Assembly: GCF_005938745.2 (NCBI RefSeq)
Contig: NZ_VCBX02000001.1
Location: forward strand, 3,506,001 to 3,570,000
Reading direction: 5' to 3'
Source of the DNA: Rhodococcus sp. KBS0724
GTDB lineage: Bacteria; Actinomycetota; Actinomycetes; Mycobacteriales; Mycobacteriaceae
DNA: 64,000 nt
Within the stretch, counting starts at the first letter, position 1. Every line of letters begins with the position of its first letter. The translations under genes were made by a program, and so were the position numbers. Below, in pieces: positions 1-64,000 of this stretch. The notes beneath the pieces were generated by a model. That model was not told the origin of the DNA. It did no database searches and saw nothing but the letters and a program-made list of their open reading frames with translations.

Positions 1-536
1 CTTACCTCCAGGTCTGCGCCGGCAGATCGTGCCTGGACGGCCTGCGCGGGGAAACTCGGCAACATACATGTCAGCCGGTCCTTGACACCGAGGGCATCCA
101 ACGCTGCGCCGCCGCCGACGAGAGCAAAGTCGTCACGGCAGGCTTCGATCATTCTCTGACGAACTTCCATCAACTTCGAATCGCGGACGTTGGCAACAAT
201 CCGGCGACCGTTGATGCCGCCGGCATCGTTACACCACGATGTGAAAACCTCTGCGGCGTCGGCAAATTCCGTGTTCTTGTTGAAACCCATGTCGGAGAAG
301 ACTCCGACAGAAATTTCCTCCGCGGTCACGCCTTGGGCCGGTGCGCCTTTGACATCGCCAGGCTGACACACGCCTTGAAGGTCGCCGAAGTCGCTGGAGG
401 CGGCCGCAGCGCTGGTTCCGCCATCGTCGGCGCCCTCAGCCGAACTCTCGCTCGAACTTCGGCCACTGCATCCGGTGACGGCTGCCGCTACCGCCACCAC
501 GGCGAGGACGGCAGCGAGTGTTCGTTGTGGTTTCAC
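1..536 (-). CDS. Partial ABC-type substrate-binding lipoprotein (3' end beyond window)
   Basis: Translating the minus strand from a GTG at 536 gives an open frame to the window edge. A GGAG ribosome site lies 4 bases upstream, which fixes the start. The first ~20 residues form a hydrophobic signal peptide ending in a lipobox (AVTGC), so the protein should be lipid-anchored outside the membrane. After a Ser/Ala-rich linker comes a stretch typical of Leu/Ile/Val-type periplasmic-binding proteins: ITAEEISVG-like strand, DMGFNKNTEF, then WCNDAGGINGRRI and a conserved RDSK. This family captures small solutes such as amino acids, amides or aromatic acids for an ABC importer. The transporter genes would be off the left edge. 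The closeness to an oxidative catabolic cluster suggests uptake of its substrate, but that is inference. Confidence 0.75.
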   Translation of the reverse strand, partial: MKPQRTLAAVLAVVAVAAAVTGCSGRSSSESSAEGADDGGTSAAAASSDFGDLQGVCQPGDVKGAPAQGVTAEEISVGVFSDMGFNKNTEFADAAEVFTSWCNDAGGINGRRIVANVRDSKLMEVRQRMIEACRDDFALVGGGAALDALGVKDRLTCMLPSFPAQAVQARSAGADLEV

Positions 537-914
537 AGGTCTCCTACATTTGGTCAAGGCGGTCAACTGGCGCAGTCGACAGATCATCGTGTATTCCTTG
601 ACATGGCACTTGTTTAAGTGAGAGTTCAGCTGCTGAGAGGGAGGATTGATCCGGTGATGAAGCTGGCCTCCTCCGAAAGACATGGAAGCGCGGGACGCAG
701 CGATATCTTCCGGCCGACCGAGCAGCATTGATACTGCGACGAATTCAGACGAAACGGGTCGACAGTGGTGCCCGTGGGTGTTGAAGTTCTTTGGCGGCAC
801 ATACCGCAGTAAATCGCGACGTGCCAGGTGGCTTTGTGTCATCGCTGTCGGTACCGGGCCCGCACGGAGTGGAGTGCACAACCCGGTACCGAAATGTACA
901 GCGGACTGTCACTG
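537..914. other. Intergenic, no gene recognised
   Basis: About 380 bp between the start of the lipoprotein gene and the end of the SDR gene. Open frames here have no recognisable protein. It should contain the promoter of the leftward lipoprotein gene, but I could not pick a -35/-10 pair with confidence. Confidence 0.5.
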
Positions 915-1754
915 CTACTTGAGGTTGCTACCTGCATCGATGGTGAGAGGAAGTCCTGTGACGTAACGGGATTCGTCAGAGGACAAGAACAGCACGGCAT
1001 TGCTGACGTCCTCGGGCTCCACCCAGCCGATCGGCAGTACGTGCATGAACTGCGCGGCGGCCTTCAGATCCTCCGGTCCGGGGCTCTCGAGGTCGGGGCG
1101 GAACATCTTCATCGTTCCCTCATTCATGAACATCGGTGTATTCACGTTTGTGGGATGAATGGAGTTGACCCGGATGAAGTGCTCTCCCAGTTCGACTGCG
1201 AACGTACGCATCAGCCCGACCACGCCGTGTTTCGCGGCGATGTACGGACCCATGTGGGCGTATCCCTTCAGGCCCCCCATCGAACTCGTCAAGATGATCG
1301 ACCCGCCGCGACCGCCCTCGATCAAGTGCGGAATACCGGCCTTCACCGACTTCCACACGCCGGAGAGGTTGATGTCCATCATCTCTTGCCAGTCCAGTTC
1401 ACTGGTCTGATCGAGCGTAGGGCCACCGGTTCCGATCCCGGCGTTGGCAACGATGACGTCGAGACGGCCCAATTGCTCGACGCCGCTGTCCACCGCAGCC
1501 TTGAGTGCGTCGAAATCGCGGACGTCGACCTCCGCCGTCACGATGCGACGGTTGAGCCCCTTTATCAGGTCTGCGGTTTCGGCCAGATCGGCCGGCTCAG
1601 ACGGGGCTATCTGGGCGTTCGGTCTGATCGGTCCGCAGATATCGATGGCGATGATGTCTGCACCTTCTTGTGCCAGTCGCACCGCATGACTGCGTCCCTG
1701 ACCACGTGCCGCGCCGGTGACGAACGCAACCTTGCCTTCTACTCTGCCTGCCAT
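915..1754 (-). CDS. Mycofactocin-type short-chain dehydrogenase (carveol-dehydrogenase-like)
   Basis: A 279-residue SDR. The start at 1754 is chosen over longer frames because GAGAGG sits just upstream and because the protein then begins MAGRVEGKVAFVTG like its family. Visible motifs are the Rossmann TGAARGQGRSH (a variant of TGxxxGxG), NAG (NANAGIG), the catalytic Ser region (ILTSSMGG) and YxxxK (YIAAK). The long insert after the first strand, with AIDICGP, is typical of the actinobacterial subfamily whose NAD(H) stays bound and which is thought to pass electrons to mycofactocin. Limonene/carveol dehydrogenases of Rhodococcus belong here. It is the last gene of the ferredoxin-P450-SDR run, 58 bp after the P450. 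A role in oxidising the alcohol made by the P450 is plausible; the substrate is unknown. Confidence 0.88.
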   Translation of the reverse strand: MAGRVEGKVAFVTGAARGQGRSHAVRLAQEGADIIAIDICGPIRPNAQIAPSEPADLAETADLIKGLNRRIVTAEVDVRDFDALKAAVDSGVEQLGRLDVIVANAGIGTGGPTLDQTSELDWQEMMDINLSGVWKSVKAGIPHLIEGGRGGSIILTSSMGGLKGYAHMGPYIAAKHGVVGLMRTFAVELGEHFIRVNSIHPTNVNTPMFMNEGTMKMFRPDLESPGPEDLKAAAQFMHVLPIGWVEPEDVSNAVLFLSSDESRYVTGLPLTIDAGSNLK

Positions 1755-1812
1755 GAAATTGCCTCTCTCGGTGGGTACATCGAGTAATCGCCCGATGCTG
1801 GTATGCGACGAA

Positions 1813-3099
1813 TTACGGCTGTCGGATAGCGGTGAACTCGATATTGAGTTCCATAAGTCCGCGCAGCAGGAAGGTGGGTTCGTATACGTACCGGCGGTTG
1901 CCGGCTGGGCCATGTGCGCGTTCACTGATGGTGATGTCACTCATCCGGTCGAGCAGACGGTTCAAGGTGACGTAGGCCTCCACACGGGCGAGCGGTGCAC
2001 CGGCACAGGTGTGCAGCCCCCGACCGAACGCGATATGGTCGTGCGCGTTCTTCCGGTCGAGCCGAAACTCATTCGGATTCTCGAACTTTCGCGGATCACG
2101 GTTGGCGGCAGCGAGACCCAGCATCACGACCGTTCCGGCGGGGATGTCAAGATCGCCGATTCTGGTGGACTTGCGGGCGAGGCGGAAGTCCACCTTCGTC
2201 GGACTGTCGAAACGCAGTGATTCCTCCATGAATGGACGGATCAGGCTGCGATCCTCGCGCAGAGTCTGCTGGAGTTCCGGACGTTCGGCGAGTACTCGCA
2301 ACGCCGAACTGAGCAGCTTCGTCACAGTCTCCTGACCGGCAGCGAACAGGAACGTTGCAGGCCGCACGATTTCCAGAATTTCAGGTGTTGAGCCGTCCGG
2401 ATACTTGGCCGACGCCAGACCGCTGAGAATGTCGTTGCGCGGTTCGCGACGCCTTTCGGTGACGTAACCACTGAAGCGCTCCTCCAGGTATTCCAGCGGG
2501 TTGATCCCGACAGGATCATGGTTGAGCGCCCCGACCTTGTTACCGGCCGGCTTGCCTGCGCCCAGCATCCGGCGAAACTCTGCCCGATCTTCCGTCGGAA
2601 CGCCAAGCAAATCCGTAATCGCGAGCGTGGCAAAAGGTTTAGCGTACTCACCGAGAAACTCACAGTCCCCGTTATCGATGAATTCGTCGAGCTGAGTATC
2701 TGCCAGGTCCCACAGGTATTGTTCGTTCTCCTGCAGACGCTTTGGGGTGAGGAGCCGTCCCAGCAGCGATCGAGCTCTCGTGTGCTCAGGTGGATCCATC
2801 ACAACTATGTGCTCGAAGATCGGGAAATGGTGCCGGTGCGCTTCAATCTGGGCGGTGATGTCGTCACCCTCGGGCTCGAACGGCAGCGGAGGAAACGGCC
2901 CGCCGATCGCGTTGATGGCCGACAACGCGTCGGTGTTCTTGAATCCCTCGATCACCTCTTGATGGCCGGTGACTGCCACCACGCCATAGTGCGGTTCACG
3001 GAAAACCGGATTCTGTCCTCGAAGGTAGTCGAAGTATTCGAAGGGATTCTGTGCGATCTCTCCGTCGGAGAAATAGTCGACTGATGCGAGATCGGTCAT
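1813..3099 (-). CDS. Cytochrome P450 monooxygenase
   Basis: 428 residues, normal for a soluble bacterial P450. The start at 3099 follows GAAAGG and overlaps the ferredoxin stop by ATGA, so the two are translationally coupled. Signature elements: I-helix AGQETVTKL (oxygen-binding groove), the ExxR motif in EESLR, and the heme loop FGRGLHTCAG with the axial cysteine. The meander and C-terminal helices are intact. It would hydroxylate a small hydrophobic substrate using electrons from the adjacent ferredoxin; no ferredoxin reductase is nearby. N-terminal phrases such as DPPEHTRAR are common to CYP families acting on terpenes, steroids and fatty acids. The exact family cannot be assigned by eye. 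Confidence 0.92.
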   Translation of the reverse strand: MTDLASVDYFSDGEIAQNPFEYFDYLRGQNPVFREPHYGVVAVTGHQEVIEGFKNTDALSAINAIGGPFPPLPFEPEGDDITAQIEAHRHHFPIFEHIVVMDPPEHTRARSLLGRLLTPKRLQENEQYLWDLADTQLDEFIDNGDCEFLGEYAKPFATLAITDLLGVPTEDRAEFRRMLGAGKPAGNKVGALNHDPVGINPLEYLEERFSGYVTERRREPRNDILSGLASAKYPDGSTPEILEIVRPATFLFAAGQETVTKLLSSALRVLAERPELQQTLREDRSLIRPFMEESLRFDSPTKVDFRLARKSTRIGDLDIPAGTVVMLGLAAANRDPRKFENPNEFRLDRKNAHDHIAFGRGLHTCAGAPLARVEAYVTLNRLLDRMSDITISERAHGPAGNRRYVYEPTFLLRGLMELNIEFTAIRQP

Positions 3100-3338
3100 C
3101 GGATCACTGACCTTTCGGGTGAAGTAGCAGGCAAATCGTGCACTATGCTGATGGCCTGGCGCGGGCAAGCACTGACCGCGGCCAGCGCTTTGGGCCACAA
3201 CGCTTCCGGAGGATTCTCGTTGCAGCTTGCGACGTCATCGTCGACGAGGTCGAAGATCTCGGGTGCGATCTCGACACACAGCGCGTGCGCCTCGCACATG
3301 CCGCGATCGATATGTACGCGCTTTGGGGAACCAGTCAT
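3096..3338 (-). CDS. Small [3Fe-4S]-type ferredoxin
   Basis: 80 residues from an ATG at 3338, preceded by GCGGAG. The pattern C-x5-C near residue 15, followed by AP-E-IFDL and a final C-P-R-Q-A-I, is that of the P450-partner ferredoxins of actinobacteria, where the usual second cysteine is replaced and a 3Fe-4S cluster forms. One further cysteine lies in the ASCNEN segment. Its stop codon overlaps the P450 start, so they form one transcript. It most likely delivers electrons from a distant NAD(P)H reductase to the P450. Confidence 0.88.
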   Translation of the reverse strand: MTGSPKRVHIDRGMCEAHALCVEIAPEIFDLVDDDVASCNENPPEALWPKALAAVSACPRQAISIVHDLPATSPERSVIR

Positions 3339-3438
3339 TGGGTGCTCCGCATGGTGAATTCGAACTCGAACAGCAGTGGTCTCGCCGATTGCCGACGGCG
3401 CGGACATTTTTCGTGCGGCCACCGTAGGATGTGAAGTA

Positions 3439-3477
3439 AGTAACCGAGTTACTAAGCGCTACGATAACCTGGTTATC
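3439..3477. promoter_or_regulatory. Two tandem palindromes, probable TetR operators
   Basis: AGTAAC-CGA-GTTACT (3439-3453) and GATAACC-T-GGTTATC (3463-3477) share the core TAACC-N2-GTTA. They are centred 24 bp apart, about two helical turns. They lie between the leftward ferredoxin-P450 operon (start 3338) and the rightward TetR gene (start 3503). That is the usual position for an autorepressed divergent control region. Confidence 0.72.
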
Positions 3478-3502
3478 CCGACAAGGCAAGGGAATTCACA
3501 AA

Positions 3503-4135
3503 ATGGAGAACGTAGATCTCGCGGGCGTTCCGGAGCTCACACGAGACCCACTTCTCGAGACCGTCATCGACTTCCTCGAGGAGGAAGGGTACGACGCAGT
3601 GCAACTGCGCGAAGTAGCGCGTCGCGCCCGCACATCGCTGACGACTATCTACAAACGGTATGCCACTCGAGAAGAACTGATCGCCGCTGCCATCGAACGG
3701 TGGATGGTAGAGAACCACTCCGGGCTCGTCAATCACACGCGCGGCCCAAATGAGCCCCTCCACCCGGCCATAATGCGGGTGATGCGGTCGATATTCGAAC
3801 CTTGGGAAAAGCACCCGACGATGCTCTTTGCGTACTTTCAAGTACGGACCGTCGTCGGCGACCGTGACCTCGGCATGGACAGCTTCGACCCGGTCATACG
3901 CATCGGCAGATCAGTCATGTCCGACGTAGACCCTGAATTCGTCACAGAACTGCAGTCGATACTGTCCGCCGTTGTCTACGGACTCGTAGGTCGATGCCGT
4001 GAAAACCAGATCGCGATCAGCGACATCATGCCGACAGTTGATCGCGCCGTCTTCTTGCTGACCACTGGCTATCAGGCCTCACACCACAACGAGACAGCTG
4101 GGGCCGATCGGCCGTCCGCTTCCGCGACTCGCTGA
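3503..4135 (+). CDS. TetR-family transcriptional regulator
   Basis: 210 residues, the usual TetR length. ATG at 3503 follows AAGGGA. The N-terminal helix-turn-helix is clear: VIDFLEEEGYDAVQLREVARRARTS, then TTIYKRYATREELI, the standard recognition helix and its following helix. The C-terminal ligand domain is all-helical and not assignable. It is divergent from the ferredoxin-P450-SDR operon with two palindromes in the gap. It therefore probably represses that operon and itself, released by the pathway substrate or product (inference from layout). Confidence 0.88.
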   Translation: MENVDLAGVPELTRDPLLETVIDFLEEEGYDAVQLREVARRARTSLTTIYKRYATREELIAAAIERWMVENHSGLVNHTRGPNEPLHPAIMRVMRSIFEPWEKHPTMLFAYFQVRTVVGDRDLGMDSFDPVIRIGRSVMSDVDPEFVTELQSILSAVVYGLVGRCRENQIAISDIMPTVDRAVFLLTTGYQASHHNETAGADRPSASATR

Positions 4136-4155
4136 TCGCCTAACGGATTGTGAGG

Positions 4156-4815
4156 TTATCCAAGTGCTGCAAGCGTTTCCGGCGAGGGCGGAGTCGTGAG
4201 CATTGCTACGAGCGTGTCGAGGAGTTGACTAACATACACGGCATATGACGCGACGGGCGCGCCGAGCAAACGTTGACGGTGGCGGTCGGCGCTCGCATGT
4301 AAGCACATGCCGGAGGCTTGGTGAATTCTGATCTCGCGCAACGCTTGTGGAATATGCCCGAGGAGAGCGCCAACCCGCTCGTAGTAGACACGTTCGCAGT
4401 CTCGAGACCCCTCGGGCAGGTCGTCAAGAGGATGCACCACCCGAATGAGTTGCTCGAGAAACGGCAAATAGTAGCAGTCTTCGTCCTCCGCGAGTTCCAT
4501 CAACGGCAACTGGTGGGCTTCGAGGACACTTCTCAGGTCCGTTGCAGAAGAGCGCGCGCCAAGAATCGCTCGCCTCCGTGTCAGTTCTTCGACCCGGTAC
4601 GCCAGGATGGCTTGTATCAAGCCTTCTTTGCCTCCGAAGTGGTATTGCACAGCGGACTTGTTGGCCATACCTGCCGCAGTTCCGATGTGCCTCAGCGGCA
4701 CACCATCGAAGCCATGCAGAGCATAGAGTCGCTCTGCAGTGAGAATCAACTGCTGTTTGGCCGACAGGTTTACGGCTGCAGGGGCATATTTTGGCACACC
4801 TAATGTAACCATCAT
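4156..4815 (-). CDS. TetR-family transcriptional regulator
   Basis: 219 residues. The helix-turn-helix is at residues ~25-70 (LYALHGFDGVPLRHIGTAAGMANKS, then AVQYHFGGKEGLI). The start is uncertain: the ATGATG at 4815 has no clear ribosome site and abuts a long palindrome, so a leaderless message or the GTG at 4797 is possible. The rest resembles regulators with a C-terminal ligand-binding domain and a conserved W/Y-rich helix. It follows the aldehyde dehydrogenase by 155 bp on the same strand. Because its upstream palindrome shares a core with one before the CMD-SDR-ALDH operon (8195-8211), it probably controls both promoters. Confidence 0.85.
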   Translation of the reverse strand: MMVTLGVPKYAPAAVNLSAKQQLILTAERLYALHGFDGVPLRHIGTAAGMANKSAVQYHFGGKEGLIQAILAYRVEELTRRRAILGARSSATDLRSVLEAHQLPLMELAEDEDCYYLPFLEQLIRVVHPLDDLPEGSRDCERVYYERVGALLGHIPQALREIRIHQASGMCLHASADRHRQRLLGAPVASYAVYVSQLLDTLVAMLTTPPSPETLAALG

Positions 4816-4845
4816 CGAAGTCTAAGTCCAAAGACTTAGGCTTCG
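4816..4845. promoter_or_regulatory. Operator palindrome before the TetR gene
   Basis: CTAAGTC-CAAA-GACTTAG, extended by CGAAG and CTTCG on the outside with one mismatched pair. The central AAGTC-N4-GACTT recurs at 8197-8210. It touches the start codon at 4815, so binding would block transcription of the regulator. Confidence 0.72.
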
Positions 4846-4970
4846 ACGCCCCGTCTGAAGGCGGGATGATGCGACACGTGGCGTCCCCACACCCGACAAG
4901 CGCGGCACAGAAGGACGAAACCACCGAGCACGTGGCGAGGTACTCGAAGGGAAACTACGGCACTTCTCGA

Positions 4971-6449
4971 TCACGACATTCCGATACGAATGTTCTTCAC
5001 CTGCTGAAACTCGTGGAGGCCCTCGAGTCCCCCTGCTCTACCCGTACCACTCTGTTTATAACCGCCGTAAGGACTTTGGGGTGAGATATCGCTGTTGCGA
5101 TTGACCCAGACAGAACCTGCTTCGAGCTGACGCGCAACTCGATGTGCGCGTGTGAGGTCGTTGGTTTGAATGTAGGCGTTGAGTCCGAAAACGGTGTCGT
5201 TCGCGACACCCACGGCCTCTGCCTCGTCGGTGAATCGCATTATCGAGACGACTGGGCCGAATGTTTCGATCCGGGCCAACGGCGAGTGATTGTCGACGTC
5301 GGTAAAAACGGTGGGTTCTATGAAGAAGCCATCTGCCAGGTCTCCACCGAGTCGTTTGCCACCGGCGATGAGTTCACCCATCTCCTCAGTTGATGCCCGA
5401 TCAATGGTCTCGAGGATGCGATCCGCCGCCACCTGACTTACCACTGGCCCGACCACGACGCTCGGATCGAAAGGTTCCCCGATTTTCACCGACTGCACCA
5501 CATCCAGAAATTTCTCGATGAACGCGTCGTAGACGGAGTCCTGCACAAGGATTCGACTACCACACGCACAGCTCTGACCGGCCTGTCCAAGTGGACCTTG
5601 AAACGCCGACAGTTTTGCCGCCGCATCCAGATCGGCGTCAGCGAAGACGATGTTGGCGGATTTGCCACCCAGTTCGGTGGCCACCGGGGTGAGATTGACA
5701 GCAGCTTCGGCGATGATCTTTCTTGCGGTGTCGCCGCCGCCTGTGAAGTGGATCTTGCTGATCCCGCGATGGCGGACGAGCGCGGCACCGCCTTCGGGTC
5801 CGGATGGCAGCACATTGACCAGACCGGGTGGCAGACCTACCTCGAGACAGAGTTCGCCGAATCGCAGTGATGTGAATGGGGAGAGTTCGGAAGGTTTGAG
5901 TACGACTGCGTTTCCGGCGGCGAGGGCAGGAGCAACGTTGAGTCCGACGACCACCATCGGCCCATTCCAGGGTGCGATGATGCCGACTACTCCGTAGGGC
6001 TCGCGTTCGATCAGGTTGACGTCGAACTTGTTGGACACGGGGGTACTCGATCCGTGGGCCTTGTCGACGTATCCGGCGTAGTACCGGATGAACTTTTCAG
6101 CCAATGCGATGTGCCCGGCACTCATCATTATCGGAACACCGAAGTCATGCACGTTGAGCCGCGCGAGACGATCGACGTCAGCTTTCACCGCGTCGGCGAG
6201 GTCGAACAAAAGATCGCGACGACGCTCAGGCGTGTACGCGATCCACTCACGATGAGCCTCCCATGCAGACTTCACTGCACGGTCGATTTCGACTTCGCCG
6301 GCGATCTCGATCGTTGCGTTCCGTCGGCCGCTTGCCGGATACACGTGCTCGTACGAACCACCCGAGGAGCCCGAAACCCAGTCACTGCCGATGAGAAGTC
6401 CGCTGGGAAGTTCATCGAAAACGGTTGCAGCACCATATGTTGCAGTCAT
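4971..6449 (-). CDS. NAD(P)-dependent aldehyde dehydrogenase
   Basis: 492 residues, full length for the family. Motifs: the cofactor-binding APWNGP and LKPSE, FTGGG in place of the usual FTGS, the general base in ELGGKS, and the catalytic cysteine in GQSCACGSR. The C-terminal ETFGPVV and SPYGGYKQSG are also present. The start at 6449 has AAGGAAG upstream. It lies 25 bp after the SDR gene in the same operon. It should oxidise the aldehyde produced by the dehydrogenase to a carboxylic acid. Substrate not determined. Confidence 0.92.
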   Translation of the reverse strand: MTATYGAATVFDELPSGLLIGSDWVSGSSGGSYEHVYPASGRRNATIEIAGEVEIDRAVKSAWEAHREWIAYTPERRRDLLFDLADAVKADVDRLARLNVHDFGVPIMMSAGHIALAEKFIRYYAGYVDKAHGSSTPVSNKFDVNLIEREPYGVVGIIAPWNGPMVVVGLNVAPALAAGNAVVLKPSELSPFTSLRFGELCLEVGLPPGLVNVLPSGPEGGAALVRHRGISKIHFTGGGDTARKIIAEAAVNLTPVATELGGKSANIVFADADLDAAAKLSAFQGPLGQAGQSCACGSRILVQDSVYDAFIEKFLDVVQSVKIGEPFDPSVVVGPVVSQVAADRILETIDRASTEEMGELIAGGKRLGGDLADGFFIEPTVFTDVDNHSPLARIETFGPVVSIMRFTDEAEAVGVANDTVFGLNAYIQTNDLTRAHRVARQLEAGSVWVNRNSDISPQSPYGGYKQSGTGRAGGLEGLHEFQQVKNIRIGMS

Positions 6450-6474
6450 AGAACTTCCTTGTCTCGAATGACTG

Positions 6475-7305
6475 TCAGCGAATCATGAATCCGGCGTCGA
6501 GTGGCCATTGGATGCCGGTGATGAATTTGGCTTCATCGGAAACGAGATATGCGACAGCATTGGCGACGTCTTCACACTCGAGCATTTGCAGCGGTAAAGC
6601 GTTTTGCATCCCGGAGATCGAGTTCGAGCCGCCGGCAGCGGCATGCGCCATGAGGGCGTCCATCGCGGCATTCTGGGTCATCCCGCTGGCTACTCCGGTG
6701 GGATGGATGGTGTTGACCCGAATCCATTCCGGGGCGAGATGGGCTGCCAAACCCTGCATCAGAGCCACAACGCCACGTTTGGCAGACGCGTACGCATTAC
6801 CGCTGGCTGACAACGACGAGGAAGCTTTGAGACCGGCAGTCGAACTGGTGATGACGATCGACCCGCCACGCGCAGCCTCGCGCATGGCAGGCAGCGCCGC
6901 TCGCACCGTGTGATAAACCCCGGTCAGATTGGTGTCGATGACATCGTTCCAGTCCGCCAGAAAATCCTCCGATTCTGCCCCCATCCGGATGATGCCTGCA
7001 TTGGCGATAACGATGTCGACGCGACCGAACTGCTCGTACCCCTCCTCGAAGGCGGCAGTGAGTTGTCGATAGTTCCGCACGTCAGCTTTCAGGCCGACCA
7101 TGCGCCGAGATTCCTTCTCCACCAACCGCACTGTCTCTTCGAGGTCAGCTTCGCTGGCATTCGGATAGGTCATCGAGTCCACGTTCTCGCAGATATCAAC
7201 GCCAATGATGTCGACGCCTTCACGGGCGAGCCGTATCGCATGCGCTCGGCCCTGTCCCCGCCCGGCTCCGGTGATAAAAGCGACGCGGCCTTCTAATCCT
7301 GACAT
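6475..7305 (-). CDS. Mycofactocin-type short-chain dehydrogenase
   Basis: 276 residues, begins MSGLEGRVAFITGAGRGQGRAH with the variant glycine motif and a long insert after GVDICENVD, as in the mycofactocin-linked subfamily. NAG (IANAGI), ITSSTAG with the catalytic serine and YASAKRG are present, and the end GIQWPLDAGF is typical. A purine-rich GGAGAA site precedes the ATG. It is the middle gene of the CMD-SDR-ALDH operon and probably oxidises an alcohol to the aldehyde or ketone used by the following enzyme. It is a paralogue of the SDR at 915-1754, which suggests two related oxidation steps in this region. Confidence 0.88.
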   Translation of the reverse strand: MSGLEGRVAFITGAGRGQGRAHAIRLAREGVDIIGVDICENVDSMTYPNASEADLEETVRLVEKESRRMVGLKADVRNYRQLTAAFEEGYEQFGRVDIVIANAGIIRMGAESEDFLADWNDVIDTNLTGVYHTVRAALPAMREAARGGSIVITSSTAGLKASSSLSASGNAYASAKRGVVALMQGLAAHLAPEWIRVNTIHPTGVASGMTQNAAMDALMAHAAAGGSNSISGMQNALPLQMLECEDVANAVAYLVSDEAKFITGIQWPLDAGFMIR

Positions 7306-7359
7306 GTTCGAAGTTCTCCTTTAGACATCAACTTTTCGAATGTAATTTCTGGCGACGTA

Positions 7360-8172
7360 CTAGGCGCTCTCATGTCGGACGCCGCCAACGGCAGTCCGGG
7401 CCAGGCTCAGTCGATCCCATGCTTCGTCGGCAGTCGCCTGTAGGGCTTCACCTTTGGCAAATCCCGAGTATGCGGATAGCTGGAGAACTACTTCATCCAT
7501 CTCCGACTTGGTGATATCGCCCGATTCCAAAGCCGAGCCGACATGTGATTGCAGCGGCGTCACTGCATCGTTCACCGCCACGGATGCAACAGTGATGAAC
7601 CGTCGATCCCGCCTCGTCAAACCCGGGCGCTGCCAGACGTGCCCAAAGACGAAGTTCAAGATCCCGGCGTGAATATAGGGAGTATCGGGCGATGGAGCGT
7701 CGATCAGATTGACGTCCATGAATTCTTTCACACCACGTTCGATCCGATCGTCCCAATCATTAAGCCCGAGAGTGTCATTGCTCGCAGGTTCGATTGGGGA
7801 ACGCTCGAGACCTCGGTCCTTCTCTATACGGGCCCACTGGCGGCGAACGACGCCTTCGAGATGTGAAGCTTTAGGCCAACCGTTGTACACAGCGAAATGC
7901 AAGACAAACTCGAGCATCTCGTCGACGGTCATGTCACCGCTGTTCAGCGCGGCATAGACCTGATCGTCTATCGCGCGAGGCGCAACAGCAGCCCCAACGC
8001 AGGTCAGTGTGACCCAACGCCTGTTGCGCCGGCTCAATCCGGGACGGGACCAGATCTCGCCGAACACGAAGTCTTGGTTTGCCTCATCGAACGCCGAACC
8101 GATCTCGGCGGGCCGAGTCGTCATCACCGCGTATACAGCTTCCTCACCTAGATTTTCCATCCCCGTACTCAC
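7360..8172 (-). CDS. Tandem carboxymuconolactone-decarboxylase-like (CMD/AhpD fold) protein
   Basis: 270 residues from the GTG at 8172; an ATG at 8160 with AGGTGAG upstream is an equally good start and gives 266. Two copies of the CMD domain are visible: FGEIWSRPGLSRRNRRWVTL and FGHVWQRPGLTRRDRRFITV, each followed by a helix pair with LESGDIT/LNSGDMT and a hydrophobic segment ending in GWPKA or GFAKG. Neither copy has the CxxC of peroxidase-type AhpD proteins. It thus looks like a decarboxylase or isomerase-type member rather than an alkylhydroperoxidase. It is the first gene of the operon, directly behind two palindromes. Confidence 0.8.
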   Translation of the reverse strand: MSTGMENLGEEAVYAVMTTRPAEIGSAFDEANQDFVFGEIWSRPGLSRRNRRWVTLTCVGAAVAPRAIDDQVYAALNSGDMTVDEMLEFVLHFAVYNGWPKASHLEGVVRRQWARIEKDRGLERSPIEPASNDTLGLNDWDDRIERGVKEFMDVNLIDAPSPDTPYIHAGILNFVFGHVWQRPGLTRRDRRFITVASVAVNDAVTPLQSHVGSALESGDITKSEMDEVVLQLSAYSGFAKGEALQATADEAWDRLSLARTAVGGVRHESA

Positions 8173-8175
8173 CTT

Positions 8176-8211
8176 TCAGTCGTTGGACTGAACTCTAAGT
8201 CGTAGGACTTG
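8176..8211. promoter_or_regulatory. Two adjacent palindromes before the CMD-SDR-ALDH operon
   Basis: TCAGTC-GTTG-GACTGA (8176-8191) and CTAAGTC-GTAG-GACTTG (8195-8211). The second matches the core and 4-bp spacing of the palindrome before the TetR gene at 4815. This links the operon promoter to that regulator. Confidence 0.72.
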
Positions 8212-8379
8212 TTTATGTCCAGCATGGATTTTCTCGCGCCCTGCCCGAACTGCGGTCATATCGCCAAATTCGGGAGGTGGGGGCCCATCGTTCCGGGGTG
8301 CATTTTCGGTCGGACCCGAGCGGGAGATCGTCAGCCACGCCACCCAAAGGGGCCAGAGGGCGGAGCCGGAGTGCCTCGC

Positions 8380-8502
8380 GGGACGTGGCGAACGGTCGAA
8401 CATGTGGAAATCGCCACGTTGGAGTGGGCGGGCTGGTTCAACCACCAACGACTCTGCGAGGACTGCGGCGATGTCCCTCCGGCCGAACTCGAGGCGTGCT
8501 AA
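8380..8502 (+). pseudogene. IS3-family transposase C-terminal remnant
   Basis: The plus-strand frame reads TWRTVEHVEIATLEWAGWFNHQRL, then a PPAELEA ending. This is the hallmark C-terminus of IS3-type OrfB integrases (the WfNhRRLH...PPxEfE block). No upstream catalytic domain is present; the preceding ~160 bp encode an unrecognised C-P-N-C stretch. It is a fragment left by deletion, next to a second IS3 copy starting at 8621. Confidence 0.65.
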
Positions 8503-8620
8503 TGCGGTGAACACAGAACTACGCGAATCACTGAGTTTTCAAATCAGTAAGTGATGTACCCCGAGTTTCCGGAGCTCGTTTGTTTTACTTCAGGCATTGA
8601 TGCGCCGAGACAGGTCCACG

Positions 8621-9304
8621 ATGCCCCGACGCTATCCACCCGAATTCCGCCCCGAAAAGTACTCCACCTGTTGAAGTCAGGTCGCACGTCGCCGACATCG
8701 CCGCAGCTCGCGATGTCACCGAACAGACCATCTACAACTGACATGGGCCAGGAGCTCATCGATACCGGACAGAAGCCGGGCCTGAGCTCGATCGAGAGCG
8801 CTGAACTCACCGCCGCCCGTCGTCGTATCGCGGAATTGGCAACCGAACTTGCCATTGCCGAACGCTCCACGGAACTGCTGAAGTCGGTGGCGGCCGCAAA
8901 GGCGGTTCGAAGCAGTCGAAGTGATGGCCAACTACCGGTACAGACCTCATGCCAAGTTCTGGAGGTATCGGAGTCCGGTTTCTACGAGTGGCGAAACCGG
9001 CCGCCGTCGGAACGCTCACCGCGACATGCCTGGTTGACGCAGCTGATCACCGAGGTACACGTGGCATCGAACGGAACCTACGGTGCCCGCCGGGTTCACG
9101 GAAGAACTCACCCTTGGTCACGGCATTGTCGTGGGGCACGGCTGTATCGAATTGTTGATGAGAGCTGCTGGCGTGAAAAGACTTCCGGGAAACAAACGGG
9201 CACGTTCCAAGCACCAGACTCAACCACGCGCGATCTCGTAGACCGTAAATTCACACGCGACGAGCCGAACAAGCTGTGGGTCACGAATATTACGGAACAT
9301 CCGA
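8621..9304 (+). pseudogene. IS3-family transposase (OrfAB), frameshifted and truncated
   Basis: Starts MPRRYPPEFR as in IS3 OrfA, then breaks frame within 40 bp; DVTEQTIYN and a stop follow. From ~8755 one frame reads QELIDTGQKPGLSSIESAEL and ARRRIAELATELAIAER (coiled coil of OrfA). It then runs directly into OrfB-like LEVSESGFYEWRNRPPSE, NGTYGARRVH and DLVDRKFTRDEPNKLWVTNI. The expected catalytic DIT is replaced by NIT, and the rest of the DDE domain is absent. Several internal small deletions are evident. Non-functional. Confidence 0.82.
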
Positions 9305-9325
9305 CGCCTTGGATTCCAGCAATCG

Positions 9326-9353
9326 TTGCAACACCTACTGGAAGGTGTTGCAA
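9326..9353. repeat. Perfect 10-bp inverted repeat at the head of an IS30-like fragment
   Basis: TTGCAACACC (9326-9335) and GGTGTTGCAA (9344-9353) separated by 8 bp, overlapping the ATG of the fragment that follows. It could be part of an element end or a control hairpin. Confidence 0.6.
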
Positions 9354-9535
9354 TGGCTGGCAAAAAAGTACACGGATCAACAGAAGGAAGAATTCTTCCG
9401 ATTACTCGAGAGACGTGGCACGGTCCGCGCCGCAGCGCGAGCGGTCGGCGTTCATGAAAACGCCGGCTACAACTGGTTCCACACAGCGAAATTTGTTAAA
9501 TACGTTGCAGAGCAACATGTCTCGAATCCAATGAC
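9353..9535 (+). pseudogene. IS30-like transposase N-terminal fragment
   Basis: ATGGCTGGC followed by a run of six A, after which the downstream frame reads KKYTDQQKEEFFRLLERRGTV and RAAARAVGVHENAGYNW. This is the helix-turn-helix opening of IS30-type transposases. Removing one A from the run would join the ATG to this frame (MAGKKYTDQ), so a homopolymer frameshift is likely. The homology stops near 9535; the catalytic part is missing. Confidence 0.6.
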
Positions 9536-9660
9536 GACCCGATCTGTCTTTTGCGTTGTTGAACAGTTCGCCTGGGTGCCGGTACCACACGACAGTGCCA
9601 TCAGCGTGCAGGTGGGTCCATTCGACTCACTTCGGAAGAGCACCCTTGGAGCTCATCGAC

Positions 9661-9882
9661 CTACGCCGGAATTCCTCCGTCCACTGGACTAACTCCTCCG
9701 GTGGTGCACGAGGACATGTTCGAGGCCAAATACAGGACCGCATCTGAAAGTTCGGTCACTGCACCGTCACGCGGAACAGGCTGCTTCTGGATGTACTCGC
9801 CGTTGTCGAAGTTCGGGTTTCCCTCGGATGAGGCTTTTTCCTTCACGAGCATTGGAGTGCCAGCGCTTGAAAGCACTATCAC
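9661..9882 (-). pseudogene. Short-chain dehydrogenase C-terminal remnant
   Basis: The minus-strand frame ends ELSDAVLYLASNMSSC, TTGG, VSPVDGGIPA. This is the standard SDR C-terminus (YLAS...TG...VDGG). Nothing corresponding to the Rossmann or YxxxK regions precedes it, so only the last ~60 residues survive. It lies between IS fragments. Confidence 0.65.
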
Positions 9883-9934
9883 GTTGAATCGAATGTTTCT
9901 GTGCTCCTATGCAATTGCTGCAGTTACGGCAAGT

Positions 9935-10390
9935 TCAAATGTCGCACTGTGCTGGCAACATTGGCCGCATACCCCACTCGTGCTTGACCCCGAAACCGCA
10001 GCGATATGCCTCGGCTGGCGTCCTCTGGTTCAGTGCACGATGGGGACGTTCGTGGTTGTAGAGCCAGCGGAACTCGTCGCACAGTCGCTGTAGCTCATCG
10101 ACGTCGACTGCCGGCCCGTGATCGGCATAGAACTCTTTGAACGTGCGGTGATACCGCTCGAGCTTCCCGCAGGTCTGCGGATGCCGCGGCCGGGACGAGA
10201 GATGGGTGATTCCCAGCGCTGTGAGCCGTTCTTGGAAGAACACCGGCTTCTCGCCCTTACCCGGCTTGAACTGCATGCCGTTGTCACTTCAACTGCCGCG
10301 GCGCACCATGCTCGTCCAGCACCGCCAAGGATTGACCGCGACGGCGACAGGAACGCCGAAGAGAAGTCCACCAGTGACATCACCACTATC
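9935..10390 (-). pseudogene. IS481-like transposase C-terminal remnant
   Basis: From 10276 the frame reads MQFKPGKGEKPVFFQERLTALGI, then SSRPRHPQTCGKLERYHRTFKEFY and LYNHERPHRALNQRTPAEAY. This is the last third of the rve/DDE domain including the final catalytic Glu (KLERYHRTFKEF). Upstream sequence to ~10390 continues the homology only in other frames and lacks the two Asp motifs. Truncated and frameshifted. Confidence 0.75.
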
Positions 10391-10485
10391 GACCGCGCGA
10401 CTCAAGCTTCTACGCATGGGCAGGAATTACGCACGACTGAGAACTCTCGACACTGCCCTACACCACCGCGCAACCCAAGTTTGCT

Positions 10486-11245
10486 TCACCGATCAACCCA
10501 TACAAGATCGAGCAGACGCATCGCCTCGACAAGTGCAGGATCACGGGCGTCGACGGGTGCGTTGTCGAGCGGTGTGATGGACGGGGAAATCGCCGGGTCA
10601 CCTGGATGTTCGTAGAGCGCCCACAACGTCAACCCGTCACCGTGGCGGGAGTCGAACTCGATACCCGCAATGGGTTTACAGTCCGGCCCGTTGAGAGTGT
10701 TGATCCATTGCGAAATCACCTGTGTCAGTTCCCGCGGCTTGCCGTCGCGGATAGCCGTCGCGGATAGCCGCATCGTCGAGATCGGCGAGGCCGAGCCGAA
10801 ACGCGTTGCCGCGAAACCCCTTCCGCAAGGCCGCCACACTCTCGACATCACCCGGCACGACAAACCACCCGATCAGCGCCGCAGCCGCCGTCATCCGCGG
10901 CGCACACCAGGAGAGTGGAAGTTCACCGGGAGCAATCGTCGGAAACTCGAACTGGTCCTCATCGTCGACTTCGATGTCGTCGAGGTCCGCGACCATGTCC
11001 GGGCACGGACGTGCATAGGCCAACACTTCGAGATAACACGCAAGTCGCGCCGAACCTACATACAACGTCCGCCACACCCCGCCTGGGTCGTCCCAACGGC
11101 CGGTGAAGCGGCCGCCGGTGGCGTACTCCCAAGGGGTCCACTCCCACGGCGCGGGACGGAAACCGATGCGATGAGCTCTCACACCGTCGACGTACGAGCA
11201 CGACAGCACACCGAGCGACGTGAAAGTTTGACCAGCCGAGGTCAT
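10486..11245 (-). pseudogene. RES-domain toxin, frameshifted by a 13-bp tandem duplication
   Basis: The N-terminal frame (11245 down to ~10760) reads AHRIGF, GGRFTGRWDDPGGVWRTLYVGS, RLACYLEVLA. This is the RES core with its conserved Arg, Tyr and Glu. The C-terminal frame (to 10486) reads TQVISQWINTLNGPD, GIEFDSRHGDGLTLWALYE, carrying the conserved Ser. The frames meet at GTCGCGGATAGCC repeated exactly twice (10744-10756, 10757-10769). Removing one copy leaves 747 bp, exactly 249 codons, restoring a 248-residue protein. RES toxins deplete NAD+ in other actinobacteria. The start overlaps the antitoxin stop (ATGA). It is broken as sequenced; a slippage reversal or assembly error would restore it. 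Confidence 0.82.
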
Positions 11246-11514
11246 CCGACCGCAGCGAACTGACGTGCAGCAGCAAGTACCTGAGGCCCGACCTCAGCCA
11301 GATCGCCATCACGCAGAAGAAGCCCGGGCGCACGATCATCCAAAATCGGGTTCAAACGCTGGTACGTACCGTCGGCAGACGGCGGTTCCTGGTAGTCGCA
11401 GTACTGCAGGACCCTTGTGGCGCTTGCGTGGCCACAGGGGACACGTAGGTAATTGAGAAGGTTGACGGGCACACACCGACAACATCGGGTGCGGCTGCCC
11501 TCAAGAGAAACCAC
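11242..11514 (-). CDS. Probable RES-partner antitoxin (MbcA/Xre-ParS-like)
   Basis: 90 residues from a GTG at 11514, just after the preceding toxin's stop (11517). The N-terminal third is not recognisable and may be degraded. The C-terminal half, QRLNPILDDRAP, LLLRDGD, EVGPQVLAAARQF, resembles the toxin-binding domain of RES/MbcT partners (a Trp/Tyr-LNP...P..LL..G...V...A pattern). The 4-bp overlap with the RES reading frame is the usual antitoxin-toxin coupling. If the toxin is inactive this gene is free to decay. Confidence 0.55.
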   Translation of the reverse strand: MVSLEGSRTRCCRCVPVNLLNYLRVPCGHASATRVLQYCDYQEPPSADGTYQRLNPILDDRAPGLLLRDGDLAEVGPQVLAAARQFAAVG

Positions 11515-11516
11515 CT

Positions 11517-12098
11517 TCAGTGACGACCGCCAGCAAGTGTTAGTTCATGCGGAGTCCAAGCGGGCCAAGAAATCTCACCGACCGCATCCCCGTCGACGAA
11601 CCGCGCAACGATCCGCGTGACGTCCGCGGCGGTGTTGTCGTAAACGGTTGCGTGGTCGGCTCGGTCGATCGCGGCGACGACCAGCGACCACAATCGTTTG
11701 AACCGCTCGCGTATCTTTTCTTCCGGCACCGAATGCCCACCCTCAACAACCCGTTCGATGACACGAGCGACTGACAATTCAACCGGAACCAGGACCACGT
11801 GAAGCACAACGACGTACCCGGCCTGGCGCGCGCGATCGATCAGTTCCAACTTCGACGGATGCGAGAACACCGTCTCGGCGATAAACGATTCTCCTTGCTC
11901 GACAAGTGCGTCCCGAATGGTCGCTGCGATTTGTGCGGCCTTGTAGGAGTGTTCCTCGGCGGCGTCGGGCCACCGATCCTTGGCGATCACATCTGCATTG
12001 ACGAAGACGCTATTCGGCAGGAGAGGCGCGAGGCGTTGCTCAACGAACGTCGATTTACCGGCACCGTTCGGACCGACAACGAGATCGAGACGTCTCAC
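11517..12098 (-). CDS. Zeta-toxin-like P-loop kinase
   Basis: 193 residues. Walker A is at residues 9-16 (GPNGAGKS) and follows LDLVVG; then FVNADVIAKDRWPD and FIAETVFSHPSKLELI, as in zeta/AAA kinases that phosphorylate nucleotide sugars or other small molecules. A pair of Arg in VARVIERVVEGGHSVPEEKIRERFKR matches the sugar-binding/lid segment. The ATG overlaps the upstream antitoxin stop (12095-12098). With that gene it forms a type II toxin-antitoxin pair. Intact as far as can be read. Confidence 0.8.
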   Translation of the reverse strand: MRRLDLVVGPNGAGKSTFVEQRLAPLLPNSVFVNADVIAKDRWPDAAEEHSYKAAQIAATIRDALVEQGESFIAETVFSHPSKLELIDRARQAGYVVVLHVVLVPVELSVARVIERVVEGGHSVPEEKIRERFKRLWSLVVAAIDRADHATVYDNTAADVTRIVARFVDGDAVGEISWPAWTPHELTLAGGRH

Positions 12099-12472
12099 AG
12101 GACGATCTGGGTACCGTCAGGTAAGTGCTTGACGACACGGCCCTCTTCGTCGAGCACAACGGTCGCGCGCCCCTGCACAGCGCGGTCGGCAACATGATTG
12201 CCGTTTGCGAGGGATTCTTCGAGTGTGGCCGCGATCTCGGCATTGAACACAGCGCCCTCCTCTGCTGAGAGCGCGCGAAGTGGTAGCCGGCCGGCGAGGG
12301 CTGCCTCGACACGGCGGCGGGCTACCTGCCGCTGGTTAGACACCTCGCGTCCCACACGGGCCCAGTGCTCGAGCTGCTGGCGAGCGGAGCGATGTTCCCG
12401 CTCCCCTTCGGTTGCTGCAGCGTCCACGAGTTCCGAGGAGAACCTGGTGACCTTGTCGACGACTTCCGCCAT
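12095..12472 (-). CDS. ParD-like antitoxin of the zeta-type pair
   Basis: 125 residues from 12472, chosen because AAGGAGG lies 4 bases upstream. N-terminal MAEVVDKVTRFSSELVDAAA is followed by a basic helical stretch (EREHRSARQQLEHWARVGREVS) of the ParD-like antitoxin family, in which a ribbon-helix-helix binds DNA. The tail VVLDEEGRVVKHLPDGTQIVL is the typical toxin-binding strand segment. It precedes and overlaps the zeta-like kinase gene. It is probably autorepressed through the palindrome at 12507-12521. Confidence 0.75.
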   Translation of the reverse strand: MAEVVDKVTRFSSELVDAAATEGEREHRSARQQLEHWARVGREVSNQRQVARRRVEAALAGRLPLRALSAEEGAVFNAEIAATLEESLANGNHVADRAVQGRATVVLDEEGRVVKHLPDGTQIVL

Positions 12473-12506
12473 GGATCCTCCTTCGAGTAACACCATCGAT
12501 AATATC

Positions 12507-12521
12507 GTAGCAATCTGCTAC
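12507..12521. promoter_or_regulatory. Palindrome before the antitoxin gene
   Basis: GTAGCA-ATC-TGCTAC, perfect 6-bp arms, 35 bp upstream of the antitoxin start in an AT-richer stretch. The position fits an antitoxin autoregulatory operator. Confidence 0.6.
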
Positions 12522-13271
12522 AGCTACAACCACCGTCGATTTTGGTCACCGAACAGAACTGGCCGGCGCTACCGGGCCGCGCCGATGTCGCGAAAGGGAC
12601 CGCAACTCGCTACCGGACTCCGCAGAGTAAACAGTCGCATCGAACTGTCTGCGACCAAGCCCAGCTTCTCGATCGTCTCAAGTTGAAGGTTCGGCAAGCC
12701 CGACGCCTGCCACCATGCGCTGACGAAGATGCATGATGTTGAGGCGTGGGGACGAATTTCGCGGGCTCTCGACGACGCGCTTCCAGTGCAGCTCGCAGCC
12801 ACCCCGCTACATCGACTCGTGAAAGGATACTCGTCAGTCGAACCAAGGCCATCAACGACTCAGAAGCCTGCTCGTCACCGCGCCCGAACACCTACGCGCC
12901 GCCCTGCGAAGCGGATCCTGGGCGGCCAGGGCGTCGTTACGGGTAATCCTGCGTCGATGTTCACGGGTCTGGTGTGGGACATTGCCACCCTCGCTGCGGC
13001 GCTGAACACGACGCAGCGGCAGGCTGGCGAGGCGAATCAAAAGGCGCACTACGCGACCGCTTGACCCGCCGAGAATCGTTCACCGCGAGACGGGATGCGG
13101 TTCTTCCCGCTCGGCGTGGCTGATCGCACGCCCTAGCCACATTGCCAGAACTGTGCCCGTGGTGCCCCAAACGGCGGCGATACTGGCAATCCACATGTCG
13201 CAGTCGGTCATGCGTCAGCGGAACGCAATGGATCTTGGTCCCGCCAACGCGGAAGAAAGATCGAGATGTGA
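12522..13271. other. No intact gene; decayed sequence
   Basis: About 750 bp with no convincing frame. The minus strand near 12600-12690 reads GLPNLQLETIEKLGLVADSS, which looks like a former protein tail, but it cannot be assigned and is not continued upstream. Confidence 0.5.
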
Positions 13272-13379
13272 GAAGAGCTCACCGGCGCAAGCGTGTGAAT
13301 GCGGTGCGCCGGTCAGCCATACGCACCGGGCCACACAACGGCGAGTCAGAGGACGGCGCGTAGTTCAACGAGGCCTACC
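13272..13379 (+). repeat. 108-bp dispersed repeat, copy A
   Basis: Matches 28567-28674 in inverted orientation with roughly 8-10 differences over 108 bp; a shorter third piece lies at 41219-41249. One frame reads NAVRRSAIRTGPHNGE in this copy. Origin unknown. It lies at the broken end of the transketolase fragment. Confidence 0.72.
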
Positions 13380-13924
13380 CCGGCCGATGACGTAGATGAA
13401 GTGATCGAACGGACTCTCGCCGAGTGCGAGATTCGGGTCGAACAGTCCGCGTTCGCGCCGTGATGCCATGGCCATTCCGACCGCCGACGCCAAGCCCTGT
13501 CCGAGAGGCCCTGTGGAGATTTCGACTCCGTCGGTGTGGCGAAATTCGGGATGTCCCGGCGCCTTCGACCCCCAGGTAGGAAGCGCTTTGATGTCCTCGA
13601 GTTCGAGGCCGAAACCATCCAGATACAACTGCAGATACAAGGTGAGATGGGAGTGCCCGCACGAGAGTACGAACCGGTCGCGCCCGATCCACGTGGTATC
13701 GGTCGGGTCGTGACGCATCGTGCGTTGGAAAAGGGTGTAAGCCAAAGGTGCCGGACTCATCGCCGTGCCGGGATGACCGTTACCGACCTTTTGAACCGCG
13801 TCAGCGGCGAGCACCCGTACGGTGTTGACCGCTCTCGTGTCAAGGTCTGTCCGTTACTCGGATGGTGCGCGGCGGTGAGGATGTCGACGTCATCTGTGAA
13901 CGACACGAGCAGATCTCCTGTCAC
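13365..13924 (-). pseudogene. tkt: Transketolase N-terminal fragment, frameshifted and truncated
   Basis: From a GTG at 13924 the frame reads FTDDVDILTAAHHPSN. A one-base loss then shifts to DLDTRAVNTVRVLAADAVQKV, GNGHPGTAMSPAPLAYTLFQ, RHDPTDTTWIGRDRFVLSCGHSHLTLY, GHPEFRHTDGVEISTGPLGQGLASAVG. These are transketolase residues ~1-170 including the thiamine-diphosphate-binding GHPG and HxxH-like parts. The TPP-anchoring GDG motif and everything after HFIYVIG are missing, and the frame runs into the dispersed repeat. Cannot encode an enzyme; the functional copy must be elsewhere. Confidence 0.88.
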
Positions 13925-14141
13925 TGTGGTCCCGGTGGACGCAGGCGTGTGGTGTTGCCGCATGTTCGGCGAGTCGAGTCGAAGTAGCACGTGGCATCGA
14001 AAACTATCCACAGCCGAACTGGGCCAAGCAGCGAGACAGATACCCGTCGAGGAGGGTTTGAAACGCCGCTGACCCTGATTGCCGTGTGTCCTCACACCTC
14101 CGCAGTGTGTCCTCACCTCGGCGGTGTAGTGCGCTGGAACG

Positions 14142-14563
14142 ATGCCGGTACTGCACGGCTCACGCTTCGCCGCGGACGATACGGTGCTAGAGGGTCCGAT
14201 TCTTGCTACGTTCACCGAAGGGCAGCAGCGCGCAGACCGAACGTCGACGACGTCATCCGAAGAACTGCCCGCCTTCAGTGGCTGCAGCTGGTGCCCGGTC
14301 TGCGCCCTTGCTGCCGCGATCAGAGGTGAACACCATGAGCTTCTCGCGGGTCTCGCCGGACATGTTGCGAATCTTCTGGCGTTGTTGCGTGAGTTTCTCG
14401 ACAAGATTCTCGGCGTGCGGGACGGCGGTCCGTGCGGGACGGCGGTCAAGGGAGCGGACCCGAAGGTGGCCCGGATGGTGCCGTGCCGACAACCGACGGT
14501 CCCGCCTCAAGACAGCCTCGCCCGTCCGTGTTTGTTCCGATCAACGTGACCGTGCAACGCTGA
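14142..14563 (+). pseudogene. CxxC-containing conserved actinobacterial protein, frameshifted by a 17-bp tandem duplication
   Basis: The frame from ATG 14142 reads FSGCSWCPVCALAAAIRGEHHELL, then LAGHVANLLALLREFLDKILGV. This resembles a small conserved family in actinobacteria with a CxxCPxC motif next to two helices. CGTGCGGGACGGCGGTC is present twice in tandem (14414-14430, 14431-14447). Removing one copy leaves 405 bp (134 residues plus stop) and the frame continues GGQGSGPEGGPDGAVPTTDG to end VFVPINVTVQR, the expected family tail. As sequenced it is broken. Confidence 0.68.
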
Positions 14564-14661
14564 TCAAGTTTCTTCAGCCGGTACTCGGCGCCGTTTCGGC
14601 CGTGCCGGGCGTACGCTACGACGCGGCGCGCTCCGGGCGAACCCGGTTTCGACTCGTCAGA

Positions 14662-15141
14662 TCAGCGCGCGCGAAGCGCACCGATCACCAATTCGAGAGC
14701 ATGCCGTGTGGTGAGCTCAACGATCTCATCGGGCTCACCTCGGAAGTGTTGCACCTCGGCGCGCACAGTACCGTCCACCGCCAGCCCGAACCACACCGTT
14801 CCGGGGGCAATTCCGTCCTGAGGGTCGGGACCGCCCACTCCGGTCACGGCGACTGTCACATCCGCGTCGAGAAGTTTCGCAGTCGATGCTGCCATCGCTT
14901 GGGCGGCTGCTGCACTGACCACCGGGCCGGAAGGTACCTCGAGTAACCCGTATTTGACGTCGCTTGAGTACGCGACGATGCTGCCGCGAAACCACCCGGC
15001 CGAATCAGGTGCAGCACCGAGCAGACACGAAATGTTCCCCCCGGTCAAAGATTCCGACGTGGCGATCGTCGTCACCTCCCCGCCTTTGGCGCGGCTGGCG
15101 ATCTGCGCGGCAAGGGCTTCCGCACCTGTTTCGTCGGCCAT
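14662..15141 (-). CDS. pncC: CinA C-terminal-domain protein, PncC-type nicotinamide-nucleotide amidase
   Basis: 159 residues from ATG 15141, fixed by GGGAGGA 7 bases upstream. Only the C-terminal CinA domain is present, as in stand-alone PncC. Motifs: ATSESLTGG with the catalytic Ser/Thr environment, GAAPDSAGWFRGSIVAYS, AVTGVGGPDPQDG, PGTVWFG. The enzyme deamidates nicotinamide mononucleotide to nicotinate mononucleotide in NAD salvage. It is a stand-alone gene amid broken neighbours, yet looks fully intact. The presence of an NAD-recycling enzyme 3.4 kb from an NAD-consuming RES locus may be coincidence. Confidence 0.88.
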   Translation of the reverse strand: MADETGAEALAAQIASRAKGGEVTTIATSESLTGGNISCLLGAAPDSAGWFRGSIVAYSSDVKYGLLEVPSGPVVSAAAAQAMAASTAKLLDADVTVAVTGVGGPDPQDGIAPGTVWFGLAVDGTVRAEVQHFRGEPDEIVELTTRHALELVIGALRAR

Positions 15142-15731
15142 CGCTCGTCCTCCCTTTTCTCTATCTCTTCGTAGTGCACTTCGGCGACCGGGCATCGGAA
15201 GCGGCGCACGGCAACCGTTTACCATTCCTCAGATACGTCTGGTTAGGTACGTGGAGATTTTCTCTTCTTATGCCTACCGACGCAAAAGGGAGGGCTCGAG
15301 GTGCCGCCGTACCGGCACAGCGCTACCGGGACGCGTTCGCGGCTGATCGGGGTGCCGTCGGCGTAGATCAGTGCCGCTGACCAGCGGACGAGCAGCGGCC
15401 CGTCTGGGTGCACCGTGTGATCAACCACTTGCCGAGAGGCACAAGACGGGCACCGACCCTTTGGAAGCCGCTGGACATCTCCGGATGCCGGCGGCTTCGT
15501 CTTGCACGGGGTTCGCTCAGTGTCGGCCGGGGAGATCGACTGGCGGACGTGCAATATTCGAAACGTGCAGTATTCCGGCCGGAAATGGACACATCCACCG
15601 TGCGTAATTCGCCGCTGGTGCCGATGCCGTCGAGACCAACACCTTCGGTTGCAACCTGCCCAACCTCGCCGACTACGACATCTCTCACCGGATCCTCAAT
15701 CATGGGCTGAGCCACCAGGACCAAGGATGGA
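15142..15731. other. Intergenic with a repeat, no gene recognised
   Basis: About 590 bp. It contains the 119-bp repeat (15425-15543) also found beside the DNA ligase at 37.8 kb, and otherwise no convincing frame. Confidence 0.5.
15425..15543 (+). repeat. Direct repeat shared with 37767-37883 (ligase 3' flank), left half of a split copy
   Basis: The two stretches align from CCACTTGCCGAGAGGC to GGCCGGGGAG with few differences. In the 37.8-kb copy the sequence runs straight into the ligase coding end. Here it stops at ...GGGGAGATCGAC, and the ligase part resumes only at ~17048. Confidence 0.75.
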
Positions 15732-16733
15732 CTAGATTCGTCCGCGCCCGGGAGGATGTACTCTTCGGCCGCGATCTACCGGTTCGCCTGGATGCAAACT
15801 CTGTTGAAGTTCTTCAACTGCTGCGCCGTCCAGATCAACGTGAATCGTCCCTGCTGCCCAGTCCCACAGCTGGGTCGACCAGACATAATGGGGCACACCC
15901 CATTTCGGCTCCCACCCTTCGGTGCTGCGGGGGCGGCGGGAGAGCATTGCTGCACTGTTGGATGCATCGAAGCCTCCAGAATCCGTTGCACGAATATCCT
16001 CCGGGGTGAAATCGATGGGTACGCGCACCCTCAACGGGACATCCGCCACGTTCTCCGCGAACCACTGCGCCTGCTGACGTTGCTTGGCTCGGTGCTCGTC
16101 GCGGAGCAACTGCTGATACTCCTCGGACGTGTAGGCCGGGCCGTCCCAAACGAACAACGTCTCTTCCAAGGGTTCGCCGACAATGACGTCGATGAACTGT
16201 GAGCCCTCCCCAACCTCCTCGACGCGGTAGCCGAGCATCTGCCCGGACTCGGTATCGACCCAGATTCGGAGCGGGTACGGCTTTCCTTCAGGTGGCGCGA
16301 GTTGCACTGTCCAACAATTCCGTCCAACGAACTCGGCGACCTCCACCTCCCCGACCGGTTCAGCGAAGTCGTCACCGGCCCATTCGGCCGCGTTTCGTCG
16401 TCTGAGCAGGAACTGGCTGGGACCGAGATAAATGACGCGATCAGGAGAGCCGACCCGAGGTCGATCGGAGCGGCCGGTGAAGTCCCATGCCCGAATACCA
16501 TCACTGATGAAAACAGGTTTTTCGTCGACGTTCTCGACCCGAACCTTGTCGCCTTGCCGCCAGACCCGGCATCCATGACCCGGCACCACCATCATCGGAG
16601 GTTGCCCGCTGTAGGCGAATCCACCGCTGAACGACTCTGGAGCACCCTCGACACGAACCTCGTGAATCGTCCCTCGGAGGGGAAGGTCAGGGCCGGTAGT
16701 CAGCGCCGTGAGGACTTCGATCCAGGCTGTCAT
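15732..16733 (-). CDS. Hypothetical protein with LolA/lipoprotein-like beta pattern
   Basis: 333 residues, start at 16733. I do not recognise a named family. The first ~210 residues alternate short strands with turns: IHEVRVEGAPESFSGGFAY, RVWRQGDKVRVENVDEKPVFI, DGIRAWDF, then NCWTVQLAPPEG, PLRIWVDTESGQMLGYR. This is reminiscent of LolA-fold proteins that read lipids, but there is no signal peptide. Residues 210-240 are a charged helix (EEYQQLLRDEHRAKQRQQAQWF). The last part has WSTQLWDWAAGTIHVDLDG. It lies wholly inside the ~1.5 kb that interrupts the partial ligase copy, so it probably arrived with that insertion. Confidence 0.6.
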   Translation of the reverse strand: MTAWIEVLTALTTGPDLPLRGTIHEVRVEGAPESFSGGFAYSGQPPMMVVPGHGCRVWRQGDKVRVENVDEKPVFISDGIRAWDFTGRSDRPRVGSPDRVIYLGPSQFLLRRRNAAEWAGDDFAEPVGEVEVAEFVGRNCWTVQLAPPEGKPYPLRIWVDTESGQMLGYRVEEVGEGSQFIDVIVGEPLEETLFVWDGPAYTSEEYQQLLRDEHRAKQRQQAQWFAENVADVPLRVRVPIDFTPEDIRATDSGGFDASNSAAMLSRRPRSTEGWEPKWGVPHYVWSTQLWDWAAGTIHVDLDGAAVEELQQSLHPGEPVDRGRRVHPPGRGRI

Positions 16734-17047
16734 AGCCGCAGCCTAGCGGTTACTGGTCGCACCGAAGCACAGTCGATCGGCCCTCCGCCAACGTGACATG
16801 TGGGGGGCGAGAAACTTCGGAGTGTTTGCCTGGGGCCTGAACCGCATTTCGATCCGAGCATCCAAAGTGTGATCGCTGCATTCAATCGAGGGAATGCGTG
16901 TTGCATCCGCTGCAACATTGATGCGGCTAGGCGTGGCGGCGCTTGAACAAGCTGATGGCGCATGGTCGATCCGATTCCTCATAGCGCCGTTTCCTGGGAA
17001 AACAGTGGCCATAGATCGAGAGTCATGTTGCATCTGTATCGAATCAT
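16734..17047. other. Intergenic within the insertion, no gene recognised
   Basis: About 310 bp upstream of the hypothetical gene; probably its promoter region. No motif stands out. Confidence 0.4.
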
Positions 17048-17376
17048 GGCACCTTGACCTCGTCGACCGATTTGTCGAGGTGCCCTTTGTAACTTGGATG
17101 CCTGAGTCCGCCACCGACGCACTTGCGGCACTCGACGTCACAGACATAATCGGGGCTGAGTAGCGCGCCACTCGTCCTATCGCATACGGCGGTGCGATCG
17201 CGAATGGACTGGTGGGTCGAACGATTTCGATGAGTGTGTCGCGCAGTTCGCGGCGCTGCCTGGAAGAAAATCCGGTGCCCACATTTCCTATGTAGACGAG
17301 TGAGTCTGAATCGTCGTGGGCGCCGAGGATCAGCGACCCGATGCCGTTGGCCGTGCCGCCCGAACCCTCTGCTGGT
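17048..17376 (-). pseudogene. Partial copy of the ATP-dependent DNA ligase 3' end
   Basis: Nearly the same sequence as 37879-38206. The minus strand reads VGTGFSSRQRRELRDTLIEI, PTSPFAIAPP, VARYSAPI, then after a one-base shift GGGLRHPSYKGHL. These are the last ~100 residues of the oligonucleotide-binding domain of the ligase. The 5' three quarters of the gene are absent, so this is a dead duplicate. Its downstream flank is found 1.5 kb away at 15425-15543, showing that the duplicate was later split by an insertion. Confidence 0.8.
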
Positions 17377-17494
17377 AAGCCGACATATCAGAACTTGTCG
17401 AATGCCTACGTCGCAGTTTTGCACTGACCTTCGAAGGTACTTAAGTGTCCCGCATGGTCATTCTGCTCGCGGGTACACATACGTATCGGAGCTA

Positions 17495-17660
17495 GCACTA
17501 CTCGTCGGCTTGGCCAACCTCCTCGACCAGCCACTGTTGGGCTTACGCGATATCCGCACGGGTGAAGTCGATCATGGTCCCGAATGAGTTACCGTACTCG
17601 AACAACACTGAGTCGGTCTTGTTGACGACCTGGCGAATGGTGTTGCCGTGAGCCTTGATT
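17495..17660 (-). pseudogene. Unidentified protein remnant with in-frame stop
   Basis: One minus-strand frame reads KAHGNTIRQVVNKTDSVLF, EYGNSFGTMIDFTRADIA, a TAA, then AQQWLVEEVGQADE and a stop. Composition and codon choice look like real former coding sequence, but I cannot name the family. Only about 55 codons survive. Confidence 0.4.
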
Positions 17661-18803
17661 CAGTTTGCGTTCAATCGATCCGGTGAGGAGGTTCGGGAAG
17701 TGTGGCCGGGCCGACGTCTCGGCATCAACCAACAAACTCCGATGCCTGGTCGTGTCCACGACGTACCGCAGTTACGCGGCAAGCGGAAGTGAGATGAACG
17801 CGAATCGCGATCTACCGGCCCGGTCGGGGCCATACGCTGACTCGTCCCAGCACTACCAGGATGTGTCGATAAATGCCGTAGCCACACCCTGGAGGAGACG
17901 TAGTGCGGCGCTCGTCCCCCAGTGAGTCCATCACCGGAAGGTAGACCGTATATGACAATGCTCTTCGAACGAACATTGACCACAGCCATGGTGAAACTAA
18001 TGACGTCAATCTCGACACCCCGGGAACGACGTATTGCCCCGAGGGCTCGCCGATCGCCTTCGGCATTGAGCACGCAACACCGAGACCCACTAACAACTAA
18101 CCGTTCCGAGTTGTCTGTTAACCCGCAATTTCGAAGCAGTACAAGCCGACCGATCCGGAGTTTTTCTCGACGGTAACAAGACGGTGACACAATCGATTGT
18201 CGAGATCGAAGCGAGAACTTGCCAGCCGGAAAACAACGGTGACGACGGCAGCCTGCGCACGCAGCCAGGGCACTTATCCGCACAGTCGGAGTTTTCGGCG
18301 TGTCTACACTGGCCGAACCAGGTCGATACTCATGCCGATTTGATCGTAATTTCTCTTGCGATGGAATTTGTTTCGCACTTAATTCTTCGAACTTCGAGTA
18401 CGGCTGAGGTGGACACGGTTGCGGCTCAGATGACCTCGCGATTCCATGTCGCGACCCGGGGTGATCTCGGTTCGTGTTCAGTCGTTCGAACACACCTGCA
18501 CCTGGCCTCAACACAAAATCAGAGTCTCGAAAATCAAGATGGGGCGCACCACACATGAGAAACTCGTGCTGCGGGATGGAAATCGTGCTCGAAACCTGTC
18601 CACTCCTAACACATTTCCGCCCAGAGCCCCTTGACAGGACGGGTGCGCGACCGGGAGGTGGACGTGACGCTACGGACCGACCGACTCACTGCCCGCGAAA
18701 CCCCCGTGCAGCGTGCATCTGGTGACGAGAGCAGGCTGGGCCCGTCACGAGGTGAACCACACGTCCGGGAGAGCGCCTTATCTACGGAGGCAGCAGATCC
18801 GTC
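17661..18803. other. Long region with no supported gene
   Basis: About 1.1 kb. A 298-codon open frame exists on the minus strand (17660-18556), but its translation is rich in Arg, Ser and Cys with no family resemblance. The stretch 17.9-18.6 kb is clearly less GC-rich than neighbouring genes. I regard it as non-coding or decayed. The promoter of the efflux gene should lie at its right end. Confidence 0.5.
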
Positions 18804-20408
18804 ATGACTGAAGAACCAACGACCGACAATACCGCCGAGCAAGCAGTCGGTCCTCCACGCCTGCTCGCACTCCTGCTCGCGATGGCGATGTTCGTTCTCG
18901 TCGTCGACACATCACTGATGAATGTCTCGATCTCGTCCGTGGTCCGCGACCTCGACACGACAGTCAGCGGCGTCCAGGCGGCGATCGCACTCGAAGCACT
19001 GGTATCCGCGGCATTCATTTTGATCGGCGGCAAGGTCGGCGATCTCATCGGACGCAAACGCGCGTACGTGCTGGGCCTTCTCGGCTATGCAATCGGTGCC
19101 TCGGCAATGGCATTCGCGCAGTCCCTGACCGCGATCGTCATCTTCTGGGCCGTGCTAGGAGGAATCGGCGCCTCCCTCCTGCTGCCCGCAATGCAATCCC
19201 TCATCCACGGCAACTTCGAAGGAGCAGAGCAGAAGAAGGTCTACGCCTTGGTCGGTGCAGCGGCAGCGATTGCCGCCGCTGTCGGACCGCTACTCGGAGG
19301 ATTCATCACCACCTATCTCTCGTGGCGCGTCGGTTTCGTGCTCGAGGTCGTCGTCATCGCGATCGTTCTCTCCGGCATCAAACTAGTTCGCGATGTGCCG
19401 TACACGGGCCCTACGGGCGTCGATCTGGTGGGTGCGGTCCTGTCCGTGCTGGGTATGGGCGGGATCGTGTTGGGAATCCTGGTCTGGCAGGAAGGCGGTG
19501 AAGCCGTTGGTGCGCTGCTGGCGATCGGGGCGATTGCACTGGCAGGGTTGGCGTACTGGCTCGTGCGGCGCAAACATCGAGGACGGCCGACACTGCTGGA
19601 TCCGGAATTGTTCCGCTCCAAGATCTTCCGGCTGGGCACCTCCGGACAGATGCTCCAACAGATCGCCCTGGGGGGCACGATGATCGCGCTGCCGATCTAC
19701 CTGCAAATGGTGCTCGAGTACAACGCAATGCAGGCAGGCTTGTCTCTCGCGCCGCTCTCCCTGAGTATGTTCGCAGTGGCCTTACTTGCGGCAAAGAAGG
19801 CAGGTGACCGGCGCCCGAGCAAAATCATCAGGTGGGGATTCGTACTGCTCACGATCGGAATCGTAGCGCTGATCCCGATCGTGCCACGGGCAGAGTTCGG
19901 CTGGGCTCTGATACTCCCCTTGCTGATCGCGGGATCAGGGTTGGGATTGTTGGTCTCTCAGCTCAACAACTACACACTTGCCCCGATCGAGGAGCAGCGG
20001 ATCAGCGAAGCTGCCGGCGTCAATTCTGCGGCCGGGTCCTTCGGATTGTCATTCGGGTTGGCATTCGCCGGCGCCATCATGTTGGCGACACTCTCGATCA
20101 CTTTCACCACCATGGCTGGGTCGAGCACCGTGCTCCCCCAGCCAGAGCAGCAGCAGGTGGCGCAAGTCCTCGAGAACGACGCCGAAGTCATGAGCAACAC
20201 CCAGCTCGAACAACTACTCGTCAACCAGCCTCCGGAGATTCAGAACGAGATCATCCGCATCAACACCGACACAAGACCTCTCGCACTTCAAGTCGCGCTG
20301 CTCATTCCCCTCCTCGCCGGCCTCGTCGGGGTGTTCAATTCGTTCCGGATGATCCGGATCCCGGAAACCCCGTCAACGGTCACCGACAACGAACCGGATG
20401 CGCACTGA
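18804..20408 (+). CDS. DHA2-family (EmrB/QacA-type) major facilitator efflux pump
   Basis: 534 residues with ~14 membrane segments. N-terminal MAMFVLVVDTSLMNVSISSV holds the conserved D in the first helix (motif D1). GGKVGDLIGRKRAY is motif A, and GGIGASLLLPAMQSLI continues into the central helices. A soluble loop near residues 430-480 (VLPQPEQQQVAQVLENDAEV) before the last helices is typical of actinobacterial members. It would export drugs or toxic metabolites with protons. It stands alone; no regulator is immediately beside it. The start at 18804 is preceded by GAGG-like purines (ACGGAGGCAG) ~15 bases upstream. Confidence 0.9.
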   Translation: MTEEPTTDNTAEQAVGPPRLLALLLAMAMFVLVVDTSLMNVSISSVVRDLDTTVSGVQAAIALEALVSAAFILIGGKVGDLIGRKRAYVLGLLGYAIGASAMAFAQSLTAIVIFWAVLGGIGASLLLPAMQSLIHGNFEGAEQKKVYALVGAAAAIAAAVGPLLGGFITTYLSWRVGFVLEVVVIAIVLSGIKLVRDVPYTGPTGVDLVGAVLSVLGMGGIVLGILVWQEGGEAVGALLAIGAIALAGLAYWLVRRKHRGRPTLLDPELFRSKIFRLGTSGQMLQQIALGGTMIALPIYLQMVLEYNAMQAGLSLAPLSLSMFAVALLAAKKAGDRRPSKIIRWGFVLLTIGIVALIPIVPRAEFGWALILPLLIAGSGLGLLVSQLNNYTLAPIEEQRISEAAGVNSAAGSFGLSFGLAFAGAIMLATLSITFTTMAGSSTVLPQPEQQQVAQVLENDAEVMSNTQLEQLLVNQPPEIQNEIIRINTDTRPLALQVALLIPLLAGLVGVFNSFRMIRIPETPSTVTDNEPDAH

Positions 20409-20599
20409 GTCGTTGCCTGTCTGACTGCTGAACCTCACGTCGGGTAATTGATCGGGTGTTCCAACCGAAGCCATCGTGTCCAACAATCGGGACTCCCCCC
20501 ACTGAAGTGGGTGCAGTCCCCCAGTCCTGCTATCGAATTCAGCACTACAGGTCGGCCGCCGCGACTCTCGGCGGAGTACGGATAGGGCTGCGTCATGCG

Positions 20600-21595
20600 T
20601 CATGCGGTGCCCGCTTCGTTCTGTCGGGTGTTCACTGCGATCAGGTCACGCATCCGCCCGAGCAGTGACTCGCGAACATCGCGCGGGGAGAGCACTTCCA
20701 GAGCTACTCCCAGACCCAACAGGTAAGTGACGAGCATATCGGTGTCGTTTCCCCCTATCACAACGATCGTAGAATCAGATCCTTCACTGGTATAAGTTCC
20801 GATCGTCGGCGGGACCACTTCCTGCGCGCGCTCGACCGGCAGAGGTAAACGCACCGTTGTGTATATCGGGTACACAACGCTGGATATTCCCTCTGCCACA
20901 AACGCTTCCGCGTCCGGCGCGTCCAGCGCGTCCAGCGGTTCAGTCCGGCTACCTGTCGTGCGGGTATCGAGCACACGATCCGCGCGAAAGGTGCGCCACA
21001 CGCCCTTCGCAACGTCTTTGGCCACTAAGTACCAACGGCGGTTCCGCCGAACAAGGCGATAGGCGTCCACTTCTCGAACAGAGTGAACCCCGTCGTGACT
21101 CCGGTACGACAGCACAAGCCGCTCGAATCGGCGACATGCCGTTGCCAGCCGTAGAAGGATATCCGGATCGATCTGCTGCTCGACGGCTTCGGACGAATGA
21201 ACAATCACGGTATCCATGAAACGCAGCCGGTCAGCCACACGCACAGGTAACACCCGACGCAGTTTGAACAACGCGGACAGCACAGCCTGATCACCGCCCA
21301 ACACACCTGTTCCAGCCGCTTCCCGCAGTGACACCGCCACCGCCAGCGCCTCTTCGTCATCGAGCACGAGAGGAGGAACTTGCTGTCCGCCGGACCCGAG
21401 CCGATACCCGCCCCACGGCCCTGGATCCGATTCCACGACGTAACCGAGGTCCCGTAACCGTCCGACGTCGCGACGAATGGTCCGTGCATCGACATTCATC
21501 CGGTTCGCCAACTCAGTGGACGTCCATTGCACACCGGAGGACAACAAAGCGAGCAGGTCAAGCAGGCGGGCAGAGGAACTGATCACAACAACCAT
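20600..21595 (-). CDS. WYL-domain transcriptional regulator (HTH_11 + WYL)
   Basis: 331 residues from ATG 21595; an in-frame TTG (21607) or GTG (21586) are alternatives because no strong ribosome site is visible. N-terminal winged helix: RLLDLLALLSSGVQWTSTEL, ANRMNVDARTIRRDVGRLR. Centre: the WYL core with YRLVRRNRRWYLVAKD preceded by LVLSYRSHDG. C-terminal WCX-like part. Such proteins sense small or nucleotide ligands and are often repressors. It is divergent from a VOC-family gene with an AGGACA-N5-TGTCCT palindrome between them, so it likely controls that gene and itself. Confidence 0.88.
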   Translation of the reverse strand: MVVVISSSARLLDLLALLSSGVQWTSTELANRMNVDARTIRRDVGRLRDLGYVVESDPGPWGGYRLGSGGQQVPPLVLDDEEALAVAVSLREAAGTGVLGGDQAVLSALFKLRRVLPVRVADRLRFMDTVIVHSSEAVEQQIDPDILLRLATACRRFERLVLSYRSHDGVHSVREVDAYRLVRRNRRWYLVAKDVAKGVWRTFRADRVLDTRTTGSRTEPLDALDAPDAEAFVAEGISSVVYPIYTTVRLPLPVERAQEVVPPTIGTYTSEGSDSTIVVIGGNDTDMLVTYLLGLGVALEVLSPRDVRESLLGRMRDLIAVNTRQNEAGTA

Positions 21596-21609
21596 CTTCC
21601 CGGACAACC

Positions 21610-21626
21610 AGGACAGAAACTGTCCT
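21610..21626. promoter_or_regulatory. Palindrome between WYL regulator and VOC gene
   Basis: AGGACA-GAAAC-TGTCCT, perfect 6-bp arms, centred 23 bp from one start and 20 bp from the other. It is a good candidate operator for the WYL regulator. Confidence 0.65.
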
Positions 21627-21637
21627 CATCGGATTCT

Positions 21638-22036
21638 ATGGTTACGCCCATGACCGAAAAAGTGGCACCACCACCGCAAATCAGGTTCCTGTCCGTCGAC
21701 TTCGACTGCCCCGATCCCGCCGTCCTGTCGCATTTCTACAGCTCGATGCTCGGGCTTCCGGTCCTCTTTTCGAGCGACGACTTCATCCTGCTGGGACGTG
21801 GCGGCGAATCTGGCCTCGGTTTCGTTCGCGTCGCCGACTACCGCAGACCCACCTGGCCGGACCCTACGGAAGGAAAACAGGCACACATCGAACTCGGTGT
21901 CGACGATCTCGATGCTGCACAGAGCTACGTGCTTTCTCTAGGAGCTGAGCTGCCCTCGTTTCAACCCGACATTACCCATTGGAGGGTTCTGCTCGACCCA
22001 GCCGGGCACCCCTTCTGTCTCTCGTTCAACGGTTGA
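21638..22036 (+). CDS. VOC-family (glyoxalase/bleomycin-resistance) protein
   Basis: 132 residues from ATG 21638; a second ATG at 21650 is also possible and neither has a clear ribosome site, so the message may be nearly leaderless. One VOC unit: LSVDFDCPDPAVLSHFYSSMLGLPV, LLGRGGESGLGFVRV, HIELGVDDLDAAQSYVLSLGA, WRVLLDPAGHPFCLSF. The final strand, DPAGHPFCL, is the classic signature. Members act in metabolite detoxification, antibiotic binding or isomerisation; the actual role is unknown. It is divergent from the WYL regulator. Confidence 0.85.
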   Translation: MVTPMTEKVAPPPQIRFLSVDFDCPDPAVLSHFYSSMLGLPVLFSSDDFILLGRGGESGLGFVRVADYRRPTWPDPTEGKQAHIELGVDDLDAAQSYVLSLGAELPSFQPDITHWRVLLDPAGHPFCLSFNG

Positions 22037-22481
22037 GCGGTCGCGCATAGTGACACTTACAGCGGCCAGCGTTGCGTAGTCCGCTGATTCCACCGCTCGG
22101 CGAATGTCCTTGTGAGGCATTCGCCGAGCCCTCACGAGGAGCGCACACCGATCGAGCGAGTGAGTGCAGACCACCTCTGAATCAGTGCAGTCGACTTCTG
22201 ACACTGACACACCCTGGATTGATCGATACCGCCTATCGAAATTCCGTGTCCCAGCATCATTCGGTTCTGAGGCATTGATCGGTGAGACAAGTCCACGAAT
22301 CGAGGCTGCCTCTCGTGGGGGTTGGTCGCGGTGGATACTTGGAACCTTTCGTTATTTAGGCACCGAAAGCTGAGACAGTCCTGGAATCGGCGTTGTCCTC
22401 CGCACCTAGGAGACGGAGGACACCGTTGGTCAGGGTCCGTTGTGGGCAGCGGCTTCAGATGCTCGCCATCAGAAACTAGGG
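22037..22481. other. Intergenic, with a possible IS3-end remnant
   Basis: About 445 bp without a supported gene. Around 22268-22298 the sequence AGGCATTGAT...GAGACAAGTCCACGA resembles the bases just upstream of the IS3 OrfA start near 8591-8621, so a scrap of an IS end may be present. Confidence 0.4.
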
Positions 22482-22865
22482 TCAGTGTTTCGGCAGTCGC
22501 ATCCCCCAGAGAATCAGACCAATCACGAGCGCGATCGCTCCGCCAATACCGTCAATCGCCCACCACACCGACTTGCCGGCGTCGTCGATACCGACGCTCA
22601 TCTGCGGATCGGGTGTTCGTGTCCATCCGTAGACGGCTATGGCGGCATCGCGGGTTCGGTCGCTGGTCGATTGGGTTGTTCCCGAGCAACTGTTCACCGA
22701 CCACGGTGCGCCCTGAGTTTCGGTGAAAACGATGTATTCGGTGCCGATCTCGAAGCTGCGCCCGCAGGAAGCACTCAGCAATGCCGGATCGATGTCAGCC
22801 TGTTGCGTGGACATGTACCAGCCGACCGACGCATTGAGTGTCTGCACGATGTGAACCTGGACCAT
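22482..22865 (-). CDS. Hypothetical membrane-anchored protein
   Basis: 127 residues. There is no known domain. Two cysteines (SASCGRSF, VNSCSGTT) could form a disulfide outside the cell. The C-terminus is a single hydrophobic segment (IDGIGGAIALVIGLILWGM) followed by a short basic tail, a tail-anchor-like layout. It begins 3 bp after the stop of the next gene upstream, so the two are cotranscribed. The function is not apparent. Confidence 0.6.
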   Translation of the reverse strand: MVQVHIVQTLNASVGWYMSTQQADIDPALLSASCGRSFEIGTEYIVFTETQGAPWSVNSCSGTTQSTSDRTRDAAIAVYGWTRTPDPQMSVGIDDAGKSVWWAIDGIGGAIALVIGLILWGMRLPKH

Positions 22866-22868
22866 TCC

Positions 22869-23244
22869 TTACGGAAATGCGTACCAGTTGTCGGCGACGG
22901 GCTTATAACGACGGAGCTGGTCCGGGTTCAGACTGCAGTTCGCCGTGTATATCCACCCGGCATTGAGTACGACGCTCTGCTCAAGGTCGGCGAAATACAC
23001 GCAGTTGTCCTCTCTGATATAGACGTGGAACTCAAGCCCGTCGATCACAGTACTTCGGCCGGTATGTGGCGTGAGGTTGTGTTGCATCGCGTTTAGCTCC
23101 TCCATCCCACCCCGGGCCCGGTCGAAGGCGCCCTCCGTCGGCGTCGGCAACAGCACAAACACCAAGGCTATCGTCACCACGGCCAGCGGCAAGCCCGAGC
23201 CAGATAGCTGTTCCGTTGACTATGAGACGTGCCAGAAATGTCAT
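22869..23244 (-). CDS. Hypothetical exported/membrane protein, start or frame uncertain
   Basis: The main frame begins near 23192 (MPLAVVTIALVFVLLPTPTE) with a hydrophobic segment, then a soluble ~80-residue part (HVYIREDNCVYFADLEQS, AGWIYTANCSLNPDQLRRY). The overlapping frame from ATG 23244, MTFLARLIVNGTAIWLGL, joins naturally to LAVVTIALVFVLL if one base is gained or lost near 23190. So either a frameshift has occurred or translation starts at a non-ATG codon. Two cysteines parallel the downstream neighbour. Family unknown. Confidence 0.5.
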
Positions 23245-23279
23245 GTCTGAATGCTGGCAACCACCGTCATAGCGCGGTT

Positions 23280-23822
23280 CTACGCTGCTCGCATCGCCGA
23301 TTCCAGCCGGCTACGAATCTCGGGGATGTTGACCTGCGCTTCGAGTGCCGTGCGCGTGGGACCGTCGGCGACACGCAGGATGCCGAGGAGTATGTGCTCG
23401 GCACCGATCTCGCGACTCTCGTGGGCAATCGCTTCCCGCAGTGACAGTTCGAGAACCTTCTTCGCGTCCTTGTCGAGTCGCGAGCGCGGGAAGGCGAATC
23501 TGCTACGACGCGAACCGATCCCGGCAGGTACGGCAGGCTCGTCGAGGGCCCCCTTCCCGAACGCTTGCTCGAGGCTCTCCCGAATTGCGGCCACGTCGAT
23601 GCCTATCGACGCCAGCACCTCGGCGTCTTGATCAAGATCGTTCGTCGGAGCCTGGCTGTGCAGCGATTCAGCGGCGACACCGCACTCGCGCAGGGTCGCG
23701 GTGGCGATGCCTCGATCGGTGGTCAGAATTGCTGTCAGTAATTCTCGGGGAGTCACCTGATCGGCACGCCCGACCGCGTCGACGACAATCGCTCGGGCGT
23801 CTGCAGTAAACCTCTCGAACAT
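23280..23822 (-). CDS. Stand-alone Clp N-domain protein
   Basis: 180 residues with two ClpA/ClpC-type N-terminal repeats and no AAA+ module. The first repeat starts MFERFTADARAIVVDAVGRA with VTPRELLTAILTT. The second is LDKDAKKVLELSLREAIAHESREI followed by GAEHILLGILR. In Clp ATPases this domain binds adaptors and substrates, so a free version may act as an adaptor, decoy or sensor of Clp clients. It lies 4 bp after a small helix-turn-helix gene, and the pair is controlled by two strong palindromes. This association of HTH and Clp N-domain is seen in other actinobacteria, as far as I recall. Confidence 0.85.
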   Translation of the reverse strand: MFERFTADARAIVVDAVGRADQVTPRELLTAILTTDRGIATATLRECGVAAESLHSQAPTNDLDQDAEVLASIGIDVAAIRESLEQAFGKGALDEPAVPAGIGSRRSRFAFPRSRLDKDAKKVLELSLREAIAHESREIGAEHILLGILRVADGPTRTALEAQVNIPEIRSRLESAMRAA

Positions 23823-23826
23823 GCCC

Positions 23827-24060
23827 CTACCTGCCTTTTCCTCGTAGCGACTCTACGCTTGCGTGTTTCTTGTGGACGGCCTGGCGGCTCACCTCGAGGG
23901 TCTCGGCAATTGCTTGCCAGGACCATCCCTGCTTGCGCGCGTTGGCAACTTGAATGGTTTCGAGTCGTTCGAGCAGTCGTCGCAGCGCCCGAACGGCTCG
24001 CAAGCCCTCGGCTGGATCAGGACTGCTTGCGGCGGTGGCGAGTGAGGTCGCTTCGGTCAT
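23827..24060 (-). CDS. Small helix-turn-helix regulator
   Basis: 77 residues from ATG 24060. The C-terminal half is a simple HTH of resolvase/TrfB type: ARKQGWSWQAIAETLEVSRQ, AVHKKHASVE. An N-terminal helix (AVRALRRLLERLETIQVANA) probably dimerises. No ligand domain. It is translated together with the Clp N-domain protein. Two perfect palindromes sit directly upstream of its start, so autoregulation is very likely, with the Clp-like protein possibly modulating its activity or stability (inference). Confidence 0.82.
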   Translation of the reverse strand: MTEATSLATAASSPDPAEGLRAVRALRRLLERLETIQVANARKQGWSWQAIAETLEVSRQAVHKKHASVESLRGKGR

Positions 24061-24061
24061 G

Positions 24062-24108
24062 TTGTCAATATAGGTTGACAAAATACGGGTGTCAACCAGA
24101 GTTGACAC
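24062..24108. promoter_or_regulatory. Two perfect tandem operators TGTCAA-N6-TTGACA
   Basis: TTGTCAA-TATAGG-TTGACAA (24062-24081) and GTGTCAA-CCAGAG-TTGACAC (24089-24108): 7-bp arms, the same 6-bp spacing, centres 27 bp apart. They overlap the likely promoter of the HTH/Clp-N pair (the TTGACA and TATAGG parts could themselves be promoter elements). Confidence 0.8.
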
Positions 24109-24132
24109 ATTCGAATGAAAGGCAAGTGACGA

Positions 24133-24600
24133 TCAGTAACTCGCCGCGGCGTCATCCACCGCACGCTGCAGTTCGCCTTGTACGACGCGGGCAATGTTCA
24201 TCGGCTTCCCACCGAGGCCGACTACCCGAGTGCCGATGAAAACCCGGGCGCTCTTGACCTGACCCGCATCCGGCCCGTAGCTGATCCCGACCGACAGGAG
24301 TGCAGGCGAGCATCCCAATTTCTCTGCGCGCGAAACGATGTGGCCGATTCCGCTGTTGACGTGCTGCAGTGTCCGGGGATCCTCGGTATTGCAGGTTCCC
24401 TCGGGAAAAATCGCCAGGCAGTCGCCGTCACACAGGCGCTGCGCCGCGACATCCATCATCACGCGGCCCGCGTCCGATACGGCCCGCGGTCCGTGATCCT
24501 TGCTGCTCCTGGCCTCGATTAGTGAGCGCAAAGTACGGACCGGCGAGGACAAACGCAACTGCGGCAGCTGCTATGGCGACTCCTTTTGACGCTTCTCGAA
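24133..24600 (-). pseudogene. PlsC-like acyltransferase remnant, 5'-truncated
   Basis: The frame to 24133 has the glycerol-phosphate-acyltransferase signature LAIFPEGTCNTED (motif III), followed by a conserved SGIGHIVSRAEKLGCSPALLSVGI segment. The upstream HxxxxD catalytic motif and membrane region are missing. Upstream of ~24558 another frame reads AGPYFALTN, suggesting a frameshift. The 5' part is replaced by the opposite-strand mhpC gene starting at 24586. It looks like the residue of a gene cut by a rearrangement. Confidence 0.65.
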
Positions 24601-25413
24601 GACAAGTGGATCGAGACCGCAGACGGTGAACTCACCCACTACCACGAACTGGGCGAAGGTACCCCGATCCTGTTCCTGCACGGTTCGGGCACCGGCGTCA
24701 CCGCCGCCGCCAACTGGTGGCTCAATCTTCCGGTTCTCAGTGAGCAGGGGCGTTGCATCGCAATCGATTCCATCGGCTACGGGCAGAGCGTTGTTGCTCC
24801 GAACACCGAGTACGGAATCAAGGAATGGGTTCGCCACGCGGTGCGCGTTCTCGACGCCCTCGGCATCGAGAAGACGTGGATTGTCGGAAACTCCCTCGGC
24901 GGTTGGCTTGCATTCCAGTTTGCCATCGATTTCCCGGAACGCCTTCTGGGGATCGTCTCGATGGGCACGGGCGGCGCAAAGTTGACGGGCGCGCTGGCCG
25001 GTCACTCCAACCCGAACCTGACTGAAGCCGGCATTCGCAAGACCCTCGAACTCTTTGTTGTCGACAAGTCGCTTGTCACTGATGAATTGGTGTCCCTGCG
25101 CTACCAATCTGCGCTCAACGATACGGCCTCGGATCGCCTCGCCGAGGTGGTCGCAGCCCGCGATCGTGACCGCACCGAGCTACCGCTCGATTTCGATGTG
25201 CTCTCTCGTTTGGATGTTCCGGTTCTGCTGATCCACGGTGTCCAGGACGTGGTGATTCCGGTGTCGCGTACGTGGGAGTTACTCAACGTCATCCCGAATG
25301 CCGATGTGCATATCTTCAGCCAGTGTGGCCACTGGTCACAGGTCGAGCGGGCAGAAGAGTTCAATACCGTTATCACGCAGTATCTTTCCGCTCGGGGTGT
25401 GAGCCGGTCATGA
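24586..25413 (+). CDS. mhpC: Meta-cleavage-product hydrolase (alpha/beta hydrolase)
   Basis: 275 residues. Nucleophile elbow GNSLGG with the catalytic Ser, Asp in HGVQDVVIP, His in CGHWSQVE, and the oxyanion HGSGTG loop; all three catalytic residues are in place. The family cleaves C-C bonds of ring-fission products such as 2-hydroxy-6-oxonona-2,4-dienedioate. The only in-frame start is a TTG (24586) without a clear ribosome site, and it falls at the junction with the truncated acyltransferase. The first few codons and the native promoter may therefore have been lost. It overlaps mhpB by ATGA, so the two are coupled. Confidence 0.85.
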   Translation: MTLLEDKWIETADGELTHYHELGEGTPILFLHGSGTGVTAAANWWLNLPVLSEQGRCIAIDSIGYGQSVVAPNTEYGIKEWVRHAVRVLDALGIEKTWIVGNSLGGWLAFQFAIDFPERLLGIVSMGTGGAKLTGALAGHSNPNLTEAGIRKTLELFVVDKSLVTDELVSLRYQSALNDTASDRLAEVVAARDRDRTELPLDFDVLSRLDVPVLLIHGVQDVVIPVSRTWELLNVIPNADVHIFSQCGHWSQVERAEEFNTVITQYLSARGVSRS

Positions 25414-26354
25414 AGCAGGCTTTGCTGTGCATGTCGCACAGCCCACTGTTGCACCACCTCGACCCGCCGGCCGATGTCAAAGCATCGGTGGAAGCAGCGT
25501 TCGACCAGGCCCGCGCATTTGTTCACAATTTTGATCCCGATGTGATCGTGAACTTCGGACCCGATCACTACAACGGATTCTTCTACGATCTGATGCCGCC
25601 GTTCTGCATCGGCTACAAGGCAAAGGGCAGTGGCGATTACGACTCGTTTGCCGGTGAACTGAACGTGCCGGAAGCTATGGCCGAGGACTTGGCGCAGTTC
25701 GTGATGGATCAGGGGCTCGACCTTGCGATTTCACGTCAGATGGAGGTCGATCACGGTGCGGTGCAACCGATGGAGATCATCTACGGCGACGTAGCGTCCA
25801 AACCGCTGATCCCAGTCTTCGTCAATTCGGTGGCCAGGCCGTTCGTGAAGGTTGCCCGCGTGCGTAAGTTCGGCGAGGCCGTCGGCGCGTATTTCAAGAA
25901 TTCCGACAAGAAGGTGCTGTTCATCGGTTCCGGTGGGCTGTCACATGAACCGCCGGTTCCGCAGATCGCCACCGCCGACGAGGCTCAGCGCAAGATGCTG
26001 ACCGACGGCCGGAATCCGACGCCGCAGGCGCGCGCGGCCAGGCAACAGCGAGTCATCGACACGGCCGTCAAGTTCGCGGCGGACGAGGCCGACATCATGG
26101 ATCTGAATCCGGAGTGGGACAGAGGATTTCTCGACGTGTGCGCGTCCGGGCGGATCGAGGACTTTGATCGCTACACCGCAGACGACATGGATGCGGTAGC
26201 CGGGCACTCCTCGCATGAGGTGCGCAACTGGGTGGCTGCCTACTCCGCCCTACGGGCCTGCGGTGAATACGAGATCGCCTACGAGTTCTACCGGCCGATC
26301 AAGGAATACATCTCCGGCTTTGCCGTCACGACCGCGATTCTGCGGGATATCTAA
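25410..26354 (+). CDS. mhpB: 2,3-dihydroxyphenylpropionate-type extradiol dioxygenase
   Basis: 314 residues; the start overlaps the mhpC stop (ATGA). LigB-fold class III extradiol dioxygenase: CMSHSPLL with a metal-binding His, NFGPDHYNGFFYDLMPPFC, VDHGAVQPME, and GSGGLSHEPP. These match the MhpB family, which opens the ring of 3-(2,3-dihydroxyphenyl)propionate using Fe(II). With MhpC it performs the two central steps of phenylpropionate degradation. The first enzyme (hydroxylase MhpA) and the later hydratase, aldolase and dehydrogenase are not in the window. Confidence 0.93.
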   Translation: MKQALLCMSHSPLLHHLDPPADVKASVEAAFDQARAFVHNFDPDVIVNFGPDHYNGFFYDLMPPFCIGYKAKGSGDYDSFAGELNVPEAMAEDLAQFVMDQGLDLAISRQMEVDHGAVQPMEIIYGDVASKPLIPVFVNSVARPFVKVARVRKFGEAVGAYFKNSDKKVLFIGSGGLSHEPPVPQIATADEAQRKMLTDGRNPTPQARAARQQRVIDTAVKFAADEADIMDLNPEWDRGFLDVCASGRIEDFDRYTADDMDAVAGHSSHEVRNWVAAYSALRACGEYEIAYEFYRPIKEYISGFAVTTAILRDI

Positions 26355-26614
26355 ACACCCGGCCGCAAAGACCATCCTACCTGAAACACTGTGCCATGGT
26401 GGAAAGTACACGGAGCGGAAGAGTTTCCAGATGAAGCGTTCGACCGCCGGGCCTGCGGCTAATGAAACTGCTCCGGAGTAGCGTGATCTGAGACCCCATC
26501 GGTGCGATTACCGACTGATCCGGTGCATACGATTCTGTTGCACGCCAGGGTGGATCCAATTGGCGAACACCCCGTTCTACTTCATCGCGGGTCCTTGCTC
26601 ATACCCGCAAATTC
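26355..26614. other. Intergenic after mhpB, no gene recognised
   Basis: About 260 bp with no convincing reading frame; it leads into a degraded second mhpB-like sequence. Confidence 0.4.
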
Positions 26615-26812
26615 GTCGATGACTTAGCCCCGACCTCGTGATGCTGTTCGCACCGGATCACTATGATGTTCTTCTACGATCTCATGCTTCTTTTTTGCGT
26701 CGGCTAGCCGCGAGTTCAGTTGGTGACGACAGTTTCGTGAAGGATCGCTAGCGGTCGACCGCAAGGTTGCCGACCCTATCGTCAAGCGAGTACTCAACGA
26801 CGGCCTTTAATC
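26615..26812 (+). pseudogene. Degraded second mhpB-like sequence
   Basis: Across three frames one can read RKFVDDL, PDLVMLFAPDHYD, FFYDLMLLFCVG, a stop, then GDDSFV and VADPIVKRVLNDGL. They match, in order, MhpB RAFVHNFDPDVIVNFGPDHYNG, FFYDLMPPFCIG, GDYDSF and MAEDLAQFVMDQGLD. It differs too much from the adjacent intact gene to be a recent duplicate. It is more likely a decayed paralogue or an independent arrival. About 65 residues are traceable. Confidence 0.7.
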
Positions 26813-26974
26813 GCACCGGCGAGCCACCCGTGGACGGGGCTTAGTCCAGTGCTGTGCACCAATTAGCTGAAGGGGCGTCCGGCAACTCAGACTGGCACCG
26901 GAGACCGTCCGCAGTTTCTACTACGCAAGCAGTGTCGATGAATTGTTGGGGCGCCACGGGCCGGCCGACCCACA

Positions 26975-27546
26975 ATGTTGGACGAGTTCACCGTCCACCC
27001 GCACGAGCATTTCAACGACGGATGCACCTCCGCTGCTGTACTTTACGAAGAACGTCGAGCATTGGGGTATCGCGGCAGTTATAGCTCTGTCCGCGATTAC
27101 CTTCGCCCGTTTCGCAGAATAGGGGCAGCTCCACAGTCCACACCGAGGGTGCTGAAAGTGCGGCGGATCACCTCCTGGATGCTGCGGCATCCCGACAACC
27201 TCACCGACGACGACCAGTCAGACGGGGGCAGGTTCTCGCCAGCGGCCCACACCTCGAAGGCCACCGCAGGACATGTCAACTCGTTCGCGGAGATACTCAC
27301 CGGACGCCTTGGTGAACAATTGAACTCGTGGATGTCTGCCATCTCGACGGATGATCTCCCTCGCAGCTGCATCGCGTCGTTCGAGGGCTCGACACCGACC
27401 ACGCTGCGGTCCTGAATGGACTGACTTTGCCATACAGTTCCGGCGCCGTCGAAGGGCATGTCAATCGGATCAAGATGCTCAAACGACAAATGTACGGCCG
27501 CGCCGGATTCGACCTCCTCCGCAAACGAATACTCCTCAGCAACTGA
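26975..27546 (+). pseudogene. ISL3-family transposase C-terminal remnant
   Basis: The first frame reads LDEFTVHPHEHFNDGCTSA, LGYRGSYSSVRDYLRPFR, ITSWMLRHPDNLTDDD, GHVNSFAEILTGRLGEQLNSWM. After a shift near 27390 the second frame reads GLTLPYSSGAVEGHVNRIKMLK, RQMYGRAGFDLLRKRIL. This is the typical order of the ISL3 C-terminal half. The right element end probably lies at ~27550-27575 (GATCACGGAAAGTGGGCCAG). The N-terminal zinc-binding and first catalytic parts are gone. Confidence 0.82.
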
Positions 27547-27621
27547 CACTTTCAAAAACGATCACGGAAAGTGGGCCAGAACCACTTTTCTTGCGCCGTA
27601 CCTGTGGGAGGGCGCGAAGGA

Positions 27622-27655
27622 CCCACCCGGCCTGCAGTGACATAAGCCGGGTGGG
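27622..27655 (-). terminator. Hairpin, possible terminator of a third related unit
   Basis: CCCACCCGGC / GCCGGGTGGG, perfect 10-bp stem with a 14-base loop. On the minus strand it is followed by TCCTTCG, much as the two stronger hairpins at 27.85 and 28.26 kb are followed by (C/T)CTTTGTCG. Confidence 0.45.
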
Positions 27656-27827
27656 CCCCCTCGGCACGTTGGGGTTGATAGTTATTGACCCGTGGGTTCC
27701 TCACTGCACGCACTATCGGACAGGTTTCGATTTCGATCCCGTCGGCTACATAACTGTCGTGGCGATACTGGACGAAGTTTCGCCGCACAGATAGGGGGTC
27801 TCCACGTTGTGTGCTCAACGCGGATGA

Positions 27828-27953
27828 CGACAAAGGCCCCCACTCCCAGCGATGGGAGTGGGGGCATCGTTCATCCTGGCGAAGTCCCCCGACGTGGAAG
27901 AAGTCTTGAACGACAACGGCTCCTGTGGGCTGTGTGCTCAACCGGCAAGAGCC
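27828..27953 (-). ncRNA. Candidate structured RNA, unit 1
   Basis: Read on the minus strand: a stem GGCTCTTG/CAGGAGCC enclosing a loop with CCGGTTGAGCACACAGCC, about 50 bases of linker containing ACTTCGCC, then a 12-bp hairpin GCCCCCACTCCC/GGGAGTGGGGGC (27836-27865) followed by CTTTGTCG, which looks like an intrinsic terminator. Unit 2 at 28240-28364 has the same parts in the same order. The stem sequences change on both sides while pairing is kept, and the loop is conserved. No supported protein frame crosses it. The promoter is not identified; the function is unknown. Confidence 0.5.
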
Positions 27954-28239
27954 TGAACCGGACGGTTACGAGGTGCATGCTTGCCTCGGCCATCGCAGCC
28001 TAAGGATTACGTACCCAATTGACCGTGATCGAAACGAGACCTGGACGATCGCTCAGCATCCCACCAATGAGCAATTCGCCGTGGGTCCTCACAGCTCGAC
28101 CTATATCCCAGATGAGGAAACCGGGTGCAATTCCCGTCATCGTCGCACTTCTTGATAGTCGCTATGACGTTGGGACTCTGACGGGAAACCGCGCCCAACC
28201 TGATCAATTCCGGGCCGCCCTGAAATACGAATCGCTGTC

Positions 28240-28364
28240 GACAAAGACCCCCGCTCCATAAATCGGAGCGGGGGCGTCGTTCGTATTACGCGAAGTACAC
28301 CCGAATCGGACGTACCCCTGAGCAACGATCCCTGCCGGCTGCGTTTTCAACTGGCAGGGATCTC
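28240..28364 (-). ncRNA. Candidate structured RNA, unit 2
   Basis: Minus strand: a perfect 10-bp stem GATCCCTGCC/GGCAGGGATC around a loop containing CCAGTTGAAAACGCAGCC, a linker with GTACTTCGCG and GAACGAC, then a 10-bp hairpin CCCCCGCTCC/GGAGCGGGGG (28248-28274) followed by TCTTTGTCGA. The loop matches unit 1 at 14 of 18 positions. In the terminator hairpin an A-T pair of unit 1 is a G-C pair here. The conserved architecture over ~125 bases suggests a duplicated small RNA or leader element. Confidence 0.5.
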
Positions 28365-28566
28365 AACCGCAAGGATTCGAGACCCCCTCATGCGAATCTC
28401 GACCGCCGCGGTCTGCGAATCATCTCCCCCATCTGTCCGGATTTCAAGCGAGTGGTCAGTCTGAGGTTTCGGATCCGATCCGATCGGATACAGGACTGAC
28501 GTGTCGGTAACACGGGCGCGAGGAAACCGTCACGCTTGGCCTGCCTTCCGGCTCGCACCTCCCGGA

Positions 28567-28674
28567 GGTAGGCCTCGTTGAACTGCGCACCGCCCTCCAA
28601 CTCGCCGTTGTGCGGCCCGGTGCGTATGGCTCACCGGCGCACCGCATTCACACGCTTGCGCCGGTGAGCTCTTC
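28567..28674 (-). repeat. 108-bp dispersed repeat, copy B (inverted relative to copy A)
   Basis: Matches 13272-13379 with about 8-10 differences. The minus-strand frame downstream reads GPHNGELEGGAQFNEAYLRE and continues ~60 codons to 28388. So the repeat may be part of a once-coding sequence, but a TGA interrupts this copy where copy A has TCA. Confidence 0.72.
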
Positions 28675-28732
28675 CCGACCGCCTGGGCGAGCAAGAGCGG
28701 AAGGGCAACCTGATCGCGATCGTTCGGGCCGA

Positions 28733-28948
28733 TCAGGAAATCCACTCCCATCCCGCGTCGCTCAATTCGTGGTCGTCGCACAGCCATATCTCCACCGAGG
28801 CTTCCGGCGGTTCGACTTGTCCAAGCTGGCGGACGCCTTTTGCGTCGCCTCCGAGCCTTCTTGTCGCAGTTGCGGTGCAGTTCTTGACGGCGCATTCATG
28901 GTGTTGAGTCATGCTGCACACGTTCGTCTGGGCTGGGAATGAATGCAA
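28733..28948 (-). CDS. Small Cys/His-rich protein
   Basis: 71 residues from ATG 28948, or 59 from the ATG at 28912; neither has a strong ribosome site. The pattern HHECAVKNC near the start and WLCDDHE near the end gives a plausible four-ligand zinc site, as in many short actinobacterial proteins of unknown role. The stretch after its stop is the dispersed repeat copy B. Hypothetical. Confidence 0.45.
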   Translation of the reverse strand: MHSFPAQTNVCSMTQHHECAVKNCTATATRRLGGDAKGVRQLGQVEPPEASVEIWLCDDHELSDAGWEWIS

Positions 28949-29064
28949 ATCTCACAGCCCAGGCATGGATTTACTAGGTGAAGCAATTCTGGGCGAGTGA
29001 AATCAAGCGCGAGCCCCAGGACCTACGTCCCCACCCTCGGCGACCTTGTGGCACACTTCCAGCT

Positions 29065-29226
29065 ATGTGGTGGATTGTCGGAATTATCGCTATCGGGATC
29101 ATCGTGGGCACGTTAACTGCAGTATGGGCAGGTCGCGCAATCAGCCACGCCGACCAGAGAGAATCAAGCGCCGAACTGCGTTGTGCGCCGACTGTCGAGG
29201 AGAAACCGAACCGTTGCCGAGAGTAG
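29065..29226 (+). CDS. Small single-span membrane protein
   Basis: 53 residues from ATG 29065. One strong membrane helix (WWIVGIIAIGIIVGTLTAVWAG) and a short charged tail with two cysteines. There is no family assignment and no clear ribosome site. It stands alone. Confidence 0.4.
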   Translation: MWWIVGIIAIGIIVGTLTAVWAGRAISHADQRESSAELRCAPTVEEKPNRCRE

Positions 29227-29315
29227 TACGCGATCAGTCATGCCGAAACGCTAGTGGAAGACCCAGTCACGTTAGCGGTAACCTCACCATCGCTGTCCGG
29301 GCAAATTCTGGGCGG

Positions 29316-29579
29316 CTACCTGCGGTACCGATCGATCATTCTGGTCAGCCATTCGACACCTGCCGGATTATCACTGTGAATGCGAATCTCCCGTGGCCAC
29401 AGCCTATTTTCGAGCATCCAAAAAACGACGGTAGATGTGGTGTCTCTTCCACCTAGGTCGTAGGTGAGGGAGAGCCGTTCCACCATGCCGAAACAGAGTG
29501 CGTCGATAGCGCCTGAACTGGTCTTTGCCCACGTCCACCCATCTGGTGGTTTCCGCAAGTTATCAACCCAGAGGTTCAT
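29316..29579 (-). CDS. cREC-type (cyclic-phosphate processing receiver-like) small protein, variant acidic residues
   Basis: 87 residues from ATG 29579. It follows the receiver-like small family pattern: MNLWVDNLR, PDGWTWAKTSSGAIDALCFG, VERLSLTYDLGGRDTTS, VVFWMLENRLWP, IRIHSDNPAGVEWLTRMIDRY. In relatives I remember the first acidic pair is WVDDLR and the second block is L(D/F)HDLG; here one Asp is Asn and the second is Thr-Tyr-Asp. Function of the family is largely inferred. This one may have lost phosphate or metal chemistry. Family identification is from memory. Confidence 0.55.
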   Translation of the reverse strand: MNLWVDNLRKPPDGWTWAKTSSGAIDALCFGMVERLSLTYDLGGRDTTSTVVFWMLENRLWPREIRIHSDNPAGVEWLTRMIDRYRR

Positions 29580-29779
29580 TATGTAGCCGAGCCTGTGATT
29601 GGTCGCATTGCTAACCATCTCCCGAAACGGGGGTGGAAGTCCAGAACCTACGTAGGGCGAGTCGCAAGTGCTGTCAGCCCTCAAGTTGGCGAACCTTTGG
29701 TCTGACAGAGGCAGGGACCTAAGTAATTTGCCTGTTCAGAAGCAACTTTGGGCGGGTGAAATCGGGGGTGAATCCTCGC

Positions 29780-30308
29780 TCAGGCGTTTAGTTGAACGCG
29801 CAAACAAACCCTGCCCCATGGGAAACCTCGCCGGTGAAAATACCTCGCAGGCGTAGATATTTCAATGGACTTTCTCACGGCCTCACCCACGACGCGTTCG
29901 CAGGCAATGCGACCGCGATGCAGCATGAATACAGGGCGGGCACTGTCTGTCCCAGGCACTATCTCGGCCACGGGCATGGCGCGGATACGGTATCGACCGG
30001 CGGCAGGAACTACCGGGAACCCCTCGACCTGTTCGCCGTCCAGTCTTATGATCTACGCGGATGACTCAATGCGCAGCAGAGCTTTTTCGACAACCTCCCA
30101 CTCCGTTATCTCACTCGTGTCCGGTTCTGCTGCGAGCACAGTGAGTTCGACCTCCACCGGTCCATATGCGGTGCCGGTCAATACGATCGCGAAGCCGCTC
30201 CCCACTTCAAGCAGAGCACCCGACTGCTTCACGGCGAGGGTGTCGGCGTCCCGCGCTCCTACGACAAACTGATGGTGATCGGTGTTCACGAACGTCCACT
30301 GCGTCATG
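29780..30308 (-). pseudogene. Small-family paralogue (DHHQFVVG family) with an in-frame TAG
   Basis: From ATG 30308 (MTQWTFVNTDHHQFVVG) the frame runs ALLEVGSGFAIVLTGTAYGP, WEVVEKALLRIESSA, then TAG. It continues in the same frame with IIRLDGEQVEGFPVVPAAGR, YRIRAMPVAEIVPGTDSARP to a stop at 29780. The part after the stop reads as a normal protein second half. Another copy of the same family, also broken, lies at 41436-41931. Function unknown. Confidence 0.6.
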
Positions 30309-31164
30309 TAAAACACGCTATTCCCTCGCCGTCCGTGTCCATTTTTCTGTGTTTGATCACAAGGTTGCTCGCAGGGGCCGACCGAGTTTATTGAGCACTT
30401 CATGCACGAACAATTCTGCGAAAAACCTGCCAAACAATTCCGAGAGTCACAGGCAATTTTGCGCCGGCACCATCTTGACCGCTCTCCGAGCCGTTTCAGC
30501 TCGCTCGTCCCGGCAGGCCGGCGCAGGTTCCGAGTGTCTCATCGGCGAGTGTGTCAGCAACGACCGATTCCGAGACAGGCCGTACTGCGAGCACTCTCCA
30601 CCGAACCGCACGTAACAAGATGTATGTCCGGCACGTCCGACGTGGTTGCTTCGTGCTCTGCTCTTCGTTCTCCCCTGGCTGAAACTCCGCGGCGCTCTTG
30701 CCTCAGGTGCCAGTGCAATCCCCGAGGCTCGCGACGATCGATCCCCGTTCCATGACCGGCCGCCACGCGCTGTTCGCGGACACGTCCTTGCCATCTACGG
30801 GTGTCGTACAGGTGCATACTCCAGCCATGGATGTCGATTTCGACTTTTCCTGGGCACAGTTCCTCTGGGGCGTATTCATCTTCGTGGGTGTACCCCCAAG
30901 ATCGGTGCCGGCATCATCCGGTCTGCCTTGCGGTCCGAGCAGGCCCGACTGCGACACACCCCAGGCCGTGACAGTTCGACCGAAACACATACGGGCAGTG
31001 GCAGGTTAGGACTGTGGGCAACCGGCCTGACCGCGTTTCCCCTGCGATTCCTGTTCTGTATGGGTTGGCTGCCCTGGCCCGCCGACAACAACGTAGCGCC
31101 AGCGCCACCCGCCGGCGCCGCCTTTGCCCCAATTCGCCGCGTGATCCTCTCATGTGTCACAGCA
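30309..31164. other. No supported gene
   Basis: About 850 bp. Overlapping frames on both strands give Arg/Ser-rich translations. One short plus-strand start near 30828 reads MDVDFDFSWAQFLWGVFIFVG, which could be the beginning of a lost membrane protein, but the frame then fails. Confidence 0.4.
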
Positions 31165-31944
31165 TTACCGGCTTAAAAACAAAGTGTCGAACAAAACATA
31201 GACAGCTATGACGAACACCAGGTAGGCGAACCAATGCTGAAGTCTTCCAGCATCGATTCGGCTGGAGAGTCGTCCAGTGAACAAGGATGCAAGGACTGCA
31301 GCACCGGAAAAGGCGAGCGTCATGGCCGGATCGATGGTGACTCCGCTACCGAGATGTGAGATCAGGCCAGCAGCGGAGTTCGCGACGATAACAAGAAGCG
31401 AGGTTCCGATCGCGATCTGCATATCGATTCCCAGCATCAGGACAAGCGCGGGAATGATGAGGAATCCACCACCGACACCGAAGAGCCCCGTGAGCACGCC
31501 AACCACCAAGCCGGCAGGGATCGCACGCGGTGCGCAATGCCGCCAATTGATGCCGGAATCCCCTAAGCTGCAGGCGGTCCCGGTATCGCCGTGGTCAGCG
31601 AGCATACGGACACCGGCAACGATCATGACGATAGCGAACCCTGTCATCACGACCGCCTGTGGGAGAAGTCTCCCTAGAGCAGTGCCGAGAAAGGTTGCGG
31701 GGATACCAGCAACTGCGAATACTGCCGCCAGTCGCCACTGCACGAGGTGTGCGCGAATTTTGGGGACTGCGCCGACAGCTGATGCAGCGCCGACGACGAT
31801 CAGCGAGATCGGGATTGCCTGATCGATGTCGAGGCCGAGGGCGAATATCAGGACCGGTACGGCGAGAATAGATCCGCCGCCGCCGAGGAGTCCGAGCAGG
31901 ATACCGATGACGGTACCGGCCGCGAGTGCAATTGCGACAGTCAT
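31165..31944 (-). CDS. TauE/SafE-family sulfite/sulfur exporter
   Basis: 259 residues, start 31944 after AAAGGGAT. Eight predicted membrane segments in two related halves, each opening with the family glycine motif: GLLGGGGSILAVPVL and GLFGVGGGFLIIPALVL. The family moves sulfite, sulfoacetate or related anions. It closes a locus with a CstR-like repressor, a DUF2892 membrane protein and a persulfide dioxygenase-rhodanese protein. Export of sulfite or thiosulfate made by persulfide oxidation is the likely job. Confidence 0.88.
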   Translation of the reverse strand: MTVAIALAAGTVIGILLGLLGGGGSILAVPVLIFALGLDIDQAIPISLIVVGAASAVGAVPKIRAHLVQWRLAAVFAVAGIPATFLGTALGRLLPQAVVMTGFAIVMIVAGVRMLADHGDTGTACSLGDSGINWRHCAPRAIPAGLVVGVLTGLFGVGGGFLIIPALVLMLGIDMQIAIGTSLLVIVANSAAGLISHLGSGVTIDPAMTLAFSGAAVLASLFTGRLSSRIDAGRLQHWFAYLVFVIAVYVLFDTLFLSR

Positions 31945-32054
31945 CGGTATCCCTTTCCATCTATTGGAGGTCGGTATCTTCCCGTTTCATCAAGATCGCG
32001 AGTGCGCGTTGCGTGATGCTCTACGTCCTTGATTCATGGGGGGTCGTGGATCAG

Positions 32055-32282
32055 TTAGCCGGCACCGAGTCGTGCAATGCCGGAGCGGTGGAGGATCAGG
32101 CTCATCGGACACCAACCGACTGCGCTGTAGAGCAGGAGATTCGCGGCGACGAACGTGGTGAGAATGAGCCACCAGATGGAGAAGGTAAGAATCAGGGCCA
32201 CACTGATCAGGACGACCAGTCCACCCAGCATGGGAACGATCCGTTCGATGGTCCAGCCCTGGCGTGGAGGGGAAGCTGTCAC
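32055..32282 (-). CDS. DUF2892 (YgaP-type) membrane protein
   Basis: 75 residues from a GTG at 32282, with AAAGGAAG upstream. Two membrane helices (LGGLVVLISVALILTF; LILTTFVAANLLLYSAV) and the family signature GWCPMSLIL with a conserved Cys-Pro. In other bacteria this domain is fused to rhodanese (YgaP) or encoded beside sulfur-oxidation genes. It sits between the CstR-like gene and the TauE exporter, the expected company. Confidence 0.8.
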   Translation of the reverse strand: MTASPPRQGWTIERIVPMLGGLVVLISVALILTFSIWWLILTTFVAANLLLYSAVGWCPMSLILHRSGIARLGAG

Positions 32283-32356
32283 GATCTGCGTCTTCCTTTC
32301 GTTCGTTGTTCCTCGGAGCGTGTCGGTGCACCCTCGCCGCGGTCCTCGTCGTGGAT

Positions 32357-32704
<348 letters not shown>

Positions 32705-32736
32705 TCACACACCGACCGAACCGCAGTGACGTTTGA

Positions 32737-34890
32737 TCAGTGGGAGAAGTTGATGGCAGGTAGTACTTTTCGTAGCCAGGCTGGGGACCACCACGCGGCA
32801 TGTCCGGTCAACCGCAATAACACCGGCAAAAGGATGAGCCGGATAAGGATCGCGTCGAGTAGGACTGCGACACCGAGAATGATGCCCATCTCCTTCGGGG
32901 GCAGTGGGTCAGCGAGCGCGAAGGTGAAGAATACAGCCACCATCACCGCGGCTGCGGCGAAGATCACCCGTCCGGAATGTGCCAAGCCGGCGATGTGTGC
33001 GACCTTCGGGTCCCCGGATCGTTCGTAGTGCTCTTTCGCCGTGGCAAGCAGGAACACCGTGTAGTCCATGGCGATCGCGAAGATCATCGCGAAGAAGAAC
33101 ACCGGCCCCCAGCCGTCCAGGAAGCCTTGCGGGGTGAAACCGAGCAATGACGCACCGTGCCCGTCCTGGAAGATCAACTTCGCAACACCGAATGCGGCCG
33201 CCGTGGAAAGCAGGCTGACGACGGTTCCGAGGATAGCGATCAAAGGAGCTTGCAGTGCCACTAGCAGCAACACGAACCCGAGCACCAGAATGATGCCGAC
33301 GATCAACGGGAAGTAGTCGTTCAGCGCTTGCTGCAAGTCGAGGTTCTCCGCCGGCGCGCCGCCTACCAGTGCGCCAGAGGGGAGGTCCGCACGCAAGGTG
33401 TCGAGGATTGCCGCCATCTGTGCGTCGGACGGGTCGACGGTCGGCATGGCCTGCAGCATCACATAGTCACTACCGTCCGGGGCTGGTTGCGGCGGCGTCA
33501 CCATGGCGATATCTTCGGCCGCGGCGGCGGCCTGCGCTGTCTGCGAGGCTTCGGCGGCGGGAGCGATGATCTGCAGCATCCCCGGCGCACCCTCCCCCAT
33601 CTGAGCTTGAACGAGTTCGTAGCCTTGGCGGACTGGGGCGTCGGCGGGGACGACTTCAATGGAAGGCATCGCAACCTTGAGACCGAGGACCGGGATCGAC
33701 AACGCGATCAGCACCAGGACAGAACCGATAGCGAACGGCCACGGGTGACGATGCAACAGCTCACCCCAGGCTGCGAACCGCGGAGAACGATGCGTTTGCC
33801 GCTTGGCGTAGGGCAATGAGCCGGTGTTGACTTTGCCACCCAGCGCGCCCAGAGTCGCCGGAAGAAGCGTCATCGAGGCCAGCAGAACGAAGAAGACGGC
33901 GAGCATGATGCCGATCGCCATCGTCCGCACCGCAGGGGCCGGAACGAGAAGCACGGCCGACAAACTGACCAGCACTGTGATACCGGACAGGACAACGGCT
34001 TTGCCCGCCGTGTCCATGGTTTCCGCCACTGCGGCCTGTTTGGAGGAGGCGTGCGCGATCGCGTCGCGGAAGCGGGCGACGATGAATAAGGCGTAGTCGA
34101 TACCGAGGGCGAGAGCGAACATCATCGCGAAGTTCATCGCCCACACCGAGATCGGAGTGACCTGGTTGAGTAGGACCAGGCCACCTGCCGAGGCGACGAG
34201 TCCGGCCAGGGTCAACAGCAACGGGAGCCCTGCGGCGACGAGGGACCCGAACGCGAGCACCATGATCGCGAGGGTGACCGGCCAGGAGAACAGTTCGGCC
34301 TGAATCATCGCGTCGTGGTTGGCTTTGTTGAAATCACTCCACAGTGCCGAAGCGCCGGTCGGGTAGACCTCGATGCCGTCTCCGGACAGAGCGGTCAACT
34401 CCCCCTTGAGATCGTCCACTGCCTTGACCATCTCGTCGGTGGACGCGTTCGCGCCCGCGATGAGAATTCCGGTGTGCCCGTCCGGGCTGATGGACATTCC
34501 CGGTTGCGGTGCGATGATGGCACCGAAACGGGTGTCCCCGGCGAAGACATCCGCGACCGCAGTGAGCGTTTGCTGCACTTCGGGACTGTCGACGGTGTGG
34601 TCGCCGGAATGGACCACGACCTGGACCGCGGCGGAGGAGTTACCGCCGAAGTGTTCCTGTGCCAGTTCGCGGACCTGGACCGATTCCGACCCGTTGGCTT
34701 GCCATCCGGCGCCCGCGAGTGAGCTGAACACCGATGGTGCGGCGGCGCCGAGGGCTACGAGGACGATCAGCCAGACGCCGAACACCCATTTCGCATTGCC
34801 TGCCATGGCCGCGCCCATACGCCCGAGCGCTCCGCCGGAAGATCGAGAGGCCGACGTAAGACCTTCCTCGACAGTAGATTTGCCGGTCAT
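32737..34890 (-). CDS. MMPL/RND-family membrane transporter
   Basis: 717 residues; start after AGGAGTTAACC. Two halves with ~12 membrane segments. Conserved MMPL features: GxxxDY motifs (ALALGIDYALFIVARFRD and FAIAMDYTVFLLATAKE), carrying the proton-relay Asp-Tyr pairs, and two extracellular porter regions. MMPL proteins export lipids, siderophores or xenobiotics. Its position, between the persulfide dioxygenase operon and the cstR gene on the same strand, suggests it is under CstR control, which is not an obvious role for this family. The substrate is unknown; a lipid persulfide, pigment or sulfur metabolite can only be guessed. Confidence 0.9.
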   Translation of the reverse strand: MTGKSTVEEGLTSASRSSGGALGRMGAAMAGNAKWVFGVWLIVLVALGAAAPSVFSSLAGAGWQANGSESVQVRELAQEHFGGNSSAAVQVVVHSGDHTVDSPEVQQTLTAVADVFAGDTRFGAIIAPQPGMSISPDGHTGILIAGANASTDEMVKAVDDLKGELTALSGDGIEVYPTGASALWSDFNKANHDAMIQAELFSWPVTLAIMVLAFGSLVAAGLPLLLTLAGLVASAGGLVLLNQVTPISVWAMNFAMMFALALGIDYALFIVARFRDAIAHASSKQAAVAETMDTAGKAVVLSGITVLVSLSAVLLVPAPAVRTMAIGIMLAVFFVLLASMTLLPATLGALGGKVNTGSLPYAKRQTHRSPRFAAWGELLHRHPWPFAIGSVLVLIALSIPVLGLKVAMPSIEVVPADAPVRQGYELVQAQMGEGAPGMLQIIAPAAEASQTAQAAAAAEDIAMVTPPQPAPDGSDYVMLQAMPTVDPSDAQMAAILDTLRADLPSGALVGGAPAENLDLQQALNDYFPLIVGIILVLGFVLLLVALQAPLIAILGTVVSLLSTAAAFGVAKLIFQDGHGASLLGFTPQGFLDGWGPVFFFAMIFAIAMDYTVFLLATAKEHYERSGDPKVAHIAGLAHSGRVIFAAAAVMVAVFFTFALADPLPPKEMGIILGVAVLLDAILIRLILLPVLLRLTGHAAWWSPAWLRKVLPAINFSH

Positions 34891-34952
34891 TGGTTAACTC
34901 CTGAAGATGCGGTGAATGGGAGGGGCGTGCGCAGCAGTATCCGGTGCGCCGG

Positions 34953-35114
34953 TCAGCGGCCGAAAAGGGATCGGAAGAACCCGGACCCCGAGTCAGGAGC
35001 AGGGGTGCAGGTGCAGCGCCGCGCTTTCGGGACACCTGCCATGACCTGATCGGAGTGCTGGCCGATCCTGCCCAGGTGGTCTTGGAGCAGGAAGAACATG
35101 TCGTGGGGTAACAC
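34953..35114 (-). CDS. Small basic Cys-containing protein between MMPL and persulfide dioxygenase
   Basis: 53 residues from a GTG at 35114, with GGAG 9 bases upstream. N-terminal amphipathic part (MFFLLQDHLGRIGQHSDQVM), then KARRCTCTPAP and a C-terminal DSGSGFFRSLFGR. The CTC pair could carry a sulfane sulfur. It is placed in the operon 62 bp after the persulfide dioxygenase and 62 bp before the MMPL gene. Short and without known family, but the context and ribosome site support it. Confidence 0.55.
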   Translation of the reverse strand: MLPHDMFFLLQDHLGRIGQHSDQVMAGVPKARRCTCTPAPDSGSGFFRSLFGR

Positions 35115-35177
35115 ATCTGGTATCTCCTTGTCAGACGTTGTGCCACATATGGACACGAGAGTTTTTGTGAATAGACG

Positions 35178-36554
35178 CTATTCGGAAGATCGCTCGACCC
35201 AGGCCGTGTATCCGCCGACCAGGTCGCTGGCGTTCTCGATGCCCTCGGCCCGCAACAGTGATGCGGCGACGGACGAGCGCCGGCCGCCGGCGCAGTGCAC
35301 GACGATCGGCTTGCTACGTGGCAGGTCCGCGATCTGGGAACGCAACTGTGCGAGGGGAATCGAGCGTGCACCGTCGATGACACCGAAGTCGCGCTCGCCG
35401 GGGTTACGGATGTCGATCAACGTGACCGCGCCCGAATCCAGGAGCTCCTCCAGTTCGACCACAGCAGTACGCGGCGCAGTGCGGACAAGGCCGGTGAGCG
35501 CGCCCGGGAAGATACCATCGGCGTCGACGGTGAGGTATCCGATGGCGTTGTCGGATCCGATGCGCGCCAACCGCATTGCCGCATCCTGTTCCTCACCCGG
35601 ATTGGTGATGAGTACGATGCGCTCCCCGATATCGGCGACCATGCCGCCGGTTTCGGCGAACCTGCCGTCGAATCCGACATTGATCGAGCCGCGCAGATGC
35701 CCAGCAGCGAAATCGTCGGGGGTGCGGGCGTCGAGAATACGAGTTCCGTTGGCCATTTCTGTCCGGAGTTCCTCCGGTGTCAGCTCGGCGATGCGCCGAT
35801 CTTGTTCGAGGAGAGCATGATTCGATTTGTTCAGGGCCACATCGACGGAAAAGTACCCCGGCACCGCAGGCTGACCGTCAGTAACAAGAGCAACGAAGGC
35901 ATCTTCAGTCATCGACTGCACCGACGGGTTCGTGCGGCGCTGCTCGCCGATCGTGGAGGTCAACTCGGCGGAGAGGTTCTTACCGCAGGACGATCCCGCC
36001 CCGTGGGCCGGCATCACGGTCACCGAATCGGGCAACGCCAGCAGTGTCTGGTGGACGGTGCGGTACATCGCCCGAGCCAGGTCGGTACTGGTGCCGTCGC
36101 CGAGATTCGCCAGGTCCGGGCGTCCGACATCGCCGATGAATAGCGAATCCCCGGTCAGCACAGCGGACGGGGTTGCATCTCGATTCTCGCGCACCAGCAG
36201 GCTGATCGACTCCCACGTGTGGCCGGGAGTGGAGAGGATCTCGATGTCCACCTCCCCCAGTGTCAGGTGTTCGCCATGGCGCAGTCGGCGGATCGGGTAG
36301 TCGGTGTCGGCGGCATGGCCGAAACCGATCCACGCGCCGGTCGCCTCGAGCAACTCGAGGTGGCCGGAGACGAAGTCCGCGTGAAAGTGCGTGTTGACGA
36401 CCCCTTCAATGGTCAGGCCGTATCGGGCTGCATCCGCGAGATATTCGGCGATGTCGCGACGGGGGTCGACCACGATGGCGCGGCCGGCCTTCTCATCGCC
36501 GATCAGATACGACGCGTGTGACAGGCACTCGATGTAGTACTGCTCCAGGATCAT
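35178..36554 (-). CDS. Persulfide dioxygenase-rhodanese fusion (metallo-beta-lactamase + two rhodanese domains)
   Basis: 458 residues. N-terminal metallo-hydrolase: THFHADFVSGH, TPGHTWES, GDSLFIGDVGRPDL, MPAHGAG, as in ETHE1-type sulfur dioxygenases. Then two rhodanese modules: the first (residues ~260-360, ARTPDDFAAGHLRGSINVGF) has no active Cys (ITNPGEEQ), the second (residues ~365-455) has the catalytic VVHCAGGRRSS. It oxidises glutathione- or thiol-persulfides to sulfite and transfers sulfane sulfur. Two CstR-like palindromes lie 47-82 bp upstream, so the operon should be induced by reactive sulfur. The translation end matches the family (GGYTAWVERS). Confidence 0.93.
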   Translation of the reverse strand: MILEQYYIECLSHASYLIGDEKAGRAIVVDPRRDIAEYLADAARYGLTIEGVVNTHFHADFVSGHLELLEATGAWIGFGHAADTDYPIRRLRHGEHLTLGEVDIEILSTPGHTWESISLLVRENRDATPSAVLTGDSLFIGDVGRPDLANLGDGTSTDLARAMYRTVHQTLLALPDSVTVMPAHGAGSSCGKNLSAELTSTIGEQRRTNPSVQSMTEDAFVALVTDGQPAVPGYFSVDVALNKSNHALLEQDRRIAELTPEELRTEMANGTRILDARTPDDFAAGHLRGSINVGFDGRFAETGGMVADIGERIVLITNPGEEQDAAMRLARIGSDNAIGYLTVDADGIFPGALTGLVRTAPRTAVVELEELLDSGAVTLIDIRNPGERDFGVIDGARSIPLAQLRSQIADLPRSKPIVVHCAGGRRSSVAASLLRAEGIENASDLVGGYTAWVERSSE

Positions 36555-36600
36555 CAGACAACCTTTCTTGCGCCGTAATGGGATGCATCCAGGATGACAT

Positions 36601-36636
36601 ATACCCCCGGGGGTATGTCAAGTACCCCCGGGGGTA
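36601..36636. promoter_or_regulatory. Two CstR-type operators
   Basis: ATACCCCC-GGGGGTAT (36601-36616) and TACCCCC-GGGGGTA (36623-36636), centred 21 bp apart, about two helical turns, upstream of the persulfide dioxygenase. Same core as the site before the cstR gene. Confidence 0.85.
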
Positions 36637-36877
36637 TATAGCCGCGGCGATACGAGCTGGCAGAAGCGGGGGCGACCTCTTTCAGACGCCAGGCAAGCGA
36701 AGGAGTTTTGAAGGAGTGACGGAAAACGCCGAACACCCCCGTAGGAGTGGATGTCGATCTAAAGCATGTCGATCTAAAGCGGCACCCGGAGAGTCCGTAG
36801 CCCAGCTTGTCGACGGTAACGACCAGACAGGCCGAACTCTTCGCTGGGCGATGAGTCGCGAAGTCTCGACTCGTCGA
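36637..36877. other. Intergenic with a 15-bp tandem repeat
   Basis: ATGTCGATCTAAAGC occurs twice in tandem (36751-36765 and 36766-36780). Otherwise no gene recognised. Confidence 0.6.
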
Positions 36878-37309
36878 CTACCCGGTTCGGCCCATCCAGG
36901 GGCCGCGCTCCCAGCGACTCCATCTACCGGTCATGCGGAAATCCCGGCGTGTTCGGGTGGCGGAACGGACCTCGTTGCCCTCAAGCGCGCCGAGGTGCAC
37001 AACACAACCGGTGACACGATGCAGTTCGCGCAGCAGAGATGCCACCACCAGATGGAACTGTTTTCGGTACAAGGCCTGCGCCCCGAACTCGGCCAGCGCG
37101 TCGCCCAGCTCATACCAGGGGTGGCGGCGCCGGAGTTAGTGGATTCGCACGAGACGTTCAAGCAGGCGATGGGTACTGGTTCGCGGGATACCCGTCTGGC
37201 GGGAGATATCGGCCAGAGTCAGTCGGGGCATGTCCCGCAACAGATCCATCACCAGGGTAGGCGATCGAGAGCCGATGAGAGGGTGATGCGTTCCGAGCTT
37301 TGTCCGCAT
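36878..37309 (-). pseudogene. IclR-family regulator, in-frame stop and truncated
   Basis: From ATG 37309: LVMDLLRDMPRLTLADISRQ, TGIPRTSTHRLLERLVRIH, a TAA, then WYELGDALAEFGAQALYRKQ, FHLVVASLLRELHRVTGCVV, HLGALEGNEV. This is the IclR winged helix followed by the first strand-helix of the ligand domain. After GNEV the sequence no longer resembles IclR and the frame stops at 36878. It carries at least one nonsense change and a 3' loss. Confidence 0.75.
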
Positions 37310-37861
37310 GGCATGGGCGCCCCAGTAACAGTCGCGGTTTCCACCGCGACCTGCGGCCGTGGCGGGAATCCTATCTCAACCACTGACAGCACATCGACGC
37401 CAATGCCCTTTCCCGCCAATGGTATTCGGACGTCGGGAATGATGTTGATCAGGCAAGTTACCGATGATCGGAAGCCACGCTGGCTCGGAACGCTTCGTGC
37501 CGGACAGGATGAGGCAAGTTGTGGCAGCGCTCATGACGGCAAGGGTGAGACATAACCCGGACGGCACTTCATGGGGCACACACCAGACATCACTCACCCG
37601 AGCATTTTGCAGCCCACATCCCCGAAAAGGGATCTTTACTTGCACTCGTTCCGGACTTCGGAGAGAACTCCGACGGACGGAATAATCCGGAGGGGATGTT
37701 CGTTGTCGAGGCTGTCGGTGTTCGGTTCTTGCCCCGGGTACCACCCCAGAAATGCCGCTTCGAGCGGCCACTTGCCGAGAGGCGCAATACGGGCACCGAC
37801 CTCGTGGAAGCCGCTGGACATCTTTTCGGGTGCCCGCGGCTTCGTCTTGCGTGGGGTTCGC
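37310..37861. other. Intergenic, no gene recognised
   Basis: About 550 bp. It contains the repeat 37767-37883 and no supported reading frame. Confidence 0.45.
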
Positions 37862-37883
37862 TCAGTGTCGGCCGGGGAGGTCG
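37767..37883 (+). repeat. Direct repeat shared with 15425-15543, contiguous with the ligase 3' end
   Basis: Here the repeat joins directly to the ligase coding end (37862 onward), which shows that this is the parental arrangement and that the 15.4-17.4-kb copy was split. Confidence 0.75.
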
Positions 37884-38833
37884 ACCTCGTCGGCCGATTT
37901 GTCGTTGCGCAGCCCTTTGTAGCTTGGATGTCTGAGTGCGCCACCGACGAATTCACGGTACTCGACGTCACACACGTAAATTGGGGCTGAGTAGCGTGCC
38001 ACTCGCGCTATCGCGGACGGTGGCGCGATCGCGAATGGACTGGTGGGCCGCTCGATTTCGATGAGTGTGCCGCGCAGTTCCCGGCGCTGCCTGGAAGAAA
38101 ATCCGGTGCCCACATTTCCTACGTAGACGAGTGAGCCCGAGTCGTCGTGGGCGCCGAGGATCAGCGACCCGATGCCGCCGGCCGCGCTGCCCGAACCCTC
38201 GACGAACCCGCAGATAATGGCCTCCGTGTTGGCCCTGAGCGGGGTCTTTATCCAGCTCGGAGACCGTTTCCCCGGCTGGTACGTCGAGTTGACACTTTTC
38301 GCGATGATCCCTTCGAGGTGATGCTTTTTCGCGACCTCGAGCATGGCGGCGCCATCTACATTGAGCCAGAACGGGGGGACTTTGATGCGCGGGTTCTCGA
38401 TGTTCAGACTGGCGAGTGCCTCACGACGCTCGAGATACGGCAGCTCGGTCGTCGAGGTGCCGTCGATATCGAGGATATCGAAGACGTAGTAGGTGGTCAG
38501 GGCACTGTTTTGCAGATGGCTGGTGGGTGTGCGGACGTGCATTCTGCGTTGTAACCGGGCGAAGGACGGAACACCTTCGTCTAGGGCGACGATCTCGCCG
38601 TCGAGAACAGTTTCGCGGTGACCGAGCACTTCGGCGAGCGCCTCGACGATCTCCGGGAACGACTCGCTGACCCGGTTACCGTTACGCGACCACAACGCCG
38701 GTACTTCCTTCCCTGTGGTCGCAATCGCCCGCATACCATCCCACTTGCTCTCCCATGCCCAGCGCTCACCTGTCGGGGGATGCCCCAGTGTGGCAAGCAT
38801 CGGCGGCACCGGCTTTCCAGTCGCAGGACTCAT
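37862..38833 (-). CDS. ATP-dependent DNA ligase (LigC/LigD ligase-domain type)
   Basis: 323 residues from ATG 38833. Adenylation motif I with the nucleophilic Lys, ESKWDGMRA; then RNGNRVSESFPEI, LDGEIVALDEGVPSFARLQ (motif III), DILDIDGT, EGIIAKSVNSTYQPGKRSPSWIKTP (motifs IV/V). A C-terminal OB domain, CGFVEGSGSAAGGIGSLILG, GTGFSSRQRREL, completes it. Length and arrangement fit the stand-alone ligases related to the LigD ligase domain used in end joining. No Ku or polymerase/primase gene is beside it. The 3' third is duplicated as a dead fragment at 17.0-17.4 kb. Confidence 0.9.
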   Translation of the reverse strand: MSPATGKPVPPMLATLGHPPTGERWAWESKWDGMRAIATTGKEVPALWSRNGNRVSESFPEIVEALAEVLGHRETVLDGEIVALDEGVPSFARLQRRMHVRTPTSHLQNSALTTYYVFDILDIDGTSTTELPYLERREALASLNIENPRIKVPPFWLNVDGAAMLEVAKKHHLEGIIAKSVNSTYQPGKRSPSWIKTPLRANTEAIICGFVEGSGSAAGGIGSLILGAHDDSGSLVYVGNVGTGFSSRQRRELRGTLIEIERPTSPFAIAPPSAIARVARYSAPIYVCDVEYREFVGGALRHPSYKGLRNDKSADEVDLPGRH

Positions 38834-39052
38834 ACATCGAGTCTGCGCAGGCTTCAGCTGATTTCGCGGGATTTTTCGCGGTTGAGACAATAGTGAGACG
38901 AGTTGGAAATCCGCCCAAAATCCACCTCGACACGACGCGGCTCTCGAAAAAGCGGGCACAGCGTTCGTCCCATGTCGAAGCTGAGGGTCCTGGGGCGTAC
39001 GTCCCGCTTACTGGATGATCTGGCCAGCGTTCGGACCAGTGATCGGTGTTGA

Positions 39053-39610
39053 TCACTGTGCACCTCGCAGGGGTGGAGTGATGGGTGTGCCGAGGTCACC
39101 GATGGTGCGCCAGTTGCCTGATCCGGCGGCGTCGCTGATCTCCATGCGCGCTGTTCTCCGTTGAAATCCTTTGCCGGTGGCCGCGACTTCGAGCTTCACC
39201 CCCGTCACTCGTCCGTGCCCTCGTCCGCCGGTCGGATGTAAAGCCGGGGCCATGTGCGTTGCGAGCACCGCACCCGAGACGGCACTGCCGAACGCCCAGC
39301 CGACAGTGCGTAGAACCTGATTGAAACTCACGGCACCACGGAGTGCGATATCGGCAACGCCTTTCGCGATGATGGCGGGCATCGCCCGCGTACGGCATAC
39401 CCATTCCCGCCCCGAAAGCGAACATTCCGACCAGGATTTCCCACAGTTCACCGCCGCGAGCCACATGATCAGACTCGCGGCGGTGACAAGACCCGCTCCC
39501 AAAAGGAGAAGCGTTCCCAACCGGATTCGGTGGGAGATCACACGCACAAGACGATTCGCACCGAAACTTCCCGCCGACAGCGGAAGCATCGGTTCCGATT
39601 CTCGCGCATC
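39053..39610 (-). pseudogene. MFS (DHA2-type) transporter C-terminal half, frameshifted
   Basis: The 5' part reads PLSAGSFGANRLVRVISHRI, RLGTLLLLGAGLVTAASLIM. A second frame then reads GGELWEILVGMFAFGAGMGM, and the first frame returns with MPAIIAKGVADIALRGAVSFNQVLRTVG, SAVSGAVLATHM. These are the late helices of a DHA2 pump (the NQVLRTVGG...SGAVLA block). The N-terminal ten helices are absent. At least two frameshifts. The tail after HPTGG does not look like the family. Confidence 0.72.
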
Positions 39611-39808
39611 AATAAGCGTGCGAACACTGTTGATCGACGGAGGATGCGCACTCAGAGCGTTGGCCATCGACGGAATAGGCGGATCGCTGAGTTGGCAACC
39701 GATTTCGAAATCCAGCGATCTGGGCACCCTCCCTTGACGTCGGTGGCAGGGCGTCGCTCACCACTAGTCGACTCCGGAGCCGCAAACCCGGCGTCGACAA
39801 GCTGAACC

Positions 39809-40585
39809 TCAATGCGCGTGTTGTTCTTCGTTCGCGGGCGACGACTCCCGGAAGGTGACTCTTCTCGCCAACTCGAGCACAGGCATGTTCATCTCCTGAG
39901 ACAGCGTTCGAAGCATACGAAATGCTGCAATGGCGTCGACATCGAAACGCTCCATGAGTATGCCCTTGGCTTGGCCTATCAGATCACGTGAGGCAAGAGC
40001 ACTGCGAAACTGCTCACCACGCCGCGCGCTCGAAAGCGCGATCGCCGCATGGGTGGCTAGATTGATCGCTTGCTCCTCGACCTCGGCATCGCCGTCGATC
40101 CCACCGGCAGTGTCCGAGAACATATTCAAAGCGCCGAGTTCCTGACCGTCGATGTAGAGCTGGATCGCCAACACAGACCGAATCGGAGTCCGCTCCCGAA
40201 CCGCAACCATCAATCGGGGCCACCGACACTCAGAAGCCACGTCGGCGATATGCACCGTCTGATGAGACCAAATCGCATCAAAACACGGCCCCTCACCGTG
40301 CTCCTGCTGAAGCTCGTCGAACTGCCGTGGCACAGTGCCGGTCGCCGCAGTCGACTCGAGAAACTCCGGATGGTGCCGAGCACTGGTACGGCGCACCAAC
40401 GTGACCGCCGCATGATCGACACCCTCGAGCAACTTCACCGCGGCTTCGGTGACTTCCTCGAGCACCTCCGACGGCGCCTTCACACCACCGGAAGACGTTC
40501 CGTGTACCGTCCGAGCCAGCTGAGAAATCCGCTCGTACACATCCAGGCCAGGCTCCTCCACTGCGTCCATCTCCACTGCGTCCAT
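39809..40585 (-). CDS. GAF-ANTAR transcription antiterminator-type regulator
   Basis: 258 residues from ATG 40585 (GAGG six bases upstream). The GAF domain spans ~40-190 with DHAAVTLVRR, GEGPCFDAIWSHQTVHIADV, QLYIDGQELGALNMFS. The C-terminal ANTAR three-helix domain follows: SRDLIGQAKGILMERFDVDA, IAAFRMLRTLSQEMNMPVLE, LARRV. ANTAR proteins bind paired hexaloop RNA hairpins to stop termination. GAF-ANTAR proteins are numerous in mycobacteria and rhodococci, often stress-linked. The first ten codons are an exact 15-bp in-frame tandem repeat (MDAVE twice). No partner gene is adjacent. Confidence 0.92.
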   Translation of the reverse strand: MDAVEMDAVEEPGLDVYERISQLARTVHGTSSGGVKAPSEVLEEVTEAAVKLLEGVDHAAVTLVRRTSARHHPEFLESTAATGTVPRQFDELQQEHGEGPCFDAIWSHQTVHIADVASECRWPRLMVAVRERTPIRSVLAIQLYIDGQELGALNMFSDTAGGIDGDAEVEEQAINLATHAAIALSSARRGEQFRSALASRDLIGQAKGILMERFDVDAIAAFRMLRTLSQEMNMPVLELARRVTFRESSPANEEQHAH

Positions 40586-40897
40586 CGCCAGCCTCGCTTT
40601 CCTACTACAACTGTCACACACACCATCGCGGCCATCAACAAACCAAACAGTCCTGCGCACCAAGGAAAAAGCGGCCCGAAAACCTTCGCAGATGATCAGT
40701 TACATGTCCTGGCACCCACGGAAGCTGCGGCGCCGCACACACAAGTTCCGCACAGTTAGGCTGCTCGACACGACTCGGCGCGCGACAGCTAACAAATTCC
40801 GGAGCCAACCGATTCTCACGTCACCGAATCAGTGCGCGACAGTGCCGGATTCGCGACGAGCTTCGGGTGAATGCTGCGCATTCAGTGGCAGATGCCC
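40586..40897. other. Intergenic, no gene recognised
   Basis: About 310 bp upstream of the GAF-ANTAR gene; presumably its promoter. No motif could be assigned. Confidence 0.4.
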
Positions 40898-41185
40898 TCA
40901 GCTGAACTCATATTCGATTCCCAGACCCGTCCGCTTCGAGCCCAGCGCCCCATCGATCAGCGCGACCAGCCGTGAGGAAGCAATCCGAAAACTCCGATAC
41001 GGCCGGCCGTAGATCCCAACGCGACTAACGCGCCCGCCGACCAGAGGCGGGTCGCCGAACGGAGGTCCAAATTTTCGTGCACTGTATGCCAGTTCTGCGG
41101 CATCTTCGCGGACGTGAGACTCCCGCAATCGTCCCACCCAGCGACCGCTACAGCCGGAAAGCGACAGAAGGAGAAGGTGAACCAT
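40898..41185 (-). CDS. Hypothetical protein, weak evidence
   Basis: 95 residues starting MVHLLLLSLSGC, a possible short export signal with lipobox-like LSGC. The body is basic with aromatic spacing (VGGRVSRVGIYGRPYRSFRI) and ends in a hydrophobic-acidic tail. No ribosome site and no known family. Could be a chance frame. Confidence 0.3.
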   Translation of the reverse strand: MVHLLLLSLSGCSGRWVGRLRESHVREDAAELAYSARKFGPPFGDPPLVGGRVSRVGIYGRPYRSFRIASSRLVALIDGALGSKRTGLGIEYEFS

Positions 41186-41435
41186 GATCAGATTCGGTGC
41201 ATTCCATCACCTGCGCTCTGCATTCACACGCCTGCGCCGGTGAGCTTCCTCTTGAGACAGCCGACAGCCCCGTCATCCCTGCCGTTCGCTCACTCAACCA
41301 ATCGCACAAGGCAAGCAGACCAGCACCAACGCGCCGAAGATTCTCAAGAGTGGGCCGTTTACTACACCCCCGGGTACGGAAGCCCGCCGAAGCAGTAGGC
41401 AGTGACTCAGCGACCGAGCGCTTTCATTCGAGTGG
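41186..41435. repeat. Intergenic with a short third piece of the dispersed repeat
   Basis: 41219-41249 matches the middle of the 108-bp repeat (GCATTCACACGC.TGCGCCGG, then TGAGCT). It is in the same strand sense as the printed 28.6-kb sequence. The flanks do not match. Nothing else recognised here. Confidence 0.5.
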
Positions 41436-41931
41436 TCAGCGCGCTTCGAGGTAGGTGACGACGGCCCGATACCCACGTTCGAACGACTTTCTGCCATCAA
41501 TGCCAGCACTTGCTGTTCGCCGGTGCCGGCCCACAATCCGAGCACACCGCGGTGTCCGTCGAGGCTGACGCCGATCGCGGCTGGGGGCCCGCAGTCGGCA
41601 ATGAGTGTTCAGTCCCTTGGTGATCGGCACTCGCGCGAATTCCGGAAGTAACTCCCCCTCCGTGGTGATGGCCCGAACAAGTTTGCTGACATTGATCGTC
41701 GCTTCTTCCACTACCTCCCACGCTGAAAGAGGGGGCGAACTCGTCAGGCTCGTGATCCAACACCTCGACGGTCAACGAGACAGGACCGTATGCGATTCCC
41801 GTCATGATGGTGACAAAGTTCGGGCCTACCTCGAGCACACTGCCAGTTTCCGACGGCTCGTACGTCTCGGCTGCCTGCGATCCGACGACGAACTGATGGT
41901 GGTCGACAACAGCAGTCCCGGTCTGTTTCAC
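41436..41931 (-). pseudogene. Second DHHQFVVG-family paralogue, frameshifted
   Basis: From ATG 41931: VVDHHQFVVGSQAAETYEPS, VLEVGPNFVTIMTGIAYGPV, EVLDHEPDEFAPSFS. After a one-base shift WEVVEEATINVSKLVRAITT, EGELLPEFARVPI. A further shift gives GVSLDGHRGVLGLWAGTGEQ, QVLALMAES. It shares the block order of the copy at 29780-30308, but its continuation after WEVVE differs. Two frameshifts make it non-functional as sequenced. Family unnamed. Confidence 0.6.
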
Positions 41932-42099
41932 CTCTGGAATCTATCCCGCCGCTCACGGTCCCGAATTCAGCACAGCGCTACGTTCCTTTGTTCCGTAGAC
42001 CTCACGCCGAGTTTGCTATTGCAGAGAACTTTGCCCAATCCGGCATGCGACCGGGCATTGAGAGAGCTTCAAGTAGTGTCCGAGAATGAATCGATATCT

Positions 42100-42458
42100 T
42101 CAGCCCCTTGCGATGCCGTCCTCGACGTAGCCCACAAGGTGTTTCGGTCCATGATGTAGACGGCGGGAGACACAAGTGCGCCCTGCACGAACACGATTCC
42201 CTCCAAGAACAAAAAGGACGTCGACCTCCGACCCAGACGACACGTCGGCTGATCGTGTCGGGTTCACCGAGACTTGTCGCGATATGGACGGCGCGCACGA
42301 AACCTGGCACACAAACTTTCTCCGAGCCGCGATTGTGCAGCTGCGCGGTCGAGTTGGCCGGTACGAATGGCTTGATCGGCGATGACGGTGAGGGCACTCG
42401 TCCACGCGGTGTAGACCTTGGCGTGCTCATCGACGGCCTGTTCGAGGCTCAATAGCAT
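42100..42458 (-). pseudogene. Unidentified small protein remnant
   Basis: From ATG 42458 the frame reads MLLSLEQAVDEHAKVYTAWT, SALTVIADQAIRTGQLDRAA, AQSRLGESLC, helical and coding-like for ~50 codons, then loses coherence near 42300. The following frame offers no recognisable continuation. Probably a broken regulator-like protein. Confidence 0.35.
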
Positions 42459-42735
42459 CCCGATCGCGCTATGTGGTCTTGTGCGACGACGGTTGCCAGG
42501 CTCCGCTGAATGCTCACAACCTGGCGGTCACCCGGCCGAGCGTGTCGACCAGGACGGTGCTCCACAGGTGTACGAGGTACTGCGCCAGAGCGTTTCGGAC
42601 GGAAAATGGTGACACAGGGAGCCCTTCGAATTACCGGTTCCGGCGAGGATCTCGTTGATACTCGCGGCGTCGTACGCGAAAATGTCAGTCGCAGGAAGAA
42701 GTCGCACCTACACCCCGCTCCACGGTTCTGACACA

Positions 42736-44121
42736 ATGGTTATCGTGGCCTACCTGGTCAAACCTGGACATCGCGCGCCGCCGGTGAGTTCACCCGTGCC
42801 GGTTGACACTGCGCTTCCCTGGGTGTGCGTCATCGGTGCCGGATCATCGGGTATTGCCGCCGCCAAAGCGTTGTATACCGCAGGCATTCCGTTCGATTGC
42901 TTCGAAAAAGGCAGGATGATCGGCGGCAACTGGGTCTACGACAACCCCAACGGCCAGTCCGCCTGCTATGAAACGTTGGAAATCAACACCTCCTGTCCAC
43001 GCATGGCGTACTCCGATTTCGCGATGCCACCCGACTACCCGCCGTACGCGCGGCACGATCAGGTCCACGCCTACTTCGAGTCTTACGTCGACCATTTCGG
43101 GTTCCGACACACCATCACCTTCGACACCACCGTCGAGAACGTCCGACGCGAGCAGGACGGCACCTGGTCGGTGCGCACCAACGGTCCCACCGGTGAACAC
43201 ACGAAAACCTACGACGCTGTCCTGGTTGCCAACGGGCACCACTGGGACGCGCGCTGGCCAGAACCCACCTATCCCGGCACCTTCAGTGGAACGCAGATCC
43301 ATGCCCACGACTACCGCAATGCGGACCAGCTCGCCGACCGCGACGTGGTCGTCGTCGGTATGGGAAACTCGGCACTCGACATCGCCGTCGAAGCATCGAA
43401 AGTCGCTCGCAGCACCACCCTGTCCGTGCGGCGCAGCCAGTGGGTACTGCGCAAGATGCTCTTCGGCAGGGCCGCCGACCAGGTCGCACTGCCAGGATGG
43501 ATGCCATGGTGGGTTACCGGAGCCAGATTGCGGCTCGGCGCCGTTGCCTCAGGCAGCCTCACCCGCTACGGCCTGCCCCGGCCATCGCACAAGCCGAGCC
43601 AGTCGCACCCGGTGCAATCCGAGCAACTGCGCGCACGACTCGATGCCGGCGCGATCATCCCACGCCCGGGCATCGATCGATTCGACAGCGACACAGTGGT
43701 TTTCACCGACGGGCGCAGCACGCGAGCCGACCTGATCGTCTGGGCCATCGGCTACCGGGTCAGTTTTCCGTTCCTGGACACGGATCTGATTCGCGCCCGC
43801 GACAACGATCTTCCGCTGTGGAAGCGGACCGTGCACCCGGACCTTCCGGGGCTGTACTTCATCGGACTCCTACAACCGGTCGGTGCGGTCATGCCGCTCG
43901 CCGAGGCGCAATGCGCCTGGATCGCGGACATCCTCACCGGCCGATATCTTCCGCCGTCCGACGCCCGGATCCGTAAGCAGATGGCGACCGAGCACAACCG
44001 CAACAAAAGGCAGTTCTATACTTCCCCGCGGCACACCATGGAAGTCGACTTCGACCACTACCTGTGGGACCTCACCCGCGAACGCAAACGAGGTGGGCGC
44101 CGCGCCCGCGCCCTGCACTGA
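42736..44121 (+). CDS. Flavin-containing monooxygenase (FMO / Baeyer-Villiger type)
   Basis: 461 residues from ATG 42736; a GTG at 42784 is another possible start, since neither has a strong ribosome site. FAD site VIGAGSSGIAAAKAL; GGNWVYDN; the FMO fingerprint in F-S-G-T-Q-I-H-A-H-D-Y (FxGxxxHxxxY); NADPH site VVGMGNSALDIAVE; a late ATG-like WAIGYRVSFPF. The C-terminal EVDFDHYLWDL is typical of bacterial FMO homologues. It would oxygenate N, S or ketone substrates with NADPH and O2. No pathway partner adjoins it. Confidence 0.88.
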   Translation: MVIVAYLVKPGHRAPPVSSPVPVDTALPWVCVIGAGSSGIAAAKALYTAGIPFDCFEKGRMIGGNWVYDNPNGQSACYETLEINTSCPRMAYSDFAMPPDYPPYARHDQVHAYFESYVDHFGFRHTITFDTTVENVRREQDGTWSVRTNGPTGEHTKTYDAVLVANGHHWDARWPEPTYPGTFSGTQIHAHDYRNADQLADRDVVVVGMGNSALDIAVEASKVARSTTLSVRRSQWVLRKMLFGRAADQVALPGWMPWWVTGARLRLGAVASGSLTRYGLPRPSHKPSQSHPVQSEQLRARLDAGAIIPRPGIDRFDSDTVVFTDGRSTRADLIVWAIGYRVSFPFLDTDLIRARDNDLPLWKRTVHPDLPGLYFIGLLQPVGAVMPLAEAQCAWIADILTGRYLPPSDARIRKQMATEHNRNKRQFYTSPRHTMEVDFDHYLWDLTRERKRGGRRARALH

Positions 44122-44319
44122 TTGCCCGTACGCGTGCGGGGAAATGACGATTGGCCACCACAATTGTCCTGGACACAGAATCTGTTGTTATACAGCCTGA
44201 TACGAGATCATCACTGACGATCCTTGTCACCGTCCCTCAGCAGGACTGGGGTGAGGCACCATCACCAACCTCTACCGACGATAAACGGCGCGGCGTCCAT
44301 GGTTGTTAGGCGGCAGAAC
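44122..44319. other. Intergenic between FMO and sigma-factor operon
   Basis: About 200 bp, no gene; ends in the ECF41-type promoter. Confidence 0.5.
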
Positions 44320-44346
44320 TGTCACAGATCGTCGACGTCCAGCGTC
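44320..44346 (+). promoter_or_regulatory. Probable ECF41 target promoter TGTCACA-N16-CGTC
   Basis: TGTCACA at 44320-44326, a 16-base spacer and CGTC at 44343-44346, 34 bp before the AhpD-like gene. From memory this is the consensus recognised by ECF41 sigma factors, and an ECF41 gene is the second gene of this operon. Confidence 0.75.
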
Positions 44347-44379
44347 TTCATGTTGAACCACAAATGACAGGAGACGATT

Positions 44380-44955
44380 ATGACCAGCACAGCTCGCATT
44401 CCGCGGACCGAGATCAAGGGCATCTACGGAGGATTGGTCAAGATGGTGATGCGCAAGATGATCGGTCGCGTACCGGAAAGCGCCGAGATGCTGTGGAATC
44501 ACCCTGCCGTCTTCAAAGACATGATGAAGTTCGGCGGCAGGACCGAGAAGTGGGACAAGCTCGACCGCAACCTGGCGACCTTCGCCACCATGGCCGCGGC
44601 CGCCGAGATCGGCTGCAGCTTCTGCTTGGACTTCGGCTACTTCACGGCCCACAACAAAGGCCTTGACGAGGCCAAGGCGCGCGAAATACCGAGATGGCGG
44701 GAATCTGATGTGTTCACCCCGCTCGAGCGACAGGTTCTGGAGTATGCCGAGGCCATGTGCCAGACCTCGCCGACCGTCACTGACGAGATGTCGGCGGCGC
44801 TGCGCGAAGAGCTCGGGACGCCGGCGCTCATTGAGCTGACCGCCAAGGTTGCCTTCATGAACCTCTCCGCCCGGTCCAACGTCGCACTGGGTATCCACTC
44901 AGAGGAGTACGCCACATCGTGTGGTCTGCGGCCGCTCGCGGCCCCGAAGCCGTAG
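44380..44955 (+). CDS. Carboxymuconolactone decarboxylase-family (AhpD-like) protein, ECF41 partner
   Basis: 191 residues; GGAGACG lies a few bases before the ATG. AhpD-like helical fold with the redox CxxC in AAAAEIGCSFCLDFGYFTA and a further KVAFMNLSARSNVALGI helix. ECF41 sigma factors are typically encoded next to such carboxymuconolactone decarboxylase, oxidoreductase or epimerase (COE) genes, which are their main target. The spacing to the sigma gene is 10 bp, so one transcript is likely. Reducing peroxides or quinones is possible; the substrate is not known. Confidence 0.87.
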   Translation: MTSTARIPRTEIKGIYGGLVKMVMRKMIGRVPESAEMLWNHPAVFKDMMKFGGRTEKWDKLDRNLATFATMAAAAEIGCSFCLDFGYFTAHNKGLDEAKAREIPRWRESDVFTPLERQVLEYAEAMCQTSPTVTDEMSAALREELGTPALIELTAKVAFMNLSARSNVALGIHSEEYATSCGLRPLAAPKP

Positions 44956-44965
44956 TCTCCACCTC

Positions 44966-45838
44966 ATGAGTGGAGATCCGTTCATCACCCACCGCCGACT
45001 GCTCTTCACAGTCGCGTACGAGATGCTCGGGTCCGCTGCCGACGCCGAGGACGTGGTGCAGGAGGCCTGGCTGAAGTGGACCAACGTCGACCAGGCCGAT
45101 GTCCGGGACCCGCGAGCCTTCTTGGTCCGAATCGTCACCCGGAAGGCGCTCGACCAGTTGCGGGTGCTGTCAAGGCGGCGCGAGGAATACGTCGGCCCGT
45201 GGTTGCCCGAGCCGCTATTGACCACTCCCGATGTGGCCGAGGACGTCGAGTTGGCAGACAGTCTGTCCACAGCGGTGCTGCTCGTACTCGAGACGCTGAC
45301 ACCGACCCAGCGGGCTGTGTTCGTGCTCCACGAGGTGTTCGACGTGGGGTACGACGAGCTCGCGAAGGCAGTGGGCAAGAGTCCCACCGCCGTACGCCAG
45401 ATCGCCCACCGCGCCCGGGAACAGGTCGCCGCGCGGCGGCCACGCGGGATCATCTCCCCCGCCGACACACGGAAGGCCCTGATAGCGCTCCAGTGGGCGA
45501 TAGCGACTGGCGACCTCCACGACTTGGTCGACATACTCGCACCTGACGTCGTGGTCTTGGGTGACGGTGGCGGCATCAAGCAAGCTCTGCCGCGGCCTGT
45601 GTCGGGCGCGGACAAGGTGGCTCGACTGTTTGCTGCCGGTCTGGCCGGCTGGGGTGCCGGTATGACCGCCGAACTGGCCAATGTGAATGGCGGACCCGCG
45701 CTGATCATTTGGTTGGACGGAGAACTCGACAGCGTGGTCTCAATGCGCATCGAAGACGGCCTGGTCAGCGGGATCTACACCGTCCGGAATCCCGAGAAGC
45801 TCTCCCGGATGATGCAGGAGGCCGCAGTCAGTCGCTGA
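44966..45838 (+). CDS. sigJ: ECF41-type sigma factor (SigJ-like)
   Basis: 290 residues from ATG 44966. Region 2: LLFTVAYEMLGSAADAEDVV, QEAWLKW. The ECF41 linker signature YVGPWLPEPL follows. Region 4: LTPTQRAVFVLHEVFDVGYDELA, KSPTAVRQIAHRARE. The C-terminal ~100 residues are a SnoaL-like extension with VVLGDGGG, NGGPALIIW and the closing NPEKL, which regulates activity in cis instead of an anti-sigma factor. It is expected to transcribe its own operon from the TGTCACA/CGTC promoter at 44320. Confidence 0.92.
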   Translation: MSGDPFITHRRLLFTVAYEMLGSAADAEDVVQEAWLKWTNVDQADVRDPRAFLVRIVTRKALDQLRVLSRRREEYVGPWLPEPLLTTPDVAEDVELADSLSTAVLLVLETLTPTQRAVFVLHEVFDVGYDELAKAVGKSPTAVRQIAHRAREQVAARRPRGIISPADTRKALIALQWAIATGDLHDLVDILAPDVVVLGDGGGIKQALPRPVSGADKVARLFAAGLAGWGAGMTAELANVNGGPALIIWLDGELDSVVSMRIEDGLVSGIYTVRNPEKLSRMMQEAAVSR

Positions 45839-45862
45839 CGCAAGCCTTCTCGCGGATCGTTT

Positions 45863-46281
45863 CGTTCAAAGCCGACGATCGAGTTCTGCCCCATCATGCC
45901 GACCTCGGGCACCGAGAGGTCGGCGGATCCGCCACAGCCACCGTTGACCCCTGTTGCTTTTCCCATGAGCTCCGCGCACATCGCGGTCAGTGGGGCGTCG
46001 CAGGTGAGTGCCTATCCGTGACCACGGTAGATGGGGAAGACCAGATCTCGTGGGAGGTCCAGAGCTCTGGTGGCACCGACGTAGATCGCTTCCTGCCCGC
46101 TGCAGAGGTGCACTGACGTCCGCCAGGGCAGCGTTAACCGGGCCCAATGCGCGTCAGTGGAGAGGTCGCCGCGATAGCTGGCCCGCTGACGAATCCACAC
46201 TGAAACCAACGGTTTTGGTTTCGCAGTGACGAGAACGTGGAGTAATGAATCTCCACCGGTGGTGTAGTCGCTATGACACAC
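45863..46281 (-). pseudogene. Thiamine-dependent dehydrogenase E1-alpha remnant with nonsense change
   Basis: The minus-strand frame reads GQEAIYVGATRALDLPRDLV, FPIYRGHG, TAG, ALTCDAPLTAMCAELMGKAT, GVNGGCGGSADLSVPEVGMM, GQNSIVG, then stops resembling the family. This is the first third of pyruvate/acetoin-type dehydrogenase E1-alpha. The stop replaces the conserved Trp of RGHGW (TGG to TAG). The N-terminus overlaps the start of the LuxR gene on the other strand. Dead gene. Confidence 0.78.
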
Positions 46282-46932
46282 TCCAACTCAGTCACTGTAT
46301 ATACCTCTCATAACGATCGAGGGTTCGCCGATGCAATCGCTGCCGGAATCAGCGTCGGGGCTCACTTCGCGCCACAGACTGCGGACATAAGTCTGTTGGC
46401 GCATCACACCAACGTTCACGGCAGACCACTTGTTCTCGTGCCGCCCGGGGGCGTCGAGTGGTTGGTGAAGGAGCTCTCCGCTCTCAAGGGATCGATCATG
46501 GTCGGCGACCTCAGTAGCGGCCACTCCATGATTCGGGGGCTCGTGGCGGGCGCCCACACAGCACTCAACTCGCAACTACCGTTCGCATCGCTGCTCGATG
46601 AGCTGCAGACTGCGCTGAGCTCCGATTACGTTGAGCCAGCACGCGACAACTCCTCGCTCGTACAACGCATCCTGTTGCGCACAGAAGAATCCGCACGAAT
46701 CGCCAGGCTCACCAATCGCGAGTTCGAAATCATGGGACTTCTCTACGGTGGTTCTAACGTCGATTCGATTGCTCGAAGCGCCCACATTGCGCCGACCACG
46801 GTTCGCGCCCACATAAGAAGCATCTTGCAGAAGCTGCAGGTGCACTCTCAGCTGGAGGCCTGCGCGATGCTCCGCCGCTCTGGTCAGGACGCACGCAGGC
46901 ACCCAATGGAACTTCGGATCGGACGCTTCTAG
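46273..46932 (+). CDS. LuxR-type response regulator-like transcription factor
   Basis: 219 residues. The N-terminal ~120 residues have a receiver-like strand-helix pattern without a clear phospho-accepting Asp (VTVYTSHNDRGFADAIAAGI, PLVLVPPGGVEWLVKELSAL, GSIMVGDLSSGHSMIRGLVA). The C-terminal LuxR helix-turn-helix is at ~140-195: LTNREFEIMGLLYGGSNVDS, IARSAHIAPTTVRAHIRSIL, QKLQVHSQLEACAML. It lies 167 bp upstream of the AfsA-like gene, same direction, with two palindromes in the gap. It probably regulates the butenolide cluster or is regulated by it (inference). Confidence 0.87.
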   Translation: MTHSNSVTVYTSHNDRGFADAIAAGISVGAHFAPQTADISLLAHHTNVHGRPLVLVPPGGVEWLVKELSALKGSIMVGDLSSGHSMIRGLVAGAHTALNSQLPFASLLDELQTALSSDYVEPARDNSSLVQRILLRTEESARIARLTNREFEIMGLLYGGSNVDSIARSAHIAPTTVRAHIRSILQKLQVHSQLEACAMLRRSGQDARRHPMELRIGRF

Positions 46933-46999
46933 CAGGCAGTGCCCCAGACACACTTCCTGCGATGGGTGCGCGCCCTGATCGAACTCGAATTCCGCAAAG

Positions 47000-47039
47000 A
47001 TCGTCAATTTTGACGATTCGACGACGTGTCCGGACGTCG
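47000..47039. promoter_or_regulatory. Two palindromes before the AfsA-like gene
   Basis: ATCGTCAA-TT-TTGACGAT (47000-47017) is perfect over 8-bp arms; CGACGT-GTCCGG-ACGTCG (47022-47039) has perfect 6-bp arms. They lie 61-100 bp upstream of the AfsA start. Candidate binding sites for the neighbouring LuxR or TetR-type receptor. Confidence 0.6.
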
Positions 47040-47099
47040 ATGATTAGGTCCTGCACGACACCGAAGACATGCGTGAACATCGAAAGGCGCCTCCAATCA

Positions 47100-47987
47100 A
47101 TGGAATACACAAGCACAGTGCCACGCCATCTCGTCCACAGACATGCTGTTGCCGAGGTTTTCTTGACGGACTACCGGATCGAATCGGAGTCGACGTACCA
47201 CGTTGCTGTTCAGCTCCCGGTCTCGCATCGGATATTCGACGCATCAAGCGAGCAACACGATCCCCTCGGGGTAGCAGAAGCATTTCGACAGGCAGTGGTG
47301 CTTCTCTGCCACACCCGATACAACATTCCACTGCACTACAAGTTCCTCATGGAGACATTCAGCTTCGAGATGTTGGATGCACTCGACGTGCAACCAGCAG
47401 CGGAGCCATTGACGTTCTCTATAACAGTGGACAACCTCACCCACCGTGACGGAGCCGTCTCGGGCGTCGAAGTGTCTGGGGTTCTCAGAGAGGGCACTCG
47501 TCACGTCGCCAGATGCAACGCTGTTGCGCGAGGAGCCAGTCCCGAGGGATACCGTCGAATTCGACAAGGACGAGAAGACTACTGCCCGCGCGAGCGCATC
47601 CTTCCCCCCGGAACTGCGGTCATCGGATCAGAACGGGTCGGACGTTCAAACAATCGAGATGTGCTCATCAGCACTGATGCTGCTCGGCAAACGGTGTTCT
47701 GCACCCCCGATCCCCGCAACCACTCCCTCTTCGACCACCCCGTCGACCACATCCCCGGAATGATCCTTTTCGAGGCCGCTCGACAAGCCGTGCGGTACCA
47801 CACCGGCGACCCGGCAACACAAATCGCCACACTGTCGGCGGGCTTTCCACGGTTCACTGAATGGGAAACTCCGTGCCACGTGTCAACAACCCCCCTCGAC
47901 GCGTCAGGCAACGTGCACCGGGTTCGGTTCACTCAAGATCAGCAGACCACTGCGGAACTTGAACTTACAATTGCGGACGCGTCATGA
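47100..47987 (+). CDS. gblA: AfsA-like gamma-butyrolactone synthase
   Basis: 295 residues from ATG 47100 (GAAAGG lies ~12 bases upstream). Two A-factor hotdog domains. The first begins VPRHLVHRHAVAEVFLTDYR with a QLPVSHRIFD strand; the second is VGRSNNRDVLISTDAARQTVFCTPDPRNHSLFDHPVDHIPGMILFEAARQA, the strongly conserved block of AfsA proteins (FDHP.DH.PGM...EA.RQ). AfsA condenses a beta-ketoacyl-ACP with dihydroxyacetone phosphate, the key step toward butyrolactone signals. Together with the TetR-type receptor and SDR beside it, this forms a signal synthesis/response cluster like the gbl genes described in R. jostii (from memory). Confidence 0.9.
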   Translation: MEYTSTVPRHLVHRHAVAEVFLTDYRIESESTYHVAVQLPVSHRIFDASSEQHDPLGVAEAFRQAVVLLCHTRYNIPLHYKFLMETFSFEMLDALDVQPAAEPLTFSITVDNLTHRDGAVSGVEVSGVLREGTRHVARCNAVARGASPEGYRRIRQGREDYCPRERILPPGTAVIGSERVGRSNNRDVLISTDAARQTVFCTPDPRNHSLFDHPVDHIPGMILFEAARQAVRYHTGDPATQIATLSAGFPRFTEWETPCHVSTTPLDASGNVHRVRFTQDQQTTAELELTIADAS

Positions 47988-48025
47988 GGCCGCATGAACA
48001 TGTTCGTCTCGCCACGTCGCCCACG

Positions 48026-48670
48026 TCAAAGGCCCAGTGGTTCCCATTCCCTCGGGGCAAGCGCCGCCAACCGCATGACGTGAGTCAACTTGTCCTCTCG
48101 GACAATCGTCGGCAACACCAAGTTCCACATCTGACTCAACCGCTCGTACAGGTCGGTTCTGCCAGTCAGCATCTCCGAGAGAATCTGCACTCCGGTGAAC
48201 GACCCCACGACGAATCGAGCCAGCGCGTCGATATCGGTGCCCGGGACGATATCGCCGGCTTCAGCCGCTCGGCTTGCCACCTGCTTGATAGCCTCGATCC
48301 AATCGAGATACGGCTGTTCGATGGGGCCCCGAATACTGCCGATCTCCATCGTCAAACGCATGCCACCTCGTGCGATGGGCTCGGTCACAAGCTGTCGAGC
48401 CATCTCCTGCGAGACGAGCACCAGCGTTTCGACCGCGATGTCGGAATGCGCAGCAACCTGCCGAGTACCCTCCATCGCCATGCCATGCTGGGCAGCGATG
48501 ACCGCGTGCGCAAGCTCCTCCTTCGACGCGAAATGAAAATACATCGCGCCCTTGGACACGCCCCCGTGCTGCAAGATCGTGCTCAGACTTGCGGAGTACC
48601 CGAACTTTTCGAAGCTCTTCGCAGCACCCAAAATGACGGCCTGGCGCGTGAGGACAGCACGCTCCTGCAT
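48026..48670 (-). CDS. gblR: TetR-family gamma-butyrolactone receptor
   Basis: 214 residues. N-terminal MQERAVLTRQAVILGAAKSFEKFG, YSASLSTILQHGGVSKGAMY, FHFASKEELAHAVIAAQH is the ArpA-type version of the TetR helix-turn-helix (VSKGAMYFHFxSKEELA). The C-terminal domain contains the Trp-containing helix (DWIEAIKQVASRAAEAGDIV) expected in butyrolactone receptors. It converges on gblA at 3' ends and is divergent from the SDR gene. It should repress until the lactone binds. An operator candidate lies 29-47 bp upstream of its start. Confidence 0.87.
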   Translation of the reverse strand: MQERAVLTRQAVILGAAKSFEKFGYSASLSTILQHGGVSKGAMYFHFASKEELAHAVIAAQHGMAMEGTRQVAAHSDIAVETLVLVSQEMARQLVTEPIARGGMRLTMEIGSIRGPIEQPYLDWIEAIKQVASRAAEAGDIVPGTDIDALARFVVGSFTGVQILSEMLTGRTDLYERLSQMWNLVLPTIVREDKLTHVMRLAALAPREWEPLGL

Positions 48671-48698
48671 GATCTACCCAGCTCTCGTTGCAGACGGA

Positions 48699-48717
48699 AT
48701 GTATCTCAACGATACGT
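48699..48717. promoter_or_regulatory. Operator candidate between gblR and gblE
   Basis: ATGTATC-TCAAC-GATACGT: six of seven arm positions pair. It lies between the divergent receptor and SDR genes, the normal place for an autoregulatory element. Confidence 0.5.
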
Positions 48718-48756
48718 CGAAAGGCCCGATCGCCTCGCTCTCGACACGGACACACC

Positions 48757-49599
48757 GTGACAACTCTGGTACTCGGGGCCACTGGTTTCATCGGCTCGGC
48801 GGTGATGAACCAGCTGGTTTCCCAGAACGAAAATACCGCAATTGGTTTCGTTCGCACGGACAGCGCAGTCCAACAACTCAGCCGCAACGGAATTGCCGCC
48901 TCGATCGGCGAGATCAACGACAGCGCTTCTCTACGAGCTGCAATGAGTCAGGCGTCCACCGTCATCTGTTGCGTGTCGTACGTGGGCGCCGATGAACAAC
49001 AGTGCATTCACGTAAACCAACATGGCATACGGAATGTTGCGTCGATCGCAACCGCCGTCGGCGTCGAACGGTTGCTCTACGTCAGCACCGCGGCCGTCTA
49101 CGGGCCTGGCCCTTTTCGAGACTTACCGGTCAACGGCGCACCTCTCAGACCCCTCTCACCTGCCAGTCGCACGCGCGCCCTCGCCGAGAAGTTCGTGCGC
49201 GACGCGGGGGGCCTGGTCATCCGGCCCCACCTCGTATACGGACCCGGCGACAGATGGTTTCTTCCGACTCTGACGCGAATTGTCTCTCGACTCGACTCGA
49301 TCATCGACGATGGAAACGCGGTCCTGTCAGTAGTCGATGTAGACCTACTCGCCCGATCTATCTACAAACTGTCGACAGAACGGCAATTTCGCTACGGCTC
49401 AACACTTCACGTCAACGAGCCTGTCCCACGGAAAGTCATCGACCTTCTCGAACGTCATACGCAGGAAACCAACTGGACTCTGCCCCGGAACTCTCTCCCC
49501 CGCGCCGACGCAGTGAAAGTGGCTCCCCAGCTGGGCCTCAACAGACGGCAGATAGACATGATCAGTCTCGATCACTGGTATCGGTCGCGACTGTACTGA
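48757..49599 (+). CDS. gblE: NAD(P)-dependent epimerase/dehydratase-type SDR of the butyrolactone cluster
   Basis: 280 residues from a GTG at 48757, selected because the protein then begins VTTLVLGATGFIGSAV, the standard nucleotide fold; an upstream ATG at 48688 adds 23 unlikely residues. Further motifs: GVERLLYVSTAAVYGPGP with the extended-SDR Ser and Tyr, then a shifted TRALAEKFVRDAGGLVIRPHLVYGPGDRW with the active Lys. It ends DMISLDHWYRSRLY. It presumably reduces or remodels the butenolide precursor. It is divergent from the receptor. Confidence 0.82.
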   Translation: MTTLVLGATGFIGSAVMNQLVSQNENTAIGFVRTDSAVQQLSRNGIAASIGEINDSASLRAAMSQASTVICCVSYVGADEQQCIHVNQHGIRNVASIATAVGVERLLYVSTAAVYGPGPFRDLPVNGAPLRPLSPASRTRALAEKFVRDAGGLVIRPHLVYGPGDRWFLPTLTRIVSRLDSIIDDGNAVLSVVDVDLLARSIYKLSTERQFRYGSTLHVNEPVPRKVIDLLERHTQETNWTLPRNSLPRADAVKVAPQLGLNRRQIDMISLDHWYRSRLY

Positions 49600-49619
49600 T
49601 GACGCAAGTTCGTTCTCGC

Positions 49620-49805
49620 CAAAAGTACTGCCTCCCAAGCATTTCATCTCCTTACCGGGCTCGCTATGGGAGTCGCCGAAGACGTCATGTACAACGACAT
49701 TCAAACTGCCCACAATCCCGCCGAGGTTCTCAAATACCTCAAGAACGCAGGATTCACCGATGTCACACACCTGCAGGGCTGTGTCATCGCCGGGGCACAC
49801 CAGTC
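49620..49805 (+). pseudogene. Methyltransferase-like C-terminal remnant
   Basis: The plus frame reads AKSTASQAFHLLTGLAMGVA, EDVMYNDIQTAHNPAEVLKY, LKNAGFTDVTHLQGCVIAGA. This looks like the last strand-helix of a class I methyltransferase (a conserved LxxAGFxxV). No SAM-binding part precedes it. The frame runs on past the following terminator, confirming decay. Confidence 0.5.
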
Positions 49806-49821
49806 TGTATGCGGCCGAGGT

Positions 49822-49853
49822 CGGCTAGCGGAATCCGTGGATTCCGCTAGCCG
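49822..49853. terminator. Strong inverted repeat, probable bidirectional terminator
   Basis: CGGCTAGCGGAATCC and its complement separated by GT: a 15-bp perfect stem following the gblE/methyltransferase remnant. There is no clear T-run, so termination could be only partial. Confidence 0.6.
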
Positions 49854-50031
49854 GAGCAGGGTCCGGCGCCGAATACAATCCGCATGCAGCGGTCAACCGA
49901 CCAAACCACTTGTGGGGCTACGGGACCGGGAAGGTGCCACGACTCGGGTTGACCGGAATCTGGTAAGCCTCGAATGCCCTCGCGAAACACTGCGGTTTGA
50001 CGCCGGATTACCCAGCTTGATCGAATGAGCC

Positions 50032-51042
50032 ATGACTTCGTCGTACATCGACCTACGCTCGGACACCGTCACCAGACCTGACGCAGAGATGCGTAAGGCG
50101 ATGGCCGACGCAGAGGTCGGCGACGACGTCCTCGATCACGACCCGACTATGGCTGCGCTCGAAGAAGAAGTGGCTCACACTCTGGGGTTTCCAGCGGCAC
50201 TGTGGGTCCCGAGCGGATCGATGGGCAACCTGATTGCGCTGATGCTGCACCTTCGTCGCGGCGATCAGTTCCTGGCGCCGGAACACTCTCACGTGTTGGG
50301 CTCGGAGTTGGGCACCGCTGCCTGGCTCGCCCAGGGGATGCCGATGGCGCTGCCGCACGACGGTGGACCCGGACGCCCGAGCCCCGAGACCGTCGTAAGA
50401 GCGGCGGGCTCCCCCGGCCCGTACTTCACGTTGAACACCACGCTGCTCTGTCTCGAGAACACTCACAATTTCGCCGGCGGCGCCGTTATGAATCCCGCCG
50501 AGTGGACGACGCTGGTCCACGCGGCGCGATCACGCGGCTTGAAGATTCACCTCGACGGCGCCCGCCTCTGGAATGCCGCTGCTGCACTGGATATTTCGCC
50601 TGCTGAACTGGCTTCCGGTGCCGATACCGTGCAGGTGTGCCTGAGCAAGGGACTTGGCGCGCCGGTCGGCTCGATTCTGGCCGCATCACCCGAATTGATC
50701 ACCGAAGCCCGAAGGATCCGCAAGATGCTCGGGGGCGGCGTTCGTCAGGGCGGGGTGCTTGCCGCCGCCGGAATCGTTGCGCTTCGCTCACAAGGTCGTC
50801 TGTCGGACGATCACGACAATGCGCAGCGGCTCGCGTCGGGGCTTCGTGAGCGCGGGTGGGATGTCGACGAACTTGCCACCAACATTGTTCTCGCCACCAC
50901 CGCCGATCCATCGGCCACGGTTGCTCAGCTCGCCACTGTTGGCGTCGGCGCAGTGACCGTTGCCGGGAAGGTGCGGTTCGTGACACATCGAGACGTGAGC
51001 ACTGCAGACATCGACACGGTCCTGTCCAGAATAACCTTCTGA
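50032..51042 (+). CDS. Low-specificity L-threonine aldolase
   Basis: 336 residues. PLP fold type I: begins YIDLRSDTVTRPDAEMRKAM, AEVGDDVLDHDP; centre LLCLENTHNFAGGAVM; IHLDGARLWNAA with the cofactor Asp; Schiff-base Lys in QVCLSKGLGAPVGS; then IRKMLGGGVRQGGVLAAAG. It cleaves L-threonine/allo-threonine and related beta-hydroxy amino acids to glycine and an aldehyde. Stand-alone gene, first clearly conserved housekeeping gene from the right-hand side. The ribosome site is weak (AATGAG). Confidence 0.93.
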   Translation: MTSSYIDLRSDTVTRPDAEMRKAMADAEVGDDVLDHDPTMAALEEEVAHTLGFPAALWVPSGSMGNLIALMLHLRRGDQFLAPEHSHVLGSELGTAAWLAQGMPMALPHDGGPGRPSPETVVRAAGSPGPYFTLNTTLLCLENTHNFAGGAVMNPAEWTTLVHAARSRGLKIHLDGARLWNAAAALDISPAELASGADTVQVCLSKGLGAPVGSILAASPELITEARRIRKMLGGGVRQGGVLAAAGIVALRSQGRLSDDHDNAQRLASGLRERGWDVDELATNIVLATTADPSATVAQLATVGVGAVTVAGKVRFVTHRDVSTADIDTVLSRITF

Positions 51043-52143
51043 TCCGCGTTAAAGGTGTCGGTGCAAGGTGCTGCGAGCGAGCAACATTCAATTCGGCCGA
51101 GAAGCGACCGATGAAAGCTCGTCACACCGTCGAACGCGATACCGATCGCATCGCCCAACACGTCGCGTCGATCGATGTACTGCGTCCCGACGGATCCGGC
51201 GGGACCGGGTGGCCGTCGAACTCGACGGATGCCAACGCGTAGATCACCTCGGACGACTTCAGCCACCGCCCGCGATCATTGCGCTCCTGCTGCAATAGCA
51301 CTCACACCGCAGCTCGCACCGTCGCTGGCCGAACCTCTGATCCGTACACGTAAAATTCATTCTTCTGGGCTGCCCGACTAGAACGCGCTGAGATCGTTTC
51401 TGCGGGTTTGGGTGGCGTTGAGACCATCGACACACGAACTCACGAACGGACCCTACTCGGCGGCGACATCCTCATCGGTGTCAACGCGGCCGGCATGGCC
51501 AACGAAAAGTTCTGGTCGACCATGGGCACACACCTGAACGACGCCATGCGCCATCTCGACTAGATCGGATTGGACCTGTTCCCCGATGTGTTCCACCCCA
51601 TCCCCCATGAGTCACTGGCCGACGCGACACAATTCCTTTTGACCACAGCACGAGGCCACGCAGGCCAACGTCCTGCACCTCGTCGCTGACGCCGTCCTAA
51701 GCAGTGGCACGACGTCGCGGTCTACGAGTTCGGCATCAGTAATGCCAACGCGGCTTTGCCCCGCTCCACCGTTTAAAGGTCGCTCGTCTCGTCACCATCG
51801 ACGGGTGGCTGATCAGCGAGGTCGGTCAGGGCGTCAGGTAGCTGGGAATAACCCTCCACGGGCCGGCTGGTCAGTCAGCCGCTGCGTGTGGGTCCCCGCG
51901 AAAGCTTCTGATCTCCAGCGCTACGAGCAAGTCGACGACGAAGGTTAGAGCCGCCACAGACCTGAATTCTTTGCACCAGAGGTCGGGATTGATCGTGCAC
52001 ATTTGCACACAACCAACGCGGAGATTTCACATCCAGCCATTTTCGACGCTGTTGTGTGCATCCAGAATCGCATCGGCATGCGCTCGAATACACAATCGGG
52101 CCGACACTCGTGAAGAGTGCCAGCCCGATTGCAGTGGGACGCC
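51043..52143. other. Decayed region downstream of mpa
   Basis: About 1.1 kb. On the plus strand at 51410-51670 one frame reads GGVETIDTRTHERTLLGGDI, LIGVNAAGMANEKFWSTMGT, HLNDAMRHLD, a stop, IGLDLFPDVFHPIPHESLAD, ATQFLLTTARG. This has the look of a former enzyme, but I cannot name it. The rest, including the 51.1-51.24 kb frame starting MKARHTVERDTDRI, is short and unassigned. Confidence 0.5.
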
Positions 52144-53919
52144 CTACAGGTACTGGCCTGTGTTCGACTCGGTGTCGATAGCGCGGCTTGCGCTGGCGTT
52201 CTTGCCCGTGACGAGGGTACGAATGTAGACGATCCGCTCCCCCTTCTTGCCCGAAATGCGTGCCCAGTCATCAGGATTGGTGGTGTTGGGCAGATCCTCG
52301 TTCTCGGCGAACTCGTCGACGATGGAATCGAAGAGATGCTGCACGCGCAAGCCGGGAGCACCGGTGTCGAGCACCGACTTGATGGCGTACTTCTTCGCGC
52401 GGTCGACGATGTTCTGGATCATGGCACCGGAGTTGAAGTCCTTGAAGAACAAGACCTCCTTGTCACCGTTTGCATAGGTGACTTCGAGGAAACGGTTCTC
52501 CTCACTCTCCGCGTACATGCGATCCACAACACGAACGATCATTGCCTTGAGGCATGCCGCGCGATCCCCACCGAACTCGGCGAGGTCGTCGGCATTGATC
52601 GGTAGACCGTCCACGAGGTACTTCGAGAAGATGTCCTGCGCGGATTCGGCGTCGGGACGCTCGATCTTGATCTTCACGTCCAGACGGCCCGGCCGCAGAA
52701 TGGCAGGGTCGATCATGTCCTCACGGTTGGACGCACCGATGACGATGACATTCTCGAGACCCTCGACGCCGTCGATCTCACTGAGCAACTGCGGAACCAC
52801 TGTTGTCTCCACGTCGGAGGACACACCGGAACCACGGGTGCGGAAGATCGAGTCCATCTCGTCGAAGAACACAATAACCGGGGTGCCTTCGGACGCCTTC
52901 TCGCGCGCACGCTGGAAGATCATCCGGATGTGGCGTTCGGTTTCGCCGACGAACTTGTTGAGGAGTTCGGGGCCCTTGATGTTGAGGAAGTAGGACTTTG
53001 CGTCCTTGCTGTCCTGTCCGCGGGCTTCGGCAATCTTCTTCGCCAACGAGTTGGCCACCGCCTTCGCGATGAGTGTCTTACCGCAACCTGGCGGACCGTA
53101 GAGCAGAACACCCTTCGGCGGACGCAGTGAGTACTCGTGGAACAGGTCCTTGTGGAGGAACGGCAATTCGACGGCGTCCCGGATCTGTTCGATCTGCCGA
53201 CCGAGCCCACCGATGTCGTCGTAATGGACGTCCGGGACCTCTTCGAGGACCAGATCCTCGACCTCGGCCTTGGGAATACGCTCGAATGCATATCCGGCTT
53301 TGGCATCGACCAGCAAGGAATCGCCTGGTCGCAGCTTCCTGGTTGGGGAATCTGCGTCATAGGCGATGATGTCGGCCTGGGGATCTGCGAATACCGCTGC
53401 CAGAGGCGCGGCAAGCCACACGATGCGCTCTTCGTCGGCGTGCCCGACTACGAGCGCCCGCAAGCCGTCGTCGAGTACCTCACGCAGGGTGCTGATCTCA
53501 CCGACCTGCTCGTAGCCGCCGGCTTCGACGATCGTGAGGGCCTCGTTGAGTCGCACTGTCTGACCCTGAGTAAGCGTGTCGGTGTCGATGTTCGGTGAAC
53601 ACGTCAGACGCATCTTGCGGCCGGACGTGAACACGTCGACCGTCTTGTCCTCGTGAACGGCAAGCAGCACGCCGTAGCCACTCGGCGGTTGACCGAGTCT
53701 GTCGACCTCTTCACGTAGAGCGATCAGTTGTTGACGGGCCTCTTTGAGGGTGTCCATCAACTTGCCGTTTCGGATGGCGAGAGAGTCCACTTTCGACTCC
53801 AACTCCCGCACTTGTTCCGGCGACTGCGCGAGCTGACGCCGCAGCACCTGCAATTCCACTCGTAACGCGTGAAGCTCTTCTGCTGCCGCAACCGAATCCG
53901 GGTTTTCTGTCGAGCTCAT
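52144..53919 (-). CDS. mpa: Proteasomal AAA+ ATPase Mpa/ARC
   Basis: 591 residues, start at 53919 fixed by GGGAGGAG. The N-terminal coiled coil (residues ~12-76) recruits Pup-tagged proteins. Two OB domains follow (~80-225). AAA module: Walker A GPPGCGKT (~275-282), Walker [10 protein letters not shown], sensor GASNRED, arginine-finger region ILRPGRLD. The C-terminal end SNTGQYL supplies the penultimate-Tyr tail that opens the 20S gate. It unfolds and translocates pupylated substrates. Upstream is the lipoprotein and TrmI as in other mycolata, but dop, pup and prcBA do not follow it in this window. Confidence 0.98.
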
Positions 53920-54112
53920 ATGCGTCTCCTCCCAGTGCGATAGATCAACGCTACCGGCATCGCGGCTCAAGTGTCGCCAGACACGGTGCGCGAGTTCGAT
54001 TTCACAGCAGTGACAGCGCCGCCGAGACCGTTCCTGAACCAAAAGTAAGCCATGTTAGCCTTGCCTACAATGTCGAGACAGCGCCTGTCTCCCCCCAACG
54101 AAAGGTCACGCT

Positions 54113-54631
54113 GTGATCATCCGCAAGACTCTTGTCAGCGCCTGTGCCGTCGCCGCTGTTCTCGCTCTCGGAGCATGCAGCTCGGACGACAGCTCCGATT
54201 CGTCGGCCACCACCACCTCCGTTGCTGCCACGTCGAGCGCTTCCGCAGCCTCCAGCGCGACGACGTCCGCTGCTGCGGCCGCAGCTGCCCCGACGGCAGA
54301 CGAGCTGAATGCACAGCTGGTCGCGCTCATCGATCCGGCCAAGCCGATTGCCGAGAAGACCGCGCTTGTCGTCGACGGAACCAACCGTCAGGCCAACATC
54401 GAGACGATGGGCGCCGCTCTGGGCGGCAACCCCGCGTACCAGATCACCTTCACCGTCGAGAACGTCAAGGTAGACGGCCAGACGGCCACTGCTGACGTTG
54501 CAGTGGTGAGCCCGCACGGCGCAATGCCTGCCGCTCCGTGGACGTGGGAACTCGAAGACGGCACCTGGAAGCTGTCCGACACCTCCGCATGCGTGCTCCT
54601 GGAAATGGGACGCGCTTCCTGCGCAGGATAA
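54113..54631 (+). CDS. MTB12/LppK-like lipoprotein
   Basis: 172 residues from a GTG at 54113 (GAAAGG upstream). Signal peptide and lipobox LALGAC; a ~40-residue Ser/Ala/Thr linker; then the compact alpha+beta domain ADELNAQLVALIDPAKPIAE, KTALVVDG, YQITFTVENVKVDGQTATAD, WTWELEDGTWKLSDTSACVL. This is the low-molecular-weight antigen MTB12 domain known from mycobacterial secreted proteins. Its molecular function is unknown. It is divergent from mpa. Confidence 0.88.
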   Translation: MIIRKTLVSACAVAAVLALGACSSDDSSDSSATTTSVAATSSASAASSATTSAAAAAAAPTADELNAQLVALIDPAKPIAEKTALVVDGTNRQANIETMGAALGGNPAYQITFTVENVKVDGQTATADVAVVSPHGAMPAAPWTWELEDGTWKLSDTSACVLLEMGRASCAG

Positions 54632-54648
54632 TTTCTCCGCAAAAAACT

Positions 54649-54688
54649 AACGAGCGGCGACCCGATATTTTTCGGGTCGCCGCTCGTT
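54649..54688. terminator. Bidirectional intrinsic terminator
   Basis: AACGAGCGGCGACCCGA and its perfect complement (17 bp) with a TATTTT loop, between the convergent lipoprotein and trmI genes. AAAAAA lies just upstream, giving a U-run for the leftward transcript. Confidence 0.88.
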
Positions 54689-54702
54689 GTTCGAGTCAGT
54701 GA

Positions 54703-56675
<1,973 letters not shown>

Positions 56676-56676
<1 letters not shown>

Positions 56677-57485
56677 TGGCAGATACTTCGTACTACCAGT
56701 TCTTAGGCGCTACCGAGGAAGGTCACGAGCGTTTCGCGACCACACAGGCAACTGTCAGTATCTGGGGTCCGACGCTTCAACATGGAGCTCCCCCATCTGC
56801 GCTGCTGGTGCGCGCCCTCGAGCGTTGCGGCGCCCGCGAGGGAACCCGACTGACCCGGGTGGTCGTGGAAATTCTCGGACCGATCCCGATCGCTGACCTC
56901 GAGGTTCGCTCGTGGATCGAACGACCCGGTCGCAGAATCGAATTGATCGTGGCCGAATTGTGGGCCACCGGGCCCGACGGATCTCCCCGCGCAGTGGCGC
57001 GCGGTACGGCGTGGCGCATGGAGACCGCAGACACCACAGACGTAGTCCATGTGGTGGACCCGCCATTGGAACCCCGTGACACCGGTACACCGGGCGTGCT
57101 CGGAGGTATGTGGAACATCGGATACCTCGAAACGCTCGAGTGGTCGTGGATTGCCGAAATCGGTTGCGAGGGAACCGGAAAGGTTTGGGCACGGCCCAAG
57201 CCTGCATTGGTCGAGGGCGAAGAGATGACAGCTCTCGAGCGGTTGTTTGCCATCGCCGACATCTCCAACGGAGTCGGGGCCAAACTCGACCCAGCGCACT
57301 GGACGTTCCTCAACACCGACCTGACCGTGCACATCTTCCGCATCCCGGAAGGTGAATGGGTCGGTGTTTCTGCCGAAACCACCACTGGCCCCGATGGCAT
57401 CGGCATGTGCGCCGGAGTGCTCTACGACGAGCAGGGGGCAGTCGGACGTATTGCCCAGACCTTGCAGATCCGCGCCCGTTCCTGA
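56676..57485 (+). CDS. Acyl-CoA thioesterase-like double-hotdog protein
   Basis: 269 residues, start 56676 directly behind AAAGGAG and overlapping the previous stop. Two hotdog units: the first with PTLQHGAPPSALLVRALERC, LTRVVVEILGPIPIADLEVR; the second with ISNGVGAKLDPAHWTFLNTD, LTVHIFRIPEGEWVGVSAET, GIGMCAGVLYDEQGAVGRIA. The layout fits TesB-like thioesterases of actinobacteria, which hydrolyse acyl-CoA. Substrate chain length is unknown. It is coupled to the nuclease gene. Confidence 0.88.
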
Positions 57486-57703
57486 TTCTGAGAACCGAAG
57501 AAGTTCCACGAGTCGTCGACCTCTGCCTGGCGACTTCGACGGCCACACAAAACAGGGGACCGACGACGCCGGCAAGACGTCTACGACAAGGTCGACGCTT
57601 ACACTTGGATCATACATGTAAACATTGCGAAGCGGTAACCAACTGGTCAGTAACCTGCAATGCCAGTCCCCTGACCAGGAGCCGAGGCGTCAGAAGCGGT
57701 GGG

Positions 57704-58291
57704 TCATGCGAGTGCAGCGGCAGCGAGACGTTCGAGCGAGTATTCGGTGACAGTGATCAACGCGCGTACCGCGGACGCGCGGTCTCGTGCATCAATCTCG
57801 ATCATCGGAATTTGATCGGATAATGCCAACGCCTGACGGAGGTCGTGTGCCGAATGAATCGGGGCGCCGTCGAAACGGTTGACTGCCACGATGAACGGCA
57901 AACCGCGCGCTTCGAAGAAGTCGACAGCGGCAAAGCTGTCTTCGAGGCGGCGCGTGTCGATGAGGATGATCGCCCCGATGGCGCCGGTGATCAGGTCGTC
58001 CCACATGAACCAGAATCGCCGCTGGCCGGGTGTTCCGAACAGATAGAGAACCAGGTCGTCGGCCAGCGTGATACGCCCGAAATCCATTGCGACTGTTGTG
58101 GTGTCCTTCTTCGGTGTCGCGCCGAGGTGGTCGATACCGTCACTGGCGTCGGTCACCATTGCTTCGGTGCGCAGCGGGACGATTTCGGAGACCGTCCCGA
58201 CCAGGGTGGTCTTTCCGACGCCGAAGCCGCCGGCTATCACGATTTTTGTCGATGCGACGCGAGACGGCGCGTCAGAGTGCCCGAAGTCCAC
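57704..58291 (-). CDS. cvnD: Conservon small GTPase CvnD
   Basis: 195 residues; its start overlaps the DUF742 gene by 20 bp. P-loop GGFGVGKTTLV, switch/G2-like TTTVAMDFGRI, G3 LFGTPGQRRFWFMWDDL, NRFD in place of NKxD. It is the fourth gene of the conservon, in which a membrane kinase-like protein, roadblock protein, DUF742 protein and GTPase form a complex resembling eukaryotic G-protein signalling at the membrane. In Streptomyces such loci affect development and antibiotic production. No associated P450 follows. Confidence 0.95.
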   Translation of the reverse strand: MDFGHSDAPSRVASTKIVIAGGFGVGKTTLVGTVSEIVPLRTEAMVTDASDGIDHLGATPKKDTTTVAMDFGRITLADDLVLYLFGTPGQRRFWFMWDDLITGAIGAIILIDTRRLEDSFAAVDFFEARGLPFIVAVNRFDGAPIHSAHDLRQALALSDQIPMIEIDARDRASAVRALITVTEYSLERLAAAALA

Positions 58292-58655
58292 GGAGGGTCC
58301 TTTCGATCAGGTCGAGGCGTTCGACCGCAGTAGCGTCGCTTCGCAGAGTGGCTTGTACTTCCAATGCCCCGGTAACAACAAGATCTGCCACCAGGACCCG
58401 GGCCACCCCGATCGGAACACCGAGGTGTGCCCCGATTTCCGCGATCGAGATTCGTTGCCCGCAGAGCGAAACAATCGACGCGCGGATGTCCTCGGGTGCA
58501 AGGTTTTGCGCGACGGCATCCTCTACCGTTGCGACGATCGCTTCGAGCGGAAGGTCGATGGACGGCTTCGTCCTGCCTTCGGTGAGTGCGTACGAGCGAA
58601 CGAGACTCGGTTCGGGATCAATGTGCTCGGAGTGATGATGTGGCATCGAGTTCAA
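58272..58655 (-). CDS. cvnC: Conservon DUF742 protein CvnC
   Basis: 127 residues, ATG overlapping the CvnB stop. Typical DUF742: [26 protein letters not shown], followed by a winged-helix-like [32 protein letters not shown]. It may bind DNA or serve as a scaffold within the complex. Confidence 0.93.
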
Positions 58656-59068
58656 ATATCCCGACCTGATCTGGGAGCGATGTCCATGGTTGTTCCAACT
58701 CGATCGACCAGAGTTGCCATTTCATAACCGATCTGACCGATGTCGCACCCCGCGACGGCCAGCGCGGCCAGGTAGGCACCGCTGCCGACACCCATGAGGA
58801 GGAGGTACCCGTTTTCCATCTCGACAACCGATTGCAGGACTGCACCGCCGTCGAACAACCGCGACGCACCGGCGGAGAGACTTGCGAGTCCCGATGTCAC
58901 GGCGGCCAATTGGTCGGCCCGGTCGAGTGGAAGGTGGGTGCTCGCAGCGCTCAGCAATCCGTCGGCCGAGACGATGATGGCGTGACTAACTCCCGGAACA
59001 TCGCGCGCAAAGCCCGACACCAACCAGTCGAGTGCGCGAGGAGTTTCTGGGGCTCCGACAGGATTCAC
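58652..59068 (-). CDS. cvnB: Conservon roadblock/LC7 protein CvnB
   Basis: 138 residues, start overlapping the kinase stop by ATGA. Roadblock fold: [72 protein letters not shown]. Such proteins regulate the GTPase nucleotide cycle, probably as a GAP or scaffold. Confidence 0.95.
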
Positions 59069-61845
59069 TGTTCTCCTTCGTCTTTCTGCACGTGTGTGGT
59101 CGAGTGCAGGGATGTGGTGTTCTCATTGTCAGCGTGCCGTCGCCCGCGGCTGACACCGGCTTGGTAGTCACTCCATCCCCGTCTGGTGTTTTCCGGGTCG
59201 GCGCTGCGGCGATGGGATCCAGAACGGAGAGGGGCAGTCGCGGTTCCGATAGTTCCGGGAACCAAGCGCGCACCGCGGTCCCGGATCGGGAGACCCGAAT
59301 CGGAGATCCTGGTGACGGGCGTGTCCGTTGACGCGCGGGCGGCCACCCAACCCTCGTCGGCCTCAGTTGTCCAGATGAATCCGCTTGTGGCGCTGGAGCC
59401 GTCGTCTATGGGGTCGACCAGCCACTCGGACACCATTCGGGAAAAGATCGGAGATGCAGCTGCGGGAATGTCAGAGGTAGCCTCCGGAGCATCCGCGCTG
59501 AACACGTCCACGTGCGGCGGTGTCGAGTCACGAGTACGGGACGAGAAGAATGCCGCCGTGTTCGTCGGGTTGGGGGTGCCGAAGTGGTGCCGCGGCGCAG
59601 GTTTCCTGGCGGCGGACTCGCTGTTATCCGATTGAGTGACAGCAGTTTCCGTGTCGACTGGCGCTGGAGTTTCCGGTTCGGTTGCGAGGGAACTTCCAGT
59701 GCCGGGTACCCCGCTGTTGCCTGGCGTTCGGCGAGGAAGTGTGTTCGACGTGGGAAGCACGCTGGCGAGCGCCTGCGATTGGACTGCCGAGGGAGCACCC
59801 GAAACAGGTGGAGGCAAGGTGACAGCAGTGACGTTTCGAGGTTGGCGCTGCGGCAGCCCGTTCGCCGATACTCCCGCTAGCTCGGCTACCGAAGTTTCTG
59901 CGCGCTGGACTGTTGGAACTGGAGTAGCTGCGCGAACCGGAAGAACAGGTGCGGCCGTCGACGTTCGAACCGCGTTGTCGCGTGGTGCGACGAGCAGCGC
60001 CACCGGTAGGTGAACCATTGCGGTGATTCCACTGTGATCGGATGTGCTGCCAGAAGGGCGCAACCGTACCGAAATATTGTATCGACGGCTGATACGACTG
60101 ATGACAAAAAGTCCCATATGACGGGCAGTGTCGGGGCTCATTTCACCTCCCGAAGAGAGGCGTCTATTGGCGTCGAGCAGGTCGGCCGAGGACATTCCGA
60201 TACCGACATCGGCTATTTCCACCAGCACGGAACCGTCGTTCGTACGTGCGGCATCGATCGTCACCATGGTTTCGGGCGGTGAGTAGCGCAGGGCGTTGTC
60301 GAGCAGTTCGGTCATGAGGTGCACGACATCTGCACTGGCCTGGCCACTGACGACTGCCGAGAGAATCTGTCCGAGTTCGACGCGTTGGTAGTCCTCGACT
60401 CCGGAGACCGAAGCGCGTAGTGCATCGGCAAGTGCGATCGGAGCAGTTCGTACGCGTCGACCTTCGGTGCCGGAGAGGATGAGGAGATTGTCGCTGTTGC
60501 GTCTCATTCGGGCTGCGATGTGGTCCAGACGAAAGAGATTCCCGAGGCGGTTCGGATCGTCTTCGTCCTGTTCGAGTTGCTCGATGAGGCCGAGCTGCTG
60601 GTCGACGAGGGACTTGTTACGCCGTGACAGCGTTTCGAACATGTTGTTTACCTGGCGACGGAGTGCTGCCTGCTCGCCGGCGAGGGCAATGGCTTGACCG
60701 TTCATGTCGTCGACCGCACGTGCGAGCTGGCCGATTTCCTCGTGAGTGTCAACAGGTACGCGAGGGATTTCGAGGTCGCTCACTTTCTCGCCGGCGCGGA
60801 TTCGTTCGATTGCCTCGGGCAGTCCCCGTCGTGCTGCTTGGAGAGCGGCGAATCGTAGGCGCCGAATGGGTTCGACCAGCGAGCGGCTGATGATCAGTGC
60901 GATCACGAGGGCTGCAAGGACTGCGCCGAGGACGAGCGCGGTATCTCGGAGCGCGGCGGATCTGGCGGTGTTGGCTTCGGTGTTCACTGCCGCGGCGAAC
61001 TTGCTGGATGCGGCGGCTGCTAAGTCGTCGTAATGATCGCGACTTGTCTGCATCCCGGCGTCGATCTGGCTGCTCAGCGGGGATGTCGCTGCGGTGGCAC
61101 CGATTTCGTCGATGCGGCCCTGCGCCGACGTGCGAAGCGCGTTCACAGCGGCGACGGAGTTCATAGAGCTAGCCGATTCATCGCGCGGGAGCACTACTCC
61201 GCGCAGGGCTGCGAGTTCTGCGCCCGCAATGCCGACCAAGGCGGTTCGTTCTTGCTGATCGAGACGCCCGGAACCGAACAGAATGCGCTGATCGGCGAAC
61301 GCTCGGCGAGCTGACCACAAGGCAGAGAACTCGCCGCCGCTCTGGCGCATAACCGGCTGCGGGGAATCCCGCATGATGTCAGCGAATATGGTCCAGATGT
61401 CGACAGATGCCTCGTTGACGCGGGTCACCAGTCGAGCAGGTGCTACTGCGCCGGCAGACACTTCGTCGATAATCGACTGGCTGTTCTGTAGAGCGCGGGT
61501 GACCTGACCGTTGATTGTGGCGTCGGCTTGGAACATTCGACCGGCGGCGGCGAATTCTTCCATGGCCGCAGTCGTTGCTGCCGTGGCGGTAGCGAGTTCG
61601 GCCCCTGAGGAGGAAGCGACGGCAAGGTCGTCGAGAGCCTCTTCCAGCCGAAGAGCCGCGGGAGAAGCAAGTACACGGTCCGCGGATGAGCTGAGTTTTG
61701 CAGCAGTGGAGAGTTCGGCCTGGATCCGAAGTGTGCCTAACAGGATGGCAACGAGCATCGGAACTGCGAAGACGGCGACAACCTTCCAACCGAGGCGCCA
61801 TTCGCCGATCGACCACCACGAGGTTGTGTGTGCATCGTGTTTCAT
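59065..61845 (-). CDS. cvnA: Conservon sensor kinase-like protein CvnA
   Basis: 926 residues from ATG 61845; a TTG 42 bp upstream could add 14 residues. Membrane helix 20-40, extracytoplasmic helical sensor (nitrate-sensor-like) ~50-295, second helix ~303-320, then HAMP ([20 protein letters not shown]). The dimerisation segment [23 protein letters not shown] and HATPase motifs [24 protein letters not shown] follow. The last ~330 residues are a Pro/Ser/Thr-rich tail of low complexity. It senses an external cue and probably signals through the three following proteins. Confidence 0.93.
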
Positions 61846-62235
61846 GCGGACAAATGCCTCTTCGCGTCTACTATTTAAGTCTGTCAACCCCCCGATCAGG
61901 GAATCGCCCGAGTTCCTTCGACTACGTGCAATCGAAGGAAAGTGATTGAACGGTAACAGAATGATCTCTAGTACATTGTGCCGATAGTCCCTATTGTCCG
62001 GATTTTTTGTCTGTTATGTCGGCATTGTGGCCTCGTTTGTCGGCACGGCGACGGGTATCAGTGGGCAAACCACAAGCAGTTGTTGACTGGTCAAAACAGG
62101 TGTTCGAGGGCCTAGGTGGCTCTCCGCTGTGCGACCGGATTCATCGCGGTATATCTGTAGTCACCGCGGAATTCTGTGTTGCGCGCAAGGCGTACGTTAC
62201 GGGTTCCGTCGCCACACCCGGCCTCAATCCGCGGT
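61846..62235. other. Intergenic, conservon promoter region
   Basis: About 390 bp, AT-rich near 61930-62010 (GTAACAGAATGATCTCTAGT), probably holding the conservon promoter. No gene recognised. Confidence 0.5.
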
Positions 62236-63030
62236 TCAGTCTCGCACCGCAAATTCCTGCGCTTCCAAGGCCAGATCATCAGCAGCGGAATCCATATGTG
62301 CGGTCACATGATCCGAAGTGGTCAAGACTGCCACGATCGGAACGGCCAGAGCCAAGAGGCCGAACACGAAGACGGGAAAAAGGAATGAAAATACCTCGAG
62401 TCCCTCCGGAACTTTTGCCGACGGATCGTGAACAACTTCTACCGCGGCCATTCCTGTGTAGTGCATGCTGACTACGGCAACTCCCATGATCACACCGGCG
62501 AAGAAACGCAGCCCAGTGGATTCCAGAATCATCGTGAACAACAATGCGACTGTAGCGGCGACGACAGCGATCAGGAGCGAGAGCGCGACAAAGTACACGT
62601 CGTAGTGGATCTCGCCTTGAAAGCGTAAGGCGCGCATACCCGTATAGTGCATGACGTTGACCGCGACACCCATCACAAGGCCGCCGACGAGGAGTCGGCT
62701 CAACCGAAACTTCGTGCCGATGATCAGCAAACCGATGAATACAGCTGTCACTGAAATCAGCGCCGAGACGATCGTCCACATCAGGCTGTATCGAATCGGG
62801 CTGCCCGGTACTGAAAATCCGAGCATCGCAATAAAGTGCATCAACCAGATACCGACACCGCCGATTGAGAGCGCCGCCATTGACAACCAGCGCATCCGCG
62901 ATCCGCGCGTAGTAGCACTTATGGAATGACGCGTACATGCCAATCCGACAACCGATCCGACGACAGAAACAACGAAGGCCAATCCAAGCAGCCAGATTCC
63001 CATCGAGAAGTGGTGCATTTCATCCGACAT
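62236..63030 (-). CDS. MHYT-domain membrane sensor protein
   Basis: 264 residues, ~7 membrane helices. MHYT motifs appear as MHFIAM, MHYTGM and MHYTGM at the ends of helices, with conserved His and Met that may bind copper or sense a diatomic gas. No enzymatic domain is attached, unlike many Gram-negative MHYT-GGDEF fusions. Stand-alone, between the conservon and a cation transporter. Confidence 0.92.
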   Translation of the reverse strand: MSDEMHHFSMGIWLLGLAFVVSVVGSVVGLACTRHSISATTRGSRMRWLSMAALSIGGVGIWLMHFIAMLGFSVPGSPIRYSLMWTIVSALISVTAVFIGLLIIGTKFRLSRLLVGGLVMGVAVNVMHYTGMRALRFQGEIHYDVYFVALSLLIAVVAATVALLFTMILESTGLRFFAGVIMGVAVVSMHYTGMAAVEVVHDPSAKVPEGLEVFSFLFPVFVFGLLALAVPIVAVLTTSDHVTAHMDSAADDLALEAQEFAVRD

Positions 63031-63487
63031 GCAAGGTTCCTTTAGATTGTTGTTGTAACTTTCAATTGATGCACTCTCTCACAGAGCTTTCGGTTGCCGG
63101 CACGACCACTCCAAGACGAGATCCAGTGTGCAGAGTGATCACGATGCGCAGAATCGACGAAGACTTGTCGAAGAATGAGTAAGGCCTGTCGCTGCTTCGA
63201 AAGCGATACTCGAATGCGTCGATGCGATCGGTGGCAGATCGCCCTATCGGCTATTCGCTTCGAACCTTCGAATGTAAGTGTTGAGCCCTTCGAAAACCGC
63301 TGCACTTAAACACGTGCACGTTGCATCGAAGGTCAGCGCGCTGCTATTCCTACACGCGACCTTTCACCCCGACTGGATCTTCACCACAAACTAATTCTTA
63401 GCCGCTCATAAAATTGCGGTCGATCCGGACCACCGAAAGCGCTCGCCGCCTGGACGCGGAAGTGGTTGCAGCGCTTGTCGGTTACAG
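63031..63487. other. Intergenic, no gene recognised
   Basis: About 460 bp, moderately AT-rich, between the MHYT gene and the cation transporter. No RNA gene or clear repeat was seen. Confidence 0.5.
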
Positions 63488-64000
63488 CTAGGCAGCCGTG
63501 CCGGCTGGTGGAGTGCAACAGGTGTCGCCTTTCCATGCGTTGACCCCCTCCTTCACTGCAATGACGGAAATGACCAGGGCGGCAATCGGATCGGCCCATG
63601 ACCATCCGAGGAGTGCGTTGAACAACAGGCCGACCAGGAGGACGGCAGAAAGATAGGTGCACAGCAGCGTCTGTTTGGAATCGGCTACTGCGGACAACGA
63701 GCCCAGATCGCGCCCGGTTCGGTGCTGCGCCCGCGACAGTATGGGCATAATCGCCAAACTAATGGCAGCCAAAGTGATTCCGACGGTAGAGTGCTGCGCC
63801 TCCCCAATCCCGAACAGTGATCGCACGGCGTCGACGGCGACATACAGGGCGAGGCCGAAGAACGAGAAGGCGATGATCCGGAGCGCAACATTCTCTCTCG
63901 CTTCTGGATCCTTGCCCGAAAACTGCCAGGCAACGGCGGCAGCAGAGGACACTTCGATTACCGAGTCCAGGCCGAAGCCGATCAGCGCCGTTGAGGAAAC
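63488..64000 (-). CDS. Cation diffusion facilitator-type transporter (5' end beyond window)
   Basis: The frame continues to the right edge: the sequence before the visible ATG reads VSSTALIGFGLDSVIEVSSA, part of helix II with the Asp/Glu signature of the CDF family (S...FGxDS..E). Helices follow: IIAFSFFGLALYVAVDAVRSLFG, VGITLAAISLAIMPILSRAQ, LCTYLSAVLLVGLLFNALLG, then DPIAALVISVIAVKEGVNAW. The tail GDTCCTPPAGTAA carries adjacent cysteines. It probably exports Zn/Fe/Mn-type divalent ions with protons. The C-terminal cytoplasmic domain of classical CDFs is absent. Confidence 0.88.
   Translation of the reverse strand, partial: VSSTALIGFGLDSVIEVSSAAAVAWQFSGKDPEARENVALRIIAFSFFGLALYVAVDAVRSLFGIGEAQHSTVGITLAAISLAIMPILSRAQHRTGRDLGSLSAVADSKQTLLCTYLSAVLLVGLLFNALLGWSWADPIAALVISVIAVKEGVNAWKGDTCCTPPAGTAA

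Follow-up and report, generated by a model that had tools for sequence, protein, structure and literature searches.

The repeated hairpins at positions 27622-28364 of the window, i.e., of the whole 64,000-nucleotide stretch of DNA analyzed here (G000:C1:3506001-3570000, part of a 7.25-Mb genome labelled G000), raise the question of whether they belong to one family of RNA and of what such RNAs would do. A preliminary description had read them as a tandem family of structured minus-strand units with compensatory changes. Two units, A and B, are found on the minus strand in the order described, with inverted repeats at P2 (27918-27953 in unit A and 28327-28362 in unit B) and at terminator-like hairpins (27836-27865 and 28248-28274, respectively), both of which are followed by CTTTGTCG. 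The stem GGCTCTTG/CAGGAGCC of unit A is replaced by GATCCCTG/CAGGGATC in unit B, and an A-T pair of the terminator stem in one unit is a G-C pair in the other. The predicted folds reach -65.3 kcal/mol for unit A (z -4.63) and -70.6 kcal/mol for unit B (z -6.81), and none of 200 dinucleotide shuffles was equally stable in either case. Together with their 5′ parts, the units are copies of an RNA type termed FamII, and both belong to the training set of its covariance model, R2. Copy A (27832-28016, minus strand; R2 match 27914-28016, 105.1 bits) comprises, in order, a P0 hairpin, an AUG-bearing region, an AACC/GGUU hairpin, P2 with the loop AGCACA, a 3′ stem, and the terminator-like hairpin; copy B (28240-28429, minus strand; R2 match 28323-28429, 93.5 bits) bears the loop AAAACG in P2. 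The sole promoter-like site in 27400-28800 is TTGAAA-N17-GATGAT at 28419-28447 (minus strand), just upstream of copy B, and it is considered weak because shuffled sequences give a mean of 0.6 such sites; the scan of this interval returned none for copy A or for the plus-strand RNA described below. An imperfect 17-bp inverted repeat at 28131-28187, between units A and B, has no match to models R1, R2, or R3.

A partial third unit had also been suggested at GTTGAGCACACAAC (27806-27819), with a hairpin at 27622-27655 as part of it. This sequence is instead the reverse complement of the P2 hairpin of a different, plus-strand RNA, termed FamI, the core of which is matched by model R1 at 27759-27831 (plus strand; 52.3 bits, E 2.2e-12; outside the training set and aligned with 45 other copies). 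The window copy consists of a diverged P1 region, GATAGGGGGTC, and the hairpin P2 with the loop TGTGCT (27810-27815); it is devoid of the ATGAGGGG loop that other copies carry, and, given its diverged 5′ part, it may no longer be working. The hairpin, delimited here at 27619-27658, is a separate inverted repeat, and nothing was found joining it to either RNA; the minus-strand stretch 27600-27830, which folds with a z of -3.86, spans both this hairpin and the plus-strand FamI element. A second, diverged FamI copy with the loop CGTGCT is located at 18053-18126 on the minus strand (R1, 36.7 bits, E 4.4e-8). FamI and unit A converge and meet at one 13-bp GC-rich palindrome (27836-27865), which is followed by CTTTGTCG on the minus strand and by ATCGTTC, without a T run, on the plus strand; it is terminator-like on the minus strand only, i.e., for FamII, and is possibly common to FamI. 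The preliminary description had thus missed that two RNA types are present on opposite strands, that the commoner one is on the plus strand, and that unit A meets it at a single palindrome.

The FamI consensus came from a paralogous locus searched against 28 genomes of the same genus (matches in 10 of the 28), and the stretch most frequently matched in that search is the FamI block, not unit A or B. On the plus strand the consensus reads TGAGGGGkCAGCTCGGCACGGATAGnGGGTC, followed by the hairpin GUC.CCGyGUUG-UGUGCU-CAAyrCGG.AUGAC and a variable GC-rich terminator-like hairpin. P2 covaries in an alignment that was not fitted to it: in A2, a MAFFT alignment of 23 copies (22 distinct), 95.9% of 242 cells are paired and 5 of the 11 pairs are changed on both sides, and slid versions of the helix pair in 20-57%. 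Among 500 shuffles, none reached the observed paired percentage or covariation score, 3 reached the number of pairs changed on both sides, and 121 reached the number of pair types. In alignment A5, double changes affect 9 of 10 pairs, a figure that leans towards structure because A5 was fitted to the model. Support for the P1 helix is modest, as 63 of 5000 shuffles pair equally well (24 distinct arm pairs; 31 of 46 rows with the loop). The motif TAnnGT, resembling a -10 element, is found within 24 nt upstream of the R1 start in 29 of 46 copies, whereas approximately 8% per copy is expected if equal base frequencies are assumed and the relatedness of the copies is disregarded. A leader peptide from ATGAGGGG was considered and rejected, the frame not being kept: single-base length changes between copies and early stops in some were seen by eye.

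The strand of each RNA is indicated by the polarity of its wobble pairs. In an alignment of 45 distinct relatives that was fitted to the model, 95.7% of the FamI P2 cells pair on the plus strand versus 85.7% on the minus strand, with 58 G-U versus 9 A-C cells on the plus strand; 32 rows favor plus, 7 minus, and 6 neither. The pair table of the unfitted A2 sums to 27 G-U and 6 A-C cells, which is the same direction. FamII behaves in the opposite manner. The nine related copies of alignment A4 have in common a block resembling GGGTACATGATTCGCAGG on the 5′ side, several hairpins, and a P2 of GGUUCUUGnCGGUUG-AGCACA-CAGCCnnCAGGAACC, in which 97.4% of the cells are paired (81% in two smaller helices) and a U-G wobble two pairs from the loop occurs in all nine; P2 has 24 G-U versus 1 A-C cell on the minus strand, and eight rows favor minus, none plus, and one neither. 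For the whole FamII structure, four pairs are changed on both sides, a number attained by 8 of 500 shuffles; the paired percentage was reached by 2 of 500, the covariation score by 1, and the number of pair types by 83. The minus-strand RNA with compensatory change is thus upheld by relatives in other genomes. Because of strand polarity, FamI and FamII are assigned to opposite strands and GTTGAGCACACAAC is seen to be FamI P2 from the other side; of the proposed tandem family, units A and B stand as copies of one type, and a one-strand family that includes the third unit is ruled out. That FamI and FamII are structured RNA genes of two types, on opposite strands, is well supported by these sequence comparisons.

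The covariance-model search called for in the preliminary description recovered relatives of both RNAs. R1 gave 49 matches in 11 of the 28 same-genus genomes, 10 of them in G000 and 16, the maximum per genome, in G016; the single weak match in G026 (locus L049), which lacks TGTGCT, is probably due to chance. R2 gave 34 rows at E ≤ 0.01 in 13 of the 28 genomes, from which the 12 with E ≤ 3.3e-6 were retained and the 22 weaker ones dropped. When 298 genomes of the order were searched with stricter filters, G000 again gave 10 R1 matches, and a single weak match (22-27 bits) came from each of 18 other genomes; these 18 are taken for chance because TGTGCT occurs in only 3 of the 18 loci (L080 being without sequence, and L074 holding a short P2-like piece). 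Among the genomes searched, FamI and FamII are confined to one branch of Rhodococcus, the named carriers of FamI being R. erythropolis, R. qingshengii, and strains identified only as Rhodococcus. FamI copies are furthermore found on Rhodococcus plasmids (seven records, one with a second place), and an exact-pattern scan picked out a single IMG/VR viral contig, on which FamI and FamII are both located; blastn with two FamI copies gave no match in a phage collection. The earlier suggestion of a phage or plasmid origin is compatible with this distribution.

Neither a leader, also suggested earlier, nor a riboswitch-type attenuator fits the annotated contexts. At the seven plasmid copies (one place per record), no gene is annotated at the match and the listed neighbors differ; the next downstream gene in the PLSDB gene lists, which are incomplete, is convergent in four of seven and co-directional at approximately 0.3-0.8 kb in three, so a co-directional gene behind the terminator-like hairpin is not present in all copies. 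FamI and FamII have no common annotated neighbor. Their dispersal in many copies over chromosomes, plasmids, and a viral contig could be that of non-autonomous mobile repeats of the MITE or REP kind, in which the palindromes act as DNA and RNA structure is a by-product. We regard this as very unlikely, since the strand-polarized G-U pairs and double stem changes point to selection on RNA and the elements have promoter-like and terminator-like ends. Moreover, five genomes have one FamI copy at an orthologous position; there, two 60-column core blocks (the promoter region, P1, and P2) have 58 and 56 invariant columns, versus 50 in the next block and 42-57 in flanking blocks, although this difference is modest. 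This copy is followed by an open frame of 64 aa that includes a single hydrophobic stretch (L016, 1700-1900, plus strand). RNA-guided, retron, REP, and attC readings were considered in general terms and set aside.

A further RNA, FamIII, is related to FamII through its GGTACGTAA start and a GUUG-A.....-CAGC hairpin. It lies behind FamI on the same strand, at approximately 0.4 kb in four plasmid copies (L087, L088, L089, and L101) and at approximately 40 nt in the viral-contig locus L098 and in G016; model R3 gave 5 rows in 2 of 28 genomes. Of the 17 partners, FamII or FamIII, 15 lie no more than 1 kb from a FamI copy, against a chance expectation of approximately 0.3% each in G000. This count involves some circularity, since neighbors of FamI supplied most of the sequences on which R2 and R3 were trained (8 of the 12 FamII rows and 2 of the 5 FamIII rows are training copies). 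Without the training copies, linkage is still far above chance, at five of seven: the linked partners are 116720 in G013, 72991 in G022, 391927 and 690850 in G016, and 347332 in G000 (which hardly differs from a training copy), and the unlinked ones are 3448776 and 115792 in G000. Close convergent FamI/FamII pairs number four in G000 (including FamI/FamII-A), one in G003, three in G016, and one in L098, and adjacent FamI and FamII are divergent in G013 and G022. Viewed from the other side, the five genomes with partners contain 36 FamI copies, of which 18 have a partner within 1 kb and 18 do not, and G021 and G023 carry FamI with no match to R2 or R3. Beside the RNA cluster of L098, a piece of viral contig (1-1293) contains one frame that by eye resembles an SGNH hydrolase and another large frame, and these frames suggest that the cluster may also move with a prophage. 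The intervals between these RNA genes repeatedly contain a further short repeat, GTGAGCAATTCTGGGCGGGTGAAATC (L098 2070-3430, minus strand; G000:C1:5282609 and nearby), which often opens a short frame; its first 16 bases have five matches with at most one mismatch in G000, one of them exact. At approximately 28976 of the window, a variant longer by one base can be seen, although a search with up to 3 mismatches returned none.

Among the 46 aligned FamI copies, 43 have UGUGCU as the P2 hexaloop, and its exact complement, AGCACA, forms the partner loop in 13 of 19 cases, as judged by eye (10 of 12 FamII and 3 of 7 FamIII, two of the three FamIII copies being nearly identical and the loop of match 3448776 standing outside the count). 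The 14-nt consensus tips of FamI and its partner are predicted to form a full duplex of -22.8 kcal/mol. This complementarity suggests a kissing interaction. A hairpin always shows the complementary loop on its other strand, and a past inversion could therefore yield such complementarity without function; on plasmids, the partner is on the strand of FamI, so the complementarity there is not merely that of two overlapping strands. The six non-complementary partner loops are AAAACG (unit B), AGCCAA, AACAAA, AACAGU, AAAAGA, and AAAACA; no matching loop change was seen in the neighboring FamI, and an obligatory kiss is disfavored for this reason. What the partner RNAs keep constant is A as the first loop base and the U-G wobble near the loop.

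These exceptions, together with the FamI copies and genomes that lack a partner, are also what one would expect if FamI were a multicopy small RNA that pairs in trans with mRNAs through its AUGAGGG loop, GGAUAGnGGG linker, and UGUGCU loop, with FamII and FamIII as separate co-travellers and the complementarity incidental. The three named parts are constant, while the sequences of the P1 stem and the terminator-like hairpin vary. The linkage of partners to FamI, inside and outside the training set, and the exact complement in most partner loops speak against it, and we consider it possible but rather unlikely. Alternatively, the hairpins could be protein-binding sites, serving as a sponge or a processing substrate, a reading for which the nearly invariant UGUGCU and the U-G wobble of FamII can be adduced. 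It is judged quite unlikely: no candidate protein is linked to the RNAs, and, hypothetical proteins without a name set aside, the products listed next to the seven plasmid copies differ. A known case is that of the dual-hairpin RNAs targeted by ANTAR proteins in actinobacteria, with which these RNAs have in common adjacent hairpins, a hexanucleotide loop, and a short linker. As described in PMC8164766, ANTAR targets have A1 and G4 in both hexaloops, and the actinobacterial search tolerated one deviation. By contrast, UGUGCU of FamI P2 has G4 with U1, the P1 loop is of 7 nt as read here, and the FamII and FamIII loops have A1 with A or C at position 4. Furthermore, unlike ANTAR targets, these RNAs carry their own terminator-like hairpin and are not consistent leaders. 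An ANTAR-target assignment was rejected on the full A1/G4 pattern.

The reading preferred here, tentatively and at somewhat less than an even chance, is that FamI and FamII are stand-alone small-RNA genes, that FamI acts in trans, and that the linked partner opposes it by loop-loop pairing. The FamI transcript, estimated at approximately 110 nt, would follow a -10-like TAnnGT and comprise the P1 loop AUGAGGG, the linker CGGCrCGGAUAGnGG, the P2 loop UGUGCU, and the terminator-like hairpin, and the FamII transcript, estimated at approximately 170 nt, would contain several hairpins, including P2 of the form GUUG-A.....-CAGC, and its own terminator-like hairpin. If both are transcribed, FamI would act in trans via its constant loop and linker, and the linked FamII or FamIII would restrain it through UGUGCU-AGCACA kissing, comparable to what antisense RNAs do at loci for plasmid control or of the type I toxin-antitoxin kind; the palindrome may be a further meeting point of the two transcripts at unit A. 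Most of the doubt concerns this mechanism, for which we infer transcription, trans action, and loop restraint, and not the existence of the RNAs. Counting against the preferred reading are, among other points, that most modelled FamII copies were found by adjoining FamI and that A4 holds only nine related sequences. A more far-reaching proposal, which we hold to be distinctly doubtful, is that these RNAs form a two-RNA control module not previously described, i.e., a constant UGUGCU RNA and a linked partner with the complementary loop, convergent on chromosomes, tandem on plasmids, and with up to 16 FamI copies per genome, amounting to a cell-wide sense/antisense network without a protein component. 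If true, a multicopy, covarying RNA with a linked complementary partner would make RNA-RNA control accessible through a compact genetic system in an actinobacterial genus of industrial use, and the three covariance models could be applied as they are to existing Rhodococcus transcriptomes.

The statement in the preliminary description that no described RNA fits agrees with Rfam (release 15), which has no match in the window and, over the window and seven loci, returned one tRNA only; at E ≤ 1, the seven loci gave a tRNA and two matches below the threshold, one of them overlapping and the other in L098, and none of the three lies on these RNAs. Multicopy small-RNA families with several paralogous intergenic genes per genome and constant parts include LhrC of Listeria and the rhizobial alpha-r15/AbcR; FamI and FamII resemble them in these respects and differ in occurring as two linked RNA types, and we know of no sequence relation to either family. 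In layout, the convergent FamI/FamII form is the same as the par locus of pAD1 (RNA I/RNA II of the par/fst type I toxin-antitoxin system), according to PMC7472228. The par/fst locus consists of two convergent RNAs with a shared bidirectional terminator; the palindrome between FamI and FamII-A, with no T run after it on the plus strand, is possibly of this kind. The pairs in G013 and G022, however, are divergent; in addition, half of the counted FamI copies have no partner within 1 kb, and the partner in the plasmid form is on the strand of FamI. No counterpart of the hydrophobic toxin frame of par/fst was found: in 33 of the 34 copies scanned, FamI is overlapped by no hydrophobic frame of 22-110 aa (mean hydropathy cut-off 2.0 over 17 residues), and FamI/FamII is not classed as par/fst for this reason. 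The exception is L016, where a GTG frame of 36 aa narrowly exceeds the cut-off and overlaps the 3′ part of FamI.

A study of Rhodococcus sp. P14, cited in PMC8164766, reportedly found 75 new small RNAs, and FamI and FamII may be among them. The titles and abstract beginnings retrieved from the literature hold no description of these RNAs; mycobacterial small RNAs are the subject of PMC3388012. In RNA-seq of R. erythropolis with phage WC1 (PMC10986025), two host non-coding RNAs, F6 and ydaO, differed at every time point, and the host non-coding RNAs were characterized with Rfam; RNAs absent from that library might therefore escape naming.

Among the neighboring protein genes of the window, a 53-aa one-helix membrane protein starting with MWWIVGI is encoded at 29065-29220 (plus strand), with 8 matches in G000 and 5 in G003. 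Some copies are beside FamI/FamII, in some loci downstream, adjoining the RNAs by coordinates near 2327 kb and 3535 kb and, in G003, near 1517 kb, and others are not; a close paralogue is without a Pfam family. This protein was rejected as a candidate regulated gene, as only L136 among seven loci (approximately 1.5-kb flanks) had R1 or R2 matches above 70 bits. Convergent to it, at 29316-29582 (minus strand), is a gene for a cyclic-phosphate processing receiver domain protein (PF20274, E 1.1e-21), and a similar pair of membrane protein and PF20274 protein is located beside the paralogous RNA locus L002. On the other side of the RNA genes, 26978-27412 gave no Pfam match, and the broken frames at 26975-27540 (plus strand) resemble the end of an ISL3-type transposase.
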